The translations under genes were made by a program, and so were the position numbers. A DNA stretch of 64,000 bases, taken from contig NZ_CP154631.1 of the NCBI RefSeq assembly GCF_039555755.1, positions 4,402,001 to 4,466,000 on the forward strand, read 5' to 3'. The DNA is from Pseudomonas sediminis (GTDB lineage: Bacteria > Pseudomonadota > Gammaproteobacteria > Pseudomonadales > Pseudomonadaceae). Position 1 is the first letter of the stretch; every line of letters begins with the position of its first letter. Below the pieces are notes generated by a model. It did no database searches, had not been told where the DNA came from, and saw only the letters and a list, made by a program, of their open reading frames with translations. This document shows positions 1-64,000 of the stretch, piece after piece.

Positions 1-503
1 TGCTGCTCACCAGCCCGCTGCCGCGCGCCTTTTTGCTGGTGGCCAAGCTGCTGGCCACGGCGCTGATCTCGCTGTTGCAGGTCTATGCCTTTCTCGTCAT
101 CGCCTGGGTGTACGGCGTGCAACCGCCAGCCTGGGGCCTGCTCACCGCACTGCCAGCGCTGCTGCTGGTGGCGCTGCTGCTCAGTGCGCTGGGGCTGCTG
201 CTGTCCAACGGCATCCGGCAACTGGAGAACTTCGCCGGGGTAATGAATTTCGTCATCTTCCCCATGTTTTTCCTCTCGTCTGCGCTGTATCCGCTGTGGA
301 AGATGCGCGAGTCCAGCGAGTGGCTGTACTGGCTGTGCGCGTTCAACCCCTTCACCCATGCCGTGGAGCTGGTGCGCAATGCGCTGTACCTGCGCCTGCA
401 TATCGAGGCGCTGCTGATCTGCGCCGGCCTGACGGTATTACTGACGCTGCTCGCCGTAGCCAGCTTCAACCCGCAACATGCCGCGCTGCGCAAGGCGGGT
501 TAA
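1..503 (+). CDS. ABC-2 type transporter permease, C-terminal part (PedC-like)
   Basis: The coding frame is already open at the first base of the window, reading LLTSPLPRAFLLVAKLLATAL, so the true start lies outside. The visible ~167 residues hold several hydrophobic segments and the ABC-2 permease pattern of a TSP-PRA loop followed by membrane helices and an NPFTHAVELVRNALY element near the C-terminus. It should be the membrane half of a two-component ABC exporter. The next gene is a PQQ-dependent-catabolism CXXCW protein, which points to the permease of the alcohol-oxidation-associated ABC transporter (PedC type). That specific assignment rests on context; the substrate is unknown. Confidence 0.8.
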   Translation, partial: LLTSPLPRAFLLVAKLLATALISLLQVYAFLVIAWVYGVQPPAWGLLTALPALLLVALLLSALGLLLSNGIRQLENFAGVMNFVIFPMFFLSSALYPLWKMRESSEWLYWLCAFNPFTHAVELVRNALYLRLHIEALLICAGLTVLLTLLAVASFNPQHAALRKAG

Positions 504-524
504 TGCCGCAGGGCGGCTTCGTTC

Positions 525-614
525 GTAGGGCGGGCTCAGGAGCGAAGCGAACAGCCCGCCGGTATTCGTAGACTCGCAAATCTGATGGCGTACTGCTTCG
601 CGAGTACGCCCTAC
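525..614. repeat. Inverted-repeat (REP-like) cluster
   Basis: Positions 525-561 hold GTAGGGCGGGCT pairing with AGCCCGCC. Positions 588-614 are a 27-bp sequence ending in GTACGCCCTAC whose exact reverse complement is at 6536-6562. The stretch between the permease and the next gene (504-740) otherwise shows no gene. Confidence 0.7.
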
Positions 615-740
615 TAGCTACGGTGCCCTACTAGCTGATCGCTCTACTACTTTGGCACTAGTTTTCCTCTCCAACGTAGAATTCCCAAGCCTGCGACCAT
701 GGCCTGTAATACCGCCACAACAATAAGTAGAGACCTCGCC

Positions 741-1316
741 ATGAAGTACCGTCTGCCCGTGCAAGCAGGCCTGATGCTCGCCTCGGCGTTACTGGCCTGC
801 CTTGCGCATGCCGAAGATCTGTTCGACGCCGAGGGCTATCGCAGCAGCCAGTACCGCAGCCCCACGCCATCCAGTCTGGACGGCGTGCAGATCGTTGATA
901 CGCCCGCCCTGCAGAAGCTCCTTGCCGAGCGCCCCGACACCCGCCTGATCGACGTCTACCGCCGCCCTTTCGTGCAGGACCGCTTCGTCGAGGACGCCCC
1001 CCACGCCAACCTGCCCGGCAGTCTGTGGCTGGCCAACGCCGGCGACGGCAACCTGGCCCCGCAATGGCAGCGCTACTTCACCCACTACCTACACCAGCAG
1101 AGCCGTGGCGACGTGCGCCAGCCCTTCGTATTCTACTGCCGCTCCGACTGCTGGCTGAGCTGGAACGCCGCGCGCCGCGCCCATGCCATGGGCTATCGCC
1201 AGCTCTACTGGTACCGTGACGGCATCGATGCCTGGGAACAGGCCGGCCTGCCGCTGGTGCCCGCGCAACCGGCCGAACTGCCTGCTGCTTTCCTCACGCC
1301 CACTGCCAACCCATAA
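741..1316 (+). CDS. PQQ-dependent catabolism-associated CXXCW-motif rhodanese-like protein
   Basis: This 191-residue protein starts with a signal peptide ([10 protein letters not shown] then a hydrophobic stretch ending in LAHA), so it is probably periplasmic. A rhodanese-like fold follows, with [10 protein letters not shown] near residue 70 and the signature [14 protein letters not shown] near residue 130. That signature defines a small family that accompanies PQQ-dependent alcohol dehydrogenases. The C-terminal [20 protein letters not shown] is typical of rhodanese domains. I chose the ATG at 741 because the signal peptide begins there; an in-frame ATG at 699 would bury it. The exact role is unknown in the literature I recall. 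It precedes the ErdR-type regulator by 23 bp and may be cotranscribed with it. Confidence 0.85.
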
Positions 1317-1339
1317 TCACGACAACGAGGTGCAAGGCC

Positions 1340-2005
1340 ATGTACAAGATTCTGATTGCCGACGACCATCCGCTGTTTCGTGAAGCCATCCATAACGTCA
1401 TCGCCGACGGGTTTCCCGGCAGCGAGATCATGGAAACCGCCGACCTGGACAGCGCCCTGGAGCTGACCCAGAGCCACGACGATCTGGATCTGATCCTGCT
1501 CGACCTGAACATGCCCGGCATGCATGGTCTGGGCGGGCTGATGAACCTGCGCAACGAGGCGCCAACCATCCCGGTGGTGATCGTTTCGGCCGAGCAGGAC
1601 AAACAGATCGTGCTGCAAGCCATCACCTATGGTGCGGTGGGTTTCATCACCAAGTCTTCGCCACGCGCACAGATGACCGACGCCATCGCGCAGATTCTCG
1701 ACGGCAACGTTTATCTACCGCCGGACATCATCCGTTCGCAGAAAAGCGGCAGTTCACGGCAGCACCACGACAACCACAGCATCGCCCCGGAGCTGCTGCA
1801 GGCGCTGACGCGCAAGCAACTGTTGGTGCTCGAACGCATGACCAAGGGCGAGTCGAACAAGCAGATCGCCTACAGCCTGGATATCGCCGAAACCACGGTC
1901 AAAGCCCACGTCTCGGCCATTCTGCGCAAGCTCAACGTACATAACCGCGTGCAGGCGATCCTTTCGGCCGGCGATATCGATTTCGCCTCCTATCTGCGCC
2001 GCTAG
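1340..2005 (+). CDS. erdR: LuxR-type response regulator ErdR
   Basis: This 221-residue protein has a REC domain (residues ~1-120) with phospho-acceptor Asp55 in LLDLNMPG and the conserved Lys in FITKSS. A C-terminal LuxR/NarL helix-turn-helix follows (~150-210; [22 protein letters not shown]). The sequence is very close to what I remember of P. aeruginosa ErdR, an orphan regulator in the hierarchy controlling PQQ-dependent ethanol oxidation and acetate metabolism. Context agrees: a CXXCW protein lies upstream, the NahK/ErcS'-type kinase is just downstream on the other strand, and pqqF is a few kb away. A GAGGTG ribosome site lies upstream of the ATG. Confidence 0.88.
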
Positions 2006-2021
2006 CGTCCGACAGGTTAGC

Positions 2022-2093
2022 TGTCGTTCCCGCGCAGGCGGGAAGCCAGAACTCAAGAAGCACCTGGGCTCCCGCCTTCGCGGGAGTGACGAA
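2022..2093. repeat. Inverted repeat of the CCCGC-GCGGG 'intergenic palindrome' class
   Basis: CGTTCCCGCGCAGGCGGGA pairs with TCCCGCCTTCGCGGGAGTGACG across a short spacer, forming a strong hairpin right after erdR. A related copy lies at 58114-58186. It may act as a terminator-like structure. Confidence 0.75.
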
Positions 2094-2159
2094 CGAGGTT
2101 GTCCTGACTCCCGTCATCAGGCCGTGCTAAAACGGCGGTCTCACCGATTGGAGTCCAAC

Positions 2160-2579
2160 ATGCACATCCGCCCCTTCCGGCTCGCTGACGAAGCCGCTGT
2201 CATCGATCTCTGGCAACGTTGCGACCTGACCCGCCCGTGGAACGACCCGCGCAAGGACATCCAGCGCAAGCTGCAGGTTCAGCCCGAGCTGTTTGTGGTG
2301 GGTGAGATCGACGGCAAGCTAGTGGCATCGGCCATGGCCGGCTACGAGGGGCATCGCGGCTGGGTCAACTACCTGGCGGTGTGCCCCGAGCAACGCCAGC
2401 AAGGCCTGGCCCGTCAGTTGATGACGTATATCGAAGAACAATTGCTCGCTCTGGGCTGCCCCAAGCTCAGCCTGCAGGTGCGCGACACCAACGCAGCGGC
2501 ATTGGCCTTCTACGAGCGGCTTGGCTACAAGATCGATGCCTCGGTCAGCCTGGGCAAGCGACTGATCGCGGATGATTAA
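2160..2579 (+). CDS. ypeA: GNAT-family N-acetyltransferase, YpeA type
   Basis: The product is about 139 residues, matching the compact YpeA family. It opens with MHIRPFRLADEAAVIDLW and contains the acetyl-CoA binding segment VCPEQRQQGLARQLM (R-x-x-G-x-A), followed by LQVRDTNAAALAFYERLGY, the usual GNAT C-terminal strand-helix. I set the start at 2160 because GGAG lies six bases upstream and the family begins there; the in-frame ATG at 2124 adds a poorly conserved leader. The acceptor substrate is unknown. Confidence 0.85.
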   Translation: MHIRPFRLADEAAVIDLWQRCDLTRPWNDPRKDIQRKLQVQPELFVVGEIDGKLVASAMAGYEGHRGWVNYLAVCPEQRQQGLARQLMTYIEEQLLALGCPKLSLQVRDTNAAALAFYERLGYKIDASVSLGKRLIADD

Positions 2580-2708
2580 CCCGCACGCCCGTATCGGGTG
2601 GATCACGCTCTACCGATCCACCGCTGCGGTGGATGTAAAAAGCGACATCCACAGCTCCTGCGCTCTGCTCGCTCAGTTAAACCTGGGGTGCTCCGTACGC
2701 ACCGGGTT

Positions 2709-5351
2709 TCAAGCCCCTGCCCCACGCTCCATCAAATGACTCATCGCCGCCTTCAGCTTCATCGGCCTTACCGGTTTGTGCAGCAGGCTGTGGCCCAGCT
2801 CGCGCATCTGCTGCTTGAGCTCGTTGCTGTAGTTGGCGGTGATCATCAGCGCCGGTAGCGGTGTACTACGCCGGGCGTTGATCTGCGCCACCGCGTCGAC
2901 GCCATTGCGCTCGTCGTCGAGGTGATAGTCGGCGATCAGCAGGTCGGCCTCGGCATGGTAGTTGTCCACCTGGCACGCCAGGTCTTCTTCACTCAGCGCA
3001 GTCACTACCCGGCAGCCCCAGCCTTCGAGCAGGGTGCGCATGCCGGCGCAGATCGCCGCATCGTTATCCAGCACCCAGACCCGCGCGCCGCTGAGGCGTT
3101 CGAGCAGCAGATCCGGGCTGTCCTGCACGGCACGCACGCGCGGCGCTCGGCGGGTCAGCGGCACCTCGACGGCGAACATCGAGCCCCTGCCCTGCTGCGA
3201 TGCTACGCGGATGCGATGACCGAGCATGCCCGCAATCTTCTCGACGATCGCCAGGCCCAGACCCAGGCCGCGATCCTGCTTGCGCTGCACGTTATCGCCG
3301 CGTTTGAACTCCTGGAAAATTTCCACCAGCTTGTCCTGGGCGATACCGATGCCGGTGTCCCAGACTTCGATGGACAGGCTGTTGCCGCGCCGCCGGCAGC
3401 CCAGCAGGATGCGCCCGCTGGCGGTGTAGCGAATGGCGTTGCTGAGGAAGTTGCGCAGAATCCGCGCCAGCAATTGCACGTCGCTGCGCACCAGCACCGA
3501 GCTGGGCAGGTAGTCCAGGCGCAAGCCCTCGCTACAGGCGATCTGGTGATACTCGGCGGCCAGGTTCTCCAGCAGCTCGCTGACGGCGAATGGCGCGATA
3601 TCGGGCTTGATCACCCCGGCATCGAGCTTGGAAATGTCCACCAGCGTGCCGAGCAGGCTCTCGACGTCCTCCAGCGAGTTGCTGACGTTGCGCACCAGCG
3701 GCGCACAGCCTGACAGGTCGCGTTTCTCCAACAAGGCACTGGTGAACAGCCGCGCGGCATTGAGCGGCTGAAGCAGGTCATGGCTGACCGCGGCGAGGAA
3801 CTTGGTCTTGGAAAGGTTGGCCTGCTCGGCCTCGCCCTTGGCCTCACGCAGGCGCGCTTCCATCTGCGTGCGCTCGTCGATCTCGCGACGCAGCTGGTCG
3901 TTCACCGTGGTCAGCTCGGCGGTGCGCTCGCGTACGCGCTGTTCCAGGTGTTGATAAGCCTGGTGCAATGCCTCGGCAGTGCGGCGACGCTCGGTGATGT
4001 CGCGGATCAGCACGAAGATGCCGACCACTTCGCCGCTGGCCTGACGGTTGGGCACATAGGAACGCAGCATGTAGCGCTCCTGGCCGTTGTGGTTGGTTTC
4101 GGCGAACTCGAAGCTCACGCTCTCGCCGGACAGCGCCAATTCGACGTAGGGCTCCAGGCGCTGGCAATGCTCCTCGCTGTGTACTTCGCGCAGGCTCTGG
4201 CCAAGCATGGCGCCGCGCGGCCAGCAGTACCATTCCTCGTAGACCTTGTTGGTGAATTCGTAGACCAGATCAGCCGACAGGTAGGCGATCAGCGCCGGCA
4301 CGTGGTCGGTGATCAGGCGGATCCAGCGCTCGCTGTCGCTCAGTGCCTGGGCCTGGCGATGGCGCTCGGTGATATCGGTGAAGGTATTGACGAAGCCGCC
4401 GGTGGGCAACGGATGAGTACGCACTTCCAGCATGCGCCCGTCGAACAGGCGCACCTCCACCTGGCGCAGCGGTTTGCCGGCGGCATCGCGGCTGTCCGGG
4501 GTCAGCGGCTCAAGTTCGCTTTCCGCCATCACTTCGGCGAACGGCCGATGGGCGTTGATCGGCGCCAGCCCGCAGAGTTCGAGGAAACGGTGATTCCACA
4601 ACTCCAGCGCACCCTCGGCATTGACCATGGCCATGCCCTGCGACAGGTTGTCGACCGCGCGCTGCAGCAGGCGCGACTTCTGCGCCAGGGCCTGCTCGCG
4701 GCGCAGCGCCTCGCTCTGCTTCACCTCGGTGATGTCGGTGTAAAGGATCACCAGCCCGCCCTCCCGGGTCGGCCGCTCACTGACCTGCACCCAGCGCCCG
4801 TCCTGCAGGCGGAACAGGCTCGGCTCGCCTTCCTTGCCCAGCTGCGCTTCCACCACCAGGCCGGTGCTGCGGCTCAGCCGGCGAATTTCTTCCAACCGCG
4901 TACCGGTGCCGATGCGCGCGCGGCTGCGCGCCCACAGCGCCTTGAAGCGGCTGTTGTACAGCACGATGCGCTGGCGATCATCGAATAGCACGAAGGCATC
5001 GGAGATACTCTCGATGGCGTCGATCAAATGCTGGTGCGCGGTCTCGGCACGCAAGCGCGCATCGCTGAGCAACTGGTTGCTGGATTTCAGCTCGGCCATC
5101 GCCTGGTTTAGCGCGTCGGTGCGCTCGCGCACCTGCTCGGACAGCACCACCGAATGCTGGAAGGCCGCGTAGGCGTCATCGCCACGGGAATGGATCGACT
5201 CGACCCGCTCGATCAACGCGGCGTTGATTCGCCTGAGCTTGGCGTTCTCCTGCTCCAGCGCCGCACAGCGTGCCTGCAGCTCAGCGCTCGGCACGCCCAA
5301 CAGGTCGGCCAATGGCGACGCCGGTGAAGGTCTGGTTGATGTGCATGCCAT
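2709..5351 (-). CDS. nahK: Hybrid sensor histidine kinase NahK (ErcS'-like)
   Basis: An 880-residue cytosolic hybrid kinase without obvious membrane helices. An N-terminal coiled coil (~25-100) leads into three PAS-like domains (~108-210, 230-330, 340-455), a second coiled coil, a HisKA domain with His524 in AAVSHDLLQPLN, an ATPase domain (N638, DTGIG at ~665, GLGLGLAI at ~695) and a REC domain (~756-875) with Asp808. This layout and the adjacent FIST-domain gene match P. aeruginosa PA1976, called NahK or ErcS', which works with NosP and the HptB phosphorelay in biofilm control. The longest start (5351) overlaps nosP by 71 bp. No better ATG follows for over 80 codons; TTG or GTG starts near residues 14-20 are possible, so the exact start is uncertain. 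Confidence 0.85.
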   Translation of the reverse strand: MACTSTRPSPASPLADLLGVPSAELQARCAALEQENAKLRRINAALIERVESIHSRGDDAYAAFQHSVVLSEQVRERTDALNQAMAELKSSNQLLSDARLRAETAHQHLIDAIESISDAFVLFDDRQRIVLYNSRFKALWARSRARIGTGTRLEEIRRLSRSTGLVVEAQLGKEGEPSLFRLQDGRWVQVSERPTREGGLVILYTDITEVKQSEALRREQALAQKSRLLQRAVDNLSQGMAMVNAEGALELWNHRFLELCGLAPINAHRPFAEVMAESELEPLTPDSRDAAGKPLRQVEVRLFDGRMLEVRTHPLPTGGFVNTFTDITERHRQAQALSDSERWIRLITDHVPALIAYLSADLVYEFTNKVYEEWYCWPRGAMLGQSLREVHSEEHCQRLEPYVELALSGESVSFEFAETNHNGQERYMLRSYVPNRQASGEVVGIFVLIRDITERRRTAEALHQAYQHLEQRVRERTAELTTVNDQLRREIDERTQMEARLREAKGEAEQANLSKTKFLAAVSHDLLQPLNAARLFTSALLEKRDLSGCAPLVRNVSNSLEDVESLLGTLVDISKLDAGVIKPDIAPFAVSELLENLAAEYHQIACSEGLRLDYLPSSVLVRSDVQLLARILRNFLSNAIRYTASGRILLGCRRRGNSLSIEVWDTGIGIAQDKLVEIFQEFKRGDNVQRKQDRGLGLGLAIVEKIAGMLGHRIRVASQQGRGSMFAVEVPLTRRAPRVRAVQDSPDLLLERLSGARVWVLDNDAAICAGMRTLLEGWGCRVVTALSEEDLACQVDNYHAEADLLIADYHLDDERNGVDAVAQINARRSTPLPALMITANYSNELKQQMRELGHSLLHKPVRPMKLKAAMSHLMERGAGA

Positions 5352-6444
5352 TGAACTGCTCTCCGTAGGTGTTGAAGCCGATCACCCGCTGCTGGCGCAG
5401 CAGCGTGGCGACCGACTCGACGCCGCCATCGTTCTCGATCTCCAGGCGGCGCAGGAAGCAGTCGCAGCCGATGGTCAGCAGCAGCGGACCGAGGCGCTGC
5501 TCCAGCCCGGCGAACAGTTGCTGCAGGTTGGGCAGCAAGGGGCCGGGGTGCATGGCGGTAAGGACGATGCCGTTCTCCACCGCGCAGTAGAAGGTCAGGC
5601 TGAGGTCGTCGTGCACCTGCTGGATCGAGCGCACGTAGTAGTGATCGCTGATGCGCACCGCCAGCGGATAGGCGGCGAACGCCCGCAGATCCAACGCCTC
5701 GACCGGCACCCCGATCAGCTCGGCATATTCCTGTGCGGCCGGTGCGGCATTGAGTTCGTACACCCGGCGCGTGGCGCTGTCGGCGCGTGTCACCACCAGT
5801 TTTTCCGCACTGGGCTGGATGTGATGGGTGCTGAACACCTCGAACTCCAGCCAGGTGTTGAACAGCACCACCACCGCCGCGCCGCTATGAAAGCGGCCGC
5901 CGTGATAGACGTGGGTGTGGGTCAGGTGGTTGTCGTCGCCGGCCGAGCCGCCGAAGTGCGGGATGCTGCCCAGCGCCGCACTGAGCGCGCCGAGCACCAG
6001 TTCTTCGCGGCTGGAAAGACCGTCGAGCAGGGTCAGGGCGAAGCTGTGCCCCTTGATCGAGGCCAGCTCGTTGCTGCGGCAACTCTTGACCAGGCCATCG
6101 ACCAGTTGCTGCGCGTCGAGTAGATTGAAACGCTCCATCTCGTCGATCAGCACGCTGGCGATGGAGAAACAGCGCAGGTCGAAGCCCAGCGCCACCACAC
6201 AACCACGGCCGTAGCCCTGCGGGGTGATCTCGCCGGCGCTGGTACAGCCGACCAGGCTGACGCCGCCGAAATGCGCCTCCAGCGCCTGGCCGAGGCCGTC
6301 GAGATCGTACTCGGCCGAGCAGAAGAACAGCACGAAACCGAGATAGGGGTGGATCAGCTGGCGTGCCAGTTCCTGGGCGGCCAACTCCACATCCTTCGTG
6401 CTGGAGACGGCGCTGAGCACCCCCTCCGACTGTTCCAAGGCCAT
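5281..6444 (-). CDS. nosP: FIST-domain nitric-oxide-sensing protein NosP
   Basis: A 387-residue protein with FIST N (~25-220) and FIST C (~225-365) domains; VGCTSAGEI near residue 65 and the C-terminal FNTYGEQFNGMHINQTFTG are typical. FIST proteins are ligand sensors, and the family member beside NahK in P. aeruginosa (NosP) is a heme protein that senses NO and modulates NahK autophosphorylation. I chose the ATG at 6444 because GGGG lies seven bases before it; a TTG 12 bp upstream is less likely. Its 3' end overlaps the start of nahK, implying translational coupling. Function is inferred from family and linkage; heme ligands cannot be verified here. Confidence 0.85.
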   Translation of the reverse strand: MALEQSEGVLSAVSSTKDVELAAQELARQLIHPYLGFVLFFCSAEYDLDGLGQALEAHFGGVSLVGCTSAGEITPQGYGRGCVVALGFDLRCFSIASVLIDEMERFNLLDAQQLVDGLVKSCRSNELASIKGHSFALTLLDGLSSREELVLGALSAALGSIPHFGGSAGDDNHLTHTHVYHGGRFHSGAAVVVLFNTWLEFEVFSTHHIQPSAEKLVVTRADSATRRVYELNAAPAAQEYAELIGVPVEALDLRAFAAYPLAVRISDHYYVRSIQQVHDDLSLTFYCAVENGIVLTAMHPGPLLPNLQQLFAGLEQRLGPLLLTIGCDCFLRRLEIENDGGVESVATLLRQQRVIGFNTYGEQFNGMHINQTFTGVAIGRPVGRAER

Positions 6445-6535
6445 ATCACGCCCCAATTCACGTGCTGATCATGGGGAAATTCTACGAAGCCGGCGCTGCC
6501 CGCCCCATGCTACTTGAGTACTGGGTAGTCGATCC

Positions 6536-6662
6536 GTAGGGCGTACTCGCGAAGCAGTACGCGACGCACGCCGCCACCCTGGTCACGCCATGCATGGGCA
6601 ATTCAATATGTAGGGCGGGTGCAACCCGCCAGTGGGGCAACGGCGGGTTGCACCCGCTCTAC
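6536..6662. repeat. REP-like repeats between nosP and the next gene
   Basis: Positions 6536-6562 duplicate, in inverted orientation and without mismatch, 588-614. Positions 6610-6662 form a near-perfect hairpin (GTAGGGCGGGTGCAACCCGCC against GGCGGGTTGCACCCGCTCTAC). The rest of 6445-6691 shows no gene. Confidence 0.75.
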
Positions 6663-6691
6663 AAACTGCTGCGCCGTGCGCACCAGTGTTC

Positions 6692-7084
6692 TTACAGGGC
6701 CGGCCAGAACATCAGGTTCAGCACGAACATCCCGGCGTAAAAGCCTATCTCCAGGGTTTCCGTCCACGGCTGGATGCGCTTGATCGCGCCATGCACATGC
6801 ACCAGCACCATCAGCAGGGCCACCGCGGCCAGCACCTCGAAGGTGGTGTGCAGCGCTTCACCGGTCAGCGCGGCGCGCAGCATCAGCGCCTCGACGATCA
6901 GGATGAAGGCACCCAGACAGCGCCCGAAGTACACCGCCAGGTCCACATCCTGCGGAATGCGCCAACGCATCAGGCGCGCCCAGGTCAGCGGTACGAGAAA
7001 GATGGGTAGCGCGAAGACCAGCGTAGTGCTGATCGCCAGTACCAGCAGATAGGTTTGAGCCGATTCGCTCCAGAGTCCGATCAT
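6692..7084 (-). CDS. Small integral membrane protein of unknown function
   Basis: The 130-residue product has about four hydrophobic helices (residues ~10-30, 48-70, 80-98, 110-128) and a conserved-looking loop WARLMRWRIPQDVDLAVYFGR. I do not recognise the family. The start at 7084 is supported by AAGGAAG six bases upstream. It lies just downstream of the porin on the same strand, but a strong terminator separates the two, so it probably has its own promoter. Confidence 0.7.
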   Translation of the reverse strand: MIGLWSESAQTYLLVLAISTTLVFALPIFLVPLTWARLMRWRIPQDVDLAVYFGRCLGAFILIVEALMLRAALTGEALHTTFEVLAAVALLMVLVHVHGAIKRIQPWTETLEIGFYAGMFVLNLMFWPAL

Positions 7085-7105
7085 TGAATTCTTCCTTTCG
7101 ATCCA

Positions 7106-7136
7106 TAAAAAGAACGGGAGGCCCTTGGGCCTCCCG
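7106..7136 (-). terminator. Rho-independent terminator of the porin gene
   Basis: On the minus strand a perfect inverted repeat, CGGGAGGCCC/GGGCCTCCCG (7115-7136), is followed by TTCTTTTT. It lies 20 bp after the porin stop codon. Confidence 0.92.
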
Positions 7137-7156
7137 TCGTCCGCAAGCCGTATGGC

Positions 7157-8341
7157 TTACCAGCTGAGTACCGCACCTACGGCGAAGGTGTCGGTGTCCT
7201 CGTTCAGACCGCTGCCGGCGGCGGCATCGATCTGGTACTGGTTGTACTCGGCGACCAGCTTGAGGTTGTCGTTGATGGTGCGGAAATAGGCGATACCGCG
7301 GGTCTCGTAGTCCGCCGCCACGCCCAGGCCGTTGCCGTCGTCCTCGGTCTTGCCATAGGACAGCGCCACGCGGTTCTTGCCCCAGGTGTAGGAGCCCTGC
7401 AGCAGGTAGCCGTCGCTGTCGATGTCACGCAGGGTCGGCTCGCCCAGGTTGTTGGTGAAGAACGGGTTGATGCCCTTGGCCTGGAAGCCCGAACCAGTCA
7501 GCGACAGGCCGCCGAACTTGGCCTGCACACCATAGCCGAGGCCCTTGGAGGTGACCTTGTCGACGGTGTCGTCGGTGTTCTCGGAGGTCTGGTAGGCACC
7601 GTTGACCCAGGTGTAGATGGTCGAACCGCCCAGATCGAACTGGTAGCTGACTTCCGATTCGAAACGCGGATTTTCCTGGTAGGCCTTGCCGGTCGGGCTG
7701 TCGTCGTTGGTGTCGACCGGGTCCATGATGCCCACTGCGACACGCAGGCCTTCAGCCAGGTTGTTGTTGCGGTAGGTGATCTGCGAGGTCGGGAACGGAT
7801 ACGGGTAGCCGGTGCCGATGTTGCCGAAGGACACGCCATTGCCGTCTACCAGACCGAGGGTGTCGGACACATTGCCGTACCCGGCCAGCAGCTCATCCAG
7901 GAAGATGTTGGAGCGCGAGAACAGACCGAAGTCCTTGCCCACCAGCACTTCGCCCCACTCCGGGCTGGAAACGGTGCCGTAGAACTGACGGACGTCGATG
8001 GCGGTATCGGTGCCATTGGTTTCGCTGTCGTTGATGGTGACCCAGAAGGACGAGCGGCCGGTCAGCTTCAGATCATCGATCTGCTTGCCGAAGTTGAAGC
8101 CGATCCAGTTGGGCAGAAAGCCCATCTTCACCCGCGATTGACGGCGGTCGAACTGCTCGCCATCACGGTCCACGTCGCTGTTGACGTAGAAGGCGTTGAT
8201 ATAACCGTCGGTGGAGAAAGTGGTGTCGTCCTTGTCGTAAAGAACGATCTCGGCGGCGGCCTGCTGAGCGGTCGCCAGGGCGACGGCAGCAGCCAGAGTT
8301 AGGGGCAGAAATCGAGTGATGGCGATCTTGTTGTTGTTCAT
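7157..8341 (-). CDS. Outer-membrane porin, Gram-negative general porin type
   Basis: This 394-residue protein has a signal peptide (MNNNKIAITRFLPL, hydrophobic core, cleavage after QQAAA). The mature part alternates polar and aromatic residues as expected for a 16-strand beta barrel, and it ends in the outer-membrane signal ending in Trp (FAVGAVLSW). Motifs such as DGYINAFYVN, SRVKMGFLPNWIGFNFGKQI and FYGTVSSPEWGEVLVGKDFG are shared with porins found near PQQ-dependent oxidation genes. The ATG at 8341 has GGAGAG seven bases upstream; the frame stays open further upstream, but that part lacks signal-peptide logic. The substrate is unknown. Confidence 0.88.
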   Translation of the reverse strand: MNNNKIAITRFLPLTLAAAVALATAQQAAAEIVLYDKDDTTFSTDGYINAFYVNSDVDRDGEQFDRRQSRVKMGFLPNWIGFNFGKQIDDLKLTGRSSFWVTINDSETNGTDTAIDVRQFYGTVSSPEWGEVLVGKDFGLFSRSNIFLDELLAGYGNVSDTLGLVDGNGVSFGNIGTGYPYPFPTSQITYRNNNLAEGLRVAVGIMDPVDTNDDSPTGKAYQENPRFESEVSYQFDLGGSTIYTWVNGAYQTSENTDDTVDKVTSKGLGYGVQAKFGGLSLTGSGFQAKGINPFFTNNLGEPTLRDIDSDGYLLQGSYTWGKNRVALSYGKTEDDGNGLGVAADYETRGIAYFRTINDNLKLVAEYNQYQIDAAAGSGLNEDTDTFAVGAVLSW

Positions 8342-8582
8342 AACGCTCTCCGCTTGAGTGGCGACCACCGGGGCAGTCGTGTCGGAGGCGATTATCGAAA
8401 GCGGGTCCGGCGGGCCATACGCTGCCTTGGCAGCGATTCGCTGCTGCTTTGGCCGGGCGCTACCGGCGTGCTCCCGCCGGCTCGCGACCGACCTGCTACC
8501 GGTAGCAGGAGAAAGGTCGTAGTACCGGGCCAGCCCTAGGGCGTAGAAATGCGCCAGCAACGAGCGGCGCAGCTGCACAAGG

Positions 8583-8710
8583 CTTTGCCCCGGGTCGGGG
8601 CTCCTACACAAGCACCAGACACTGCCTCACCCTGTAGGAGCCGCGCCCCGCGGCGAATCGAAAGAACGCCACAAAGCCGGAGCCTTGCACCGGACCGGGG
8701 CTCCTGCAGA
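8583..8710. repeat. GTAGGAGC-type REP cluster in the porin-pqqF gap
   Basis: CGGGGCTCCTAC (8596-8607), GTAGGAGCCGCGCCCCG (8634-8650) and CCGGGGCTCCTGCAG (near 8695-8709) are alternating inverted copies of the common Pseudomonas REP. The remaining bases of 8342-8766 must include the porin promoter, but I see no clear motif and no gene. Confidence 0.75.
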
Positions 8711-8766
8711 AAAAGGCGTTGGAAATTTGATCGCAGTCGCGCAAAGAGCGATGAAGAGAACGCAGC

Positions 8767-11148
8767 CTAGGCCGGCGACGGTGCTCCGCTGGCCAACACG
8801 CGCCAGTCGCGGGCGCTTAGCAACTTCTCATGTGCTCGCAGCAGATCGCTAGAGGTCAGGTCGACCAACGCCTGCTGCACCCGTTGCAGGTGCACCTCGG
8901 GCAAGCCTGCCAGATGCAACTGCCATAGCTGCTCGGCACGTGCGAGGTTGGCCTCGGCCGGGCTCAGTGTCGGTAGCAAGGCAGCGCGGTAACGCGACAC
9001 GGCCTCATCATCCAGCGCAGCGAGCGACTGACGCTGCTCGCCCAGAAAGGCGCGGATATTCTCGAAGATGCCAGCCGCCTCGCAGACGGGTGACTGCAAG
9101 GCAAACAGCAACCCCCGGCAACCCTCGACCTGGCGAAAACCGGCAAACAGCGCGTAACCCAGTTGCAACTCACCACGCAGGCGCTGGTAGAAACGCCCCT
9201 GCAACACCTGCCCAAGCAGACGCCATGCGGCCTCGGTGCAGGCATCACCGGCAGGCAAGGGACAAAACAGCAGCAACGCGGCATCGGTACTTGGCTGCGC
9301 GACCTGGTGCCAGTCGACGCCAGTCTCGATACACGGTGCAGGAGATAGATCCGCCAGCGGCTCGACAGCCACGCATAACGCGTTCAAGTGCGCCTGCTCG
9401 CACACCCCAAGCCCAACACTCAGCCCTTCCAGCCGCGAGACCTTGGGTAGTTCGCACAGGTGCGGCAAACGCTGCAGCAGCGCCCGCAACAACATGCCCT
9501 GGGAAGCGGGCTCGACTGGTTCATCCAGCGTGGCCAACAGCAGCGGTAGCAGCAAAGCACTGAAGGTCGGCAATAGTGGTGCCGGCCCGCGCAATGAAAG
9601 GCTCCAGCCAGCAACTTGTACGCTCAGCTGGCAGGCAATGCCAAGCCGCTCACCGCGCCAGCGCAGATCGGCGCTGCGCGCCAGCAATCCCGCTTCGATG
9701 GCCGCAGCGTCGCCCGCCGCCGCACAAGGGCCACGCCAGTAAAGCGCAGCCGGCCCACCCTCGACCTGCCCCGAATGATGTCGCAACGCGGCCAACGGCA
9801 AAACGGCCGATGCCACGGCAGCGCCGGCCAGCAACGGATCATTGCCAGGCAGCCGCCAGGGATGGTTCGAAATTGGGGTTGGCGATGGCACCGGCAAGGC
9901 CTGCAATGGCAAATCCAATCCAATTGCCGGCCACAAGGGTCGCGCCTGCTCGCCACACTGCAATTCGATCAGCCCATCACCGCGAGCCAGGAGAGCCAGC
10001 ACGGCATTCAGGTCGTGCAGGGTCTGGCTATCGTCCTGAGCAGACGACTGCAGCTCCCTGGCCGCCGCCAACGGGCTGAGCCCAAGCAACCTGAGCGCTG
10101 CTGCCTGCTGCTGGTGCTGCAGTCGCAATGACCAATCTGTATCGCCCTGCAACTGCGCGGCCCAACTCTGCACGGCGGCGCGCACTGCGGCGCCCTGCTC
10201 CGCGCTGGCGCCAGGAAAGTCCAGACGCAGCAGGCATTGCCCACCGTGCTGATACAGCACCCGCGCCTGCAACTGCCGGCACAATTGCATCGCGCGCAGA
10301 CCGTCGAGCAAGCCGCCGGGCGTAGGGTCCTGCACAGCATCCAGCAACAGATCCAACGATGCGTTCAGGTCGCGGGTGTCGAGCTGCACGGCAAGACCCA
10401 GGTACACACCAGAGCGACTGTGTTGCAGATGCAGGCACGGCGCTCGCAGCGGCAGCAGGTCCGGCGGCGGAGCGGAACAGGCGTCGCCCTCGCCTGCCGG
10501 CAACGCTCCAAGCAGCGCCTCGGCGATATCCAGCAACTGCTCGGCCGGTTGTGGCCCGACCAGGGTCAGGCTCATATGCCGAGCCTGGTAGTGACGTTGG
10601 TGATGATCACGCAGCGCCCGATGAAATTCCGCAGATTCCACAGCCAGCGTGCTGCGATCACCGGCCAGGAACGCGCCGCAGCGATGCCCAGCGGCTAGCG
10701 CCTGGCCCAGCGCATGATCGATGCGACTGTCGGCATCCTGGCTGCGTGCTTGGTATTCGGCGTGCAGCACCTCGCGCTCACGCAGCTGCGCGTCGATCGC
10801 CAGCAAAGGCTGGCCAAGCATATCCAGCAGACGTGTCAGCGCTGGCTGCAGCAACTCGGCCGGCACCTCACAGACGAAATCGGTGTAACGCGCCTGGGTA
10901 GAGGCATTGACCAGCCCGCCATGGCGCTGGACGAAGGCCATCAAACCCTGATCGACCGGGTAATCGCGACTACCGAGAAACAGCAGATGTTCGAGAAAGT
11001 GCGCCAGGCCCGGATAGGCCGCTGGCTCGTCATGACCGCCGGCGGCCACACGCAGGCACACCCCAACCTGCTGCGCCCAAAGCTGCTGCTGCGCTCGCAG
11101 CTCGGCGCCATTGGCCAGTCGCCGGGTAACGGGAGCTTGATCAGACAT
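8767..11148 (-). CDS. pqqF: PQQ biosynthesis protease PqqF (M16 family)
   Basis: A 793-residue zinc peptidase of the insulinase (M16) family. The inverted zinc motif HFLEH is at residues 50-54 (His50, Glu53, His54), and the third ligand Glu131 lies in LHAEYQARSQDADSR, with the family's usual ~76-residue spacing. PqqF, with PqqG-like partners, trims the PqqA precursor during pyrroloquinoline quinone synthesis. I place the start at 11148 (MSDQAPVTRRLANG), where the M16 fold begins; the upstream extension of the frame looks non-coding. No pqqABCDE genes are in the window, so it appears as an isolated member, although alcohol-oxidation regulators lie nearby. It is divergent from dusA. Confidence 0.9.
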   Translation of the reverse strand: MSDQAPVTRRLANGAELRAQQQLWAQQVGVCLRVAAGGHDEPAAYPGLAHFLEHLLFLGSRDYPVDQGLMAFVQRHGGLVNASTQARYTDFVCEVPAELLQPALTRLLDMLGQPLLAIDAQLREREVLHAEYQARSQDADSRIDHALGQALAAGHRCGAFLAGDRSTLAVESAEFHRALRDHHQRHYQARHMSLTLVGPQPAEQLLDIAEALLGALPAGEGDACSAPPPDLLPLRAPCLHLQHSRSGVYLGLAVQLDTRDLNASLDLLLDAVQDPTPGGLLDGLRAMQLCRQLQARVLYQHGGQCLLRLDFPGASAEQGAAVRAAVQSWAAQLQGDTDWSLRLQHQQQAAALRLLGLSPLAAARELQSSAQDDSQTLHDLNAVLALLARGDGLIELQCGEQARPLWPAIGLDLPLQALPVPSPTPISNHPWRLPGNDPLLAGAAVASAVLPLAALRHHSGQVEGGPAALYWRGPCAAAGDAAAIEAGLLARSADLRWRGERLGIACQLSVQVAGWSLSLRGPAPLLPTFSALLLPLLLATLDEPVEPASQGMLLRALLQRLPHLCELPKVSRLEGLSVGLGVCEQAHLNALCVAVEPLADLSPAPCIETGVDWHQVAQPSTDAALLLFCPLPAGDACTEAAWRLLGQVLQGRFYQRLRGELQLGYALFAGFRQVEGCRGLLFALQSPVCEAAGIFENIRAFLGEQRQSLAALDDEAVSRYRAALLPTLSPAEANLARAEQLWQLHLAGLPEVHLQRVQQALVDLTSSDLLRAHEKLLSARDWRVLASGAPSPA

Positions 11149-11332
11149 CGATGGTTCTCTGGGCAGCTTGCCGCCAAGCGTGCCCCTTGCACCACGGTCC
11201 GGCAATGCTGCTTTGGGCCTAGACAAGCCGACACATTGGTACAAAAGCCCTCCTATGGCCGGCAACAAAAGCCCGTCCCGCGCGGGCTTGCTGTTAGAAT
11301 AAGCAGCCTTTTTCAGCCCGTCACAGCGTCCC

Positions 11333-12318
<986 letters not shown>

Positions 12319-12325
<7 letters not shown>

Positions 12326-12621
12326 TCCGGCGCGCTCAGGCGATAGCGGCTACGCCCCGTCGTCTGCACCAAGCCATTCTCCTCCATACGCCGCAGCACC
12401 TGGCGCACGCTGACCAGCGACAGCGGTTCGCCGGCCTCACTCAATTGCTGGTGGAGTGCGCGCGCGGATATTCCCTGCTCGTCATTGGCGCTGCACAACG
12501 CCTCCACCACCTTGAGCCGGGGCATGCTGAAGCGCAGCCCGGCAGCCTGCAACCACTCACGACACTGACGCGTGTCCAGGCCTGCGGAAACTGAACGAGA
12601 AAGCTGGGTTTGGGTCGACAT
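12319..12621 (-). CDS. Stand-alone Fur-like winged-helix DNA-binding protein
   Basis: Only 100 residues. Residues ~20-95 match the N-terminal DNA-binding domain of Fur/Zur regulators: GLRFSMPRLKVVEAL, then ISARALHQQLSEAG and SLVSVRQVLRRMEENGLV, equivalent to the Fur recognition helix (A-T-V-Y-R-V-L). The C-terminal dimerisation domain and the His/Cys metal sites are absent, and the frame ends normally with a stop, so this is not an obvious frameshift. AAGGAG precedes the ATG. It could be a DNA-binding modulator or a decaying Fur paralogue. The gene ends inside the dusA 3' end. Confidence 0.75.
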
Positions 12622-12816
12622 GCTCGGGCTCCTTGGCAGCTCGTCTACAGTCGGACTCCACCGACTTCGGCACGTTCTTACGTACCGTCATAGATAAAGA
12701 CGAACGAGCCGGTAAAAAGCGCAGCCCGAAAAGCTAAATTTTGTCAGTGACCCGACCGTTGAGCGCCCGCTGCGCCTCGGGTAAGGTCATGCCATCTGCA
12801 ACGACAAGGCCTCGTC

Positions 12817-13743
12817 ATGACCTCCAAGCTGGAACAACTCAAGCAGTTCACTACCGTAGTCGCCGACACCGGTGACCTCGATGCCATCGCCCGCCTGCAA
12901 CCGGTGGATGCCACCACCAACCCCTCGCTGCTGCTCAAGGCGGCTGCCCTGCCTCGTTATGCCGACCTGCTGAATCAGGCCATGAGTGCTGGCAAGGGTG
13001 ACCTGGGGCTGGCCTGCGATCATTTCGCGGTCGCCGTCGGCCAGGAGATCCTCAAGGTCATCCCGGGGCGAATTTCCACCGAAGTCGATGCGCGCCTGTC
13101 GTTCGACACCGACGCGACCCTGCGCCGCGCCCAGCGTCTGATCGGCCTTTACGAAAAAGCGGGCATTGGCCGCGAGCGCGTACTGATCAAGATCGCTTCG
13201 ACCTGGGAGGGCATCCGCGCCGCCGAGCAGTTGGAAAAAGCCGGCGTGCAGACCAACCTGACGCTGCTGTTCGCCTTTGCCCAAGCGCAGGCCTGCGCCG
13301 ATGCCGGCATATTCCTGATCTCACCGTTCGTGGGGCGCATCTACGATTGGTACAAGAAAGCCGAGGGCCGTGATTTCGTTGGCAGCGAAGATCCAGGCGT
13401 GCAATCGGTCACGCGCATCTACGACTACTACAAGGCCAATGCCTACGACACCGTGGTGATGGGTGCGAGCTTCCGCAACATCGGCCAGATCGAAGCGCTG
13501 GCGGGCTGTGACCGCCTTACCATCAGCCCCGAGCTGCTGCAGAAGCTGGCAGAAGACGACGGCCAGCTCACTCGTCAACTCGCCCCTGGCGCTGCCGGCG
13601 AACCTCGCCAGAGCCTCGATGAAGGCGGCTTCCGCTGGGCTCTGAACGAGGATGCCATGGCTACCGAAAAACTGGCCGAGGGCATCCGCCTGTTCGCCCG
13701 CGATCAGGAAAAACTCGAAGCCCTGCTGGCCGCCAAGGCCTGA
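12817..13743 (+). CDS. tal: Transaldolase
   Basis: A 308-residue TalB-type transaldolase of the non-oxidative pentose phosphate pathway. The Schiff-base lysine is Lys125 in [11 protein letters not shown], and [12 protein letters not shown] at residue ~31 and [15 protein letters not shown] complete the family pattern. It moves dihydroxyacetone units between sugar phosphates in the cytosol. A strong terminator follows eight bases after the stop, so it is probably monocistronic. Confidence 0.96.
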
Positions 13744-13748
13744 ATGAC

Positions 13749-13780
13749 AAAGGGGCGTCAGCCAAGCTGACGCCCCTTTT
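13749..13780 (+). terminator. Rho-independent terminator of tal
   Basis: AAAGGGGCGTCAG pairs with CTGACGCCCCTTTT across a 5-base loop. The A and T flanks allow it to work in both directions. Confidence 0.93.
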
Positions 13781-13801
13781 CATTTCATTGCGAGTTCGAA
13801 G

Positions 13802-13865
13802 GTAGGGCGCGCTGTGCGCACCAACGACTTTCTCGGCAGATATCGGTGCGCGCAGCGCACCCTAC
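13802..13865. repeat. GTAGGGTGCGC-type inverted repeat, copy 1
   Basis: GTAGGGCGCGCTGTGCGCACC pairs with GGTGCGCGCAGCGCACCCTAC around a ~22-base spacer. Related copies are at 41084-41162, 46055-46133 and 49894-49971. Confidence 0.85.
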
Positions 13866-13877
13866 GGAAACAATCGA

Positions 13878-14372
13878 TCAGTGCCGCTCGAGCGCGCTAA
13901 CCAGATCGTGAAAGGCTTCGCGATTGGAGTCATTGAGCCCCATCAGGATGCGGTGCGCTTCCAGCACCTTGGCCTTCACCACCTCTTCGGACTGATCCTG
14001 CGAAGGCAGATCATCCAGGCAATCCGGGCAGGGAATCGGCCGGTCGACGATGTTGAACACCTGGTCGAAGCCCATGGACTCCAGCAGGCGCGTGATGTCG
14101 TCGTGAGTGGTGACAACGGTCGGCAACAGACCAACCTTCTGCCGCGACAGAATGGACAATTTCGCCAGCAAACCGAGGGTCGTGCTGTCGATACTGCGAG
14201 TTTCGGTCAAGTCGATGACGATGGCCGAAAAATTCAACGCGGTGAAAATCTTTTCAATCGTGGCATCCAGTGCTGAACACAACGTCAGACGGACTTCACC
14301 GACAAACTTCAGGACGAAGGTTCCGTCCTGCTCGGCGAATTGGATGCGACCGGGGCTTATCCCAGGATTCAT
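13878..14372 (-). CDS. rssC: STAS-domain anti-sigma factor antagonist RssC
   Basis: The 164-residue protein has a STAS domain (~8-110) with the putative phosphorylatable serine in the RSIDSTTLG motif (residues 59-67), as in SpoIIAA-like antagonists, then a Cys-containing linker (PCPDC) and a helical tail. In P. aeruginosa the equivalent gene next to rssB encodes the anti-anti-sigma protein acted on by RssB. The start codon overlaps the rssB stop (ATGA, 4 bp), so the two are translationally coupled. Confidence 0.88.
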   Translation of the reverse strand: MNPGISPGRIQFAEQDGTFVLKFVGEVRLTLCSALDATIEKIFTALNFSAIVIDLTETRSIDSTTLGLLAKLSILSRQKVGLLPTVVTTHDDITRLLESMGFDQVFNIVDRPIPCPDCLDDLPSQDQSEEVVKAKVLEAHRILMGLNDSNREAFHDLVSALERH

Positions 14373-15553
14373 GCAAGGTTCCTGCTCAACACCAGCAAGG
14401 CGATATCATCCGGCATCTCGCCCAGATTGGCCAGACCGAGAACTTGACGCAAACCACCCAGCGTACCGCCAGCCTGGCTAACCAGTTGTGGCAACGCCAA
14501 TTCCTTCTCTTTCAGCGTGTAACCTGGCAGCAGGTCGAGAATGCCATCGGACAGCAGCGTCAGGCTGAAAGACTCTGGCAACTGCATTTCCAGATCACCG
14601 TATTCGGCTTCCTCGAACAGGCCGACTGGTAGGCCACGGCCTTCCAGGTAGCGCGCCTGGCCATTCTCGAACAGCACCGGCAGCGGCAGATGCCCGCCGA
14701 TGCTGTAGGTGAGCATGCCGCTCTCCTCGTCGATCACACCGCCGAGCATGGTCACGTGCTTGCCCAGCTTGCAGTTGATCAACCCGCGATTGATGTGGCC
14801 GAGTACATCGGAGGGTTTGAATTCCGGTAACGTGCCGCCACGCCGCCACTCGTAGAGCAGGCGCGTGGTCATGAACTTGAGTAGCACGGTGACGAATGCC
14901 GACGACGCACCATGGCCGGAAACATCGGCCAGGTAGAACGCTATGCGTCGCTCGTCGATACGGAAGTAATCGACGAAGTCACCGGACAGGTACAACGACG
15001 GGATGATCTGGTGCGCGAAGTTCAGGCCATCGGCCTGCCAGGGCGTCACCGGTAGCATGTTCATCTGCACCTGACGGCCGGCGTTCTGGTCCTCCTGCAA
15101 CAGGTGCAGGCTGGCCTGGAGCTCACGATTGGTCGCTTCCAGCTTCTCACGATAGAGCTGGTTCTCGACGCGCAGACGCGCACGGTCCAGCGCACGGCGC
15201 ACCGAATGCTCCAGCACGGCGAGGTCTTCGAGAGGTTTGATCAGGTAATCGGCAGCGCCGAGACGCAGGGCTTCGACAGCATCGGTCATCACACCGGCGC
15301 CGGAAACGACGATCACCGGCACCTCGACACCCAGTGCGTTGATACGACGAATCAGTTCAAGACCGTCGACCTGCGGCATGCGCAGATCGCAGATCATCAG
15401 GTCGGGGCCTTCCTGCTGGAACACTTCCAGCCCCTGCAAACCGTTGTTGGCCTGCAACACCTTGAAGCCGCTGTCCTCGAGGTAGGCCGCGAGGCTTGCA
15501 CGTACGACATCGTCGTCGTCAATGATCAGCAGAGTGGCACTGGTTTTGTGCAT
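14369..15553 (-). CDS. rssB: Response regulator with PP2C phosphatase domain, RssB
   Basis: A 394-residue protein with a REC domain (~5-125; Asp56 in LMICDLRMPQVDG, Lys in YLIKP), a coiled-coil linker (~130-175) and a PP2C/SpoIIE phosphatase domain (~190-390) with LSGDFVDYF, FYLADVSGHGASSA and MPDDIALLVLS metal-binding motifs. Despite sharing the E. coli RssB name it is the Pseudomonas type, part of a sigma-factor partner-switching module with RssC. I chose the ATG at 15553, giving the family's usual length. It is divergent from the PilZ gene. Confidence 0.9.
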   Translation of the reverse strand: MHKTSATLLIIDDDDVVRASLAAYLEDSGFKVLQANNGLQGLEVFQQEGPDLMICDLRMPQVDGLELIRRINALGVEVPVIVVSGAGVMTDAVEALRLGAADYLIKPLEDLAVLEHSVRRALDRARLRVENQLYREKLEATNRELQASLHLLQEDQNAGRQVQMNMLPVTPWQADGLNFAHQIIPSLYLSGDFVDYFRIDERRIAFYLADVSGHGASSAFVTVLLKFMTTRLLYEWRRGGTLPEFKPSDVLGHINRGLINCKLGKHVTMLGGVIDEESGMLTYSIGGHLPLPVLFENGQARYLEGRGLPVGLFEEAEYGDLEMQLPESFSLTLLSDGILDLLPGYTLKEKELALPQLVSQAGGTLGGLRQVLGLANLGEMPDDIALLVLSRNLA

Positions 15554-15767
15554 GGGGTATCCAGGCAAACTGCGCCAGGGCAATTTTTGGTCACTGCCCG
15601 TGGCGCGGCGCTGCATCTATGGCGCCAGGGCGATTTCAAGGGGCAGACGGTACTCCCATCTGTCGGCCGATTCAAGCCGGGACCGGTCGTCGTTCGGCGG
15701 CTTTACAGGTCAAATCGACGAGGGTTATAAGAGCCGCGGGAGAGCTCATAAGAAGAGGACAGGGTCC

Positions 15768-16067
15768 ATGAGTCAGAACGATCGAGCGTACAGCGAGAAA
15801 CGCGACTACATCCGCATGCGACTGGAAGCTGCAGTCGTCCTCCATCATGCTGGCCGGGAAATTCCCGCACTGTGCCTGGATCTTTCCAGTACTGGCATGC
15901 AAATCGAGGCTGAAGCGGCCTTGAGCATGGGCGACAAGGTCAAGGTCCATATCCCTTCGGAACACAGCGAACTCGCCGGCCTCGACGCCCACGCAGAGGT
16001 CGTGCGGGTCGGCGACCTGGGTGACGGCCGTCAGTCGCTGGGCCTGGCCATCATCTCCATGAGCTGA
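15768..16067 (+). CDS. PilZ-domain c-di-GMP receptor protein
   Basis: A single 99-residue PilZ domain. The c-di-GMP binding motifs are visible: RDYIR (RxxxR) at residues ~12-16 and DLSSTGMQIE (DxSxxG) at ~40. With no other domain, it probably acts as a small adaptor that changes partner binding on c-di-GMP. The start at 15768 follows GGACAGGG. It is divergent from rssB, as in the P. aeruginosa locus I recall. Confidence 0.9.
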   Translation: MSQNDRAYSEKRDYIRMRLEAAVVLHHAGREIPALCLDLSSTGMQIEAEAALSMGDKVKVHIPSEHSELAGLDAHAEVVRVGDLGDGRQSLGLAIISMS

Positions 16068-16081
16068 AATCTGCATTTACG

Positions 16082-16109
16082 AAAAAGGCGGCCCTGAGCC
16101 GCCTTTTTT
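16082..16109. terminator. Bidirectional terminator between PilZ gene and mlaA
   Basis: AAAAAGGCGGC-CCTGA-GCCGCCTTTTTT, located between two convergent genes, with A and T tracts on both sides. Confidence 0.93.
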
Positions 16110-16123
16110 GCATCTGTCAGGAC

Positions 16124-16828
16124 TTAAAAGTCGTCTTCGACCTGGCCATCCTTGACCTTGAACTCACGGCTCTGCAGGTAGGCGTTGCGAATGAAGATGT
16201 ACTTGTCGCCGCTGACCAGTCGCTCGGCCTGCAGCAGGTTGGCACGGGTGTCGACCACCTGCACGCCACGGGTGACGTTACGGGTCGGCACATGATCCAT
16301 GTGCGGATACGGCGTCAGGAAGCTGTCCGGCACCCGACCGGTGGCATCACGCACGGTGCTTGGCCCGAGGAGCGGGATGACCAGGTAAGGCCCGCTATTC
16401 AGACCCCAGACGCCCAGGGTCTGACCGAAGTCTTCGTCACTCTTGCGCAGGCCCATGTGCTTGGCCACGTCGAAGAAGCCCAGCACACCGAAGGTGGTGT
16501 TGAAGATCAGGCGACCGGTATCGACGCCGGCGTTGTGCAGTTTGCCCTGCAGCAGGTTGTTGGCCAGGTTGCCAACGTCGCCGATGTTGCCGAACACGTT
16601 GTGTACGCCATCTTCGAGAAATTGCGGCGTGACCGCCCGGTAACCCTGGGCGATCGGCTTCAGCGCATAGGTATCGACGGTATCGTTGAAACGGAAGATG
16701 GGCCGATTGAAGCTTTCCCAAGGATCTTCTTCCGAAGCGGCCTGACTCATCGCAGGCAGCAGGCTCAGGCCGACGAGGGCCATCAGGCCACCCAGGCGCG
16801 CGATCCAGCGAGCACCGATCACATGCAT
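16124..16828 (-). CDS. mlaA: Lipid-asymmetry outer-membrane protein MlaA (VacJ)
   Basis: The 234-residue product has the VacJ/MlaA core: DPWESFNRPIFRFNDTVD, NLANNLLQG and DEDFGQTLGVWG. MlaA removes mislocalised phospholipids from the outer leaflet and hands them to the MlaC-MlaFEDB system. The N-terminus is a signal peptide ending LPAMSQA/ASEED, with no cysteine lipobox, so unlike E. coli MlaA it does not look lipid-anchored. AAGGAGAG precedes the ATG. Confidence 0.92.
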   Translation of the reverse strand: MHVIGARWIARLGGLMALVGLSLLPAMSQAASEEDPWESFNRPIFRFNDTVDTYALKPIAQGYRAVTPQFLEDGVHNVFGNIGDVGNLANNLLQGKLHNAGVDTGRLIFNTTFGVLGFFDVAKHMGLRKSDEDFGQTLGVWGLNSGPYLVIPLLGPSTVRDATGRVPDSFLTPYPHMDHVPTRNVTRGVQVVDTRANLLQAERLVSGDKYIFIRNAYLQSREFKVKDGQVEDDF

Positions 16829-16931
16829 TTAAATCTCTCCTTGAGGAAATAATGTGGCCACCGCCAGCGGGCCGAATGCCGCGTAGTATAAAGCCTGGAG
16901 CCCTGATTGGGCAGCATAGCGAAGAAAAGCG

Positions 16932-17342
16932 ATGACCGACGAAACCTTGCTGCACACCGCACACATCCCCGTACGCTGGGGCGATATGGACAGCTACGGG
17001 CACGTCAACAACATCATCTACATGCAATACCTGGAAGAAGCCCGTGTCGCCTGGTTCGAGCTGGCCGGCGTAGCCATGAGCAACGTGCCGCTCGGCCCGG
17101 TGGTACTGCAGACCCAGCACACCTATCTGAAACCGGTGATCCACCCTGCCACCGTGGTGGTGGAACTGAGAGCCGGAGCAGTGGGGCGCAGCAGCCTGGT
17201 GATCGAACACCGGCTGCGCACCGTCGAAGACCCGCTCACGGTCTACGGTGAGGGTTACTGCAAACTGGTGTGGATCGACCATGAGAGCGGCAAGTCGGTA
17301 GCCCTGCCGGAGCACGTACGCGCTCTGTTCGACGTCATCTAG
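16932..17342 (+). CDS. Acyl-CoA thioesterase, 4HBT hotdog family
   Basis: A 136-residue single hotdog domain of the YbgC/FadM class. The motif RWGDMDSYGHVNNIIYMQYLEE (start ~residue 15) supplies the catalytic Asp18 and the conserved His24-Val-Asn, and TYLKPV and VYGEGYCKLVWID follow. It should hydrolyse acyl-CoA thioesters; chain-length preference cannot be read from sequence. It is divergent from mlaA and followed at 62 bp by a HAD-like gene on the same strand. Confidence 0.88.
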   Translation: MTDETLLHTAHIPVRWGDMDSYGHVNNIIYMQYLEEARVAWFELAGVAMSNVPLGPVVLQTQHTYLKPVIHPATVVVELRAGAVGRSSLVIEHRLRTVEDPLTVYGEGYCKLVWIDHESGKSVALPEHVRALFDVI

Positions 17343-17404
17343 CGGTCACATTACGGTCATCCGTTGGCGCTAGATTGGCCTAGGCCGATGCCACGGATGA
17401 TCCC

Positions 17405-18121
17405 ATGCCCTCCCCCTGCACCGCCCTGATCTTTCAACTGTCCGGCTGCCTGGTCGACTTCGGCGCCCGCACGCTACCCGTCGCACTGCAGCGGCTGCAC
17501 CCCGAGTGCACGCCCGCAAGCCTCGTCGGTGCGCCGCAGCAGGCGCTGGATGTCTGGCTAGGCAAGCCGGCAACCGCAGCACAACTGCAAGCGCTACAGC
17601 AGACGCTGAGCGAGGTGGCCGGCGACCATGCCGAGCTGACCCCAGGTGCTGCACAGTTGCTGCAAAACCTGCATGCCAATGGCACACCCTGCGCCTGGCT
17701 GGATGACCTACCAACCGACGCCAGTCTGCGCCTGGCCGAAGCGCTGCCCGCGCCCATTGAAGCGGTGCGGACCCGTCAGGCCAGGCCGTGGCCGGCGCCA
17801 GACAGCTGCTGGCAGGCATTGAGCCAGCTGAGCATCGAGCGCCTGGATGGTTGTGTAGTCGTCAGTGGTAATCCGCTATTGCTGCAAGCCGGGCTCAATG
17901 CTGGCTGCTGGACCATCGGCCTGGCCGCCTGCGGGCCACTTTGCGGCTATGCCCTGGCCGACTGGCAGGCACTGGACGCAAGCGAGCAGAAACACCTGCG
18001 CGCCGAGGCCACGCTGCAGCTCTATCGTCTGGGCGTGCATTCGGTAGTCGATCACCTGGGAGAAATCGAGGCCAGCCTGGACGATATCGGCGTACGCCGG
18101 AGCAAGGGCGAAAAGCCCTGA
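17405..18121 (+). CDS. HAD-superfamily, phosphonatase-like protein lacking the nucleophile
   Basis: A 238-residue protein that resembles phosphonoacetaldehyde hydrolase over its length (VDFGAR near residue 21, cap region, LDGCVVVSGNPLLLQAGLNAGCWTIGL near 150). In the first HAD motif, where the family has D-W-A-G-T-T-x-D-F-G, this protein reads QLSGCLVDFG: the catalytic Asp is replaced by Gln. The second acidic residue (Asp21) remains. The TGLA-type serine/threonine motif and the usual Lys are also not evident. It is therefore probably not an active phosphatase. The gene order matches the P. aeruginosa locus, where a similar protein occurs. Confidence 0.75.
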   Translation: MPSPCTALIFQLSGCLVDFGARTLPVALQRLHPECTPASLVGAPQQALDVWLGKPATAAQLQALQQTLSEVAGDHAELTPGAAQLLQNLHANGTPCAWLDDLPTDASLRLAEALPAPIEAVRTRQARPWPAPDSCWQALSQLSIERLDGCVVVSGNPLLLQAGLNAGCWTIGLAACGPLCGYALADWQALDASEQKHLRAEATLQLYRLGVHSVVDHLGEIEASLDDIGVRRSKGEKP

Positions 18122-18237
18122 GACTTTGACTCTGATCAGGCAAAGCCGGCCCGCTTGGATTAACCTTCAGGTACGGGTTGAAAACTTCCAGCGCAGCTGG
18201 GGGTCAATGCCTAAGCTGATTCGAAAAGGAGAACTCT

Positions 18238-18504
18238 ATGCCAGCAAGCGACCTGCAGCAGCAACTGGAAGCCCTCCAGCAACACCTGGCCCAGGACACG
18301 CCGCTCAGCGAGGAAGAACGCGCATCGCTCTACCTGCTAACCCAGGAAATCGAAGTGCAATTGGCGCGTGAAGCCGCCTCAGCGCCTGACGCCACGCTGG
18401 TCGATGGCGTCAATCTGGCGGTGGAACGTTTCGAGGCCAGCCACCCTACCCTCGCCGGCACCCTGCGCAACATCATGCAGAGCCTGGCCAACATGGGCAT
18501 CTGA
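18238..18504 (+). CDS. DUF4404 small protein
   Basis: An 88-residue soluble, helix-rich protein: an N-terminal heptad-like helix (LQQQLEALQQHLAQD), a middle acidic segment and a C-terminal ERFEASHPTLAGTLRNIMQSLANMGI typical of DUF4404. AAAGGAG lies six bases before the ATG. Function is unknown. Its transcription would originally have ended at the hairpin now split by the insertion sequence. Confidence 0.82.
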   Translation: MPASDLQQQLEALQQHLAQDTPLSEEERASLYLLTQEIEVQLAREAASAPDATLVDGVNLAVERFEASHPTLAGTLRNIMQSLANMGI

Positions 18505-18538
18505 ATGCCCTGCCCAGGCTAACATCGAGCAACTCAGG

Positions 18539-18553
18539 AAAATGCCGCCATTT
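18539..18553. terminator. Left half of a terminator hairpin split by the insertion sequence
   Basis: AAAATGCCGCC plus the loop ATTT. The right half, GGCGGCATTTTT, continues at 20165. Joined without the element they give a strong bidirectional terminator. Confidence 0.8.
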
Positions 18554-18592
18554 CAGACTGTGTGAAAACGTTCTGAACTGAACCGGTTCAAT

Positions 18593-18629
18593 ACAAACGC
18601 CTCGATTGATTCGGGGCGTTTGTGTTTTT
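18593..18629 (+). terminator. Terminator inside the insertion sequence, facing inwards
   Basis: ACAAACGCC pairs with GGCGTTTGT and is followed by GTTTTTA on the plus strand, just inside the left end. It would stop transcription entering the element from the DUF4404 side. Confidence 0.75.
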
Positions 18630-18657
18630 ACTGGTGCAATGATGCAAAGTGCAGCGC

Positions 18658-20082
18658 TCAGGTCAGCAGCTCGATCATGCGGCGTGCCCCGAGTACCGAA
18701 ATAGCACGTTTGAGGTTGTAGGCTTGCACGGCCATCGCCATCTCTGCTCTCACCCCGCTGAAATGGCGCACTAGAAAACGACCGTTGCCCAGAATCCATT
18801 GTTTGAGATTGCCAAAAGGGTGCTCGACGATTGCTCGTCGCCGTCCCATCATCTCAGGGTGAGTTTCGAGTCGTTTCTCCATCCGCGCGAACGCCTCTTC
18901 GTTGGGATGGCGGCTGATATGACGCCGTTGGGCCTGTGTGCACTTGGCTTTTAATGGGCAGTTCCCGCAGTCCTTGGCACGGGCTGCGTAAAGGCGAGTG
19001 CCACGATTGAGCTGTTTGAGCGACAGGGTCTTGCCCGCAGGACATTGGAAGCTGTCGGTCGCAGGATCGTAAGTGAAGTCCTGACGCGCAAACAGTGTGC
19101 CGCCGCCCTGGTTGTTGGGCGCGCGATTCACGGGGACGAAAGCCGTAATGCCCGCTTCTTCGCAGGCCTGAAACTGCGCCCCGTTGGAATAACCTGCATC
19201 AGCCGTGACGGTCAGCTCAGGCTGCTGCAGAACCGCCTGAGTCGCTTTGGCCATCGGCTCCAACTGCTGGTTGTCGGTGCAGTCACTGGTCACTTCGTGA
19301 TGCACGATCAGGCCATGCTCGGCATCGACAGCGCTCTGCACGTTGTAGGCCACGCAAGGGCTCTTGCCTGAGCAGCGCATCTTCTTGGCATCCGCTTCGC
19401 CTTCGACGAACTGTTCCAGGCCCTGCACCTCCATCAGCGCTTTTACGGTCAAGTTATCGGCATGGCGATCCTGTAGCTGGCGTAGCGCCTGTTTCACCGC
19501 TGCCCGGTCAATCGTCTCTTGCGCGTCTTGTGCATCACCCTCATCAAGCTGGGCCAGGTACTGGGCAATGTGTTTTTCCAGCTTCGCTTGTTGACGCTTG
19601 AGCTTCTCCACGCTCAGGTGCTTGCGCAGCGAAGCTACCGCTTGGAACTTGCTGCCATCGATGGCCACCAGCTCCCCACTGATCAAGCTCGCCTGGCGAC
19701 AGAACTGGACGAAAGCCTTGCAAGTCGCCTGAAAGGCCATGCTGTTATCTTTGCGAAAATCCGCGATGGTCTTGAAGTCCGGCGCCAGACGACCCAGCAA
19801 CCACATCACCTCGATATTGCGCTGGCACTCCGCCTCCAATCGACGAGAGGAGCGAATGCGCTGGAAGTAGCCATATAGGTATAGCTTGAGCAAATCAGCT
19901 GGATCGTAGCCAGGGCGCCCAGTCTTGAGCGGCTCAGCCTTGCTGAACCCCAGTACCTTCAGATCCAGACGAGCCACATAGGCCTCGATGACTCGAACTA
20001 GATGATCCTCAGGAACCAGCTCTTCCAATGTCGGCGGAAACAGGCTGCTTTGTTGCCGATCTTCACCTTGGATATAGCCCAT
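18658..20082 (-). CDS. IS1182-family transposase
   Basis: A 474-residue DDE transposase. The catalytic residues appear as Asp142 in VAIDGSKFQAV, Asp295 in TVTADAGYSNG and Glu420 in AIVEHPFGNLKQWI. A cysteine cluster (CGNCPLKAKC) sits before the last motif, as usual for this family. The N-terminus MGYIQGEDRQQSSLFP matches family starts, so I prefer the ATG at 20082 to a TTG nine bases upstream. The gene looks intact, so the element may be active. Confidence 0.92.
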   Translation of the reverse strand: MGYIQGEDRQQSSLFPPTLEELVPEDHLVRVIEAYVARLDLKVLGFSKAEPLKTGRPGYDPADLLKLYLYGYFQRIRSSRRLEAECQRNIEVMWLLGRLAPDFKTIADFRKDNSMAFQATCKAFVQFCRQASLISGELVAIDGSKFQAVASLRKHLSVEKLKRQQAKLEKHIAQYLAQLDEGDAQDAQETIDRAAVKQALRQLQDRHADNLTVKALMEVQGLEQFVEGEADAKKMRCSGKSPCVAYNVQSAVDAEHGLIVHHEVTSDCTDNQQLEPMAKATQAVLQQPELTVTADAGYSNGAQFQACEEAGITAFVPVNRAPNNQGGGTLFARQDFTYDPATDSFQCPAGKTLSLKQLNRGTRLYAARAKDCGNCPLKAKCTQAQRRHISRHPNEEAFARMEKRLETHPEMMGRRRAIVEHPFGNLKQWILGNGRFLVRHFSGVRAEMAMAVQAYNLKRAISVLGARRMIELLT

Positions 20083-20182
20083 AAACGACAATGCCCCTAT
20101 CGACCGATAGAGGCATTGTCTTCAGCTTGCTCTCAGACTGCTAGGTTTTCACACAGTCTGATTTGGCGGCATTTTTCATGGG

Positions 20183-21013
20183 TTACTGGCGCGCCAGGCG
20201 ACCATTTTCCGGCTTGATCGCCTCGGTGCTGCGGTACGGGTTGATATCCAGCCCACCGCGGCGCACGTAGCGCGCATAGACAGTCAGCGACTGCGGCTGC
20301 AGCAGATGCTGCAGATCGAGGAAGATGCGCTCGACGCACTGCTCGTGAAAATCCGCGTGCTGACGGAAGCTCACCAGATAGGCCAGCAGGCTGGCATGAT
20401 CCAGCGCGGTACCGCGATACTCGACGACCAGACTGCCCCAATCAGGCTGACCGGTAACCGGGCAGTTGGATTTGAGCAGATGACTGTGCAGGCTCTCCTC
20501 CACCACGCGATCGGCGTCGCAGCGCAGCAGCTCGGGTTGCGGGTGGTCGTACTGGCTGACACTGATGTCCAGATCATCGATGCACTGACCAGGCAGCGTC
20601 GCCACTCCTTCGTCAGAAACCTCAGCCAGAGAGCGCAGGCGCACCGCTACTGGCTTGCCGGCCACCGCCGACAGATCACGCACCAGTGTCGCTTGCAACT
20701 CATCCCAACTGGCGAAAGCCGACTGGTTCAGGGAATTGAGATACAGCTTGAAGGACTTCGACTCGATGATGTTCGGCGAGTCTGCGGGGATGGCGAACTC
20801 ACCGATGGCCACCACCGGCTTACCGGACGGCAGCAGCCAGGACAGCTCGTAGCAGTTCCAGTAGTCCACGCCCTGATACGGCAGGCTGGCGCCATCGAGG
20901 CCCAGCTCCGCCCACTTGGTGGTACGCGAGATGGGAAACAGCAGCTCGGGGCTGTACTCGGCGATGTACTGGCTGGACTTGCCCAGCGGGGAATGTTCGG
21001 CGGGGTGCTGCAT
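20183..21013 (-). CDS. queF: NADPH-dependent 7-cyano-7-deazaguanine reductase QueF
   Basis: A 276-residue bimodular QueF, the enzyme reducing preQ0 to preQ1 in queuosine biosynthesis. The substrate-binding [11 protein letters not shown] is at residues ~84-94, and the catalytic Cys184 and Asp191 lie in [15 protein letters not shown]. The start at 21013 gives the family's standard length. The stop lies 19 bp from the insertion-sequence flank, so the element has separated queF from its natural terminator half. Confidence 0.95.
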
Positions 21014-21098
21014 GGCTGGCAATCCAGGGTGACGAAAACCGCGCGAGTTTAGCGGGTTGAGCGCCAAGTCGCACCCGCGAAGCACCACGCAGACACTT

Positions 21099-21166
21099 GC
21101 AGGAGCGAGCTCCGCTCGCGAATCGCCTCACCGCCAAAAGCTTCGCGAGCAGAGCTCGCTCCTACG
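21099..21166. repeat. GTAGGAGCGAGC-type REP pair
   Basis: GCAGGAGCGAGCTCCGCTCGCGA is inverted by GCGAGCAGAGCTCGCTCCTAC. It lies in the 301-bp gap between queF and the RND gene, which has no gene. Confidence 0.8.
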
Positions 21167-21186
21167 ACAATCAGTCGTTCAATGCC

Positions 21187-21256
21187 CGTGGGAGGGGCTT
21201 TCGGCTCGGGCATCCTGCTTCGCTCTACCTCCTGCATCCCTGCAGTCGTGGCCGCG
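21187..21256. repeat. 70-bp dispersed repeat, copy A
   Basis: A ~70-bp sequence running from CGTGGGAGGGGCTTTCGG to CAGTCGTGGCCGC. Its reverse complement occurs at 30735-30804 with one substitution and one single-base length difference. Confidence 0.85.
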
Positions 21257-21314
21257 ACAGCTGCAAAAGCTCGCCGTTAAAGCGCCTCCTACGATGGCTA
21301 TCGGCACAGGCCAG

Positions 21315-24300
21315 TCAGACCGCTGCCGGCTCCTCCTCGATTACCCGCAGCGGTGCCCAACGGCGCAGCAGCAGGTACAGCGTCGGAATCACGTAGAGGG
21401 TGAAGAAGGTCCCCACCAGCAATCCGCCAACAATCACCAGGCCGATCTGCTGACGGCTTTCGGCACCGGCACCCGTGGCGATGGCCAACGGCAGCGAACC
21501 CAGCACCATGGCGCCGGTGGTCATCAGGATCGGCCGCAGGCGCTGCACCGACGCCTCAATCACCGCCTCACGTAGCGCCTTGCCCTCGCGCAGCAGGTGG
21601 TTGGCGAACTCGACGATAAGGATGCCGTGCTTGGTGATCAGGCCGATGAGAGTCACCAGGCCGATCTGCGAATAAATGTTCCAGGTCCCTCCGAACAGCT
21701 TCAGTGCCAGCAACGCGCCGGCCATCGACAAGGGCACGCTGAACAGAATGATCAGCGGGTCGCTGAAGCTCTCGAACTGCGCCGCCAGCACCAGGAAGAT
21801 GAAGGCCAGCGCCAGAGCAAAGATCAGCAGGATGCCCGAGCTGGACTCCTTGAAGTCACGCGAAGTACCGGTGTAGTCGTACTGCGTCTCGGGCGGGAAC
21901 ACCTCACGCGCAGCGGTCTCCAGGTGGTTGAGCGCCTCGCCCAGGGTGTATCCGGCACCGACGTTGGCGCTGATGGTCACAGCACGCAGCTGGTTGAAGT
22001 GATTGAGCTCGCGCGGCGCCACCGTCTCGCGCACCTCGATCAGGTTGGACAGCTGCACCATGCCGCCATCGCGATCACGCACGTAGACCCGATCCAGGTC
22101 CTGCGGGTTGCTGCGGTCGATATCCTGCAGCTGCACCATGACGTCGTACTGCTCGCCGTTCTGCTTGAAGCGGGTCACCTGGCGGCTGCCAAACAGGCTT
22201 TCCAGGCTGCGGCCGATCACCGATACATCGGTGCCAACCGCCGTTGCCTGCTCACGATTGACAGTGATCTTGAGCTGCGGCGAATTGAGCTTGAGGTCGC
22301 TATCCAGCCCCTCCAGGCCCGGATAATCACGCATGCGCTCCATCAGTTGATCGACATAAACCTGAAGCTCGGCGTATTCCATAGACGAGCGCACGACGAA
22401 GTTGATCGGCTGGTTACGCGCACTCTGCCCCAGCGGCGGACGGTTGACTGGGGTCACGCGCATGCCGGCGATGTCCTGCAACTGCGGCAGCAGCTCGTTG
22501 CGAATCTCGAACTGGGTACGCGAGCGGTCGCCCCAGTCCTCTAGCTTCATGAAGGAGATACCCTGCGCCACCGTGGGGAAACCAGCGATCATCAGATAGC
22601 GATTGGTCTCCGGAATGCTCGCGTAAGCGGCTTCGACCTCACGGCCGTAGCGCGCCGTGTAATCGATGGTGGCGCCGTCCGGGCCATTGAACACGCCGAC
22701 GATGGTACCGGTGTCCTCGGTAGGCGCCAGCTCCGAACGCAAGCCGCCGAACAGCCAGGCGCACATCACGAAGGCGCCTAGCAGCACGCCAAGCACCAGC
22801 GGCCAGGCACGCAGGGCACGGTCCAGACTGTGCTTGTAGCTATAGGTAAGGCCGTTGAGGAAGCCTTCGATCAGGTTGTACACGCGGCCATGGCGCTGCT
22901 CGTGCTGATGCGGTTTGAGCATCACCGCGCACATCATCGGCGTCAGCGTCAGTGCCACGAAACCGGAAACCAGAACGGCGCCGGCCAGGGTCCAGGCGAA
23001 CTCGGTGAACAGCTTGCCGGTAGTGCCCTGCATGAAGCCGATGGGGGCGAATACCGCCGCCAGGGTCAGGGTCATGGCGATCACCGCGAAGGCGATCTCG
23101 CGACTGCCCTTGAAGGCCGCCTGCATGGGCTTCATCCCGGCCTCGATATGGCGATGGATGTTCTCCAGCATGACGATGGCGTCGTCCACCACCAGGCCGA
23201 TAGCCAACACCATGGCCAGCAATGTCAGGGTGTTGATGGTGAAGCCCATCAGCGACATCAGGGCGAAGGCGCCGATCAACGAGACCGGGATGGTTACCAG
23301 CGGAATCAGCGTCGCACGCAGCGAACGCAGGAAGATGAAGATGATCAGGATGACCAGCGCCACGGCTTCCCAGATGGTGGTAAAGACGTTATCGATGGAC
23401 TCGCGGATGAACTGCGAGTTGTCGTTGGCCACGGTCATGTTCATGCCGTCGGGCAGCAATGCCTGAACGTCATCCCAGGCCGCTTCGAGCCCGTCGGAGA
23501 TATCCAGCGGGTTGGCCGTGGCCTGCTTGACCAGACCCAGGGTCACCGCTGGCAAACCGTTGAAACGCACCACGGTGCGCTCGTCGCGGGGCCCCACCTC
23601 GGCGCGGCCAACATCGGACAGACGCAGCAGATAGCCTTGCGAATCGTCGAGAATCAGCTCGCTGAACTGCTCCGGGGTACGCAGATCGGTTTCCGATAGC
23701 ACGCTGAACTCACGCTCGCGTGACTCGATGCGTCCGGCCGGAATCTCCACGTTCTGCCGACGCAGGGCGTCTTCCACGTCCTGCACGGTGAGGTTGTGCG
23801 CGGCAAGCTTTTCCGGATCGAGCCAGATGCGCATGGAGAAGGTACGCGCCCCGCGTACCTGCACTTCGGACACACCGGGAATGGTCTGCAGGCGATCCTT
23901 GACTACCCGCTCCAGCAGATCGGTGATCTCCATGGCGCTGTGCTGCTGGCTGTGAAAGGCGATCCACACCACCGGCTGGGCGTCGGCCTCGACCTTCTGC
24001 ACGATGGGCTCGTCGACCTCATCCGGCAGCAGGTTGCGCACTCGCCCAAGGCGATCACGCACGTCGTTGGCGGCCTCGTCTGCGCTGCGGCCGAGGCGAA
24101 ACTGTGCGGTGATCTGGGTGTTTTCCGCGCGACTGATGGAGGTGACAAAGTCCAGGCCCTCGATACCGGAGAGCACGTCCTCCACCGGCTGCGCCACCTG
24201 CGACTCCATGATTTCCGGACTGGCGCCGGGATAGGTGACCTGCACAGTGACGATAGGCACGTCGATATTGGGGTATTCGCGCACGTTGAGGCGGTCGTAG

Positions 24301-24383
24301 GCCATCAGCCCCAGCAGCACCACGATCAGCGACAGAACAGTGGCGAATACCGGCCGGCGAATGCAGACATCGGAAAGTGTCAC
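21315..24383 (-). CDS. RND multidrug efflux transporter, inner-membrane pump
   Basis: A 1022-residue HAE1-family pump with two repeated halves. TM1 starts at residue ~10; TM4 carries the proton-relay pair Asp400-Asp401 in GLVVDDAIVMLE. The sequence GTWNIYSQIGLVTLIGLITKHG marks the second half. It works as a trimer in a tripartite exporter. The adaptor gene lies directly upstream with a 4-bp ATGA overlap, and no outer-membrane channel is encoded nearby, so it may borrow a TolC/OprM-like protein. Substrates are not predictable; it is not one of the well-known mex operons by context. Confidence 0.92.
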   Translation of the reverse strand: MTLSDVCIRRPVFATVLSLIVVLLGLMAYDRLNVREYPNIDVPIVTVQVTYPGASPEIMESQVAQPVEDVLSGIEGLDFVTSISRAENTQITAQFRLGRSADEAANDVRDRLGRVRNLLPDEVDEPIVQKVEADAQPVVWIAFHSQQHSAMEITDLLERVVKDRLQTIPGVSEVQVRGARTFSMRIWLDPEKLAAHNLTVQDVEDALRRQNVEIPAGRIESREREFSVLSETDLRTPEQFSELILDDSQGYLLRLSDVGRAEVGPRDERTVVRFNGLPAVTLGLVKQATANPLDISDGLEAAWDDVQALLPDGMNMTVANDNSQFIRESIDNVFTTIWEAVALVILIIFIFLRSLRATLIPLVTIPVSLIGAFALMSLMGFTINTLTLLAMVLAIGLVVDDAIVMLENIHRHIEAGMKPMQAAFKGSREIAFAVIAMTLTLAAVFAPIGFMQGTTGKLFTEFAWTLAGAVLVSGFVALTLTPMMCAVMLKPHQHEQRHGRVYNLIEGFLNGLTYSYKHSLDRALRAWPLVLGVLLGAFVMCAWLFGGLRSELAPTEDTGTIVGVFNGPDGATIDYTARYGREVEAAYASIPETNRYLMIAGFPTVAQGISFMKLEDWGDRSRTQFEIRNELLPQLQDIAGMRVTPVNRPPLGQSARNQPINFVVRSSMEYAELQVYVDQLMERMRDYPGLEGLDSDLKLNSPQLKITVNREQATAVGTDVSVIGRSLESLFGSRQVTRFKQNGEQYDVMVQLQDIDRSNPQDLDRVYVRDRDGGMVQLSNLIEVRETVAPRELNHFNQLRAVTISANVGAGYTLGEALNHLETAAREVFPPETQYDYTGTSRDFKESSSGILLIFALALAFIFLVLAAQFESFSDPLIILFSVPLSMAGALLALKLFGGTWNIYSQIGLVTLIGLITKHGILIVEFANHLLREGKALREAVIEASVQRLRPILMTTGAMVLGSLPLAIATGAGAESRQQIGLVIVGGLLVGTFFTLYVIPTLYLLLRRWAPLRVIEEEPAAV

Positions 24384-25402
24384 GGCTGGCGCTCCCCGCT
24401 CTTGGTACGCACGACCAGCCCTTCACGCACACGCTGCCAACCGGCGCTGATGATAGTTTCGTCACCCTGCAGGCCTTCACGCACCTCGACCAGGCCGTCG
24501 AAACGCTTGCCCAGCGTCACCTCACGGCGCTCGACCTTGCCATCGACCACCAGGTTGACCAGCAACTTGTCGCCCTGCGGCATCACCGCCTCTTCGGGGA
24601 TCACCAGCGCCTGCGGCCGCTCTTCGAGAATCACCGAAACGCGGACGAACTGGCCTGGACGCAGGCGCCGATCATCGTTGCCGATATGCGCGCGGATAGC
24701 CTGGCTGCGCCCCGCTTCATCCAGGCGCGGGTTGATGGCGTAGATCTCCCCTCGAAAACGTTCGCCCGGGTAGGTATCGAGGGTGATTTCCACGGTCTGA
24801 CCGAGGCGCACCTGGGCCACGGCCTTCTGCGGAATACGGAAGTCGACCTTGAGCGGGTCGAGCACCTCCAGATTGACGATGTTTTGCCCGGAACTGAGGT
24901 AGTCACCGACGCTGGCCTGACGCAGGCCGAGAGTACCGTCGTGAGGGGCCTTGATCTGAGTTTTGTCGAGCCGTGCCTGGGCCAGGGCCTGGCTGGCGCG
25001 CGCAGCCTGCAGCTGGCTCTGCGCCTCATCCAGCGCCTGGGCATTGCTGGCGCCGCGCTGGAACAACATCTGCGCCCGCTGGTGGTTTTTCTCGGCGAGA
25101 TCGAGATTAGCCCGCGCCTGGGCGAATTCGGCACGGGTAATGGCATCGTCGAGGCTGATCAGCAGGTCGCCGGCGGTTACCGCCTGACCCTCGCGAAAAT
25201 GCAGGGTGGCCAGGCGCCCTTCCACTTCCGGACGGATCATCACCGACTCGTCGGAGCGCAGCGAACCGAAGGTGATCAGCTCGTCACGCACCTCCATCTG
25301 CCGCACCGGCACGATCTCGACCATTGGCCCTTCTGCAGCAACCGCAGGCAGCGCAAATACACCCAGCCACAGCAATGGAAGAGCACGCAACAGCACGGTC
25401 AT
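24380..25402 (-). CDS. RND efflux periplasmic adaptor (membrane fusion protein)
   Basis: This 340-residue protein has a signal peptide (MTVLLRALPLLWLGVFALPAVAA) without a lipobox Cys. A lipoyl-like half motif (VEGRLATLHFREGQAVTAGDLL), a helical hairpin (~90-150; NLDLAEKNHQRAQMLFQRGA) and a second lipoyl half (IKAPHDGTLGLRQASVGDYL) follow, then beta-barrel and membrane-proximal domains. It links the RND pump to an outer-membrane channel. AAGGGGC precedes the ATG. Confidence 0.92.
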   Translation of the reverse strand: MTVLLRALPLLWLGVFALPAVAAEGPMVEIVPVRQMEVRDELITFGSLRSDESVMIRPEVEGRLATLHFREGQAVTAGDLLISLDDAITRAEFAQARANLDLAEKNHQRAQMLFQRGASNAQALDEAQSQLQAARASQALAQARLDKTQIKAPHDGTLGLRQASVGDYLSSGQNIVNLEVLDPLKVDFRIPQKAVAQVRLGQTVEITLDTYPGERFRGEIYAINPRLDEAGRSQAIRAHIGNDDRRLRPGQFVRVSVILEERPQALVIPEEAVMPQGDKLLVNLVVDGKVERREVTLGKRFDGLVEVREGLQGDETIISAGWQRVREGLVVRTKSGERQP

Positions 25403-25504
25403 GATCAGCCCCTTCTTCTTGGTAGAGGCGGAGTCTAACCGGCTGCTGCGTTACTGACAGGTGCGCAAGTTATTTCGCTATGTTTTTTCTCTCGCCACCA
25501 CGCC

Positions 25505-25551
25505 TGTAGGAGCGGCTTTAGCCGCGAGATCGCGGATGAATCCGCTCCCAC
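25505..25551. repeat. GTAGGAGCGGC-type REP
   Basis: TGTAGGAGCGGCTTTAGCCGCGA followed by TGAATCCGCTCCCACA; two inverted REP units downstream of the ABC permease gene. Confidence 0.8.
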
Positions 25552-25558
25552 AAAAGCG

Positions 25559-26353
25559 TCACTGACGCATGCCGCGACCGCTGATCAGCAGGCGGATGCA
25601 CAGGGTATAGAGCGCAGCTGTGGCCAGCAGCATGAAGCCGATGGCTACGCCAATGCGGATGTCGGATACCCCGAGAATGCCGTAACGGAAGGCGTTGACC
25701 ATATGCAGGATGGGATTGCCCAGCGACACCGTCTGCCAGAACGGCGGCAACAGGGTGATGGAATAGAACACCCCACCCAGGTAGGTCAGCGGCGTCAGGA
25801 CGAAGGTCGGGATGATCGAAATGTCGTCGAAGTTGCGCGCGTACACCGCGTTGACGAAGCCGCCCAGCGAGAAGATGGTCGCCGTCAGCAGCACTACCAG
25901 CACGGTCACACCCAGGTGATGCACCTGCAGATGAGTGAAGAACAACGACAACAGCGTGACGATGAAGCCCACAGCCAACCCGCGCAACACGCCACCGACG
26001 ACGAAGCCGATGAGGATGGTGTGCGGCGATACCGGCGATACCAGCAGTTCCTCGACGTTGCGCTGGAACTTGCTACCGAAGAAGCTCGACACCACGTTGC
26101 CGTAGCTGTTGGTGATCACCGACATCATGATCAGCCCCGGCACGATGTATTCCATGTAGCTGAAGCCGCCCATATCGCCGATCTGCCGGCCGATCAGGTT
26201 ACCGAAGATAACGAAGTACAGGACCATGGTGATCGCTGGTGGTAGCAGGGTTTGCGGCCAGATACGCACGAAGCGACGGACCTCACGGTGAACGATGGTA
26301 CGCAGGGCCACCAGGTTGGCGGCGAATTCGCTGTTGAGGTACTGAGAGGTCAT
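25559..26353 (-). CDS. yadH: ABC-2 type exporter permease, YadH type
   Basis: A 264-residue membrane protein with six predicted helices and the ABC-2 signature (SYMEYIVPGLIMMSVITNSYGNVV, FQRNVEELLVSPV, LTPLTYLGGVFYSITLLPPF). It forms the membrane half of an exporter with the ATPase encoded immediately upstream, which it overlaps by 4 bp (ATGA). Family members are of the YadGH type with unknown natural substrate. Confidence 0.88.
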   Translation of the reverse strand: MTSQYLNSEFAANLVALRTIVHREVRRFVRIWPQTLLPPAITMVLYFVIFGNLIGRQIGDMGGFSYMEYIVPGLIMMSVITNSYGNVVSSFFGSKFQRNVEELLVSPVSPHTILIGFVVGGVLRGLAVGFIVTLLSLFFTHLQVHHLGVTVLVVLLTATIFSLGGFVNAVYARNFDDISIIPTFVLTPLTYLGGVFYSITLLPPFWQTVSLGNPILHMVNAFRYGILGVSDIRIGVAIGFMLLATAALYTLCIRLLISGRGMRQ

Positions 26354-27282
26354 TGCGCCACCTTGGCCAGGTTCTTTTCCACCAGGGAGACGAACAGCTC
26401 CTCCAGGCGATTGCTCTTGTTACGCAGGCTGAGCACCTCGACCTGCTGCTGGGCCAGTTGCTGAAACAGCGCGTTGAGGCCCTGACTCTTCTCCACCTGC
26501 ACTTCCAGGGTGTGATGATCGACCAGGCGCGCCGGATAGCCCTGCAGCGCCGGAACGGTGCTGTAGGAATCCTTTAGGTCGAAGAGAAAGGTCTCGACGT
26601 GCAGCTTCTTCAGCAGATCCTTCATGCTGCTCAGCTCCACGATACGGCCGTGGTCGATGATGCCGATGTTGCGGCAGAGCTGCTCGGCCTCTTCCAGGTA
26701 GTGGGTCGTCAGGATGATGGTGGTGCCCTGCTTGTTCAGCTCAGTGAGGAAGCTCCACATCGAACGGCGCAGCTCGATATCCACCCCGGCAGTCGGTTCA
26801 TCGAGGATCAGCAGGCGCGGCTGGTGCACCAGAGCGCGGGCGATCATCAGGCGGCGCTTCATGCCGCCGGACAGTTCGCGGGAGGCGACGTCGCGCTTGT
26901 CCCAAAGGCCGAGCTGGGTCAGGTACTGCTCGGCGCGCTCCTTGGCGACGGAACGCGGAATACCGTAGTAGCCGGCCTGGGTGACGACGATGTCGAACAC
27001 CTTCTCGAACTGGTTGAAGTTGAATTCCTGCGGCACCACGCCGAGGCAGCGCTTGAGCGCGTAGGGTTCGCGGTCAAGGTCATGGCCGAACACGCTGACC
27101 GTGCCGCTGCTCTTGTTCACCAGCGTGGAAAGCACGCCGATGGTGGTGGATTTGCCGGCGCCATTGGGGCCAAGCAAGGCGAAGAAGTCACCTTCGGCAA
27201 CGTCCAGATCGATGCCGTGCAGGGCCTGGAAGCCGTTTCCGTAGGTCTTGGTCAACTGGCGAATGGTCAGGGCGGAGCTCAT
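26350..27282 (-). CDS. yadG: ABC exporter ATPase, YadG type
   Basis: A 310-residue ATP-binding subunit. Walker A GPNGAGKST is at ~38-46, the signature LSGGMKRRL at ~140, Walker B LLILDEPTAGVD at ~160 and the switch His in ILTTHYLEEAE. A C-terminal ~90-residue extension, typical of ABC-2 exporters, ends in NRLEELFVSLVEKNLA. It pairs with the overlapping permease gene. Confidence 0.9.
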   Translation of the reverse strand: MSSALTIRQLTKTYGNGFQALHGIDLDVAEGDFFALLGPNGAGKSTTIGVLSTLVNKSSGTVSVFGHDLDREPYALKRCLGVVPQEFNFNQFEKVFDIVVTQAGYYGIPRSVAKERAEQYLTQLGLWDKRDVASRELSGGMKRRLMIARALVHQPRLLILDEPTAGVDIELRRSMWSFLTELNKQGTTIILTTHYLEEAEQLCRNIGIIDHGRIVELSSMKDLLKKLHVETFLFDLKDSYSTVPALQGYPARLVDHHTLEVQVEKSQGLNALFQQLAQQQVEVLSLRNKSNRLEELFVSLVEKNLAKVAQ

Positions 27283-27436
27283 GAAGATGGGGTTTCCCGC
27301 GCGAGAGTGAGGTCGTTATAGATGGGTACGAAGAGCCCCGATTGCAACCGGGTGTTTCGCCCATTTCTTTCTGGCATGCACCCTACCGACCCCGGCGCGC
27401 AGATAAAAGACCGTCATGCCAATCTTGATTATCGAC

Positions 27437-28099
27437 TCAGTCGATAACACTGGCCTCACGTTGCATATCGCCACTCAATTCCAGCGCACCTACCTCGAAC
27501 AGATGCGGATAACACCCGCGCAGATGGTCGAAGAACAGTTGCTCGGGCAGATCCTCGAACTGACCGTGATCGTGCAGGTATTCCATGTAGCGCTCCCCCT
27601 GGTCGTTGTAAGGATGGAAGACGCTGTCATGCACGCCGTCGAACTCCAGCGGCGCCACCTTGAACACCCGGCACAGTGCCTCGTTGAACGCCGGCGTGGC
27701 CTTGACCCAGCGCCCATCCAGATACAGCTCGGTATAGCCATGCATGGCGAATACCTCGCTACGCAGCAGTTCCAGCAGACGCGGCGTCGACAGGTGATTG
27801 CGCACGTCGGCCAGGCCAATACGCGCGGGAATCCCACAATGCCGGGCACAGGCAGCGAGCAGATTGGCCTTGGGCACGCAGTAGGACTCACCGGCCGCCA
27901 ATGCATGACTGGCCTTCAATGTCTGCGCATCGAGGCTGAAGGCATAGGGGTTGTAGCGAACCTCGTCACGCACCGCCAGATACAGGGCCACGGCCTGACT
28001 GGTCGGTTCTCGTGACGCACCACGCCAACGTTCGGCGAACTCGACTACCGCGCGATGGTCACTGTCAATGAAGCGGCCGGGACGTAGATAGGTCTGCAT
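27437..28099 (-). CDS. Transglutaminase-like protease-fold protein
   Basis: The 220-residue protein carries a transglutaminase-like domain. The putative nucleophile is the Cys in AGESYCVPKANLLAACAR (~residue 73), followed by a His in HGYTELYLDGRWVKATPAFN (~119). The reaction is not known; such proteins are often papain-fold peptidases or amidases. AGGAGCC precedes the ATG. It is divergent from fadE. Confidence 0.8.
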   Translation of the reverse strand: MQTYLRPGRFIDSDHRAVVEFAERWRGASREPTSQAVALYLAVRDEVRYNPYAFSLDAQTLKASHALAAGESYCVPKANLLAACARHCGIPARIGLADVRNHLSTPRLLELLRSEVFAMHGYTELYLDGRWVKATPAFNEALCRVFKVAPLEFDGVHDSVFHPYNDQGERYMEYLHDHGQFEDLPEQLFFDHLRGCYPHLFEVGALELSGDMQREASVID

Positions 28100-28239
28100 G
28101 GCGAGGGCTCCTGAAGTTTGCTTCAGTCTAATCCCGTCAATTGCGCCACGTTCACGACGATCCGGCCAAGCTCACCGCCCCTGCCGCCATTTATGGCTAT
28201 GCTCGGGGCGTCGCCCGCTCGAATCATGGAGGAATGCAC

Positions 28240-30687
28240 ATGCTCGTCATCTGGTTGCTGGTTCTGCTGCTCGGGGTCGCCTACCTGGCCCATAGCCGTA
28301 CCACCGCCCTACCCGCCCTCGGCATCACCGCAGCCTATCTGGTGGCCATGGCATTGTTCAGCCCGGTGCCGGGCTGGTTGCAACTGCTGCTGTGGATCGT
28401 CACTGGCGCCGTCGCCGCCTTCATTCTGCTAGGCGATCTGCGCCGGCAATTGTTCACCAGCCCGCTGTTCGCCTGGTTCCAGCGCGTACTGCCGCCAATG
28501 TCGGCGACCGAGCGCGATGCCATCGAAGCCGGTACGGTGTGGTGGGATGGCGAGCTGTTCAGCGGCAAGCCTGACTGGGACAAGCTGCTGGCCTACCCCA
28601 AGGCCAAGCTGACCGACGAAGAACAAGCGTTCATCGACGGCCCCACCGAGGAACTCTGCGCCATGATCAGCGACTGGCAGGTTGGCCAGCAGATGGATCT
28701 GCCGGAGAAAGCCTGGGAGCACATCAAGCAGCATGGTTTCTTCGCCCTGATCATTCCCAAGGAGTACGGCGGCAAGGGCTTCTCGGCCTACGCCCACTCG
28801 CAGGTGGCGATGAAACTGGCCACCCGCAGCGGCGACCTGGCCTCCACCGTGATGGTGCCCAATTCCCTCGGCCCAGCCGAACTGCTGCTGCACTACGGCA
28901 CCGATGAGCAGCGCCAGCACTACCTGCCGCGCCTGGCGCGCGGTGATGACATTCCCTGCTTCGCTCTGACCGGCCCGCTGGCAGGCTCCGATGCCGGTGC
29001 CATGCCGGACACCGGGATCATCTGCAAGGGCCAGTACAACGGCGAAGAAGTGATCGGCCTGCGCCTGAATTGGGAGAAGCGCTACATCACCCTCGGCCCG
29101 GTGGCGACCCTGCTCGGCCTGGCCTTCAAGGCCTACGACCCGGATCACCTGCTGGGCGACAAGGAAAACCTCGGCATCAGCCTGGCGCTGATTCCCACCG
29201 ATACCCCCGGCGTGGAAATCGGCCGTCGTCACCTGCCCCTCGGCGCAGCCTTCATGAACGGCCCGAACTCCGGCAAGGACGTGTTCATTCCGCTGGAGTA
29301 CCTCATCGGTGGCCAGGAGTACCTCGGCAAGGGCTGGATAATGCTGATGAACTGCCTGTCGGTTGGTCGCTCCATCTCCCTGCCGGCAGTCGGCACCGGC
29401 GCGGCCAAGTTCACCAGCCTCGCCACCGGCCAGTACGCTCAGCTGCGTGAGCAGTTCAACGTACCGCTGGCTGCCTTCGAGGGCATTCAGGAGGCCTTGG
29501 CGCGCATCGGCGGCAATGCCTGGCTGATGGATAGCGCGCGCATCCTCACCGCCAACGCCGTCGATCTAGGCGAGAAACCCTCGGTGCTGTCGGCGATTCT
29601 CAAGTACCACCTGACCGAGCGCGGCCGTGAGTGCATCGGCCACGCCATGGACGTGCACGGCGGCAAGGGCATCATCATGGGCCCGAACAACTACCTGGCC
29701 CGCTCCTGGCAGGGCGCGCCGATCTTCATCACCGTCGAGGGCGCCAACATTCTCTCGCGCAATCTGATGATCTTCGGCCAGGGCGCCATCCGCTGCCACC
29801 CCTACGTGCTCAAGGAAATGGCCCTGGCCGACCGCGAGGACAAGGATCAGGCACTGGCCGAGTTCGACTCACTGCTGATGAGCCATATCGGCTTCGCCGT
29901 CGGTAACGCCGCCAGCAGCTTCCTCTTGGGGCTGACACTGAACCGCCTGGGCCAGGTGCCCGGCGATGACCTCAGCCAACCTTACTACCGCGCCCTCAAC
30001 CGCCTGGCCGCGGCCTTCGCCCTATGCGCCGACAGCAGCATGATGTTGCTCGGCGGCGACCTGAAACGCCGCGAGCGCCTGTCTGCACGCCTGGGCGACG
30101 TACTCAGCCATCTCTATCTGGGCTCGGCCGCGCTCAAGCGCTACCACGACCTGGACTACCCGGAAGCAATTCGTCCGCTGCTGCGCTGGGCCATGGAGGA
30201 AAACCTTTACCACGCCGAGCAGGCACTCGATGACCTGCTGAGCAACTTCCCCAACCGTCTGTTCGGCTGCCTGCTGAAAGTGCTGGTGTTCCCGCTGGGT
30301 CGCCGCCATCACGGCCCGAGCGACGAACTGGACGCCGAAGTGGCCGCGATCATTGGCCGCCAGGCCGGCGACCCGGCACTGGAGTCGGTACTGGAAGGTT
30401 GCTACCGGCCGCAGGCCGATCAGGATTCGGTTGGCGCCCTGCAACACGCGCTGAACCTGGTGCAAGCCAGCCAGGATGCGCGCAAGCGTCTGCACCAGGC
30501 GCTCAAGGATGGCAGCCTGCAACCGGCTCCGGGCCAGGACGCCATCGAGGCGGCGATCGCTGCCGGCATCCTCGACGGCGAACAGGGCCAGCGCCTGCAA
30601 GCCGCCGAAGCGGCACGGCGTCGGGTGATCGACGTCGACGACTTCGCCAAGGAAGAGCTCAAGCTGAGCCGCGGCAAGGTGCGCTGA
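28240..30687 (+). CDS. fadE: Acyl-CoA dehydrogenase FadE
   Basis: An 815-residue, inner-membrane-associated acyl-CoA dehydrogenase, nearly the length of E. coli FadE (814). Two hydrophobic segments span residues ~1-65 (MLVIWLLVLLLGVAYLA and WLQLLLWIVTGAVAAFILL), followed by the dehydrogenase core (IPKEYGGKGFSAYAHSQVAMKLATRSGD; LTGPLAGSDAGA; RHLPLGAAFMNGPN; MDVHGGKGIIMGPNNYLARSW) and the long C-terminal helical region. It catalyses the first step of fatty acid beta-oxidation. I chose the ATG at 28240 because GGAGG lies seven bases before it; the frame is open upstream but without a ribosome site. Confidence 0.93.
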   Translation: MLVIWLLVLLLGVAYLAHSRTTALPALGITAAYLVAMALFSPVPGWLQLLLWIVTGAVAAFILLGDLRRQLFTSPLFAWFQRVLPPMSATERDAIEAGTVWWDGELFSGKPDWDKLLAYPKAKLTDEEQAFIDGPTEELCAMISDWQVGQQMDLPEKAWEHIKQHGFFALIIPKEYGGKGFSAYAHSQVAMKLATRSGDLASTVMVPNSLGPAELLLHYGTDEQRQHYLPRLARGDDIPCFALTGPLAGSDAGAMPDTGIICKGQYNGEEVIGLRLNWEKRYITLGPVATLLGLAFKAYDPDHLLGDKENLGISLALIPTDTPGVEIGRRHLPLGAAFMNGPNSGKDVFIPLEYLIGGQEYLGKGWIMLMNCLSVGRSISLPAVGTGAAKFTSLATGQYAQLREQFNVPLAAFEGIQEALARIGGNAWLMDSARILTANAVDLGEKPSVLSAILKYHLTERGRECIGHAMDVHGGKGIIMGPNNYLARSWQGAPIFITVEGANILSRNLMIFGQGAIRCHPYVLKEMALADREDKDQALAEFDSLLMSHIGFAVGNAASSFLLGLTLNRLGQVPGDDLSQPYYRALNRLAAAFALCADSSMMLLGGDLKRRERLSARLGDVLSHLYLGSAALKRYHDLDYPEAIRPLLRWAMEENLYHAEQALDDLLSNFPNRLFGCLLKVLVFPLGRRHHGPSDELDAEVAAIIGRQAGDPALESVLEGCYRPQADQDSVGALQHALNLVQASQDARKRLHQALKDGSLQPAPGQDAIEAAIAAGILDGEQGQRLQAAEAARRRVIDVDDFAKEELKLSRGKVR

Positions 30688-30700
30688 GTCGAACCGCTTG

Positions 30701-30804
30701 TGGGAGGGGCTTTTAGCCGCGAGTTTCTTGCGGCGCGGCTACGACTGCAGGGATGCAGGAGGTAGAGCGAAGCAGGATGCCCGAGCCGAAAGCCCCCTCC
30801 CACG
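30701..30804. repeat. Composite repeat with 70-bp copy B
   Basis: The interval starts GTGGGAGGGGCTTTTAGCCGCGA and ends with its inverse, AAAGCCCCCTCCCAC. Positions 30735-30804 are the reverse complement of 21187-21256 with two differences. There is no gene in 30688-30881. Confidence 0.85.
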
Positions 30805-30881
30805 AAAGCCAGCTATGCAGGACAGCGGGCGCCAGGAACTCTATACTCCTGCGCCCGTTTTACCCTTCAGGAACCTGCACC

Positions 30882-31289
30882 ATGGCCAGCCATCTCGAAC
30901 ACCACCTCGCCCTGCTCAACCACCTGCGCGGCATCCTCGTCGCCCTGGGCGAAGCCGAACAGGTGCTCGACGACAGCCACGCCCTGTTCCTCGAGCGCTA
31001 CGACGAACTGCTCGCCGAATTGCCGCGCGACCCGGTTTCCAGCCAATACCTGGGCCAGGATCTGATCAGCCAGGTGTTCCACCGCTACCCACAGATCGCC
31101 CACCTGGTACCCCGTGATCTGCTGTGGTTCTTCGGTGGCGACTGCCTGCACTTCATGCCCGACGAAGAAATCGCCCTGTACCAGGCCCTCGACGAGCGCC
31201 GTTTCGAAGCCGAAGAGAACGACGAGCCCTTCGACTGGAACCTGGAAAAACAGCTGCTGGCCCTGCCCACTGACGGCGCCAAGCACTGA
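30882..31289 (+). CDS. PA2817-like conserved protein of unknown function
   Basis: A 135-residue soluble acidic protein (MASHLEHHLALLNHLRGILVALGEAEQ start; LVPRDLLWFFGGDCLHFMPDEEIALYQALDE near residue 80). It resembles the conserved gamma-proteobacterial family annotated after P. aeruginosa PA2817, which fits the position next to fadE. No catalytic motif is apparent. Confidence 0.75.
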   Translation: MASHLEHHLALLNHLRGILVALGEAEQVLDDSHALFLERYDELLAELPRDPVSSQYLGQDLISQVFHRYPQIAHLVPRDLLWFFGGDCLHFMPDEEIALYQALDERRFEAEENDEPFDWNLEKQLLALPTDGAKH

Positions 31290-31323
31290 TCCACCGCTAA
31301 CACCTATTGGTCAGAATGTCGCA

Positions 31324-31350
31324 GATGACGGCGGTGACAGCCGTCATCTT
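31324..31350 (+). terminator. Possible terminator after the PA2817-like gene
   Basis: GATGACGGC pairs with GCCGTCATC, followed only by TTTC; the short T tract makes it a weak candidate. Confidence 0.5.
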
Positions 31351-31355
31351 TCATG

Positions 31356-31381
31356 CATAAATACCCCCACCAGTATTTATG
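31356..31381. promoter_or_regulatory. Putative CsoR-type operator 1 (c-heme/CsoR operon)
   Basis: CATAAATAC and GTATTTATG form perfect 9-bp arms around an 8-base C-rich spacer. The core 31361-31376, ATACCCCCACCAGTAT, matches the sites at 32389-32404 and 35512-35527. It ends 10 bp before the ATG of the c-heme gene, overlapping where a ribosome site and promoter would sit. Confidence 0.72.
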
Positions 31382-31391
31382 AGGTTCGACC

Positions 31392-31940
31392 ATGCGCCCA
31401 TTTCTGCTCGCTACCCTGCTCGTTAGCACCGCCGCACAAGCAACCGCCCCCTGGCAAGACGAGGCGGCGGCGCAGATCCCACCATTCGCCGAGCACTTGC
31501 TGGGTACGGTACGCCAGGCCATCACCGATGGCGGGCCAACTGCAGCAGTACAGGCCTGCCAGGCATTGGCGCCACAGATCGCCAGCGAGCACAGCCAGCA
31601 AGCGTGGCAACTGGGCCGCACATCGCTCAAGGTACGCAACCCGGACAACACCCCCGATGCCTGGGAGCGCAGCGTGCTGGAACGCTTTGCGGAAGCCGCG
31701 ATAGCCGGAACGCCGGTCAAGGAATTACGCTACAGCGAAGAGGTCGACGGCGAATATCGCTACATGCAGGCCATTGCCGTAGGCGAGCCTTGCATGGCCT
31801 GTCACGGCACCGCGATCAAAGCAGAGGTACAAGAGGCCATTGATCAGTACTATCCGCATGATCAGGCCCGCGGCTATCAGATCGGCGAACTGCGTGGCGC
31901 CTTTACCCTGACTCGCCCCCTCGCACAGGAAACGCCATGA
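31392..31940 (+). CDS. Periplasmic c-type heme protein, DUF3365 (Tll0287-like)
   Basis: A 182-residue protein with a signal peptide (MRPFLLATLLVSTAAQA) and one heme-c attachment motif CMACH (Cys134-His138) close to the C-terminus. The DUF3365 fold is a PAS-like heme domain (RTSLKVRNPDNTPDAWERSVLERF near residue 77 and GELRGAFTLTRPL at the end). Such proteins are suspected redox or ligand sensors. The CsoR-family gene overlaps its stop by 4 bp (ATGA), so the two form an operon. The target of this heme protein is unknown. Confidence 0.82.
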   Translation: MRPFLLATLLVSTAAQATAPWQDEAAAQIPPFAEHLLGTVRQAITDGGPTAAVQACQALAPQIASEHSQQAWQLGRTSLKVRNPDNTPDAWERSVLERFAEAAIAGTPVKELRYSEEVDGEYRYMQAIAVGEPCMACHGTAIKAEVQEAIDQYYPHDQARGYQIGELRGAFTLTRPLAQETP

Positions 31941-32221
31941 CCGAGACTACCGACCTGCATTTACGCATGCTCGAACAGCAGCAAGCGATGCTCAAGCGCC
32001 TGGCCCGTGTCGAAGGCCAGATCCGTGGCATCCAGGCGATGATCAAGCGTGGCGAGGATTGCGCCGCCATCGCCCAGCAGTTCTCGGCAGCTCGTAGCGC
32101 CCTGGACAAATCCTACCGCCTGATGCTCACCTGCCTGATCGAAGAAGCCATGCTCGACCCCGAGCAGGATACCGAGGCCTCACTGCAGCGAGTGCGCGAG
32201 ATTTTCACCAAGTACACCTGA
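31937..32221 (+). CDS. CsoR/FrmR-family transcriptional repressor, unusual Cys pattern
   Basis: The 94-residue all-helical protein has the CsoR-family core: RLARVEGQIRGIQAMIKRGEDC, QQFSAARSALDKSYRLMLTC, and REIFTKYT at the end. The conserved first thiol is Cys42. The second, Cys66, lies 24 residues later. In CsoR of M. tuberculosis the ligands are Cys36, His61 and Cys65 (+25, +29), in FrmR and RcnR the His is at +25, and in S. aureus CstR the second Cys is at +29. Here +25 is Leu and +29 is Ala, so neither classical copper ligation nor the CstR pair fits. The neighbours suggest a persulfide- or sulfide-responsive repressor. That function is inferred. Confidence 0.85.
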   Translation: MTETTDLHLRMLEQQQAMLKRLARVEGQIRGIQAMIKRGEDCAAIAQQFSAARSALDKSYRLMLTCLIEEAMLDPEQDTEASLQRVREIFTKYT

Positions 32222-32388
32222 CACACGCCCCCTCTGGCGCGCCGCTCGCGCGCGCCTGCCTCTGCCAGTGCCCGGCACCTCAAAAAACGCACAAACCGGT
32301 TATGGCCGACCTGAACAAGGTTGCGACATCTTATTACTTAACAATCTATGCATAGAACCAAAACACAGTTAAGCTAAATCTTAATTAA

Positions 32389-32404
32389 ATACTCCCATGG
32401 GTAT
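32389..32404. promoter_or_regulatory. Putative CsoR-type operator 2 (persulfide dioxygenase operon)
   Basis: ATACTCCCATGGGTAT, a near-palindrome 17 bp upstream of the ATG at 32422, just before GAGAGGAG. It matches operators 1 and 3 in 12-13 of 16 positions. The upstream A+T-rich stretch 32310-32390 probably holds the promoter. Confidence 0.72.
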
Positions 32405-32421
32405 ATGAGAGGAGCCTGACC

Positions 32422-33285
32422 ATGCGCCCTGATGTCGTCGAATTCTTCGATCCTGTCACCTACACCTACAGCTACGTGATCATCGATCCTGCCACGCAAC
32501 ACTGCGCCATCGTCGACTCGGTGCTGGACTACGACCCGGCCTCCGGGCGCACCTCACACGCCAGCGCAGACCGCATCATCGCCTTCGTCAAGGAGCGCGA
32601 TCTGCACGTTGAGTGGTTGCTGGAAACCCATGTGCACGCCGACCACCTGTCCGCCGCGCCTTACCTCAAGCGCGAACTGGGCGGCAAGCTGGCCATCGGT
32701 GAGCACATCACCGTAGTGCAGAACACTTTCGGCAAGCTGTTCAACGCCGGCACCGAGTTCGCCACCGATGGCAGCCAGTTCGACCGGCTGCTCCACGATG
32801 GCGATACCTTCCATATTGGCGAGCTGCACGGTAGAGCCATCCACACTCCTGGCCATACCCCGGCCTGTATGACCTACCTGATCGGTGACGCTGGTTTCGT
32901 TGGCGACACTCTGTTCATGCCCGACTACGGCACTGCGCGCTGCGACTTCCCCGGCGGCGACGCGCACATCCTCTACCAGTCGATCCAGCGACTCTTCACC
33001 CTGCCCGACGAAACCCGCCTGTTCATGTGCCATGACTACAAAGCGCCGGGGCGCGAGGATTTTCGCTTCCAGACCACCATCGCCGAAGAACGTGCGCACA
33101 ACGTCCACGTTCATCAGGGCATCGCCGAAGCCGACTTCGTCGCCATGCGCCGCCAGCGCGACGCCACCCTGGACATCCCCACCCTGATTCTGCCGTCGGT
33201 GCAGGTCAACATGCGTGCAGGGCAACTGCCACCGGCCGAAGCCAATGGCACCCGCTACCTGAAAATCCCTTTGGATGTGCTGTAG
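32422..33285 (+). CDS. Metallo-beta-lactamase-fold hydrolase, persulfide dioxygenase-like
   Basis: A 287-residue single-domain MBL protein. Metal ligands are His70, His72, Asp74 and His75 in THVHADHL, His145 in TPGHTPAC, Asp162 in VGDTLFMPDYG and His204 in MCHDYKAPG. ETHE1-like persulfide dioxygenases use only the two His and one Asp of this set for a single iron; the MPDYGTARCDF segment is characteristic of these proteins and of Blh. It would oxidise glutathione persulfide to sulfite. The following SulP and rhodanese genes support a sulfur role. Strict PDO activity is not proven by sequence alone. Confidence 0.85.
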   Translation: MRPDVVEFFDPVTYTYSYVIIDPATQHCAIVDSVLDYDPASGRTSHASADRIIAFVKERDLHVEWLLETHVHADHLSAAPYLKRELGGKLAIGEHITVVQNTFGKLFNAGTEFATDGSQFDRLLHDGDTFHIGELHGRAIHTPGHTPACMTYLIGDAGFVGDTLFMPDYGTARCDFPGGDAHILYQSIQRLFTLPDETRLFMCHDYKAPGREDFRFQTTIAEERAHNVHVHQGIAEADFVAMRRQRDATLDIPTLILPSVQVNMRAGQLPPAEANGTRYLKIPLDVL

Positions 33286-33301
33286 AGCGGCAGGAAAAGA
33301 A

Positions 33302-35071
33302 ATGAAACTGAGCCACTGGCTGCCCTGCTTGGACTGGGGCAGACGCTACGACCGAGGCAGCGCAACGCAGGATGGACTCGCCGCACTGATCGTCACCCTG
33401 ATGCTGATTCCGCAGAGCCTGGCCTATGCCATGCTCGCGGGTCTGCCACCGGTGACCGGCCTCTACGCCAGCATCCTGCCGCTGCTGGCCTACGCCCTGT
33501 TCGGCTCCAGCCGCACTCTGGCGGTTGGTCCGGTGGCCGTGGTTTCACTGATGACCGCCGCCACCCTGGCGCCACTGTTTCCGGCCGGTAGCGCCGAATA
33601 CGTCGGCGCCGCCATGCTCCTGGCCCTGCTCTCGGGACTGCTGCTGGCAGCCATGGCCATGCTGCGCCTGGGCTTTATCGCCAACTTTCTCAGCCATCCG
33701 GTGGTGTCCGGCTTTATCAGCGCCTCGGGCATTCTCATCGCTGTCGGCCAGCTCAAGCACCTGCTCGGCGTCTCGGCGTCCGGCGAAAATCTGCTGCAGT
33801 TGCTGCCACAACTGATCCAGGCGCTACCTGGCACACACGGACCGACGCTGCTGATCGGCGTGCTCAGCCTGGCATGGCTGTGGTGGGCCAGAAGCCGACT
33901 GAAGCAACTACTGCAAGGCCTTGGCCTGTCGCCGCAACTGGCCAGTAACCTGGCCAAGGCCGGGCCGGTACTGGCGATCATCGTCGCCATTGCCGCTGTC
34001 GCACTGCTGCAACTGGAGCAAGCCGGGGTCAAGGTGGTTGGCCTGGTGCCGCAAGGGCTGCCAGGGCTGACGCTGCCGACAATGGATCTCGACCTGGCCA
34101 TACAACTGCTGCCAGCGGCGCTGCTGATCAGCCTGGTGGGCTTCGTCGAATCGGTCTCGGTCGGCCAGACCCTGGCGGCCAAACGCCGCCAGCGCATCCA
34201 GCCGGACAACGAGCTGCTCGGCCTTGGCGCGGCGAACATCGCCGCATCCTTCAGTGGCGGCTTCCCCGTCACCGGCGGTTTCGCCCGCTCGGTGGTCAAT
34301 TACGATGCCGGCGCCCGCACGCCCATGGCCGGCGTATTCACCGCCCTCGGTATCGGCCTCAGCGTGATGCTGCTGACGCCTCTGCTGCACGACCTGCCAC
34401 AAGCCGTGCTGGCGGCGACCATCATCGTCGCTGTGCTCAGCCTGGTCGACCTCAAGTCGCTGCAGCACACCTGGCGTTATTCGCGCCAGGACGGCGCCGC
34501 GCAGATTGCCACCCTCCTCGGTGTGCTGCTGATCGGCGTCGAGGCCGGTATCCTGCTTGGCGTCGGCCTGTCGCTGCTGCTGTTTCTCTGGCGCACCAGC
34601 CAGCCACATATCGCCGTGGTCGGCCAGGTACCGGGTAGCGAGCATTTTCGCAACGTCGAACGCTTCGCCGTGATCGAGAGACCCAGCGTGTTGTCGCTGC
34701 GTGTCGACGAGAGCCTGTATTTCCCCAATGCCCGCTATCTGGAAGACCGCATCGGCGAGCTGATCGCCAGTCGGCCGCAGGTACGTCACCTGGTGCTGAT
34801 GTGCTCGGGAGTCAACCTGATAGACGCCAGCGCCCTGGATTCGCTGCACGCCATCGTCGAGCGCCTGCATACCGCCGGTGTGCAACTGCACCTGTCCGAG
34901 GTCAAGGGGCCAGTAATGGATCAGCTACGCCGCTCCGACTTCCTGGAGCGCTTCGGCGGCCAGGTATTCATCAGTCAGTTCGAGGCGCTCAAGCAGCTCG
35001 CCCCCGCGCCTCCATCGCCAACTTCTCAGCCACTTTCCATGCAAGGAAATACTCATGAAAAGCGCTCATGA
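33302..35071 (+). CDS. SulP-family anion transporter with STAS domain
   Basis: A 589-residue transporter with the SulP motif LIVTLMLIPQSLAYAMLAGLPPVTGLYASILP at its start, about 10-12 membrane helices and a C-terminal STAS domain (~450-560; CSGVNLIDASALDSL). SulP proteins move sulfate, bicarbonate or other anions. In this operon between a persulfide dioxygenase-like gene and a rhodanese it may move sulfite, thiosulfate or sulfate. Start at 33302 follows GGCAGGAAAAG; it begins 16 bp after the upstream gene and overlaps the next by 17 bp. Confidence 0.88.
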   Translation: MKLSHWLPCLDWGRRYDRGSATQDGLAALIVTLMLIPQSLAYAMLAGLPPVTGLYASILPLLAYALFGSSRTLAVGPVAVVSLMTAATLAPLFPAGSAEYVGAAMLLALLSGLLLAAMAMLRLGFIANFLSHPVVSGFISASGILIAVGQLKHLLGVSASGENLLQLLPQLIQALPGTHGPTLLIGVLSLAWLWWARSRLKQLLQGLGLSPQLASNLAKAGPVLAIIVAIAAVALLQLEQAGVKVVGLVPQGLPGLTLPTMDLDLAIQLLPAALLISLVGFVESVSVGQTLAAKRRQRIQPDNELLGLGAANIAASFSGGFPVTGGFARSVVNYDAGARTPMAGVFTALGIGLSVMLLTPLLHDLPQAVLAATIIVAVLSLVDLKSLQHTWRYSRQDGAAQIATLLGVLLIGVEAGILLGVGLSLLLFLWRTSQPHIAVVGQVPGSEHFRNVERFAVIERPSVLSLRVDESLYFPNARYLEDRIGELIASRPQVRHLVLMCSGVNLIDASALDSLHAIVERLHTAGVQLHLSEVKGPVMDQLRRSDFLERFGGQVFISQFEALKQLAPAPPSPTSQPLSMQGNTHEKRS

Positions 35072-35435
35072 TCTGGTCCTCGCCGCCAAGACTCGCATCA
35101 CTGAAGTCGATCTGTCGCAGGCCGAAGCAGCCATCCGCGATGCCGACCTGCTGATCGACGTGCGCGAGGCGGATGAATACAGCGCCGCACACATTCCCGG
35201 CGCCATCAACATTCCACGCGGTCTGCTGGAATTCAAGCTGAGCAACGATGCGCAACTGGCCGAGCGCACGCTCAAGCTGGTTCTCTATTGCAAGAACAGC
35301 GGTCGCTCGGCGCTGGCTGCCGACGCGCTGCGGGAGATGGGCTATCGCAATGTGCTGTCTCTGGCCGGCGGTATCGAGGCCTGGCAAGCGGCCGGTCGAG
35401 AACTGCTGACGCCGACCCTGCCGGCGTTCGACTGA
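35055..35435 (+). CDS. Single-domain rhodanese sulfurtransferase
   Basis: A 126-residue single rhodanese domain: LLIDVREADEYSAAHIPGAINIPRG near residue 32 and the active-site loop CKNSGRS with Cys79. It could form or use a protein persulfide, for example combining sulfite from the dioxygenase with sulfane sulfur to give thiosulfate. The overlap with the SulP gene indicates the same transcript. There is no signal peptide, so it is cytosolic. Confidence 0.9.
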   Translation: MKSAHDLVLAAKTRITEVDLSQAEAAIRDADLLIDVREADEYSAAHIPGAINIPRGLLEFKLSNDAQLAERTLKLVLYCKNSGRSALAADALREMGYRNVLSLAGGIEAWQAAGRELLTPTLPAFD

Positions 35436-35511
35436 GTGATTGGCGGCTGCCACTGCAGGCATTGATCCGCTAATCGACATTCTCCTGACCTGCATCAATC
35501 TCCATCGCTAC

Positions 35512-35527
35512 ATACCCCCACGAGTAC
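35512..35527. promoter_or_regulatory. Putative CsoR-type operator 3 (cytochrome bd operon)
   Basis: ATACCCCCACGAGTAC matches operator 1 in 14 of 16 bases. It is 73 bp upstream of the cydP ATG, in a 165-bp gene-free interval that also must hold the cyd promoter. Confidence 0.68.
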
Positions 35528-35600
35528 TCTGTAACATTAGGACACATCCACTCTGCCGGTGCGGCCTCACCGCCCGCACCGGCACACGCGGAGCATCGAG

Positions 35601-35813
35601 ATGCCCGATCGCGAACCTTCCTCCCCCTGGCGCATTCCGCTAGTACGCGAAATCGCCGTGATCCTGCTGATCAAGCTGACCCTGCTGCTGAGTATCAAGG
35701 CCATCTGGTTCAACGAACCGACAGTCCCCGAGGACGGCCAGCAGCGCGTCGAGCATCACCTGTTTGGTCAGCCTGCCCCACTTTCTATACACACCGAGGA
35801 GACACCGAGATGA
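35601..35813 (+). CDS. cydP: Small cytochrome bd-associated protein CydP
   Basis: A 70-residue protein with one hydrophobic helix (residues ~17-36; [20 protein letters not shown]) and a polar C-terminal tail. It matches the CydP-type small subunit found directly upstream of some cydA genes. GGAG lies seven bases before the ATG. Its stop overlaps the cydA start by 4 bp. An upstream in-frame ATG at 35559 gives an unlikely Arg/His-rich leader. Confidence 0.78.
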
Positions 35814-37375
35814 TCTCGGAATCAGTCGTCGACCTTTCACGCCTGCAGTTCGCCATGACAGCGATGTATCACTTCATCTTCGTCCCCCTGACCCTGGGCC
35901 TGGCCTTCCTGCTGGCGATCATGGAGTCGGTCTACGTGATGACCGGCAAACAGGTCTACAAGGACATGGTCAAGTTCTGGGGCAAGCTGTTCGGCATCAA
36001 CTTCGCCTTGGGCGTCACCACCGGGCTGACCATGGAGTTCCAGTTCGGCACCAACTGGGCCTACTACAGCCACTATGTCGGTGACATCTTCGGTGCGCCG
36101 CTGGCCATCGAAGGACTGATGGCCTTCTTCCTCGAATCCACCTTCATCGGCCTGTTCTTCTTCGGCTGGGACCGCCTAAGCAAGCTGCAGCACCTGACCG
36201 TGACCTGGCTGGTGGCAATTGGCTCGAACCTTTCGGCGCTGTGGATCCTCATCGCCAATGGCTGGATGCAGAACCCGGTAGGTGCCGAGTTTAACTTCGA
36301 GACCATGCGCATGGAACTGACCGATTTCGGTGCCCTGCTGTTCAACCCGGTGGCGCAGGTCAAGTTCGTGCATACCGTGGCGGCGGGCTATGTCACCGGT
36401 TCGATCTTCGTCCTGGCCATCTCCAGCTATTACCTGCTGAAGAAACGCGATCAGGGTTTCGCCCGTCGCTCCTTCACCATCGCCTCGGCCTTCGGTCTGG
36501 CCTCGATTCTCTCGGTGATCGTCCTCGGTGACGAGTCCGGCTACGAGATCGGCGACGTGCAGAAGACCAAGCTGGCGGCCATCGAGGCCGAGTGGGAAAC
36601 CCACCCAGCACCGGCGGGCTTCACCCTGTTCGGCCTGCCCAACCAGGACGAGCAGCGCACCGACTACGCGGTGAAGATCCCCTACGCCCTGGGGCTGATA
36701 GCCACCCGCTCGCTGGATAAGAAGGTAAAGGGCATCAAGGACCTGCTCATCGAGCACGAGGCGCGCATCCGCACCGGCATGACCGCCTACGGGCTGCTGG
36801 AGCGCCTGCGTAACGGCGACAAGTCGGCCGAAACCATTGCTGCCTTCAACGAAGTGAAGAATGACCTGGGCTATGGCCTGCTGCTGAAGAAATACACCGC
36901 CAATGTGGTCGATGCCAGCGAGGCACAGATCAAGCAGGCCGCGCTGGACACCATTCCCAACGTGTTCAGCCTGTTCTGGAGCTTCCGCATCATGGTCGCC
37001 AGCGGCTTCCTTATGCTGGCGCTGTTCGCCTGCGCCTTCTGGGCCTCGGCGAAGAAGAACGAAGAAAGCAAACCCTGGCTGCTCAAGTGGGCGCTGTGGA
37101 GCCTGCCACTGCCCTGGATCGCCGCACAGACCGGCTGGTACGTGGCTGAACATGGCCGCCAGCCCTGGTCGATTGGTGAGGTGCTGCCGACCCATCTTTC
37201 CGCCTCCAGCCTGTCGTCCGGTGACGTCTGGGGCTCGCTGATCGCGCTGATCGCCTTCTACAGCCTGCTGCTGGTGGTGGAGATGTACCTGATGATCAAG
37301 TTCGCCCGCCTTGGCCCATCGAGCCTGCACAGCGGACGCTACCACTTCGAGCAACAGCAGCCGGCCCACGCCTGA
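35810..37375 (+). CDS. cydA: Cytochrome bd ubiquinol oxidase subunit I
   Basis: A 521-residue CydA carrying hemes b558, b595 and d. His21 (heme ligand; E. coli His19), His188 (E. coli His186) and Met395 (E. coli Met393) are all present, and the Glu pair 101/109 lies in [11 protein letters not shown]. The Q-loop is the long E. coli type ([15 protein letters not shown] at ~249 and ~100 residues beyond), so it is CydA rather than the short-loop CioA type common in pseudomonads. It reduces O2 to water with quinol; bd oxidases tolerate sulfide and cyanide better than heme-copper oxidases. Confidence 0.95.
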
Positions 37376-37385
37376 GGACTTCGTC

Positions 37386-38525
37386 ATGTTCGACTACGAA
37401 ACCCTGAAACTCGTCTGGTGGGTGCTGATCGGCGTGCTGCTGATCGGTTTCGCTCTCACCGATGGCTTCGACATGGGCGCCATGGCGCTGATGCCTTTCG
37501 TCGGCAAGACCGACAACGAGCGCCGCGTCGCCATCAACACCATCGCCCCGCACTGGGACGGCAACCAGGTGTGGTTCATCACCGCTGGCGGCGCGCTGTT
37601 CGCCGCCTGGCCGATGGTCTACGCGGTGGCCTTCTCCGGGCTGTACTGGGCCATGTTACTGGTGCTGTTCGCCCTTTTCTGCCGCCCGGTGGGCTTCGAC
37701 TACCGCAGCAAACTGGAAAACACCCGCTGGCGCAGCGCCTGGGACTGGGCCCTGTTCGTTGGCGGCGCGGTACCGGCGCTGGTTTTCGGCGTGGCCTTCG
37801 GCAACCTGTTCCTCGGCCTGCCGTTCCAGCTCGATGACATGATGCGCTCGAGCTACCACGGCTCCTTCTTCGCCCTGCTCAACCCCTTCGCCCTGCTCTG
37901 CGGCGTGGTCAGCCTGAGCATGCTCTGCGCCCACGGCGGCGCCTGGCTGATGATGCGCACCGAAGGTGACCTGGCCGCACGCTCGCGCACGGCCACTTAC
38001 CTCAGTGCGCTGGTATTCCTGATCGGTTTCCTGCTGGCCGGCAGTTGGCTGGCACTGGGTATCAAGGGCATGAGTCTGGCGGGTGCGTTCGATGCTGGCG
38101 CGGCACTGAACCCGCTGCACAAGCAGGTGCTCGCCGACAATGCCGGCTGGCTCGGCAATTACAGTCGCTACCCACTGACAATGGGCGCCCCCGTGCTTGG
38201 TGTGGTCGGCGCACTGCTGGCGATTCTCGCCAGCACCTGGCGTCTCGCCGGCCTGACCTTCATCGGCAGTAGCCTGATGATCGTCGGCACCATCTGCACC
38301 GCCGGCTTCGCCCTATTCCCCTTCGTCTTCCCGTCGAGCCTTGATGCGGCCTCCAGCCTGACGGTGTGGGACGCGGTATCGAGCCAAAAGACCCTCGGCA
38401 TCATGTTCGTGGTCGCCTGCATCTTCGTACCGATCATCCTCATCTACACCCTCTGGGGCTACGTGAAGATGTGGGGCAAGCTCAACGACCGCAGCATCGA
38501 AGCCAACCCCCACAGCCTGTATTGA
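37386..38525 (+). CDS. cydB: Cytochrome bd ubiquinol oxidase subunit II
   Basis: A 379-residue CydB, identical in length to that of E. coli. It has about eight helices; DGFDMGAMALMPF, WDGNQVWFITAGGALFAAWP and GFDYRSK mark the family. It has no heme ligands of its own but completes the oxidase core. The gene begins 10 bp after cydA with TGAGGA as ribosome site. An ATG further upstream in the frame lies inside cydA. Confidence 0.95.
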   Translation: MFDYETLKLVWWVLIGVLLIGFALTDGFDMGAMALMPFVGKTDNERRVAINTIAPHWDGNQVWFITAGGALFAAWPMVYAVAFSGLYWAMLLVLFALFCRPVGFDYRSKLENTRWRSAWDWALFVGGAVPALVFGVAFGNLFLGLPFQLDDMMRSSYHGSFFALLNPFALLCGVVSLSMLCAHGGAWLMMRTEGDLAARSRTATYLSALVFLIGFLLAGSWLALGIKGMSLAGAFDAGAALNPLHKQVLADNAGWLGNYSRYPLTMGAPVLGVVGALLAILASTWRLAGLTFIGSSLMIVGTICTAGFALFPFVFPSSLDAASSLTVWDAVSSQKTLGIMFVVACIFVPIILIYTLWGYVKMWGKLNDRSIEANPHSLY

Positions 38526-38536
38526 GGAGAAACGCG

Positions 38537-38650
38537 ATGTGGTACTTCACCTGGATTCTTGGCGTGCTGCTGGCCTGCAGCTTCGGCATCATCAACGCAC
38601 TATGGCTGGAAACCACGCAGGATCTCGACACCGAGAGCGAGCATGAGTGA
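38537..38650 (+). CDS. cydX: Cytochrome bd small subunit CydX
   Basis: A 37-residue single-helix peptide starting MWYFTWILGVLLACSFGIINA, almost the same as E. coli CydX. It stabilises heme d in CydAB. GAGGAG lies eight bases before the ATG, and its stop overlaps the ybgE start by 8 bp. Confidence 0.95.
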   Translation: MWYFTWILGVLLACSFGIINALWLETTQDLDTESEHE

Positions 38651-38933
38651 CACCACCCTGAGCGAGCGCGCGCCGTTGCGCGTGCTCTCCTGGCTGCTGG
38701 CCACGCCCCTGGCGCTGCTGCTGCTGATCCACCCCGGCGCCATGCTCGACAGCCAGGGCCGCTACAGCCATTCGCTGCTGATGCTGGTGATGTGGGGCGT
38801 ATCCAACGCCTTCATCCACGGCGTCGGCTTCGCCCCGCGCCACTGGCTGTGGCGCGCCATATTCTCACCCTGGTTGGGCTGGGGATTGTGCGGGCTGGGC
38901 TATACCCTGCTGTATCTGGCACGAACGGCCTGA
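38643..38933 (+). CDS. ybgE: cyd operon protein YbgE
   Basis: A 96-residue membrane protein with about three helices (LLATPLALLLLIHPGAM, LLMLVMWGVSNAFIHGVGF, WLGWGLCGLGYTLLYLA). The FIHGVGF-P motif identifies YbgE, the last gene of many cydAB operons. Its function remains unclear. A terminator follows. Confidence 0.9.
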   Translation: MSDTTLSERAPLRVLSWLLATPLALLLLIHPGAMLDSQGRYSHSLLMLVMWGVSNAFIHGVGFAPRHWLWRAIFSPWLGWGLCGLGYTLLYLARTA

Positions 38934-38952
38934 ACGCAAACGACAGAAACGA

Positions 38953-38984
38953 AAACGCCGCTCGATTGAGCGGCGTTTCTGTTT
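38953..38984 (+). terminator. Terminator of the cyd operon
   Basis: AAACGCCGCTC-GATT-GAGCGGCGTTT followed by CTGTTTATTT on the plus strand. On the minus strand the same hairpin lies just beyond the tRNA-Gly gene, followed by TCGTTTCTGT, so it may also end the tRNA transcript. Confidence 0.88.
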
Positions 38985-38987
38985 ATT

Positions 38988-39063
<76 letters not shown>

Positions 39064-39077
39064 AGTACAACTTGAAA

Positions 39078-39153
39078 TGGCGTCCCCTAGGGGACTCGAA
39101 CCCCTGTTACCGCCGTGAAAGGGCGGTGTCCTAGGCCACTAGACGAAGGGGAC
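39078..39153 (-). tRNA. tRNA-Glu(TTC)
   Basis: 76 nt. The minus strand reads GTCCCCTTCGTCTAGTGG, anticodon loop CTTTCAC in a CCGCC/GGCGG stem, GGTTCGAGTCC in the T arm and an encoded CCA end. Confidence 0.97.
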
Positions 39154-39199
39154 CTTGGAACTTCGTTTGAAACCCTGCCGAAGCAGCATTTCGAAAATT

Positions 39200-39275
<76 letters not shown>

Positions 39276-39290
39276 ATTACAGCTTGAAAG

Positions 39291-39366
39291 TGGCGTCCCC
39301 TAGGGGACTCGAACCCCTGTTACCGCCGTGAAAGGGCGGTGTCCTAGGCCACTAGACGAAGGGGAC
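39291..39366 (-). tRNA. tRNA-Glu(TTC), second copy
   Basis: Identical to the copy at 39078-39153. It is the promoter-proximal gene of the four-tRNA array. Confidence 0.97.
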
Positions 39367-39438
39367 ACACCCCGGAACATCAAGCAACTTTCCGGCTTCC
39401 TTCGCTTCGCTTTGGGCTTTGCGCTGGAAGTGGCGCGC

Positions 39439-39467
39439 ATTCTATGGAGGCTTTTAAAGGTCGTCAA
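39439..39467 (-). promoter_or_regulatory. Sigma-70 promoter of the tRNA array
   Basis: On the minus strand TTGACG (39467-39462) and TAGAAT (39444-39439) are separated by 17 bp and followed by a GC-rich GCGCGCC discriminator, as expected for a stable-RNA promoter. Confidence 0.88.
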
Positions 39468-39588
39468 CCACTCTCTAAAAAATTTTTAAAATCAAAGACT
39501 TCAGCCCAGAAATCGATATGCCACTAGGAGCCATGCGAGCAAGCCACTACACTCGGTCGAAAAGTCGATTCTCGAGAGGTCCCAAGCA

Positions 39589-40353
39589 GTGTCCGCACTC
39601 GTGATTACCATGCTGATCGTCGGCGGCATCGCTCTGCTGATGATGATTGCCTACATCAACCACGCCGTCGAGAACAGCAAGCTGGAGAAAGCGCGTCAGC
39701 GTGCCGACCTGCTCGACCGTATCCGTCGCTGCCAGGATATCTCCGAGCGTATACCTGGCCAATTGATGACGCCGCAGCTGAAGCTACTGCTGAGCCAGTT
39801 ACAGTTGCAGGCCAGCGAACGCTTACTGCCACTGGAGAAACAGAACACGACCCTTCGGAGCGATATCGACACGCTGAAGGCGCAGGTCGCTCAGGGCGAA
39901 TCCATTGTCGTGAAGAACCCTCCTCAACCCATCGCCAACGAAGCCAAAGCCAAGGACGTGCGTTTCCTGCTGGAAAACCTGCATGCCCTAATCACCGGTT
40001 CGGTTCAGGCCGGCCTGCTACCCGCAGGCGACGGCAAGCATTGGCTCAAGCAGATTCGGCAGATGCTGGTGCTGGTGCATATCGAGTTCTTCAGCACCCT
40101 GGGCCAGGCGGCCATGCAGCAGAAACAACCCGGCCAGGCCCGCCTGGCCTTCGAGCGCGGTGTTCAGTACCTGCGCAAGCAGCCAGATCCCGCGCCCTAC
40201 CAGGCGCAGCTCAAACGATTCGAGGAGCAGTTGGCACGTGCCAATGCCATGGTGCTCAACAACAATGCTCCAAGGGCGGAAGAACCGAGCCAGTTGACCG
40301 AAGGTCTGAAGGACCTGGAAGACGACTGGAAGAAGAAGAATATCTACGACTGA
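39589..40353 (+). CDS. Membrane-anchored coiled-coil protein of unknown function
   Basis: A 254-residue protein. One N-terminal helix (VITMLIVGGIALLMMIAYI) anchors a cytoplasmic coiled-coil-rich region (~30-105; LEKARQRADLLDRIRRC and LEKQNTTLRSDIDTLKAQV) and a C-terminal helical domain with a TPR-like segment (ARLAFERGVQYLRKQ). I recognise no function. It starts at GTG (39589), preceded by GAGAGG; no ATG fits. Confidence 0.8.
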   Translation: MSALVITMLIVGGIALLMMIAYINHAVENSKLEKARQRADLLDRIRRCQDISERIPGQLMTPQLKLLLSQLQLQASERLLPLEKQNTTLRSDIDTLKAQVAQGESIVVKNPPQPIANEAKAKDVRFLLENLHALITGSVQAGLLPAGDGKHWLKQIRQMLVLVHIEFFSTLGQAAMQQKQPGQARLAFERGVQYLRKQPDPAPYQAQLKRFEEQLARANAMVLNNNAPRAEEPSQLTEGLKDLEDDWKKKNIYD

Positions 40354-40411
40354 GCAACCCGTTCGCGCGCCCTCGCTCAGTCGAGCACGCGGACCGCCGC
40401 TAGGAGTTGCA

Positions 40412-41074
40412 ATGAGCCTGACCGTTTACGGGGCACCGCTGTCCCCCTTCGTCCGCAAACTCTGCCTGTGCCTGATCGAAAAGGGCCTGGATTACGAGCT
40501 CGAGGTGGTCATGCCCTTCGGCCAGCCCGATTGGTTTCGCGAACTCAACCCGCTAGGCCGAATTCCCGCCTTTCGCGACGGCGACCTCAAGCTGGCTGAC
40601 TCCAGCGTCATCTGCCAGTACCTGGAAGAACGCTACCCCGAGCACACACCGCTGTATGGCGCCGATGCAGAGCAACGCGCCAAGGTGCGCTGGCTGGAAA
40701 AATACGCCGACTACGAGCTGGCGCCACTGTGCACCTTCACCGTGTTCCGCAACCGCGTGCTGAAAGCCACCATGGGTCAGCCCTGCGACGAGGAAAAGGT
40801 GCAGCAGACGCTCAGGGACAAACTGCCCAACCACTTCGACTACTTCGAGACCACGCTGGGTGATGCGCCCTATTTCCTCGGTGAGCAGCTTTCCATGGCC
40901 GACCTGGCGCTGGCCAGCCAGCTGATCAACATGGAGCATGGCGGGGAAACCCTGGATGCCAGCCGCTGGCCGAACCTGATGGCGCACTACGAGCGCATCA
41001 AGAACCGTGCATCCACACAGCAACTGCTACCGCGTGAACTGCGTACGCTGGAGAAGATCGGCGCCAAGCGCTGA
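40412..41074 (+). CDS. Glutathione S-transferase family protein
   Basis: A 220-residue GST with thioredoxin-like N-terminal (SLTVYGAPLSPFVRKL; ELNPLGRIPAF; LADSSVICQYLEERYP) and helical C-terminal domains (FLGEQLSMADLALASQL). The residue next to the N-terminus of helix 1 is SPFVRK, with Ser as a likely glutathione-activating residue. The gene order (GST, msrC, DUF815, sagS) agrees with P. aeruginosa. The substrate is not predictable. Confidence 0.88.
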   Translation: MSLTVYGAPLSPFVRKLCLCLIEKGLDYELEVVMPFGQPDWFRELNPLGRIPAFRDGDLKLADSSVICQYLEERYPEHTPLYGADAEQRAKVRWLEKYADYELAPLCTFTVFRNRVLKATMGQPCDEEKVQQTLRDKLPNHFDYFETTLGDAPYFLGEQLSMADLALASQLINMEHGGETLDASRWPNLMAHYERIKNRASTQQLLPRELRTLEKIGAKR

Positions 41075-41083
41075 GCCCGCCTC

Positions 41084-41162
41084 GTAGGGTGCGCGGTGCG
41101 CACCAATTCCGACATAAGCTTGCGTGACACATCAAGCCGGCGGTGCGCGTGGCGCACCCTAC
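41084..41162. repeat. GTAGGGTGCGC-type inverted repeat, copy 2
   Basis: GTAGGGTGCGCGGTGCGCACC pairs with GGTGCGCGTGGCGCACCCTAC. It occupies the gap between convergent genes. Confidence 0.87.
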
Positions 41163-41217
41163 CGGATCGAGCTCAAACCGCCGTATCGCCTCCGACAGAG
41201 CGGCACCATGGGCGTAT

Positions 41218-41700
41218 TCAGCAGTCGCTGGCAGCCAGAAATACCGCTGCCAGCGCTTCGATGCCAGCCTGATCCACCTCGGTGAAACGCCCCACCGACG
41301 GGCTGTCCAGATCCAGCACGCCGATCAGGCGCCCTTCCTTGACCAGAGGCACCACCAGTTCACTGTTCGATGCACTGTCACAGGCAATGTGCCCTGGGAA
41401 GGCATGCACATCCTCGACTCGTTGCGTCTGCAGGCTGGCCGCCGCCGCACCACAGACGCCACGACCGAAGGCAATACGCACACAGGCCACCTTGCCCTGA
41501 AACGGGCCAAGCACCAGCTCGCCATCCTTGACCAGATAGAAGCCAGCCCAGTTCAGGTCGGCCAGCTCGTGAAACAGGAAGGCGGAAAACTGCGCAGCAT
41601 TGGCAATGAAATCACGTTCGCCGCTAAGCAATGCCTGCAATTGTGCACTCAGCAGAGGGTAACCGTTGAGATCGCCACCAGTCTGAGAAAGATCGATCAT
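41218..41700 (-). CDS. msrC: Free methionine-(R)-sulfoxide reductase MsrC (GAF domain)
   Basis: A 160-residue GAF-fold enzyme reducing free Met-R-sulfoxide. The three conserved Cys have the E. coli spacing: Cys73 (VACVRIAFGRG), Cys83 (GVCGAAAA) and Cys107 (HIACDSASNSE). WAGFYLV and GVLDLDSP are also typical. Its start overlaps the stop of the DUF815 gene by 4 bp. Confidence 0.92.
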   Translation of the reverse strand: MIDLSQTGGDLNGYPLLSAQLQALLSGERDFIANAAQFSAFLFHELADLNWAGFYLVKDGELVLGPFQGKVACVRIAFGRGVCGAAAASLQTQRVEDVHAFPGHIACDSASNSELVVPLVKEGRLIGVLDLDSPSVGRFTEVDQAGIEALAAVFLAASDC

Positions 41701-42587
41701 GCCTGTTGCTCCAGCAGTTGCAGCCCGACCCAGTGGCGGGCGAATTGATAGGCGCAGCGGCCATTGCGGTTACCACGACCCAGCGCCCAGCGGATGGCAG
41801 CCTTTTCCAGCGCATCGTCCCAGCTCCAGTTCAGCCCGACCTGACGCGCCTGCACGTCCACCCAGTGGCGCACGACGATCAGGAAGTGATCCTGAGTGAA
41901 GGGATAGAACGACAGCCACAGGCCAAAACGGTCGGACAGCGCGATCTTGTCCTCTACTGCCTCGTTGGGGTGCAGCTCGCCGTCGACCCTCTTCCAGTTC
42001 TCGTTGTCGCTCTGATGCTCGGGCACCAGATGGCGGCGGTTGGACGTGGCGTACAGCAGCACGTTGTCCGGCGCCTGTTCCAGCGAGCCATCGAGCACGC
42101 TCTTAAGCACACGGTAGTCGCCCTCACCCGCCTCGAACGACAGGTCATCGCAGAACAACACGAAACGTTGCGGCAGGCCGGCCAGCAAGCCGACCACGCG
42201 CGGCAGATCGGCCAGGTGATCGCGTTCGATCTCGATCAGGCGCAGGCCGCACTTGGCGTGCTCGGCGAGCAAGGCACGCACCAGGGAAGATTTGCCTGTA
42301 CCGCGCGCGCCCCAGAGCAGCGCATGGTTGGCCGGCATGCCGCTGACGAACTGGCGGGTATTGCGTGCCAGTTGCTCGCGCTGGACGTCCACGCCCAGCA
42401 GGTCGCTCAACGACAGGTCGAGGCTGACCTCCAGCGGCATCAGGTAGCCACTGCGGCCATCACGCACCCAGCGCGCGGCCACGCATTTATTCCAGTCCAC
42501 CTGCGGGCGCAGCGCAGGCAGCAAGGGCTCGAGACGCTCCAGCACCTGCTCGGCGCGGGCAAGAAAATCCAGCAATCGGGAATCCAC
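41697..42587 (-). CDS. DUF815 AAA-type ATPase
   Basis: A 296-residue P-loop protein: Walker A GARGTGKSS near residue 93, Walker B FVLFCDDLSFE near 142, and SNRRHLVPE followed by EDKIALSDRFGLWLSFYPF, the DUF815 hallmark. Function is unknown; the family is AAA+-like. It precedes msrC with translational coupling and is divergent from sagS. Confidence 0.88.
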   Translation of the reverse strand: MDSRLLDFLARAEQVLERLEPLLPALRPQVDWNKCVAARWVRDGRSGYLMPLEVSLDLSLSDLLGVDVQREQLARNTRQFVSGMPANHALLWGARGTGKSSLVRALLAEHAKCGLRLIEIERDHLADLPRVVGLLAGLPQRFVLFCDDLSFEAGEGDYRVLKSVLDGSLEQAPDNVLLYATSNRRHLVPEHQSDNENWKRVDGELHPNEAVEDKIALSDRFGLWLSFYPFTQDHFLIVVRHWVDVQARQVGLNWSWDDALEKAAIRWALGRGNRNGRCAYQFARHWVGLQLLEQQA

Positions 42588-42697
42588 GGTCTACTACTCC
42601 TTTTGCGCAGAGCAGCACGTTGCAGGCTCTGCCGGTACAAGGTCGCTATCAGCTATGCTTGGCAAGGCGCCAAGGATCAGAGACGACGCACGCATTT

Positions 42698-45019
42698 ATG
42701 GATATTTCGCTCACCAATCGTCTGTCGTTCAAACAGGCCGGTCTAACTGTGCTGGTGGCGTTTATCCTTGGCACGCTGCTCAGCGTCACCCAGGTGGCGA
42801 TCGATTATGCCAGCGAAGAGGCCTCCATCAACCGCGAGATTCGTGCTCTGCTGGAAATCAGCCACAATCCCGCCGCCCGTATCGCCTACAACATCGACGC
42901 CGAACTGGCGCAGGAACTGGTACTCGGCCTGCTGCGCTCCCCTGCGGTGACCCGCGCTGAACTGATCGACAACAGCGGCCTGGTGCTGGCCAGCGTCAGC
43001 CGTCCACGCAGCGAGAGTCGCTACCGTTTCCTGAGTGACAGCCTGTTTGGTGCCGAACGTGCATTTCAGGACCCGCTGTTCGTATCCCATGCACCCCACG
43101 AGCCCCTGGGCTTCCTCCGTCTGGAGATCGATACCTACGCGTTCGGCAGTCACTTCCTGCGGCGCTCGCTACTGACCTTGCTCACCGGGTTCGCGCGCAG
43201 CCTGCTGCTATCGCTGATCCTGCTGGTGCTGTTCTACTTCATGCTGACCAAACCCCTGACCGGCGTGATTCGCGCACTCAGCCAACGCAATCCACAAGCG
43301 CCGCAGCACCGACCGGTGCCCTGCCCCAAGGGCCATGAGCGCGATGAAATCGGCATCCTGGTCGAGGTTACCAACCGCCAGCTGTCGAGCATCGCCCAGG
43401 AGATCGAGCAAAGACGCAACGCCGAAGACCGGCTGACCCAGTACCTGAGTGAATTGGAAAACATCGTCTCGGCCCGTACCGCCGAACTCAAGGCGACCAA
43501 CGTGCGCCTCAGCCAGTCCAACGCCGAGTTGGAAACGGCGCGCACCACCGCCCTGAACATGGCGCAGGCGCGCTCGGCCTTCCTGGCCAACATGAGCCAT
43601 GAGATCCGCACCCCGCTCAACGGCCTGCTGGGCATGCTCGCACTGGCCCTGGACGGCCCGCTCAGCGCCGAGCAGCGTCAGCAGCTGGGTATCGCACACG
43701 ACTCCGGCAAGGTGTTGGTGGAGCTGCTCAACGACATTCTCGACCTGTCCAAATTCGAAGCTGGCCAGCTGGAGCTTGAGGAAATCCCCTTCGACCTCGG
43801 CGCCCTGGCCGAAGAAACCGCCAGCTTGCTGTCGCAGAACGCCGCCAACGCCGTGGAGCTGACCTGCCTGATCGATCCGGCACTGCCGGCGCAGGTGCTG
43901 GGCGATCCGACGCGAGTGCGCCAGATCGTCAGCAACCTGCTGTCCAATGCGCTCAAATTCACCCGCTTCGGTCGCGTCGACCTGATCGTCGCCTGCACTG
44001 TGGACGGCATCAGCATTCGCGTGCGCGATACCGGCATCGGCATCGCCGAAGACGCCCAGGCGCGCATTTTTCAGCCCTTCGCCCAGGCCGAAGTGGGCAT
44101 CACCCGTGAGTACGGCGGGACCGGCCTCGGACTGGCACTGACGCGGCGCCTGTGCGAGGCAATGCACGGCAAGCTGAGCGTGCATTCGAAAGAAGGCTTC
44201 GGCAGTGAGTTCTGCGCCGAGCTACCGCTGCCTGCCCATGTACAAGCCAGTTCACAACCGGCGCTTGAGGGCCGCATCGTCGCGCTGACCCCGGCCAGCA
44301 GCGGCCTGCAACAGATGCTCAGCCAGTGGCTGCCCGCCTGGGGCCTGAGTTATCAGCGCCTGGATACAGATGCCAACCTGCACGGCGTGGAGGCCGACCT
44401 GCTGATCAGCGATTGCCCGGAATGTCTGTTCGGCATTCGTCCGGCGATGAGCACACCGGTGTTGCTGGTCACCGCCTACGGCAACTTCCTACCGCATGAG
44501 CAGGCACAACGCCTTATGCCGCTGCTGCAGATCGCCCGCCCAGTGTCGCGCAATGGCCTGCTACAGGAGCTGCGGCACGTCCTGCACAGCGACGACGGCG
44601 ACGTTCACAGTAGTGCCCAAGCGCAGCCTGTGCGGGAAAGCAATGCACGCGTACTGCTGGTCGAGGACAACCCGGTCAACCAGATGGTCGCCAAGGGCAT
44701 GCTGGCCAAGCTCGGCTATCAGGTGCTGGTAGCAGGCCATGGAGGGGAAGCGCTGGAGGTTCTGGAGCAGGAACCTGTCGACCTGATCCTGATGGACTGC
44801 AACATGCCGGTGCTGGATGGTTACGAGGCCAGCCGACGCATTCGCAGCAACGGGCGCTGGCCGGAGTTGCCCATTGTCGCCCTGACCGCCAATGCGCTGT
44901 CCGACGAACGCGAACGCTGCCGCGCCGCCGGCATGAACGACTACCTGGCCAAACCCTTCCGCCGCGAGGAACTTGCAGCCATTCTGGATACCTGGCTGCC
45001 CGCCGACCTCACTCGCTGA
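42698..45019 (+). CDS. sagS: Hybrid sensor histidine kinase SagS
   Basis: A 773-residue membrane kinase. TM1 (~15-35) and TM2 (~160-185) enclose a periplasmic domain. A HAMP-like region and coiled coil lead to HisKA with His301 in NMSHEIRTPLNG, the ATPase domain (Asn417, Asp444 in RDTGIGI, GGTGLGLALT), and a REC domain with Asp700 in LILMDCNMPVLDG. It resembles P. aeruginosa SagS, which controls the switch to biofilm growth and feeds HptB. The neighbouring ospR-gpx pair supports this assignment. The start at 42698 is the first ATG that gives a membrane-competent N-terminus. Its end overlaps the convergent ospR by 11 bp. Confidence 0.88.
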   Translation: MDISLTNRLSFKQAGLTVLVAFILGTLLSVTQVAIDYASEEASINREIRALLEISHNPAARIAYNIDAELAQELVLGLLRSPAVTRAELIDNSGLVLASVSRPRSESRYRFLSDSLFGAERAFQDPLFVSHAPHEPLGFLRLEIDTYAFGSHFLRRSLLTLLTGFARSLLLSLILLVLFYFMLTKPLTGVIRALSQRNPQAPQHRPVPCPKGHERDEIGILVEVTNRQLSSIAQEIEQRRNAEDRLTQYLSELENIVSARTAELKATNVRLSQSNAELETARTTALNMAQARSAFLANMSHEIRTPLNGLLGMLALALDGPLSAEQRQQLGIAHDSGKVLVELLNDILDLSKFEAGQLELEEIPFDLGALAEETASLLSQNAANAVELTCLIDPALPAQVLGDPTRVRQIVSNLLSNALKFTRFGRVDLIVACTVDGISIRVRDTGIGIAEDAQARIFQPFAQAEVGITREYGGTGLGLALTRRLCEAMHGKLSVHSKEGFGSEFCAELPLPAHVQASSQPALEGRIVALTPASSGLQQMLSQWLPAWGLSYQRLDTDANLHGVEADLLISDCPECLFGIRPAMSTPVLLVTAYGNFLPHEQAQRLMPLLQIARPVSRNGLLQELRHVLHSDDGDVHSSAQAQPVRESNARVLLVEDNPVNQMVAKGMLAKLGYQVLVAGHGGEALEVLEQEPVDLILMDCNMPVLDGYEASRRIRSNGRWPELPIVALTANALSDERERCRAAGMNDYLAKPFRREELAAILDTWLPADLTR

Positions 45020-45467
45020 GCCTGGCCAACAGGCGATCCAGGCTGCGGCGCAGCCCTTCCACCTCCAGCAGGTCCTGATCGTCGAACTGGCAGAGCAACT
45101 GCGCCTTCAGCGGCAAGACCTGCGCCTGGAGCACCCTGCCAGCCTCGCTCAGCGCCAGATGCACCTCGCGCTCGTCCACCTGCGCGCGACGGCGCTGCAC
45201 CAGCCCCATCTGCTCCAGACGCTTGAGCAGCGGCGTCAGGGTCCCGGAGTCCAGCTGCAGGCGTTGCCCGAGTGCCTTGAGCGTCGGCTGCTCAGGCGCC
45301 CGCTCCTGCCACTCCCACAGCACCAGCATCACCAGATATTGCGGGTAGGTCAGGCCGAGGCCGTCGAGCATCGGTTTGTAGGCGCGGATCACCGAGCGTG
45401 AAGCGGCGTAGAGCTTGAAGCACAGCTGGTTGTCCAACTGCAGCCCAGCGGTATCGAAAGCACTCAT
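45009..45467 (-). CDS. ospR: MarR/OhrR-family oxidative stress regulator OspR
   Basis: A 152-residue MarR-type protein. The peroxide-sensing Cys16 lies in LDNQLCFKLYAASR, the OhrR signature, and a second Cys126 could form the resolving disulfide. The winged helix is at ~60-105 (LGQRLQLDSGTLTPLLKRLEQMGLV). OspR in P. aeruginosa represses the adjacent glutathione peroxidase gene and is released on oxidation. It overlaps gpx by 4 bp (ATGA), so the regulator is encoded in its own target operon. Confidence 0.9.
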   Translation of the reverse strand: MSAFDTAGLQLDNQLCFKLYAASRSVIRAYKPMLDGLGLTYPQYLVMLVLWEWQERAPEQPTLKALGQRLQLDSGTLTPLLKRLEQMGLVQRRRAQVDEREVHLALSEAGRVLQAQVLPLKAQLLCQFDDQDLLEVEGLRRSLDRLLARLSE

Positions 45468-45949
45468 TTCAGCAGGGCTTCGATCTCGCTGCTCAGCTCT
45501 TCGGGCTTGGTGGTCGGGGCGAAACGCTTGACCACCTGGCCATCCTCGCCAATCAGGAATTTGGTGAAATTCCACTTGATGCCCTGACTGCCCAGCAGGC
45601 CCGGTGCGCGCTTCTTCAACTGCACGAACAACGGGTGAGCATCGCTGCCATTGACGTCGACTTTCTTGAACAGCGGGAAGCTGACACCGAAGTTCAGCTC
45701 ACAGAACTCGGAAATCGCGCCCTCGTCACCCGGCTCCTGCTTGCCGAACTGATTGCAGGGGAAACCCAGCACCACCAGGCCCTTGTCCTTGTATTGCTGC
45801 CAGACGTTTTCCAGGCCCTTGTACTGCGGGGTGAAGCCGCACTTGCTGGCCGTGTTGACCACCAGCACGGCCTTGCCGCCGAAGTCAGCCAGGGTCTTCT
45901 GCTCGCCCTTGATGGTGGTGACCGGGATATCGAAAAGCGCGTTGCTCAT
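45464..45949 (-). CDS. gpx: Glutathione peroxidase family protein
   Basis: A 161-residue thioredoxin-fold peroxidase with Cys37 in NTASKCGFTPQYKGLE, the FPCNQFGKQEPG motif and KWNFTKFLI, giving the Cys-Gln-Trp-Asn tetrad. A Cys rather than selenocysteine is used. It detoxifies organic and hydrogen peroxides. The gene precedes ospR in one operon under a palindromic site. Confidence 0.93.
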   Translation of the reverse strand: MSNALFDIPVTTIKGEQKTLADFGGKAVLVVNTASKCGFTPQYKGLENVWQQYKDKGLVVLGFPCNQFGKQEPGDEGAISEFCELNFGVSFPLFKKVDVNGSDAHPLFVQLKKRAPGLLGSQGIKWNFTKFLIGEDGQVVKRFAPTTKPEELSSEIEALLK

Positions 45950-45996
45950 GGGGAATCGTCCTGAATGGGCTGAAAGTGACGAACAAGGTAGCGAGC

Positions 45997-46023
45997 AATT
46001 AAATTGCATGCAATTCAATTAAT
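45997..46023. promoter_or_regulatory. Putative OspR operator upstream of gpx
   Basis: The perfect palindrome AATTGCATGCAATT (46002-46015), flanked by further partly symmetric A/T sequence (ATTA...TTAAT), is ~50 bp upstream of the gpx start. Its A/T-rich symmetric form fits OhrR/MarR-type boxes. Confidence 0.65.
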
Positions 46024-46054
46024 GCAGAATAAGGCGCATGGATAGCGCCTTATC

Positions 46055-46133
46055 GTAGGGTGTCGCGGGACCACCTAGGCTGTGCGCACCTCGGGGCTCT
46101 GCGATATCAGCCGGTGCGCACAGCGCACCCTAC
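46055..46133. repeat. GTAGGGTGCGC-type inverted repeat, copy 3
   Basis: GTAGGGTGTCGCGGGACC at the left and GGTGCGCACAGCGCACCCTAC at the right. The right end contains the TAG stop codon of pdxB (46130-46132 on the minus strand). Confidence 0.83.
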
Positions 46134-47260
46134 ACAAGGGTCGCGCCCAGGGCTCGCACCAGCGCGGTCAGTGGTGCTGCATCACCCTGAATGCGTACGT
46201 GCAGGCCATCGATCTCGCGGCGCATGGGGTAATGCTTGCGCAGGCGGTCGAAGCCGGCGCGACGGGCATCGGCATCGCCGTCCAGGCTGCGACGAAAATC
46301 CGCATCGTCACGGCGTGGGTCGTACACCGCGCGACACAGGCTGGCCAGGACCCAGGCCGGGTCCGCGCTGCGGTCGATGCTCAATTCGCTCAGCCAGGGC
46401 GCCGGCAACAGATCGGCCAGGCTCACCTGCTCGGCCACGCCCAGCACCCGGCAACAGGCCTGGTAGATCTGCGCCGTGCCGCGCAGCTTGCCGTCCAGGC
46501 TATAGCCAGCGATATGCGGCGTCGCGAGTTGGCACAGGGCGGCCAACTCGACGTCGGCCAGCGGCTCGCCTTCCCAGACATCCAGCACCACCTTCAGATC
46601 AGGCCGCTGCGGCAGCAGGCTGCGCAGCGCGGCGTTGTCCACCACAGCACCACGGCTGGCGTTGATCAACCAGGTTCCTGGCTTCAATGCCGCCAGGCGC
46701 GCCGCACCGAACAGATGGCGCGTCGAAGCGCCCAGCGGCGTGTGCAGGCTGATCACATCGCACTCGTCGATGATCTGCTCCAGGCTGACGAAGTCGCCGC
46801 CCTCGTCTGCCTGACGCGGCGGGTCGCATACCCGCACCTGCCAGCCCAGCCCCTGCAACAGCCTGACCAGACGCCCGCCGACCTGCCCTGCGCCAACCAC
46901 ACCGTAAACGCGCGCTGCCGGGTCGGCACCCTCGCGCTCGGCCAGGGTCAGCACGCTGCCCAGCACGTAATCCACCACGCCACGGGCATTGCAACCGGGG
47001 GCACTGCTCCAGGCGATACCGGCCTCGGCGAAGTAATCGAGATCCAGGTGGTCGGTGCCAATGGTGCAGGTACCGACGAAACGCACCCGGCTCCCTTCGA
47101 GCAAGGCGCGGCTGACCTGCGTCACCGAGCGCACCAGCAGCAGGTCGGCATCACGCACATCGGCTGCCGTGATGGCGCGCCCGGGCAAGCGGCGGATGCT
47201 GCCGAACGCAGCGAAGAACTCATCGAGCAGGGGAATGTTTTCGTCGGCGACTATGTGCAT
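46130..47260 (-). CDS. pdxB: Erythronate-4-phosphate dehydrogenase
   Basis: A 376-residue D-2-hydroxyacid dehydrogenase. [16 protein letters not shown] is the PdxB start. The NAD site is [13 protein letters not shown] (~120), the catalytic Arg lies in [15 protein letters not shown], Glu in VWEGEP and His in [16 protein letters not shown]. It acts in pyridoxal-phosphate synthesis. GGAG precedes the ATG. It is divergent from the MATE gene. Confidence 0.95.
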
Positions 47261-47410
47261 GTTGGGCTCCATCAGGCAGGTCGCCATTCTAAGTCAGCCG
47301 ACACCTCAGCGTCGCCCCACAGGCCGCAAGACAGAGGGGCAGATCGTTCTTTCCTGACCGCTACGTCAAAGCGTAGACTACGCGGTTTCCTGTTATCCCG
47401 AAGAGTCGAA

Positions 47411-48784
47411 ATGTCCACCGACAGCCGCCTTGGCCGCGTGCGCACGGAACTGCGCAGCCTCTTGCTCCTGGCCACGCCCATCATCATCGCCCAGCTAGCG
47501 CACACCGCCATGGGCTTCGTCGACACGCTGATGGCCGGGCGCGTCAGCCCGCAGGACCTGGCGGCCGTGGCACTGGGCAACTCGATCTGGGTACCGGTAT
47601 TCCTGCTGATGACCGGCATCCTGCTGGCGACCACGCCCAAGGTGGCGCAACGCTTCGGTGCCGGCCAAGAGGCCGACATCGGCCCGCTGGTGCGCCAGGC
47701 GCTCTGGCTGGCGCTTGTTGTCGGCTGCAGCGCCGCAGCCCTGCTGTGGAACGCCGAATTCATCCTGCGCATCATGAATGTCGACCCGGCGCTGATCACT
47801 CCGGCGATGGGCTATTTGCGCGCTGTGGCCCTGGGTTTCCCGGCTGTGGCGCTGTATCACGTGCTGCGCTGTTTCAGCGATGGCCTCGGCCACACCCGCC
47901 CGGCCATGGTGTTGGGTATTCTCGGCCTGCTGCTGAACATCCCCGCCAATTACATCTTCATCTACGGCAAGTTCGGCCTGCCGGCCATGGGTGGCGTTGG
48001 CTGCGGCTGGGCAACCGCGCTGGTGATGGGCTTCATGCTGATTGGCATGCTGGTCTGGGTGAAATGGGCGCCCTACTACCGCAGCAGCGCGCTGTTCACC
48101 CACTTCGAATGGCCGCAGTGGACGGTGATCAAACGCCTGCTGAGCATTGGCGTCCCGATCGGCATCGCGGTGTTCGCCGAGTCGAGCATCTTCGCGGTGA
48201 TCGCTCTGCTGATCGGCGGCCTTGGCGCCACCGTGGTGGCCGGGCACCAGATCGCGCTCAACTTCAGCTCCATGGTGTTCATGATCCCCTACTCGCTGGC
48301 CATGGCCGCCACCGTGCGCGTCGGCCAGGCGCTGGGCCGTGGTCAGCCGCGCGAGGCGCGCTTCGCCGCCGGGGTGAGCATGGCGGCAGCGCTGGGCTAT
48401 GCCTGCGTATCGGCCAGCCTGATGTTCCTGCTGCGTGAACAGATCGCGCAGATCTACACGCCGGACCAAACGGTGATCACCGTGGCGGCAACGCTGATCG
48501 TCTATGCGGCGCTGTTCCAGTTCTCCGATGCCATTCAGGTTACTGCGGCCGGCGCGCTACGCGGCTACCAGGACACGCGCATCACCATGCTGCTGACCCT
48601 GTTCGCCTACTGGGGAATCGGCCTGCCGGTGGGGTATGCGCTGGGGCTGTCCGACCTGTTCGGCGAACCGAGTGGCCCCAGCGGTCTGTGGCAGGGTCTG
48701 GTAGTAGGTCTGACCTGCGCCGCGGCGATGCTCACCGTGCGCCTTGCGGGTAGCGCACGCAAGCGCATTCGCCGGGCCGCCTGA
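47411..48784 (+). CDS. MATE-family multidrug efflux pump (NorM/PmpM-like)
   Basis: A 457-residue 12-helix cation-coupled exporter. LLLLATPIIIAQLAHTAMGFVDTLMAGR, DGLGHTRPAM and LNIPANYIFIYGKFGLPAMGG are MATE motifs of the NorM subgroup. It is probably similar to P. aeruginosa PmpM. Start at 47411 gives a normal MATE N-terminus; the frame is open far upstream through the antisense of pdxB, which is not coding. Confidence 0.92.
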   Translation: MSTDSRLGRVRTELRSLLLLATPIIIAQLAHTAMGFVDTLMAGRVSPQDLAAVALGNSIWVPVFLLMTGILLATTPKVAQRFGAGQEADIGPLVRQALWLALVVGCSAAALLWNAEFILRIMNVDPALITPAMGYLRAVALGFPAVALYHVLRCFSDGLGHTRPAMVLGILGLLLNIPANYIFIYGKFGLPAMGGVGCGWATALVMGFMLIGMLVWVKWAPYYRSSALFTHFEWPQWTVIKRLLSIGVPIGIAVFAESSIFAVIALLIGGLGATVVAGHQIALNFSSMVFMIPYSLAMAATVRVGQALGRGQPREARFAAGVSMAAALGYACVSASLMFLLREQIAQIYTPDQTVITVAATLIVYAALFQFSDAIQVTAAGALRGYQDTRITMLLTLFAYWGIGLPVGYALGLSDLFGEPSGPSGLWQGLVVGLTCAAAMLTVRLAGSARKRIRRAA

Positions 48785-48823
48785 GGCATTGGATAGGCAG
48801 GAGATCAGCTCTAGACTGAGCGC

Positions 48824-49897
48824 ATGATTCGACCAGCCCTGCTCCTCTGCCTGCTTCTGCTCGCTGCATGCAGCCCGGCCAACGACGGCCTGGCCCTGCA
48901 GAGCGACTACCTCGAACGCCTGCAGCGTTCGCTCGATGCTGCTGACGTCGACGCCTTCGACAGTCGCAGTGTCAGCCAGTACCGCCTGCCGGCCCGGCGT
49001 GAGCGGCTTAGCGAGATTCCCGAGTTGCGTATCGGCCTGCTCGATCTGGTGATCGATGCACGGCGCTGCCCGCACCTGCAACAACTGATCAGCCAGCGCA
49101 ACAGCAGCCTGGGCAAGCAACTGATGCCCTGCCAGCGCCTGGGCTACGAAGGCGACCTGCTGCGTGCCATCGATGACTGCCTGCCACACCTGCCGGAGGA
49201 CTCCAGCCTCAAGGCCACCCTGCAACGTCTGGCCAACGACAAGCGCCAGCAACTGCGAGCGGTGTTCTGGAATGCCCTGAACGGCAGCCCGGAATTCGAG
49301 AACTACCTGCGCTTTGCCGACCAGGCATTGCCAGTCGGCACTCAGGAAGACAGCGCCGCCCTGGACGCATTGCAGCGACTGGCCAGCATCGGAACCGCCC
49401 TGCCTGCACGACTGCCACCGAATAGTGACGAGCTGGACCCGCTGTTCTTCGCCCTCTACGCCAGCGAACAGGGCAGCCAGCTAATCACCAGCCTGGCCAG
49501 CCTGCGCCACACCCTCGAGGCCAGCAGCGAGATGCTGGAGCAACGCCAACAGGGCCGCCCTCTTTGCCCGCTGGGCCAGGCGACGCCGCGCGGGCGCATC
49601 CTGCAGAACATCTTCATCAAGTTCTACGCTGGCGGCCTGCAACCCTACCTGGCTCAGGTCGACCAGCGCGGCCAGCAGTGGCAGGCGGCGCTGCTGCAAT
49701 TGCAGCACATCGACGGCATTCCCTCCGCCACCCGCGAGCACCTGCAGCGGCTGGCCGGCGAGCAGGATTCGTTATGGCAGGATTTCCGCGCCGCCACGGC
49801 GCGTCACGTCAAGGCTTGGCAAACACTACTGAACAGCTGCGACCTGGCGCCAGGGCAGGCGGGATGGAACAACGCTGAAAACGATGCAGAGCCGTAG
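48824..49897 (+). CDS. DUF3080 lipoprotein
   Basis: A 357-residue protein with a lipoprotein signal (MIRPALLLCLLLLAACSPAND; lipobox LLAAC, Cys16). The rest is helix-rich, with YLERLQRSLDAAD and RLSEIPELRIGLLDL near the start and NIFIKFYAGGLQPYLAQVD near 265, typical of DUF3080. Function is unknown. Its TAG stop lies inside a GTAGGGTGCGC repeat, so the C-terminal residues could vary with the repeat insertion. Confidence 0.82.
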   Translation: MIRPALLLCLLLLAACSPANDGLALQSDYLERLQRSLDAADVDAFDSRSVSQYRLPARRERLSEIPELRIGLLDLVIDARRCPHLQQLISQRNSSLGKQLMPCQRLGYEGDLLRAIDDCLPHLPEDSSLKATLQRLANDKRQQLRAVFWNALNGSPEFENYLRFADQALPVGTQEDSAALDALQRLASIGTALPARLPPNSDELDPLFFALYASEQGSQLITSLASLRHTLEASSEMLEQRQQGRPLCPLGQATPRGRILQNIFIKFYAGGLQPYLAQVDQRGQQWQAALLQLQHIDGIPSATREHLQRLAGEQDSLWQDFRAATARHVKAWQTLLNSCDLAPGQAGWNNAENDAEP

Positions 49898-49971
49898 GGT
49901 GCGCCGCGCGCACCGATAACCACAGATAACACGGATCAAGGCACATCACCGGCGCGCACGGCGCACCCTAC
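49894..49971. repeat. GTAGGGTGCGC-type inverted repeat, copy 4
   Basis: GTAGGGTGCGCCGCGCGCACC pairs with CCGGCGCGCACGGCGCACCCTAC. The first four bases include the stop codon of the DUF3080 gene. Confidence 0.88.
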
Positions 49972-49987
49972 ATGCGACATGCGTCGC

Positions 49988-50239
49988 CTAGTCGGCCTTC
50001 TTGCGAATCCAGTACAGGTAGGTGCCGTCCTCTTCGGCCTGGCCGAGCAGCTCGTGGCCGAGAAACACGCAGAACTTGGGGATGTCACGGCGAGTCGAGG
50101 GATCAGTGGCGATCACCTTGAGCAGACCGCCCGGCGACAGGTCGCGCACCTTGTTGTGCAGCATCATCACCGGTTCCGGGCAATTCAGGCCGCTGGCGTC
50201 GAGCAGGTCATCGTGATTGAGGGTCAGGGCTTCGGACAT
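49988..50239 (-). CDS. tusA: TusA-family sulfurtransferase
   Basis: An 83-residue TusA/SirA protein with persulfide-carrying Cys20 in the CPEPVM (CPxP) motif. It carries sulfur for 2-thiouridine in tRNA and, in some species, other sulfur transfer. GGAG precedes the ATG at 50239. It lies just downstream of rlmM on the same strand. Confidence 0.93.
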
Positions 50240-50328
50240 AGAGGGCTCCACTAACAGGCACGCATTGTCGCGCAAAGCTGACCTCCAGGTCACCTGCGCG
50301 CACAATCCTGAGACCTACACGCAGACAA

Positions 50329-51384
50329 TCACTTGCCATGCCGACGCAGGTGGCAGGTCACTTCCTCACGGTCGTGATACAGCTGCTTGCAGCCGATGCT
50401 GACCTTCAGGCCGCGCTCGACCAGCCCCGATTCGATGCGATCGAGCAGGCGCCGCACTTCGGCGTAGCGCTGCTTCATCGGCAACTTGAGGTTGACCACC
50501 GCCTCGCGGCACAGCCCCTCGCCCAACCAGGTTTCGATCATCGCCGCCGTGCGCGCCGGTTTCTCGACGATATCGCAGACCATCCAGTGCACCGGATGCC
50601 GTGGTCGGAAGGTGAAACCATCAGCGCGCTGATGCACGACAAAACCGGAGTACATCAGGCTTTCGGCCATCGGCCCGTTGTCCACGGCGGTGACGCGGAT
50701 TTCCCGATTAACCAGTTGCCAGGTCCAGCCGCCGGGCGCAGCGCCCAGGTCAACCGCGGTCATGCCGGGCGCCAGGCGCTGATCCCACTGCTCGCGCGGG
50801 ATGAAATGGTGCCAGGCTTCCTCCAGCTTGAGCGTGGAGCGGCTCGGCGCCTCGCGCGGAAACTTCAGACGCGGAATGCCCATCGGCCACATCGCCCGGT
50901 TGTCTGCCTCGGCAATGCCGGCGAATACCTCGCGGCCGCTCTTGAAGGTCAGCAGCAGGCGCGGCTTCTTGGCATCGTCCACAAGCTTGCCGGCCTTGAG
51001 CAGCGCCTTGCGCAGCGGCGCCTCGAACTTCTTGCAGAAGGTCGAGAGTTCCTTGCCGTCGTTGGTATCCACCACTTCCAGCCACAGGCTGCCGCACACC
51101 GGATAATCAGTAAGCGCCTCCAGCAACACGCTGATACGGTCGCTTTCCGGCAGGCTGACATAGGCCCCGCGCGCCCATTGCCGCGGGAAGATCAGCTGAT
51201 TGAAACGCACGCTGCGCATCAGCCGTTCGCAATCGGCCGCCTCGCTGCAGACAAACTCGGCGCACGCGCTGCCGGGCTTGGTCTTGGAGTAGCCTGGTAC
51301 ATCCAGGCGTGCAGCGAGGTCGGTGATCTCGGCGCAAACCTCCCCTTCGAAACCGGGGCGGCAATGCAGAAACAGGGTATTCAT
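50329..51384 (-). CDS. rlmM: 23S rRNA 2'-O-ribose C2498 methyltransferase RlmM
   Basis: A 351-residue protein with an N-terminal THUMP-like domain and a Rossmann methyltransferase domain. The SAM site is VDLGAAPGGWTWQL (~205), and the catalytic Lys appears in KLPMK after CDIVEKPA. MNTLFLHCRPGFEGEVCAEI is the family N-terminus. Start 51384 has GGAGAG eight bases upstream; a TTG just before is less likely. Confidence 0.93.
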   Translation of the reverse strand: MNTLFLHCRPGFEGEVCAEITDLAARLDVPGYSKTKPGSACAEFVCSEAADCERLMRSVRFNQLIFPRQWARGAYVSLPESDRISVLLEALTDYPVCGSLWLEVVDTNDGKELSTFCKKFEAPLRKALLKAGKLVDDAKKPRLLLTFKSGREVFAGIAEADNRAMWPMGIPRLKFPREAPSRSTLKLEEAWHHFIPREQWDQRLAPGMTAVDLGAAPGGWTWQLVNREIRVTAVDNGPMAESLMYSGFVVHQRADGFTFRPRHPVHWMVCDIVEKPARTAAMIETWLGEGLCREAVVNLKLPMKQRYAEVRRLLDRIESGLVERGLKVSIGCKQLYHDREEVTCHLRRHGK

Positions 51385-51581
51385 CAAAGGCTCTCCTCGA
51401 GGCGCGCATGATACCCGAGACCGGAACCCAGAGCCGCTAAACCTGTCCAGCTATACATGTGCTGCCTGCAGACATGAAGCCGCCAGTCATCGTGTTTCGA
51501 TGAAATCCGGCCATCCAGACCGGGCAGCACATAACAACCGATAAAGGATATGCGCTAGCCAGACCGCCCAAGCCGAACTAG

Positions 51582-51721
51582 GGTCTGTACGAAAAGTCGT
51601 CGAGCGAAGGTCAGGCAAGGCAAAAACAGGCGAGGAAGCGGAGTTTACATGCTGTAAATGAGCATTCTGAGCCTGTTTTTAACGCAGCATCACCGAGCGC
51701 AGGCACTTTATCGTACAGAAC
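51582..51721. mobile_element. 140-bp MITE-like hairpin element with CTAG target duplication
   Basis: Left end GGTCTGTACGAAAAGT and the complement of the right end GTTCTGTACGATAAAGT are imperfect terminal inverted repeats. CTAG flanks both sides (51578-51581, 51722-51725), as for IS5-group insertions. An inner pair AAAAACAGGC/GCCTGTTTTT makes the whole element a long hairpin. It has no coding capacity. It ends 63 bp before the acnA ATG. The rest of 51385-51784 shows no gene. Confidence 0.75.
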
Positions 51722-51784
51722 CTAGCTTGAAAGTCTGTCGCCATCAGAAACAGCCCGAACCGTGCGGGCCCAAGGAGATGTGCA

Positions 51785-54526
<2,742 letters not shown>

Positions 54527-54706
54527 TAGACCCCTGCCCTGTTACCACCGGTAGTGGGGCATTCTCCGTCAGGCCAGGGATGGCCGATGTCGCCACCTAA
54601 ATGTGACGCCAGTCAAAAAGCATTTAAACTCGCGCATATCGATTCAGCCCTCAACTTTGCCGCTCACCGGCCGATGACAGGGGCATTACAACGACGGATA
54701 CCTGCC

Positions 54707-56272
54707 ATGCGTAACAACCAGCCGGTCACTCAGCGTGAGCGAACCTTCCCTGCGCAACAACGCCTGATTTCCACCACCGACCTGAAAGGGCAGATCACCT
54801 ACTGCAACGATGCCTTCATCGACGTCAGTGGTTTCAGTGGCGAGGAGCTGCTGCGCGCGCCGCATAACATCGTGCGCCATCCCGACGTGCCATCGGCGGT
54901 GTTCGATCACATGTGGACGACCCTGAAGAAGGGTCGCCCGTGGATGGGCATCGTCAAGAATCGGTGCAAGAACGGCGACCACTACTGGGTCAACGCCTAC
55001 GTCACGCCCATGACCGAGAACAACCAGGTCGTCGGTTATGAATCCGTCCGCGTCAAACCGACTGCCGAACAGGTGCGCCGCGCCGAAGCGCTGTACGCCC
55101 GCATCAACGCCGGCAAGTCCCCGATTCCGAAACGCGACGCCTGGGTCCCGGTAGTGCAGGCCTGGATGCCTTTCATCCTGATCAGCCAGATCGGTTTCCT
55201 GATCGGCCACTGGATGGGCAGCGGCTGGGGCTTCGCACTGGCAGCGATTCTATCGGTACCGCTGGGTCTGGCCGGCATAGCCTGGCAGACACGCGGGATC
55301 AAACGCCTGCTACGCCTGGCCGAACAGACCACCTCCGACCCGCTGATCGCGCAGATGTATACCGACAGCCGCGGCGCCGAGGCCCGCTTGGAGATGGCAA
55401 TGCTCAGCCAAGACGCCCGGCTGAAAACCTGCCTGACCCGTCTGCAGGACACCGCCGAGCATCTGACCCAGCAGGCCCGCGAGGCCGACAAGCTGGCGCA
55501 CAACAGCTCCGCCGGCCTTGACCGCCAACGCCAGGAAACCGAGCAGGTCGCTACCGCCGTGAACGAAATGGCCGCCACCACTCTGGAAGTGGCCAGCAAC
55601 GTCGCCCGCACCGCCATCGCTACCCAGGAGGCCAACCGCCTCACCAGCGAGGGCCGCACCATCGCCGCGGAGACCCGTGAAGCCATCCAGCGCCTGTCGC
55701 AATCGGTGGGCGATACCGGCGAAACCGTTACCCGTCTGGCCCAGGACAGCAGCGAGATTGGCGGCGTGGTCGACGTGATCAAGGGCATCGCAGACCAGAC
55801 CAACCTGCTCGCCCTCAACGCCGCCATCGAGGCCGCCCGCGCCGGCGAAATGGGCCGCGGTTTCGCCGTGGTGGCCGACGAGGTTCGCTCGCTGGCTCAG
55901 CGCACGGCCGAATCCACGGAGCAGATTCATGGGCTGATCGCCAAGCTGCAACGTACGGCCGAAGAAGCCGTGCTGACCATGGAAATCGGCCGCAAGCAGG
56001 CTGACGAAGGTGTCGAACGCGTTCTCCAGGCCGATCAGGCGCTGTCCGGCATCAGCGAATCGGTTGCCAACATCGCCGACATGGCCAACCAGATCGCCGC
56101 AGCGGCGGAAGAGCAAAGCGCCGTCGCCGACGAGATCAACCAGAACATCACCACCATCGCCCAACTGGCCGACCAGACCGCCGGCGAAGCCAACGATACC
56201 GCCAAACTCAGCGAGGCCCTGACCAACACCGCACAGGGCCAATACGCGCTGGTCGAACGCTTCAACCGCTGA
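54707..56272 (+). CDS. aer: Aerotaxis receptor Aer
   Basis: A 521-residue energy/oxygen sensor. An N-terminal PAS domain (~10-115; [39 protein letters not shown]) would bind FAD. A hydrophobic anchor (~155-195; [14 protein letters not shown]) follows, then a chemoreceptor signalling domain whose tip carries the highly conserved [19 protein letters not shown]. Length equals P. aeruginosa Aer. The start was set at 54707 because the PAS domain follows and upstream sequence is not conserved. It is downstream of acnA, as in P. aeruginosa. Confidence 0.92.
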
Positions 56273-56279
56273 AACAAAA

Positions 56280-56303
56280 GGCGCAGCGGCTCACCGCTGC
56301 GCC
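56280..56303 (+). terminator. Hairpin downstream of aer, probable terminator
   Basis: GGCGCAGCGG-CTCA-CCGCTGCGCC follows the stop by seven bases; the T-rich run is pyrimidine (TCCTCTCCTCC) rather than pure T. Confidence 0.68.
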
Positions 56304-56328
56304 TCCTCTCCTCCCCGCCCCGTTTTTT

Positions 56329-56520
56329 GTAGGAGCGAGCTTGCTCGCGATCTCCCTACGCCCTTCCCAAGAGTCCCCCGCTTTCGCGTATCTGCCACTT
56401 GCCGAGACGCTTTCACTTCGTCGAACCGGGCGGCAACCAGTTTGCCGTATGGTCGGAGCCGGACGGCCAGTAGTCGGCCCTCGAATCCGTAGCCCCCTGC
56501 TGCAACCGTCATTCCCGTGC
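56329..56520. repeat. Composite intergenic repeat region
   Basis: It opens with a REP hairpin, GTAGGAGCGAGCTTGCTCGCGAT, and closes near GTCATTCCCGTGCAGG. The minus-strand translation (RRSESVSASGRYAKAGDSWE) resembles a spurious reading frame I have seen repeatedly in Pseudomonas intergenic repeats. No gene is evident. Confidence 0.55.
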
Positions 56521-56657
56521 AGGCGGCACAAAATGGCGAAGGTCAGCTGATTCCACTGCACGATGTCGTCGCTCTGGTTCGAACGCTAGTGAGCCTGTCC
56601 GATGCCAGTTACGTGCGTGAGCTGGTGCTACCGGCCATTGCCGATGAGCGTTTCTGA
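56517..56657 (+). pseudogene. Possible remnant reading frame before the DinB-like gene
   Basis: A 46-codon frame reads VQAAQNGEGQLIPLHDVV and ends LVLPAIADERF before a TGA. It has good third-position GC bias but no ribosome site and is blocked by TAG at 56490. It could be the tail of a deleted gene. I do not recognise it; low confidence. Confidence 0.25.
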
Positions 56658-56680
56658 AAGAACAAGCACAGGTAATGGCC

Positions 56681-57217
56681 ATGCAGAGAGTCGACCATAT
56701 CCGCCTGATGGCACGCTACAACAGCTGGATGAACGAACGGCTCTACACAGCGGCTTCTACCCTGCCTGATGAAGCGCTGAGTGCCAAGTGTGGTGCGTTC
56801 TTCGGCTCGATCCTCGGCACGCTCAACCATCTGCTGGTGGCTGACCGTATCCGGCTGGGGCGCTACACCGCGCACCCGGCGAACTTTCAAGCATTGCAGG
56901 CGCTCGCAGAGCTGGAAGCGCCGACGCGCCTGGATCAACCGATGGGTGCGGACATACGCGAGCTGGCCGCACTGCGTAAACAGCTGGACAGTTGCATCGA
57001 AGCCCTGGCCGCCGATATGGGCGAAGAGCAGCTGGATCAACCGCTGAGCTACCACAACATGAAGGGCGTAGCCGCGCAAAAGCACTTCTTCGCCCTGCTG
57101 ATGCACCTGTTCAACCACCAGACGCATCACCGCGGGCAGGCTACGACGCTACTAACCCAGGCGGGCGTGGATGTGGGTGTGACCGATCTGCTGGCGTTGA
57201 TCCCTGACGAGCTTTGA
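56681..57217 (+). CDS. DinB-family protein
   Basis: A 178-residue four-helix-bundle protein of the DinB/YfiT superfamily. Metal-binding histidines appear as His50 in LGTLNHLLVADRI and in HLFNHQTHHRGQATTLL (~138-150). Such proteins are putative metal-dependent thiol transferases; function is unknown. I prefer the ATG at 56681, which has AGG eight bases upstream, over one six bases earlier. Confidence 0.83.
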   Translation: MQRVDHIRLMARYNSWMNERLYTAASTLPDEALSAKCGAFFGSILGTLNHLLVADRIRLGRYTAHPANFQALQALAELEAPTRLDQPMGADIRELAALRKQLDSCIEALAADMGEEQLDQPLSYHNMKGVAAQKHFFALLMHLFNHQTHHRGQATTLLTQAGVDVGVTDLLALIPDEL

Positions 57218-57257
57218 GCTGCGGCCAAGTGCCGATGGCGCCTCGCCCTCTCCAGGC

Positions 57258-57965
57258 TCAAAGGCCAGCCAGGTTCAGCCAGTGTGCGTAGAAACCTTCG
57301 GCAACCCGGTTCAATGCCCTGACCTTCCCACTCAGGTCGTCACGCATCTCGGCGATGCTCTGCTGGCTGGGCTGGCTGGCATCGAGCAAATGTGCCCAGT
57401 CGTCTAGCCAGAGCGCGATCAGATCTTCGGTCATCTCCGGGTGGCCCTGCAGCGCAAGCACCTTGTCACCCCAGGCGAAGGCCTGATTGTCGCACCACTG
57501 GCTACTCAACAGAGGCTGGGCGCCGTCAGGCAGCGAGAAGGTGTCGCCGTGCCACTGGAAGATGCTGAACGCTGCAGGCAGATGCGCCAGCCAGGGGCTA
57601 TCGACAGCTTCTGCACGATGTTGCATGTGCTGCCAGCCCGCTTCGGTGTAGGGCATGCGACGGACGCTGGCACCCAGTGCCTTGGCCAGCAGCTGGCCGC
57701 CCAGACAGTGACCGATGATGGGAATGTCGCGCTCGATAAAGCGCTGCAACGCAGCCACTTCGTCGGCGATCCAGGGCAACGGGTCATTGACGCTCATCGG
57801 CCCGCCCATCACGGCGACCGCCTTGGGCCGCTCCAGGTCGTAACCGTGCAGTTCACCCAGATCGACGCGCAGCACGTCGAAACTGCAGCCACGCGCCTGC
57901 AGCACCTGCGCCAGATGGGCTGGCGGGCAATAATCGATATGAGTCAGGATCAGAACATCGGCCAT
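57258..57965 (-). CDS. GMP-synthase-like glutamine amidotransferase, class I
   Basis: A 235-residue class I GATase. The triad is Cys87 in IIGHCLGGQLLAKALG, and His and Glu in LALQGHPEMTEDL. MADVLILTHIDYC is a typical start, and GGAGG lies seven bases upstream of the ATG. These stand-alone enzymes hydrolyse gamma-glutamyl compounds (PuuD- or carbamoyl-like). The substrate is unknown. Confidence 0.85.
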   Translation of the reverse strand: MADVLILTHIDYCPPAHLAQVLQARGCSFDVLRVDLGELHGYDLERPKAVAVMGGPMSVNDPLPWIADEVAALQRFIERDIPIIGHCLGGQLLAKALGASVRRMPYTEAGWQHMQHRAEAVDSPWLAHLPAAFSIFQWHGDTFSLPDGAQPLLSSQWCDNQAFAWGDKVLALQGHPEMTEDLIALWLDDWAHLLDASQPSQQSIAEMRDDLSGKVRALNRVAEGFYAHWLNLAGL

Positions 57966-58113
57966 AGCTACCTCCGCCGCGCAGTCTGCGCGAGAAGGAT
58001 TGGCAAGTCGAGGTGGGCTGGGAGTTGAAGCCATCGGCCGGACAGCCGGCCGATGGTCTGAGCTGATGGACGCCGCTGCATCCACATTTGAGGATGTCCT
58101 GAAAAAGCCAGCT

Positions 58114-58186
58114 ATCGTCACTCCCGCGAAGGCGGGAGCCCAGATAATTCGCTGGTTGTGGATGCCCGCCTGCGCGGGCATGACAA
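58114..58186. repeat. Inverted repeat, CCCGC-GCGGG class
   Basis: CTCCCGCGAAGGCGGGAG and GCCCGCCTGCGCGGGC lie ~25 bp apart; same class as at 2022-2093, in the inverted orientation. Confidence 0.75.
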
Positions 58187-58202
58187 CTTTTTCAGTGTTT
58201 CC

Positions 58203-58547
58203 CTAACGCATGGCTGACGCTTTCACCTCCTGGGTAACACCCCAGCCATCCATCTTGCCGCCCAGCGGGACGACGATGGACTCCAGGTCATGTTCGAACT
58301 CGCCGATACCGGCATGGGTGGCATACATCACTTTGCTGATTTGCAGGTGCCAGATGCCGTCCTCACGGGCGGATATCTGAGCGTTGAGCGACTCGCCGCG
58401 AAAGTTTCTGGCCGCCGTTCTGGCCCGTTCTTCGTCGGGAAAGATGGCGTAGAACTCGATCGGGTGAAACTGGGCGAAGTCGAATCCTCCTTCTTTCATC
58501 CGACGCAGCACCGATGTGCTGGAGTCTTCGTGGAAGGCTGTGCTCAT
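58203..58547 (-). CDS. RNase E inhibitor RraB-like protein
   Basis: A 114-residue protein of the RraB fold: IEFYAIFPDEERARTAARNF, then FEHDLESIVVPLGGKMDGWG, a family hallmark. RraB binds RNase E in E. coli and alters mRNA decay. Here the partner is unverified. The gene is small and apparently monocistronic. Confidence 0.75.
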   Translation of the reverse strand: MSTAFHEDSSTSVLRRMKEGGFDFAQFHPIEFYAIFPDEERARTAARNFRGESLNAQISAREDGIWHLQISKVMYATHAGIGEFEHDLESIVVPLGGKMDGWGVTQEVKASAMR

Positions 58548-58866
58548 AAACGACCCCCTCTCAGGCTATGGATGGATTAACCGCTTTCCCAATGCGACCG
58601 TCCTACAGACGGTGTCGCGGCCTCTACCGGAAACCTCTGAAAACGCCCTGCGTTTACAGAAGCACCCAAGTGGCGCCGCCCCGAGAATCGAGCTGGTGCT
58701 CGATGTGTCTACTGCAAGCGTATCGACGACTGCCCGACAGAACGCCGGGCTGAAAACCGTCACCCCAAGAGTAGCCGCTAAACGCGAGGTTGGCGTCGCC
58801 CAGAAAGCCTTTGTGACAAAGCCGACGACCGACGGCAATTGGCCAGCCTGACCGCCTTGCCGGAAC
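58548..58866. other. 319-bp gap, no gene recognised
   Basis: There are short reading frames on both strands, but none has a ribosome site plus coding-like composition. No repeat or hairpin of the classes seen elsewhere stands out. Confidence 0.6.
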
Positions 58867-59628
58867 TCATGAACGACTGAGCCAGGCCATCAGTAACCTG
58901 TTGATCCAGCCCGGCGTAATCTGCCCAAGGTTGAACAACAGCCCGAACTGTAGCCCCACCGGGCGATGCACGGTGCTGGCGTGGGCCTGCTTCCAGGCCG
59001 CTTCGGCGATCTGCTCGGCCTCCAGGCGCACGCCCATACGACGCATCACCGGCGGACGCTGCGCCTGACTGCTCACCATCGGCGTGTCGACGAATGGCGG
59101 CATCAGGTCACCCACGCGGATGCCATGTTCGCGCCACTCCAGCTCCAGCGCCTCGGTCAGACCGCGTACGGCGAACTTGCTGGCCGAATAGCTGGCCAGT
59201 TGCGGCACGCCATAGAGCGCCGAGGCCGAGCTCATGTTGATCACTTGCGCCTCTGATGTAGCCTTTAGATAGGCGAAAGCGGCATGGCAAAGATTGAGCA
59301 CGCCGAGCACATTGATCTGTACCAGACGCGTGTGCTGCTCCAACTCGATATCGGCGAAGGAACCGGTGCGCAGAATGCCCGCGCCGTTGAACAGCAGGCG
59401 CAACTGACCGCCACTCTGCGCGCAGAAGTCGGCTAGCGCGGCTTTCACCGCTGCGGCATCGACCACATCCAACTGCGCATGCCAGGCGCCGCCCAGCTCG
59501 GCGGCCAAGGCTGCCAGCGCCTTTTCATCGACATCGAGCAACCCGACGCGCCAACCCCGCGCGTGAAACAGCCGCGCGGTGGCGGCGCCAATGCCCGATG
59601 CGGCGCCGCTGATGAGAATGTTGTTCAT
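58867..59628 (-). CDS. Short-chain dehydrogenase/reductase
   Basis: A 253-residue classical SDR: nucleotide-binding SGAASGIGAATARLF at residue ~7, NGAG motif in LLFNGAGIL, catalytic Ser-Tyr-Lys in NMSSASALYGVPQLASYSASK. Start ATG at 59628 overlaps the stop of the esterase gene by one base (TGATG). It is the last gene of a BVMO/esterase/SDR operon, and probably oxidises an alcohol product or precursor. Confidence 0.9.
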   Translation of the reverse strand: MNNILISGAASGIGAATARLFHARGWRVGLLDVDEKALAALAAELGGAWHAQLDVVDAAAVKAALADFCAQSGGQLRLLFNGAGILRTGSFADIELEQHTRLVQINVLGVLNLCHAAFAYLKATSEAQVINMSSASALYGVPQLASYSASKFAVRGLTEALELEWREHGIRVGDLMPPFVDTPMVSSQAQRPPVMRRMGVRLEAEQIAEAAWKQAHASTVHRPVGLQFGLLFNLGQITPGWINRLLMAWLSRS

Positions 59629-60557
59629 CACACACCCCGCTCACGGAGAAAGGCCGCCACACGGGCGATGGCGTAATCCGCCGCGCGTAACATGCCGACA
59701 TGCGCCTGGAACACGTGCCACAACCCCGGATAGCGCTCCAGGCGCAGGTTGATCCCAGCCGCTTTGGCGCGCTCGGCCAGGCGCAGGCTGTCATTGAGCA
59801 ATAACTCGTCTTCACCTACCTGGATCAGCGTCGGCGGCAGTTGGCTGAGGTCGGCAAACAGCGGCGACAGGCGCGGATCATTGCGCGGCAGGTCGGCCGG
59901 GCAGTACAGCTGCGCGGCCTGTTCGATCCAACTGGGATGGAGCAGCGGATCGCCGGCCGGCGGCTCGTGCATCTGCTCACCGGTGAAGTCGGTAACCGGA
60001 GAGAAGCACACCAGCGCGGCGGGCGCCGGCAGACCGAGTTCGATAATGCGCAGGCAGCCGACCAGGCTAAGGTTGCCGCCGGCCGAGTCGCCGCCAATGG
60101 CGATCTGTTCGGGTCTATAACCGGCGTCCAGCAGCGCCTGGTAAGCCGCCACCACGTCTTCGCGCGCAGCGGGATAGGGCTGCTCCGGTGCCAGGCGGTA
60201 ATCCAGCGCACAGACCTCCAGAGCAGCGCGTTTGGCCAGGCTGGCGCAGATGCCCCGGTGCGTGTCCGGCCCGCCGATCATGAAGGCGCCACCGTGCAAA
60301 TAAAGCAGCACGCTGCCGCTGCTGGCAGGCGGTCGATGCCATTCACAGGGGCGTCCGGCCAGGGTCGCGGCGCTGCGGCTGCCCCCGCGCGGCGTCAGGG
60401 TGATGGTGGTGAGTGCGCGCATTATGCGGCGCTGCGCCGGCACGGGCATCGGTGGCCGCACCAGGCCGCGAAAGAACAGACGCAGAAAACCGCGCAACAG
60501 GCCGCGCAGCAACATCTGCTCGGCGGCTGGGGCTTTGAAATCAGCGGACGCAGTCAT
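59628..60557 (-). CDS. Alpha/beta-hydrolase esterase, HSL family
   Basis: A 309-residue hydrolase of the hormone-sensitive-lipase group. The oxyanion motif YLHGGAFMIGG is at ~87-97, the nucleophile Ser158 in GGDSAGG, and the His of WHVFQAH at the C-terminus. The ATG at 60557 overlaps the BVMO 3' end by 17 bp. It could hydrolyse the ester or lactone produced by the BVMO. Confidence 0.88.
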   Translation of the reverse strand: MTASADFKAPAAEQMLLRGLLRGFLRLFFRGLVRPPMPVPAQRRIMRALTTITLTPRGGSRSAATLAGRPCEWHRPPASSGSVLLYLHGGAFMIGGPDTHRGICASLAKRAALEVCALDYRLAPEQPYPAAREDVVAAYQALLDAGYRPEQIAIGGDSAGGNLSLVGCLRIIELGLPAPAALVCFSPVTDFTGEQMHEPPAGDPLLHPSWIEQAAQLYCPADLPRNDPRLSPLFADLSQLPPTLIQVGEDELLLNDSLRLAERAKAAGINLRLERYPGLWHVFQAHVGMLRAADYAIARVAAFLRERGV

Positions 60558-62016
60558 AGTCGGCAAGCTCCGGAGTACGGGTCATGAGGCGATAGGTGAA
60601 GGTGAAACCCGGCCAGTTGTTGGTGTTCTTGCCGGTAGCGGTCTTGTACCAGCTGTCGCAGCCCTGTTCCCATATCGTTCGATGGGTCGCCTGTTGCAAC
60701 TCCGCGTTGTAGTGCCGTTGCACCGTCGGGCGCAGATCGAGATAACGCAGCTGCTGTTCGCGCAGCACCTGCAGGCAGCCCAGCACGTAGGCGTACTGGC
60801 TCTCCAGCATGTAGAGAATCGAGTTGTGACCGAGGTTGGTGTTCGGCCCGTAGAGCAGGAACAGATTGGGAAAGCCGCTGACGCTGATGCCCTTGTAGGC
60901 TTCGGCGCCCTCCTTCCAGGCATGATTCAGCTCCAGCCCGTCGAGGCCGCGAATGCGCATCGGCGCGAGGAAGTCGGTGGCGGTGAAACCGGTGCCGTAG
61001 ATCAGCACATCGCAGGGGTGCTCACGACCATCGGCCGTCACCAGGGAATGCTCGCGCACCTCGCGAATCGCCGCGTCGACGATCTCGACATTGGCCTGCG
61101 CCAGCGCCGGGAAGTAGTCGTTGCTGATCAGGATACGTTTACAACCCATGGGGTAGTTCGGCTGCAACCGCGCGCGCTTGCCAGCATCGGGCATCTGCCG
61201 CTGCAGGTGGTGGGTGAAGCTGTGGCGAAACAGGCGCATCAGCCAGGGAAAGCGGATGAAGGCCAGCGCCCGCCCCTCGTGATGCAGGTATTGGAGGAGG
61301 CGGTCGGCGCGTTGCAGCAGCGGCAAACGCTGTTTCAGGGCAATCTCCCAGGGTCGATAGGTACGATCCGGTTTGGCCAGCACATAGGCCGCCGAACGCT
61401 GGAACAGGCTCAGGCTGGCCACCTTGGGCTGGATCTGCGGCACGAACTGGATCGCCGAAGCGCCGGTACCGATCACTGCCACGCGTTTGCCGGTCAGATC
61501 CAGATCATGGCGCCAGCGCGCCGAGTGAAAGGTCTCGCCACGAAAATGCTCCAGGCCAGGCAGTTTCGGGTAGGCCGGCCGATTGAGCTGGCCGCAGGCA
61601 CTCACCAGCGCCTGCGCCTCGATCACTTCGCCCCCTGCCAGCTCGACACGCCAGATACCGCGCGCGGCATCGAAATCGGCACCGAGCACTTCGCTGTTCA
61701 GGCGAATGTGCGAACGCAGCCGGTATTTCTCCACGCATTGCAGGATGTAGGCGTGGATTTCCGCCTGCGGTGCGAACTTGCGCGACCAGTCGTGCTTGGG
61801 CTCGAAGGAAAAGGAATACAGGTGCGAAGGCACGTCGCAGGCGGCGCCCGGGTAGCTGTTATCGCGCCAGGTACCGCCGACCTCGCCAGCCTTTTCCAGC
61901 AACAGGAAATCGTCCTCGCCTGCCTTGCGCAACTGCATGGCCAGGCCCAGACCGGCAAAGCCGCTGCCGATGATCAACACGCGCCAGGGCGCGTTCGTAC
62001 GGGGGTTGTTATTCAT
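60541..62016 (-). CDS. Flavin-containing (Baeyer-Villiger-type) monooxygenase
   Basis: A 491-residue two-dinucleotide-domain flavoenzyme. FAD motif IGSGFAG (GxGxxG, residues 17-22), the NADPH motif VIGTGASA (183-188), and between them FRGETFHSARW (158-168), matching the BVMO fingerprint F-x-G-x-x-x-H-x-x-x-W except that the position after Trp is Arg instead of Pro or Asp. It would insert oxygen into ketones or oxidise alkyl chains. It heads an operon with an esterase and an SDR and is divergent from an AraC-type regulator. The substrate is unknown. Confidence 0.87.
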   Translation of the reverse strand: MNNNPRTNAPWRVLIIGSGFAGLGLAMQLRKAGEDDFLLLEKAGEVGGTWRDNSYPGAACDVPSHLYSFSFEPKHDWSRKFAPQAEIHAYILQCVEKYRLRSHIRLNSEVLGADFDAARGIWRVELAGGEVIEAQALVSACGQLNRPAYPKLPGLEHFRGETFHSARWRHDLDLTGKRVAVIGTGASAIQFVPQIQPKVASLSLFQRSAAYVLAKPDRTYRPWEIALKQRLPLLQRADRLLQYLHHEGRALAFIRFPWLMRLFRHSFTHHLQRQMPDAGKRARLQPNYPMGCKRILISNDYFPALAQANVEIVDAAIREVREHSLVTADGREHPCDVLIYGTGFTATDFLAPMRIRGLDGLELNHAWKEGAEAYKGISVSGFPNLFLLYGPNTNLGHNSILYMLESQYAYVLGCLQVLREQQLRYLDLRPTVQRHYNAELQQATHRTIWEQGCDSWYKTATGKNTNNWPGFTFTYRLMTRTPELADYDCVR

Positions 62017-62114
62017 TGTGATGACCCGTGTATGACGATGAGCTGATGCTACTTGCCTCGCCCTGCGCAGGTTATGGCATAGTCGGCCAGGATATTGTGA
62101 TTTTCGGACAATCT

Positions 62115-63131
62115 ATGTCATCTCCCTGGCCCGCACGCCGCAGCATCACCAGCATTCAGTTGCTCACCCAACTGGGGCTCGATCTGGGTCTGAGCCTGGA
62201 CAGGTGCCTGCATCAAACGGGGCTCAGCCCGGTGCAGTTGGCCAGCCTGAATGGGGAGATCGAAGCGCAGCGTGAGCTGCAGTTGATCGCCAACCTGATC
62301 GAGGCACTACCCGCAGTCGAAGATCTCGGCTTGCAGGCCGGCCGGCGCTACCACCTGACCACTTACGGCGCCTGGGGTTACGCCATTCTCAGCAGCGCCA
62401 CGGTGCGCCAGGCCGCCGACCTGGGCCTGCGCTATCACGGCCTGACCTACGCCTTCACCCGCATCAGCCTGGACGTGGAGGATGCCGTCGCCAGCCTGAG
62501 TTTCGACGACAGCGCCCTGCCCCCGGCGCTGCATGATTTCATCGTGCAGCGCGATATGGTCGGCGCCCTGATGGTCGTGCGTGAATTGCTCGGCAGCACG
62601 CTGCGGCTGCTGGACGTGGAACTGCGCCAAGCCGCACCGGCCGATACAGCGCCGTTCATCGCCGCCTTCGGTCAGTTGCCAAGCTTCGGCGCGGCGTGCA
62701 ATCGCATGGGCTTCGCCGCCGAGTTGCTGGACAACCCACTGCCACGGGCCAACCCGCAACTGGTCAGCGCCTGCGAGCAGCAATGCCAGGCATTGCTGGC
62801 GCGCCATCAATGGCATCAGGGCGTGGCCGGACGCGTGCGCCAGTTGCTGTTGCAGTCGCCGGGGCAGATCGCCGATATGGAACAGGTCGCGGAGCGCCTG
62901 CACCTGAGCAGCCGCACTCTGCGCCGGCGCCTGATCGAAGAAGGCACGAGCTTCCGTGCCCTGCAGGACGAGGTGCGCCAGGCGCTGGCCGAAGAGCTGC
63001 TGGCCGCCGGCGGTCTGAGTCTGGAAGAGATTGCCGAACGACTTGGGTATGGCGAGCTGTCGAACTTCATCCACGCCTTCAAGCGCTGGAAAGGCGTAAC
63101 GCCGGGGCGTTATCAGCGAGATGCGGGGTAA
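62115..63131 (+). CDS. AraC-family regulator, OruR/ArgR-like
   Basis: A 338-residue protein with a ~200-residue ligand-binding-type domain (arabinose_bd-like; LGLQAGRRYHLTTYGAWGYA) and a C-terminal double helix-turn-helix (~235-335; VAERLHLSSRTLRRRLIEEGTSF, then IAERLGYGELSNFIHAFKRWKG and TPGRYQR). Placement divergent from the BVMO operon suggests it controls that operon in response to a pathway compound. The intergenic interval 62017-62114 would hold both promoters. Confidence 0.9.
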   Translation: MSSPWPARRSITSIQLLTQLGLDLGLSLDRCLHQTGLSPVQLASLNGEIEAQRELQLIANLIEALPAVEDLGLQAGRRYHLTTYGAWGYAILSSATVRQAADLGLRYHGLTYAFTRISLDVEDAVASLSFDDSALPPALHDFIVQRDMVGALMVVRELLGSTLRLLDVELRQAAPADTAPFIAAFGQLPSFGAACNRMGFAAELLDNPLPRANPQLVSACEQQCQALLARHQWHQGVAGRVRQLLLQSPGQIADMEQVAERLHLSSRTLRRRLIEEGTSFRALQDEVRQALAEELLAAGGLSLEEIAERLGYGELSNFIHAFKRWKGVTPGRYQRDAG

Positions 63132-63255
63132 CCAGATAGTCCTGGTGGACTGTTCGCTGGCGCTCCTGAGTCCACCCGAGCTGGCGCTACGAGTGGCCGG
63201 CATTCCGATCCACCCTACGCTTGGCTCAGCTTTTAGCCTGTAGCCTGCAACTGCC

Positions 63256-64000
63256 TTACTGCTGCAACTCCTGCTCGGTGAACATATCGCTGAACAGCAT
63301 GCTCGACAGGTAGCGCTCGCCGGAGTCCGGCAGGATCACCACGATGGTCTTGCCCTGCATCTCCGGTTTCTCCGCCAGACGCACAGCCGCCACCATCGCT
63401 GCGCCGCAAGAGATACCGCAGAGAATGCCTTCCTCACGCATCAGGCGCAGGGCCATGGCCTTGGCGTCGTCGTCATTGACCTGCTCGACCTGATCGACCA
63501 TCGCCAGATCGAGGTTCTTCGGCACGAAACCGGCGCCGATGCCCTGGATCTTGTGCGGGGCCGGCTTGACCTCGTCACCCGCCAGGGTCTGGCTGATTAC
63601 CGGCGACCCCACTGGCTCCACCGCGACCGAGAGGATCGGCTTGCCCTGGGTCTGCTTGATGTAACGCGAAACCCCGGTGATGGTGCCGCCAGTCCCCACG
63701 CCCGCGACCAGCACGTCGATGGCGCCTTCGGTGTCACGCCAGATTTCCGGGCCGGTGGTCTTCTCGTGGATGGACGGGTTGGCCGGGTTCTCGAACTGCT
63801 GCGGCAGGTAATAGTCAGGGTTGGCGGCGGCCAGTTCGTTGGCCTTCTCGATGGCGCCCTTCATGCCTTTGGCCGGCTCGGTAAGTACCAGTTCGGCGCC
63901 CAAGGCCTTGAGTACCTTGCGCCGCTCCAGGCTCATCGAGGCCGGCATGGTCAGCACCAGCTTGTAGCCACGTGCGGCAGCGACGAAGGCCAGGCCGATG
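63256..64000 (-). CDS. cysK: Cysteine synthase A (partial, N-terminus outside window)
   Basis: About 248 residues of the C-terminal part are present. The PLP-phosphate loop [13 protein letters not shown], the SVAVEP strand, [13 protein letters not shown] and the conserved [10 protein letters not shown] all fit CysK. It makes cysteine from O-acetylserine and sulfide. The start and the PLP lysine lie outside the window. Its end is close to the C-terminus of the family (FTEQELQQ). Confidence 0.94.

Follow-up and report, generated by a model that had tools for sequence, protein, structure and literature searches.

A candidate CsoR-family regulon covering persulfide detoxification and a cytochrome bd oxidase in Pseudomonas sediminis

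Three neighbouring units and their promoters

Within the window, a stretch of 64,000 nucleotides from the complete, single-contig genome of Pseudomonas sediminis (G000; 4,615,908 bases), three successive units encode a c-heme protein with a CsoR-family repressor (REG), a persulfide dioxygenase (PDO) with a SulP-family transporter and a rhodanese, and the cytochrome bd group cydPABX-ybgE (Table 1). These identities, proposed in a first-pass annotation, were upheld by Pfam and NCBIfam. The heme protein displays, as judged by eye from its translation, a CMACH heme motif and a signal-peptide-like start, and the solved chains closest to PDO are 9g8t and 4ysk. All three sites that the annotation had described as sharing one consensus were recovered, each ahead of one of the units. 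A scan of positions 31250-35620 for sigma-70 promoters gave none, and -10 elements were therefore assigned by eye.

Table 1. Genes and promoter features of the three units (window coordinates).
Feature	Position	Strand	Basis or remark
Operator 1, ATACCCCCACCAGTAT	31361..31376	+	15 bp ahead of heme-protein start; predicted
c-heme protein, Tll0287-like (DUF3365)	31392..31940	+	PF11845, E 2.4e-24; 5b82 (Tll0287), E 6e-11
CsoR-family repressor (REG), cysteines C42 and C66	31937..32221	+	PF02583
Second conserved dyad of PDO promoter, ATCTATGCATAGAA (dyad TTCTAWGCATAGAA)	32344..32357	+	Sequence conservation
Operator 2, ATACTCCCATGGGTAT	32389..32404	+	17 bp ahead of PDO start; predicted
PDO, metallo-beta-lactamase fold	32422..33285	+	Pfam/NCBIfam
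SulP-family anion transporter with STAS domain	33302..35071	+	Pfam/NCBIfam
Single-domain rhodanese	35055..35435	+	Pfam/NCBIfam
FNR/ANR-like box, CTGACCTGCATCAA	35485..35498	+	2 mismatches to TTGAT-N4-ATCAA
Operator 3, ATACCCCCACGAGTAC	35512..35527	+	Between ANR-like box and putative -10, 73 bp ahead of CydP start; predicted
Putative -10 of cyd promoter, TAACAT	35532-35537		By eye, inferred
cydP	35601..35813	+	NF045611, over cut-off
cydA, cytochrome bd subunit I	35810..37375	+	PF01654, E 2.4e-175
cydB	37386..38525	+	TIGR00203, over cut-off
cydX	38537..38650	+	TIGR02106, over cut-off
ybgE-like	38643..38933	+	PF09600, over cut-off; TIGR02112, under its cut-off

The cyd promoter also holds a box that was scored against the FNR/ANR consensus, TTGAT-N4-ATCAA. 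This box is kept in 20 of 20 promoters of cydA orthologues (at least 82% identity), and it persists whether or not the operator is present, the operator's own position differing between lineages; of the cyd promoter alignments, only that with G008, whose promoter is naturally free of the operator, was used, those with G148 and G146 being poor (wrong stretch).

The operator within the genome and among relatives

The exact consensus occurs three times in the entire genome, each time in this region, so that the lack of a fourth copy, noted earlier for the window, extends to the whole genome, and the motif is restricted to these three promoters rather than common. Nothing in the genome matches at one mismatch, and two mismatches add 20 places, giving a total (23, versus 29 for the reversed pattern) at chance level; in the window alone, up to three mismatches yield 7 matches, barely over chance (shuffle mean 2.96, with 6 of 100 shuffles reaching 7). 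A broader palindromic pattern, ATACYCYNNNNRGTAY, returns the same three places only (reversed control, 2), and ATACYCNNNNNRGTAY adds two further places, both devoid of the C-run. Since the consensus comes from these same three sites, independent evidence lies in conservation in other genomes.

Counting the exact 16-mer across the genus is uninformative by itself, as it occurs in 9 of 199 genomes and so does the reversed control; placement and orthologous promoters were examined instead. Fifteen of the 16 places of the exact 16-mer fall in 8 of the 17 genomes that encode an orthologue of the repressor; these 17 include none of the nine reversed-control genomes. The operator lies upstream of cydA in 6 of 6 repressor-carrying genomes versus 0 of 20 of those read that have no repressor, counts for which p-values overstate independence because the compared genomes are related to each other. 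On other contigs, too, it precedes units with PDO or cyd genes, and the motif is thus kept upstream of orthologous units almost only alongside the repressor, the exception being G187, in whose assembly (90% complete) an operator is present and no regulator orthologue was found. A chance likeness of the three promoters, which could be argued from the derivation of the consensus and from the equal genus-wide counts, is contradicted by this conservation and by the placement at orthologous units, and has next to no probability.

Among 77 regulator loci, a perfect ATAC-N8-GTAT is missing upstream at 26; these counts leave out repeat genomes already included (L120, L126, L134, L164), six relatives with cysteine loss (L145, L158, L160, L165-L167) and L115, where REG had no match. 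The operator is also missing at three PDO genes of regulator-carrying genomes (G082, G180, G133), and no convincing one was found at L108 and L111, from another family of the order, where regulator, PDO, BLH-SQR, SulP and bd oxidase all adjoin. Some relaxed-pattern sites in other genomes adjoin unrelated genes. A match in G149 was rejected as an operator, as it falls within a cation-efflux-family gene.

It could also be proposed that the PDO and repressor operators work, the third being a neutral leftover with cydPABX under ANR alone. The constancy of the ANR-like box would suit such an arrangement, as would the weak symmetry of site 3, where 4 of 8 pairs match, as in site 1, and the outermost pair is broken; it is made improbable, however, by the co-occurrence of operator and regulator at cydA, by the retention of the operator at divergent promoters and at varying positions, and by operator-like sites upstream of a bd oxidase of a different subfamily in G014 and G012. 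There is about an even chance that a branch of CsoR-family proteins in proteobacteria, with its own sensor chemistry (invariant C42/C66, Cx23C, unlike CsoR or CstR), took over bd oxidases of two subfamilies on separate occasions, its operator being inserted at varying places within an ANR-type promoter. If so, cytochrome bd would be targeted directly by a sulfane-sulfur sensor, oxygen and sulfur being read at one promoter; no description of a CsoR-type regulator at cyd promoters was found among the top-ranked papers of the open-licence PMC literature.

The repressor and its probable signal

REG is the sole PF02583 protein of the genome, and its score (71.9 bits; gathering score 22.8) places it in the CsoR/RcnR family. 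PF02583 is its only Pfam match at E 0.001, and it contains neither the sigma-54 activator domain expected of FisR nor the ArsR-type domain expected of SqrR-BigR. The AlphaFold monomer (pLDDT 90) predicts a three-helix fold (residues 2-38, 42-72 and 79-93), and InrS, FrmR and CsoR stand in the top rows of a structural comparison in which unrelated helical bundles score alike. C42 and C66, 24 residues apart, are invariant in the 37 rows of the proteobacterial branch, none of which has a cysteine at column 71. Copper-sensing CsoR employs a Cys-His-Cys set of metal ligands; in REG, C42 is present, with Leu at position 67 and Ala at position 71. The cysteines of CstR (C31, C60) are 29 apart, and the second cysteine of REG lies five residues earlier than the CstR/CsoR position, so that REG appears CstR-like in role, controlling persulfide/sulfide genes via C/G-tract operators as far as sequence indicates, and is not CstR by cysteine spacing; for the same reason, the persulfide mechanism of CstR is not transferable to it. 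The designation as a CsoR-family repressor stands, and its description as persulfide-sensing derives from the target genes, since REG does not have the second cysteine found in CsoR and CstR and displays no known sensor signature. No CsoR-family regulator with this cysteine arrangement was found described among the top-ranked papers of the open-licence PMC literature; an earlier mention of the pattern is possible, for instance in a 2021 NAR paper on CsoR-family persulfide sensors.

Most targets found for the branch are sulfur genes. At 36 of the 77 regulator loci, no gene on the sulfur list occurs within 8 kb, a count in which at least one locus (L130, with TauE) was missed by the query set; PDO counts in these neighbourhoods are lower bounds, the contigs compared differ in extent, and six of the 33 comparison loci are themselves kin of the branch with cysteine loss (L170, L171, L173, L174, L195, L197). 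Protein clusters, which merged unrelated frames, served only for choosing proteins. In G069 (L246) the operator adjoins a DsrE-like gene; the label is weak, Pfam giving no match for this gene and its relative in G012 scoring under the DsrE cut-off. In several relatives, a BLH-SQR fusion lies between PDO and SulP. This fusion is absent in P. sediminis, whose PDO operon has no sulfide:quinone oxidoreductase (SQR) and in whose genome no recognisable type-III one was found elsewhere. The sulfide oxidation invoked in the first-pass annotation is thus more aptly taken as removal of persulfide/sulfane sulfur combined with sulfide-tolerant respiration; as for sulfur anion transport, the SulP identity holds, and sulfur anions are a plausible substrate at the level of the family.

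A metal (Cu, Ni) or formaldehyde signal acting on a real repressor and real operators, as in most of the family, would agree with the Pfam name, metal-sensitive repressor, and with the best solved relatives cited above; the absence of the Cys-His-Cys set and the scarcity of metal exporters among the targets render it unlikely. Thiol or redox stress in general (disulfide, HNO, electrophile), under which PDO and the bd oxidase would belong to a redox-stress regulon and not to a sulfur one, has a small but appreciable chance: in two relatives the targets include a peroxiredoxin gene, Staphylococcus aureus CstR reacts with HNO (PMC5480029, in excerpt), and TTHA1953 of Thermus thermophilus answers oxidation and not NaHS, a response to the latter going unreported in the excerpt of PMC10318464. 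The recurrent association with PDO, rhodanese, TauE and BLH-SQR points instead to sulfane sulfur chemistry, and REG is most likely a repressor that responds to sulfane sulfur and governs persulfide detoxification along with a bd oxidase.

Mechanistically, it is probable that REG binds the three ATAC(C/T)C-N5-(G/A)GTA(T/C) operators and represses its own unit, the PDO operon and cydPABX-ybgE, sulfane sulfur relieving this repression. A rise in persulfide or polysulfide would lead to modification of C42 and C66, or to their cross-linking, possibly between subunits, which would lower DNA affinity and release the promoters; the derepressed cell would make enzymes for oxidising and moving sulfane sulfur, along with a quinol oxidase presumably not poisoned by sulfide. 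At the cyd promoter, REG control would be layered over an older, low-oxygen ANR/FNR-like site. Operator conservation and co-occurrence with the repressor thus lend sequence-level support to the initial proposal of a persulfide-linked regulon over three units.

Relation to known sulfur-responsive systems

CstR (S. aureus) and YrkD (Bacillus licheniformis) resemble REG in family, in having two cysteines and in controlling sulfur-detoxification genes (rhodanese, SQR, PDO, sulfite exporter), and the CstR operator has a C/G-tract, as do the REG sites. CstR pairs C31 with C60' and, according to the excerpt of PMC5480029, probably has one operon under direct control, whereas the candidate REG targets comprise at least three units, including a bd oxidase. 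TTHA1953 is likewise a CsoR-family protein that regulates sulfur genes from several unlinked promoters, but differs in its operator (TACNNTACNNNNGTANNGTA, with no C/G run), its cysteines (C39, C68) and its Sox targets (PMC10318464, in excerpt). No regulator is named for PaPDO in the excerpt of PMC12856154, and the available portions of the P. pseudoalcaligenes CECT5344 cyanide papers make no mention of this one.

FisR-controlled PDO-SQR units represent the same module beside another regulator, of activator architecture rather than a CsoR-family repressor: in two Pseudomonas genomes without REG (L297, L298), a PAS/sigma-54/Fis activator lies between PDO-(BLH-SQR)-TauE and cydA, and the cydA promoters have no REG-type operator. 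YgaV of Escherichia coli and BigR/SqrR are sulfide-responsive, as proposed for REG, but belong to the ArsR family. In E. coli, sulfide inhibits the bo-type oxidase and induces cytochrome bd by a mechanism stated to be unknown, and cydAB read counts rise in RNA-seq of a ygaV mutant (PMC9774250, in excerpt); in A. baumannii, sulfide induces cydAB, with no direct regulator named in the excerpt of PMC7315123. Against this background, one repressor with three sites genome-wide constitutes a candidate direct link in DNA from sulfur to cytochrome bd, with species carrying the same oxidase and neither repressor nor site as a natural control. It also points to an arrangement of cysteines that would be new for this much-studied sensor family, and offers a testable answer to how bacteria switch on an oxidase of the sulfide-tolerant type upon sulfide.

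Three operators and their candidate reader

The 16-bp operators that the first-pass annotation had placed before three successive units (HEM, a Tll0287-like c-heme gene, with REG; a persulfide dioxygenase gene, PDO, with SulP and rhodanese; and cydPABX-ybgE, for a cytochrome bd oxidase) all stand at their reported positions, and the three-site observation is confirmed. A scan of the complete Pseudomonas chromosome (4,615,908 bases) bears out their confinement to these promoters, with three exact matches, none at one mismatch and only chance-level matches at two, and the broader palindrome ATACYCYNNNNRGTAY matches the same three sites alone; since the consensus was derived from these sites, the scan counts as a check of uniqueness and not as functional proof. 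The c-heme protein, the PF02583 repressor, the PDO-type metallo-beta-lactamase protein (closest solved chains 9g8t and 4ysk), SulP, rhodanese, and the order cydP-cydA-cydB-cydX-ybgE are supported by Pfam and NCBIfam. The genome yielded no PF02583 protein other than REG, in a search that was positive in 6 of 14 control genomes, so that any CsoR-family reader of the operators would be REG. Close strains share the region: P. indoloxydans JCM 14246 (locus L119) is 98% identical in DNA over 10.8 kb spanning the three units, and genome G064, with the same species label, 97% identical to the window over 19 kb.

Features of the region and of a comparison locus
Feature	Location	Remark
Operators	window 31361, 32389, 35512	one before each unit
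REG	window 31937-32221	CsoR family (PF02583)
Second dyad	window 32344-32357	consensus TTCTAWGCATAGAA, at most 3 substitutions
Junction in PDO-SulP	window 33286-33301	carries BLH-SQR fusion gene in several relatives
ANR-like box	window 35485-35498	cyd promoter
Tandem duplicated tRNA-Gly(GCC)/tRNA-Glu(TTC) pair	window 38988-39366	immediately after cyd operon
FisR-architecture activator directly upstream of cydA, divergent from PDO-(BLH-SQR)-TauE	L297:7721-12117	Pseudomonas without REG

In 16 of 77 loci a Tll0287-like gene is found no more than 8 kb from that of the repressor, mostly directly before it, and several such loci have no other listed sulfur gene nearby; the c-heme protein is possibly a periplasmic sensor or electron carrier. 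Repressor relatives in L145, L158, L160, L165-L167, L170, L171, L173, L174, L195 and L197, which belong to Oxalobacteraceae (Massilia, Undibacterium, Telluria and kin) and, in one case, Lysobacterales, lack either the second cysteine or both, and their signal may therefore differ.

Operator and repressor across the genus

A clear REG orthologue (E <= 1e-30, at least 63% identity) was detected in 17 of 199 sampled genus genomes, the other 63 of 80 matching genomes holding distant family members only. The exact motif occurs in nine of the 199, a number no lower in the backwards control; 15 of its 16 occurrences fall in 8 of the 17 REG-bearing genomes (Fisher p = 4e-9 for co-occurrence, uncorrected for relatedness). 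In the ninth genome, G149, the site sits inside a cation-efflux gene and was set aside.

Conservation before orthologous units, which had been proposed as a check, was found for both cydA and PDO. CydA orthologues occur in 33 of the genus genomes, and upstream DNA was read in 26, comprising every one of the 6 REG-bearing genomes and 20 of the 27 others; the remaining seven are 64-65% identical. All six REG-bearing genomes carry the operator there (score at least 17.3), versus none of the 20 without REG (best score 12.5); in random 600-base windows the 95% point is 10.0 and the 99% point 16.4. For PDO, the operator precedes 10 of 13 genes from REG genomes (a set to which the order sample contributed G218 and in which G069 has two genes; absent in G082, G180 and G133), versus 1 of 18 from genomes without REG, where the exception, G187, is a 90%-complete assembly. 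These 18 are made up of one gene, the best match, from every one of the twelve nearest genomes (at least 67% identity), and six of many further genes at 66-67%. Outside the 13, the REG-bearing Stutzerimonas loci L121 and L123 have a high-scoring site before PDO.

The site also occurs away from REG: by distances to contig ends, operator-bearing cydPA in G148 (contig 10) is at least about 45 kb from REG (contig 2), and operator-bearing PDO-SulP in G218 (contig 9) at least about 80 kb from REG (contig 10). In G069, operators stand before a PDO gene paired with a peroxiredoxin gene, before PDO-BLH-SQR, and before a stretch that includes a rhodanese gene. G012 has one ahead of a gene whose DsrE match is sub-threshold, and a partial site upstream of a bd oxidase that belongs to the other subfamily; HEM-REG in G014 diverges from a bd operon of that subfamily, with two sites between them, one imperfect. 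A fourth site in G113 precedes a cluster in which genes for peroxiredoxin and for TsoY-family and octaheme tetrathionate-reductase-family proteins occur. Elsewhere, some sites that fit the relaxed pattern adjoin unrelated genes and look like background, for which the backwards control gives about 1.8 per genome.

The PDO promoter contains a second dyad, TTCTAWGCATAGAA, which resembles an ATTC-N8-GAAT ArsR-type site. Of 14 PDO promoters from REG-bearing genomes or strains, 11 have it, 58-96 bp upstream of the PDO start (it is absent from G069b, G082 and G180); of 18 promoters from genomes without REG, only that of the operator-bearing G187 does.

The cyd promoter

All 20 cydA promoters of orthologues at 82% identity or above, 6 with and 14 without REG, contain an FNR/ANR-like box that departs from the consensus TTGAT-N4-ATCAA at no more than 2 positions; the six orthologues at 62-65% match at 2 or 3 mismatches only. 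In G008, whose CydA is 93% identical, the promoter aligns across this box and the putative -10 region, and most of the operator that would lie between the two is lacking; searches for REG and PDO gave no match in this genome. The putative -10 starts 21 bases past the box in G008 and G148; in the window clade the operator lies between the two, whose spacing is 33, and in G148 it is downstream of the putative -10. This lineage-dependent placement suggests that the operator was added to an older oxygen-controlled promoter, apparently at different positions.

Sulfur metabolism and known systems

The proposed role in sulfide oxidation stands in part: persulfide handling and respiration are retained, and oxidation through sulfide:quinone oxidoreductase (SQR) is improbable, no convincing copy having been found in the genome. 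A fusion of about 580 residues, of a BLH-type sulfur transferase and a type-III-like SQR, separates PDO and SulP in 10 of the 14 relative loci with both genes (L080 and L120 being one genome), and is missing in the window, G064, P. indoloxydans, G133, G154 and G218. Searches of the window genome with the fusion and an SQR-III profile returned no convincing copy (best profile match 27.8 bits); the profile does find SQR in G177 and G113, and gives a further partial match in G064 (42.8 bits). Sulfane sulfur that derives from cysteine or thiosulfate, or that comes from outside, is therefore the probable substrate of the system here, which would also protect respiration rather than oxidise sulfide through SQR.

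The reading that REG and the operators would coordinate the three units is well supported by the genomic comparison; its signal and mechanism are those that we infer. Searches of open-licence PMC papers turned up no regulator of CsoR type acting at cyd promoters. Published reports describe S. aureus CstR, in which C31 pairs with C60' and one operon is probably under direct control (PMC5480029), the CstR-like YrkD (PMC9918477), and Sox genes under TTHA1953 through a different operator (PMC10318464); they also describe induction of cydAB by sulfide in A. baumannii (PMC7315123) and increased cydAB reads in a ygaV mutant, the mechanism of bd oxidase induction by sulfide being called unknown (PMC9774250). 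The wiring of operator and REG makes this induction a directly testable question.

A parallel is offered by G124 and G139, which have no REG orthologue: PDO, a BLH-SQR fusion and a TauE exporter (profile-checked in G124 only) are divergent from a PAS/sigma-54/Fis activator, and cydA follows next after it. Genes for persulfide removal and for bd oxidase are thus found side by side under either of two unrelated regulators, the FisR-type activator of these genomes and the CsoR-family REG of the window, and this lends support to the functional reading.
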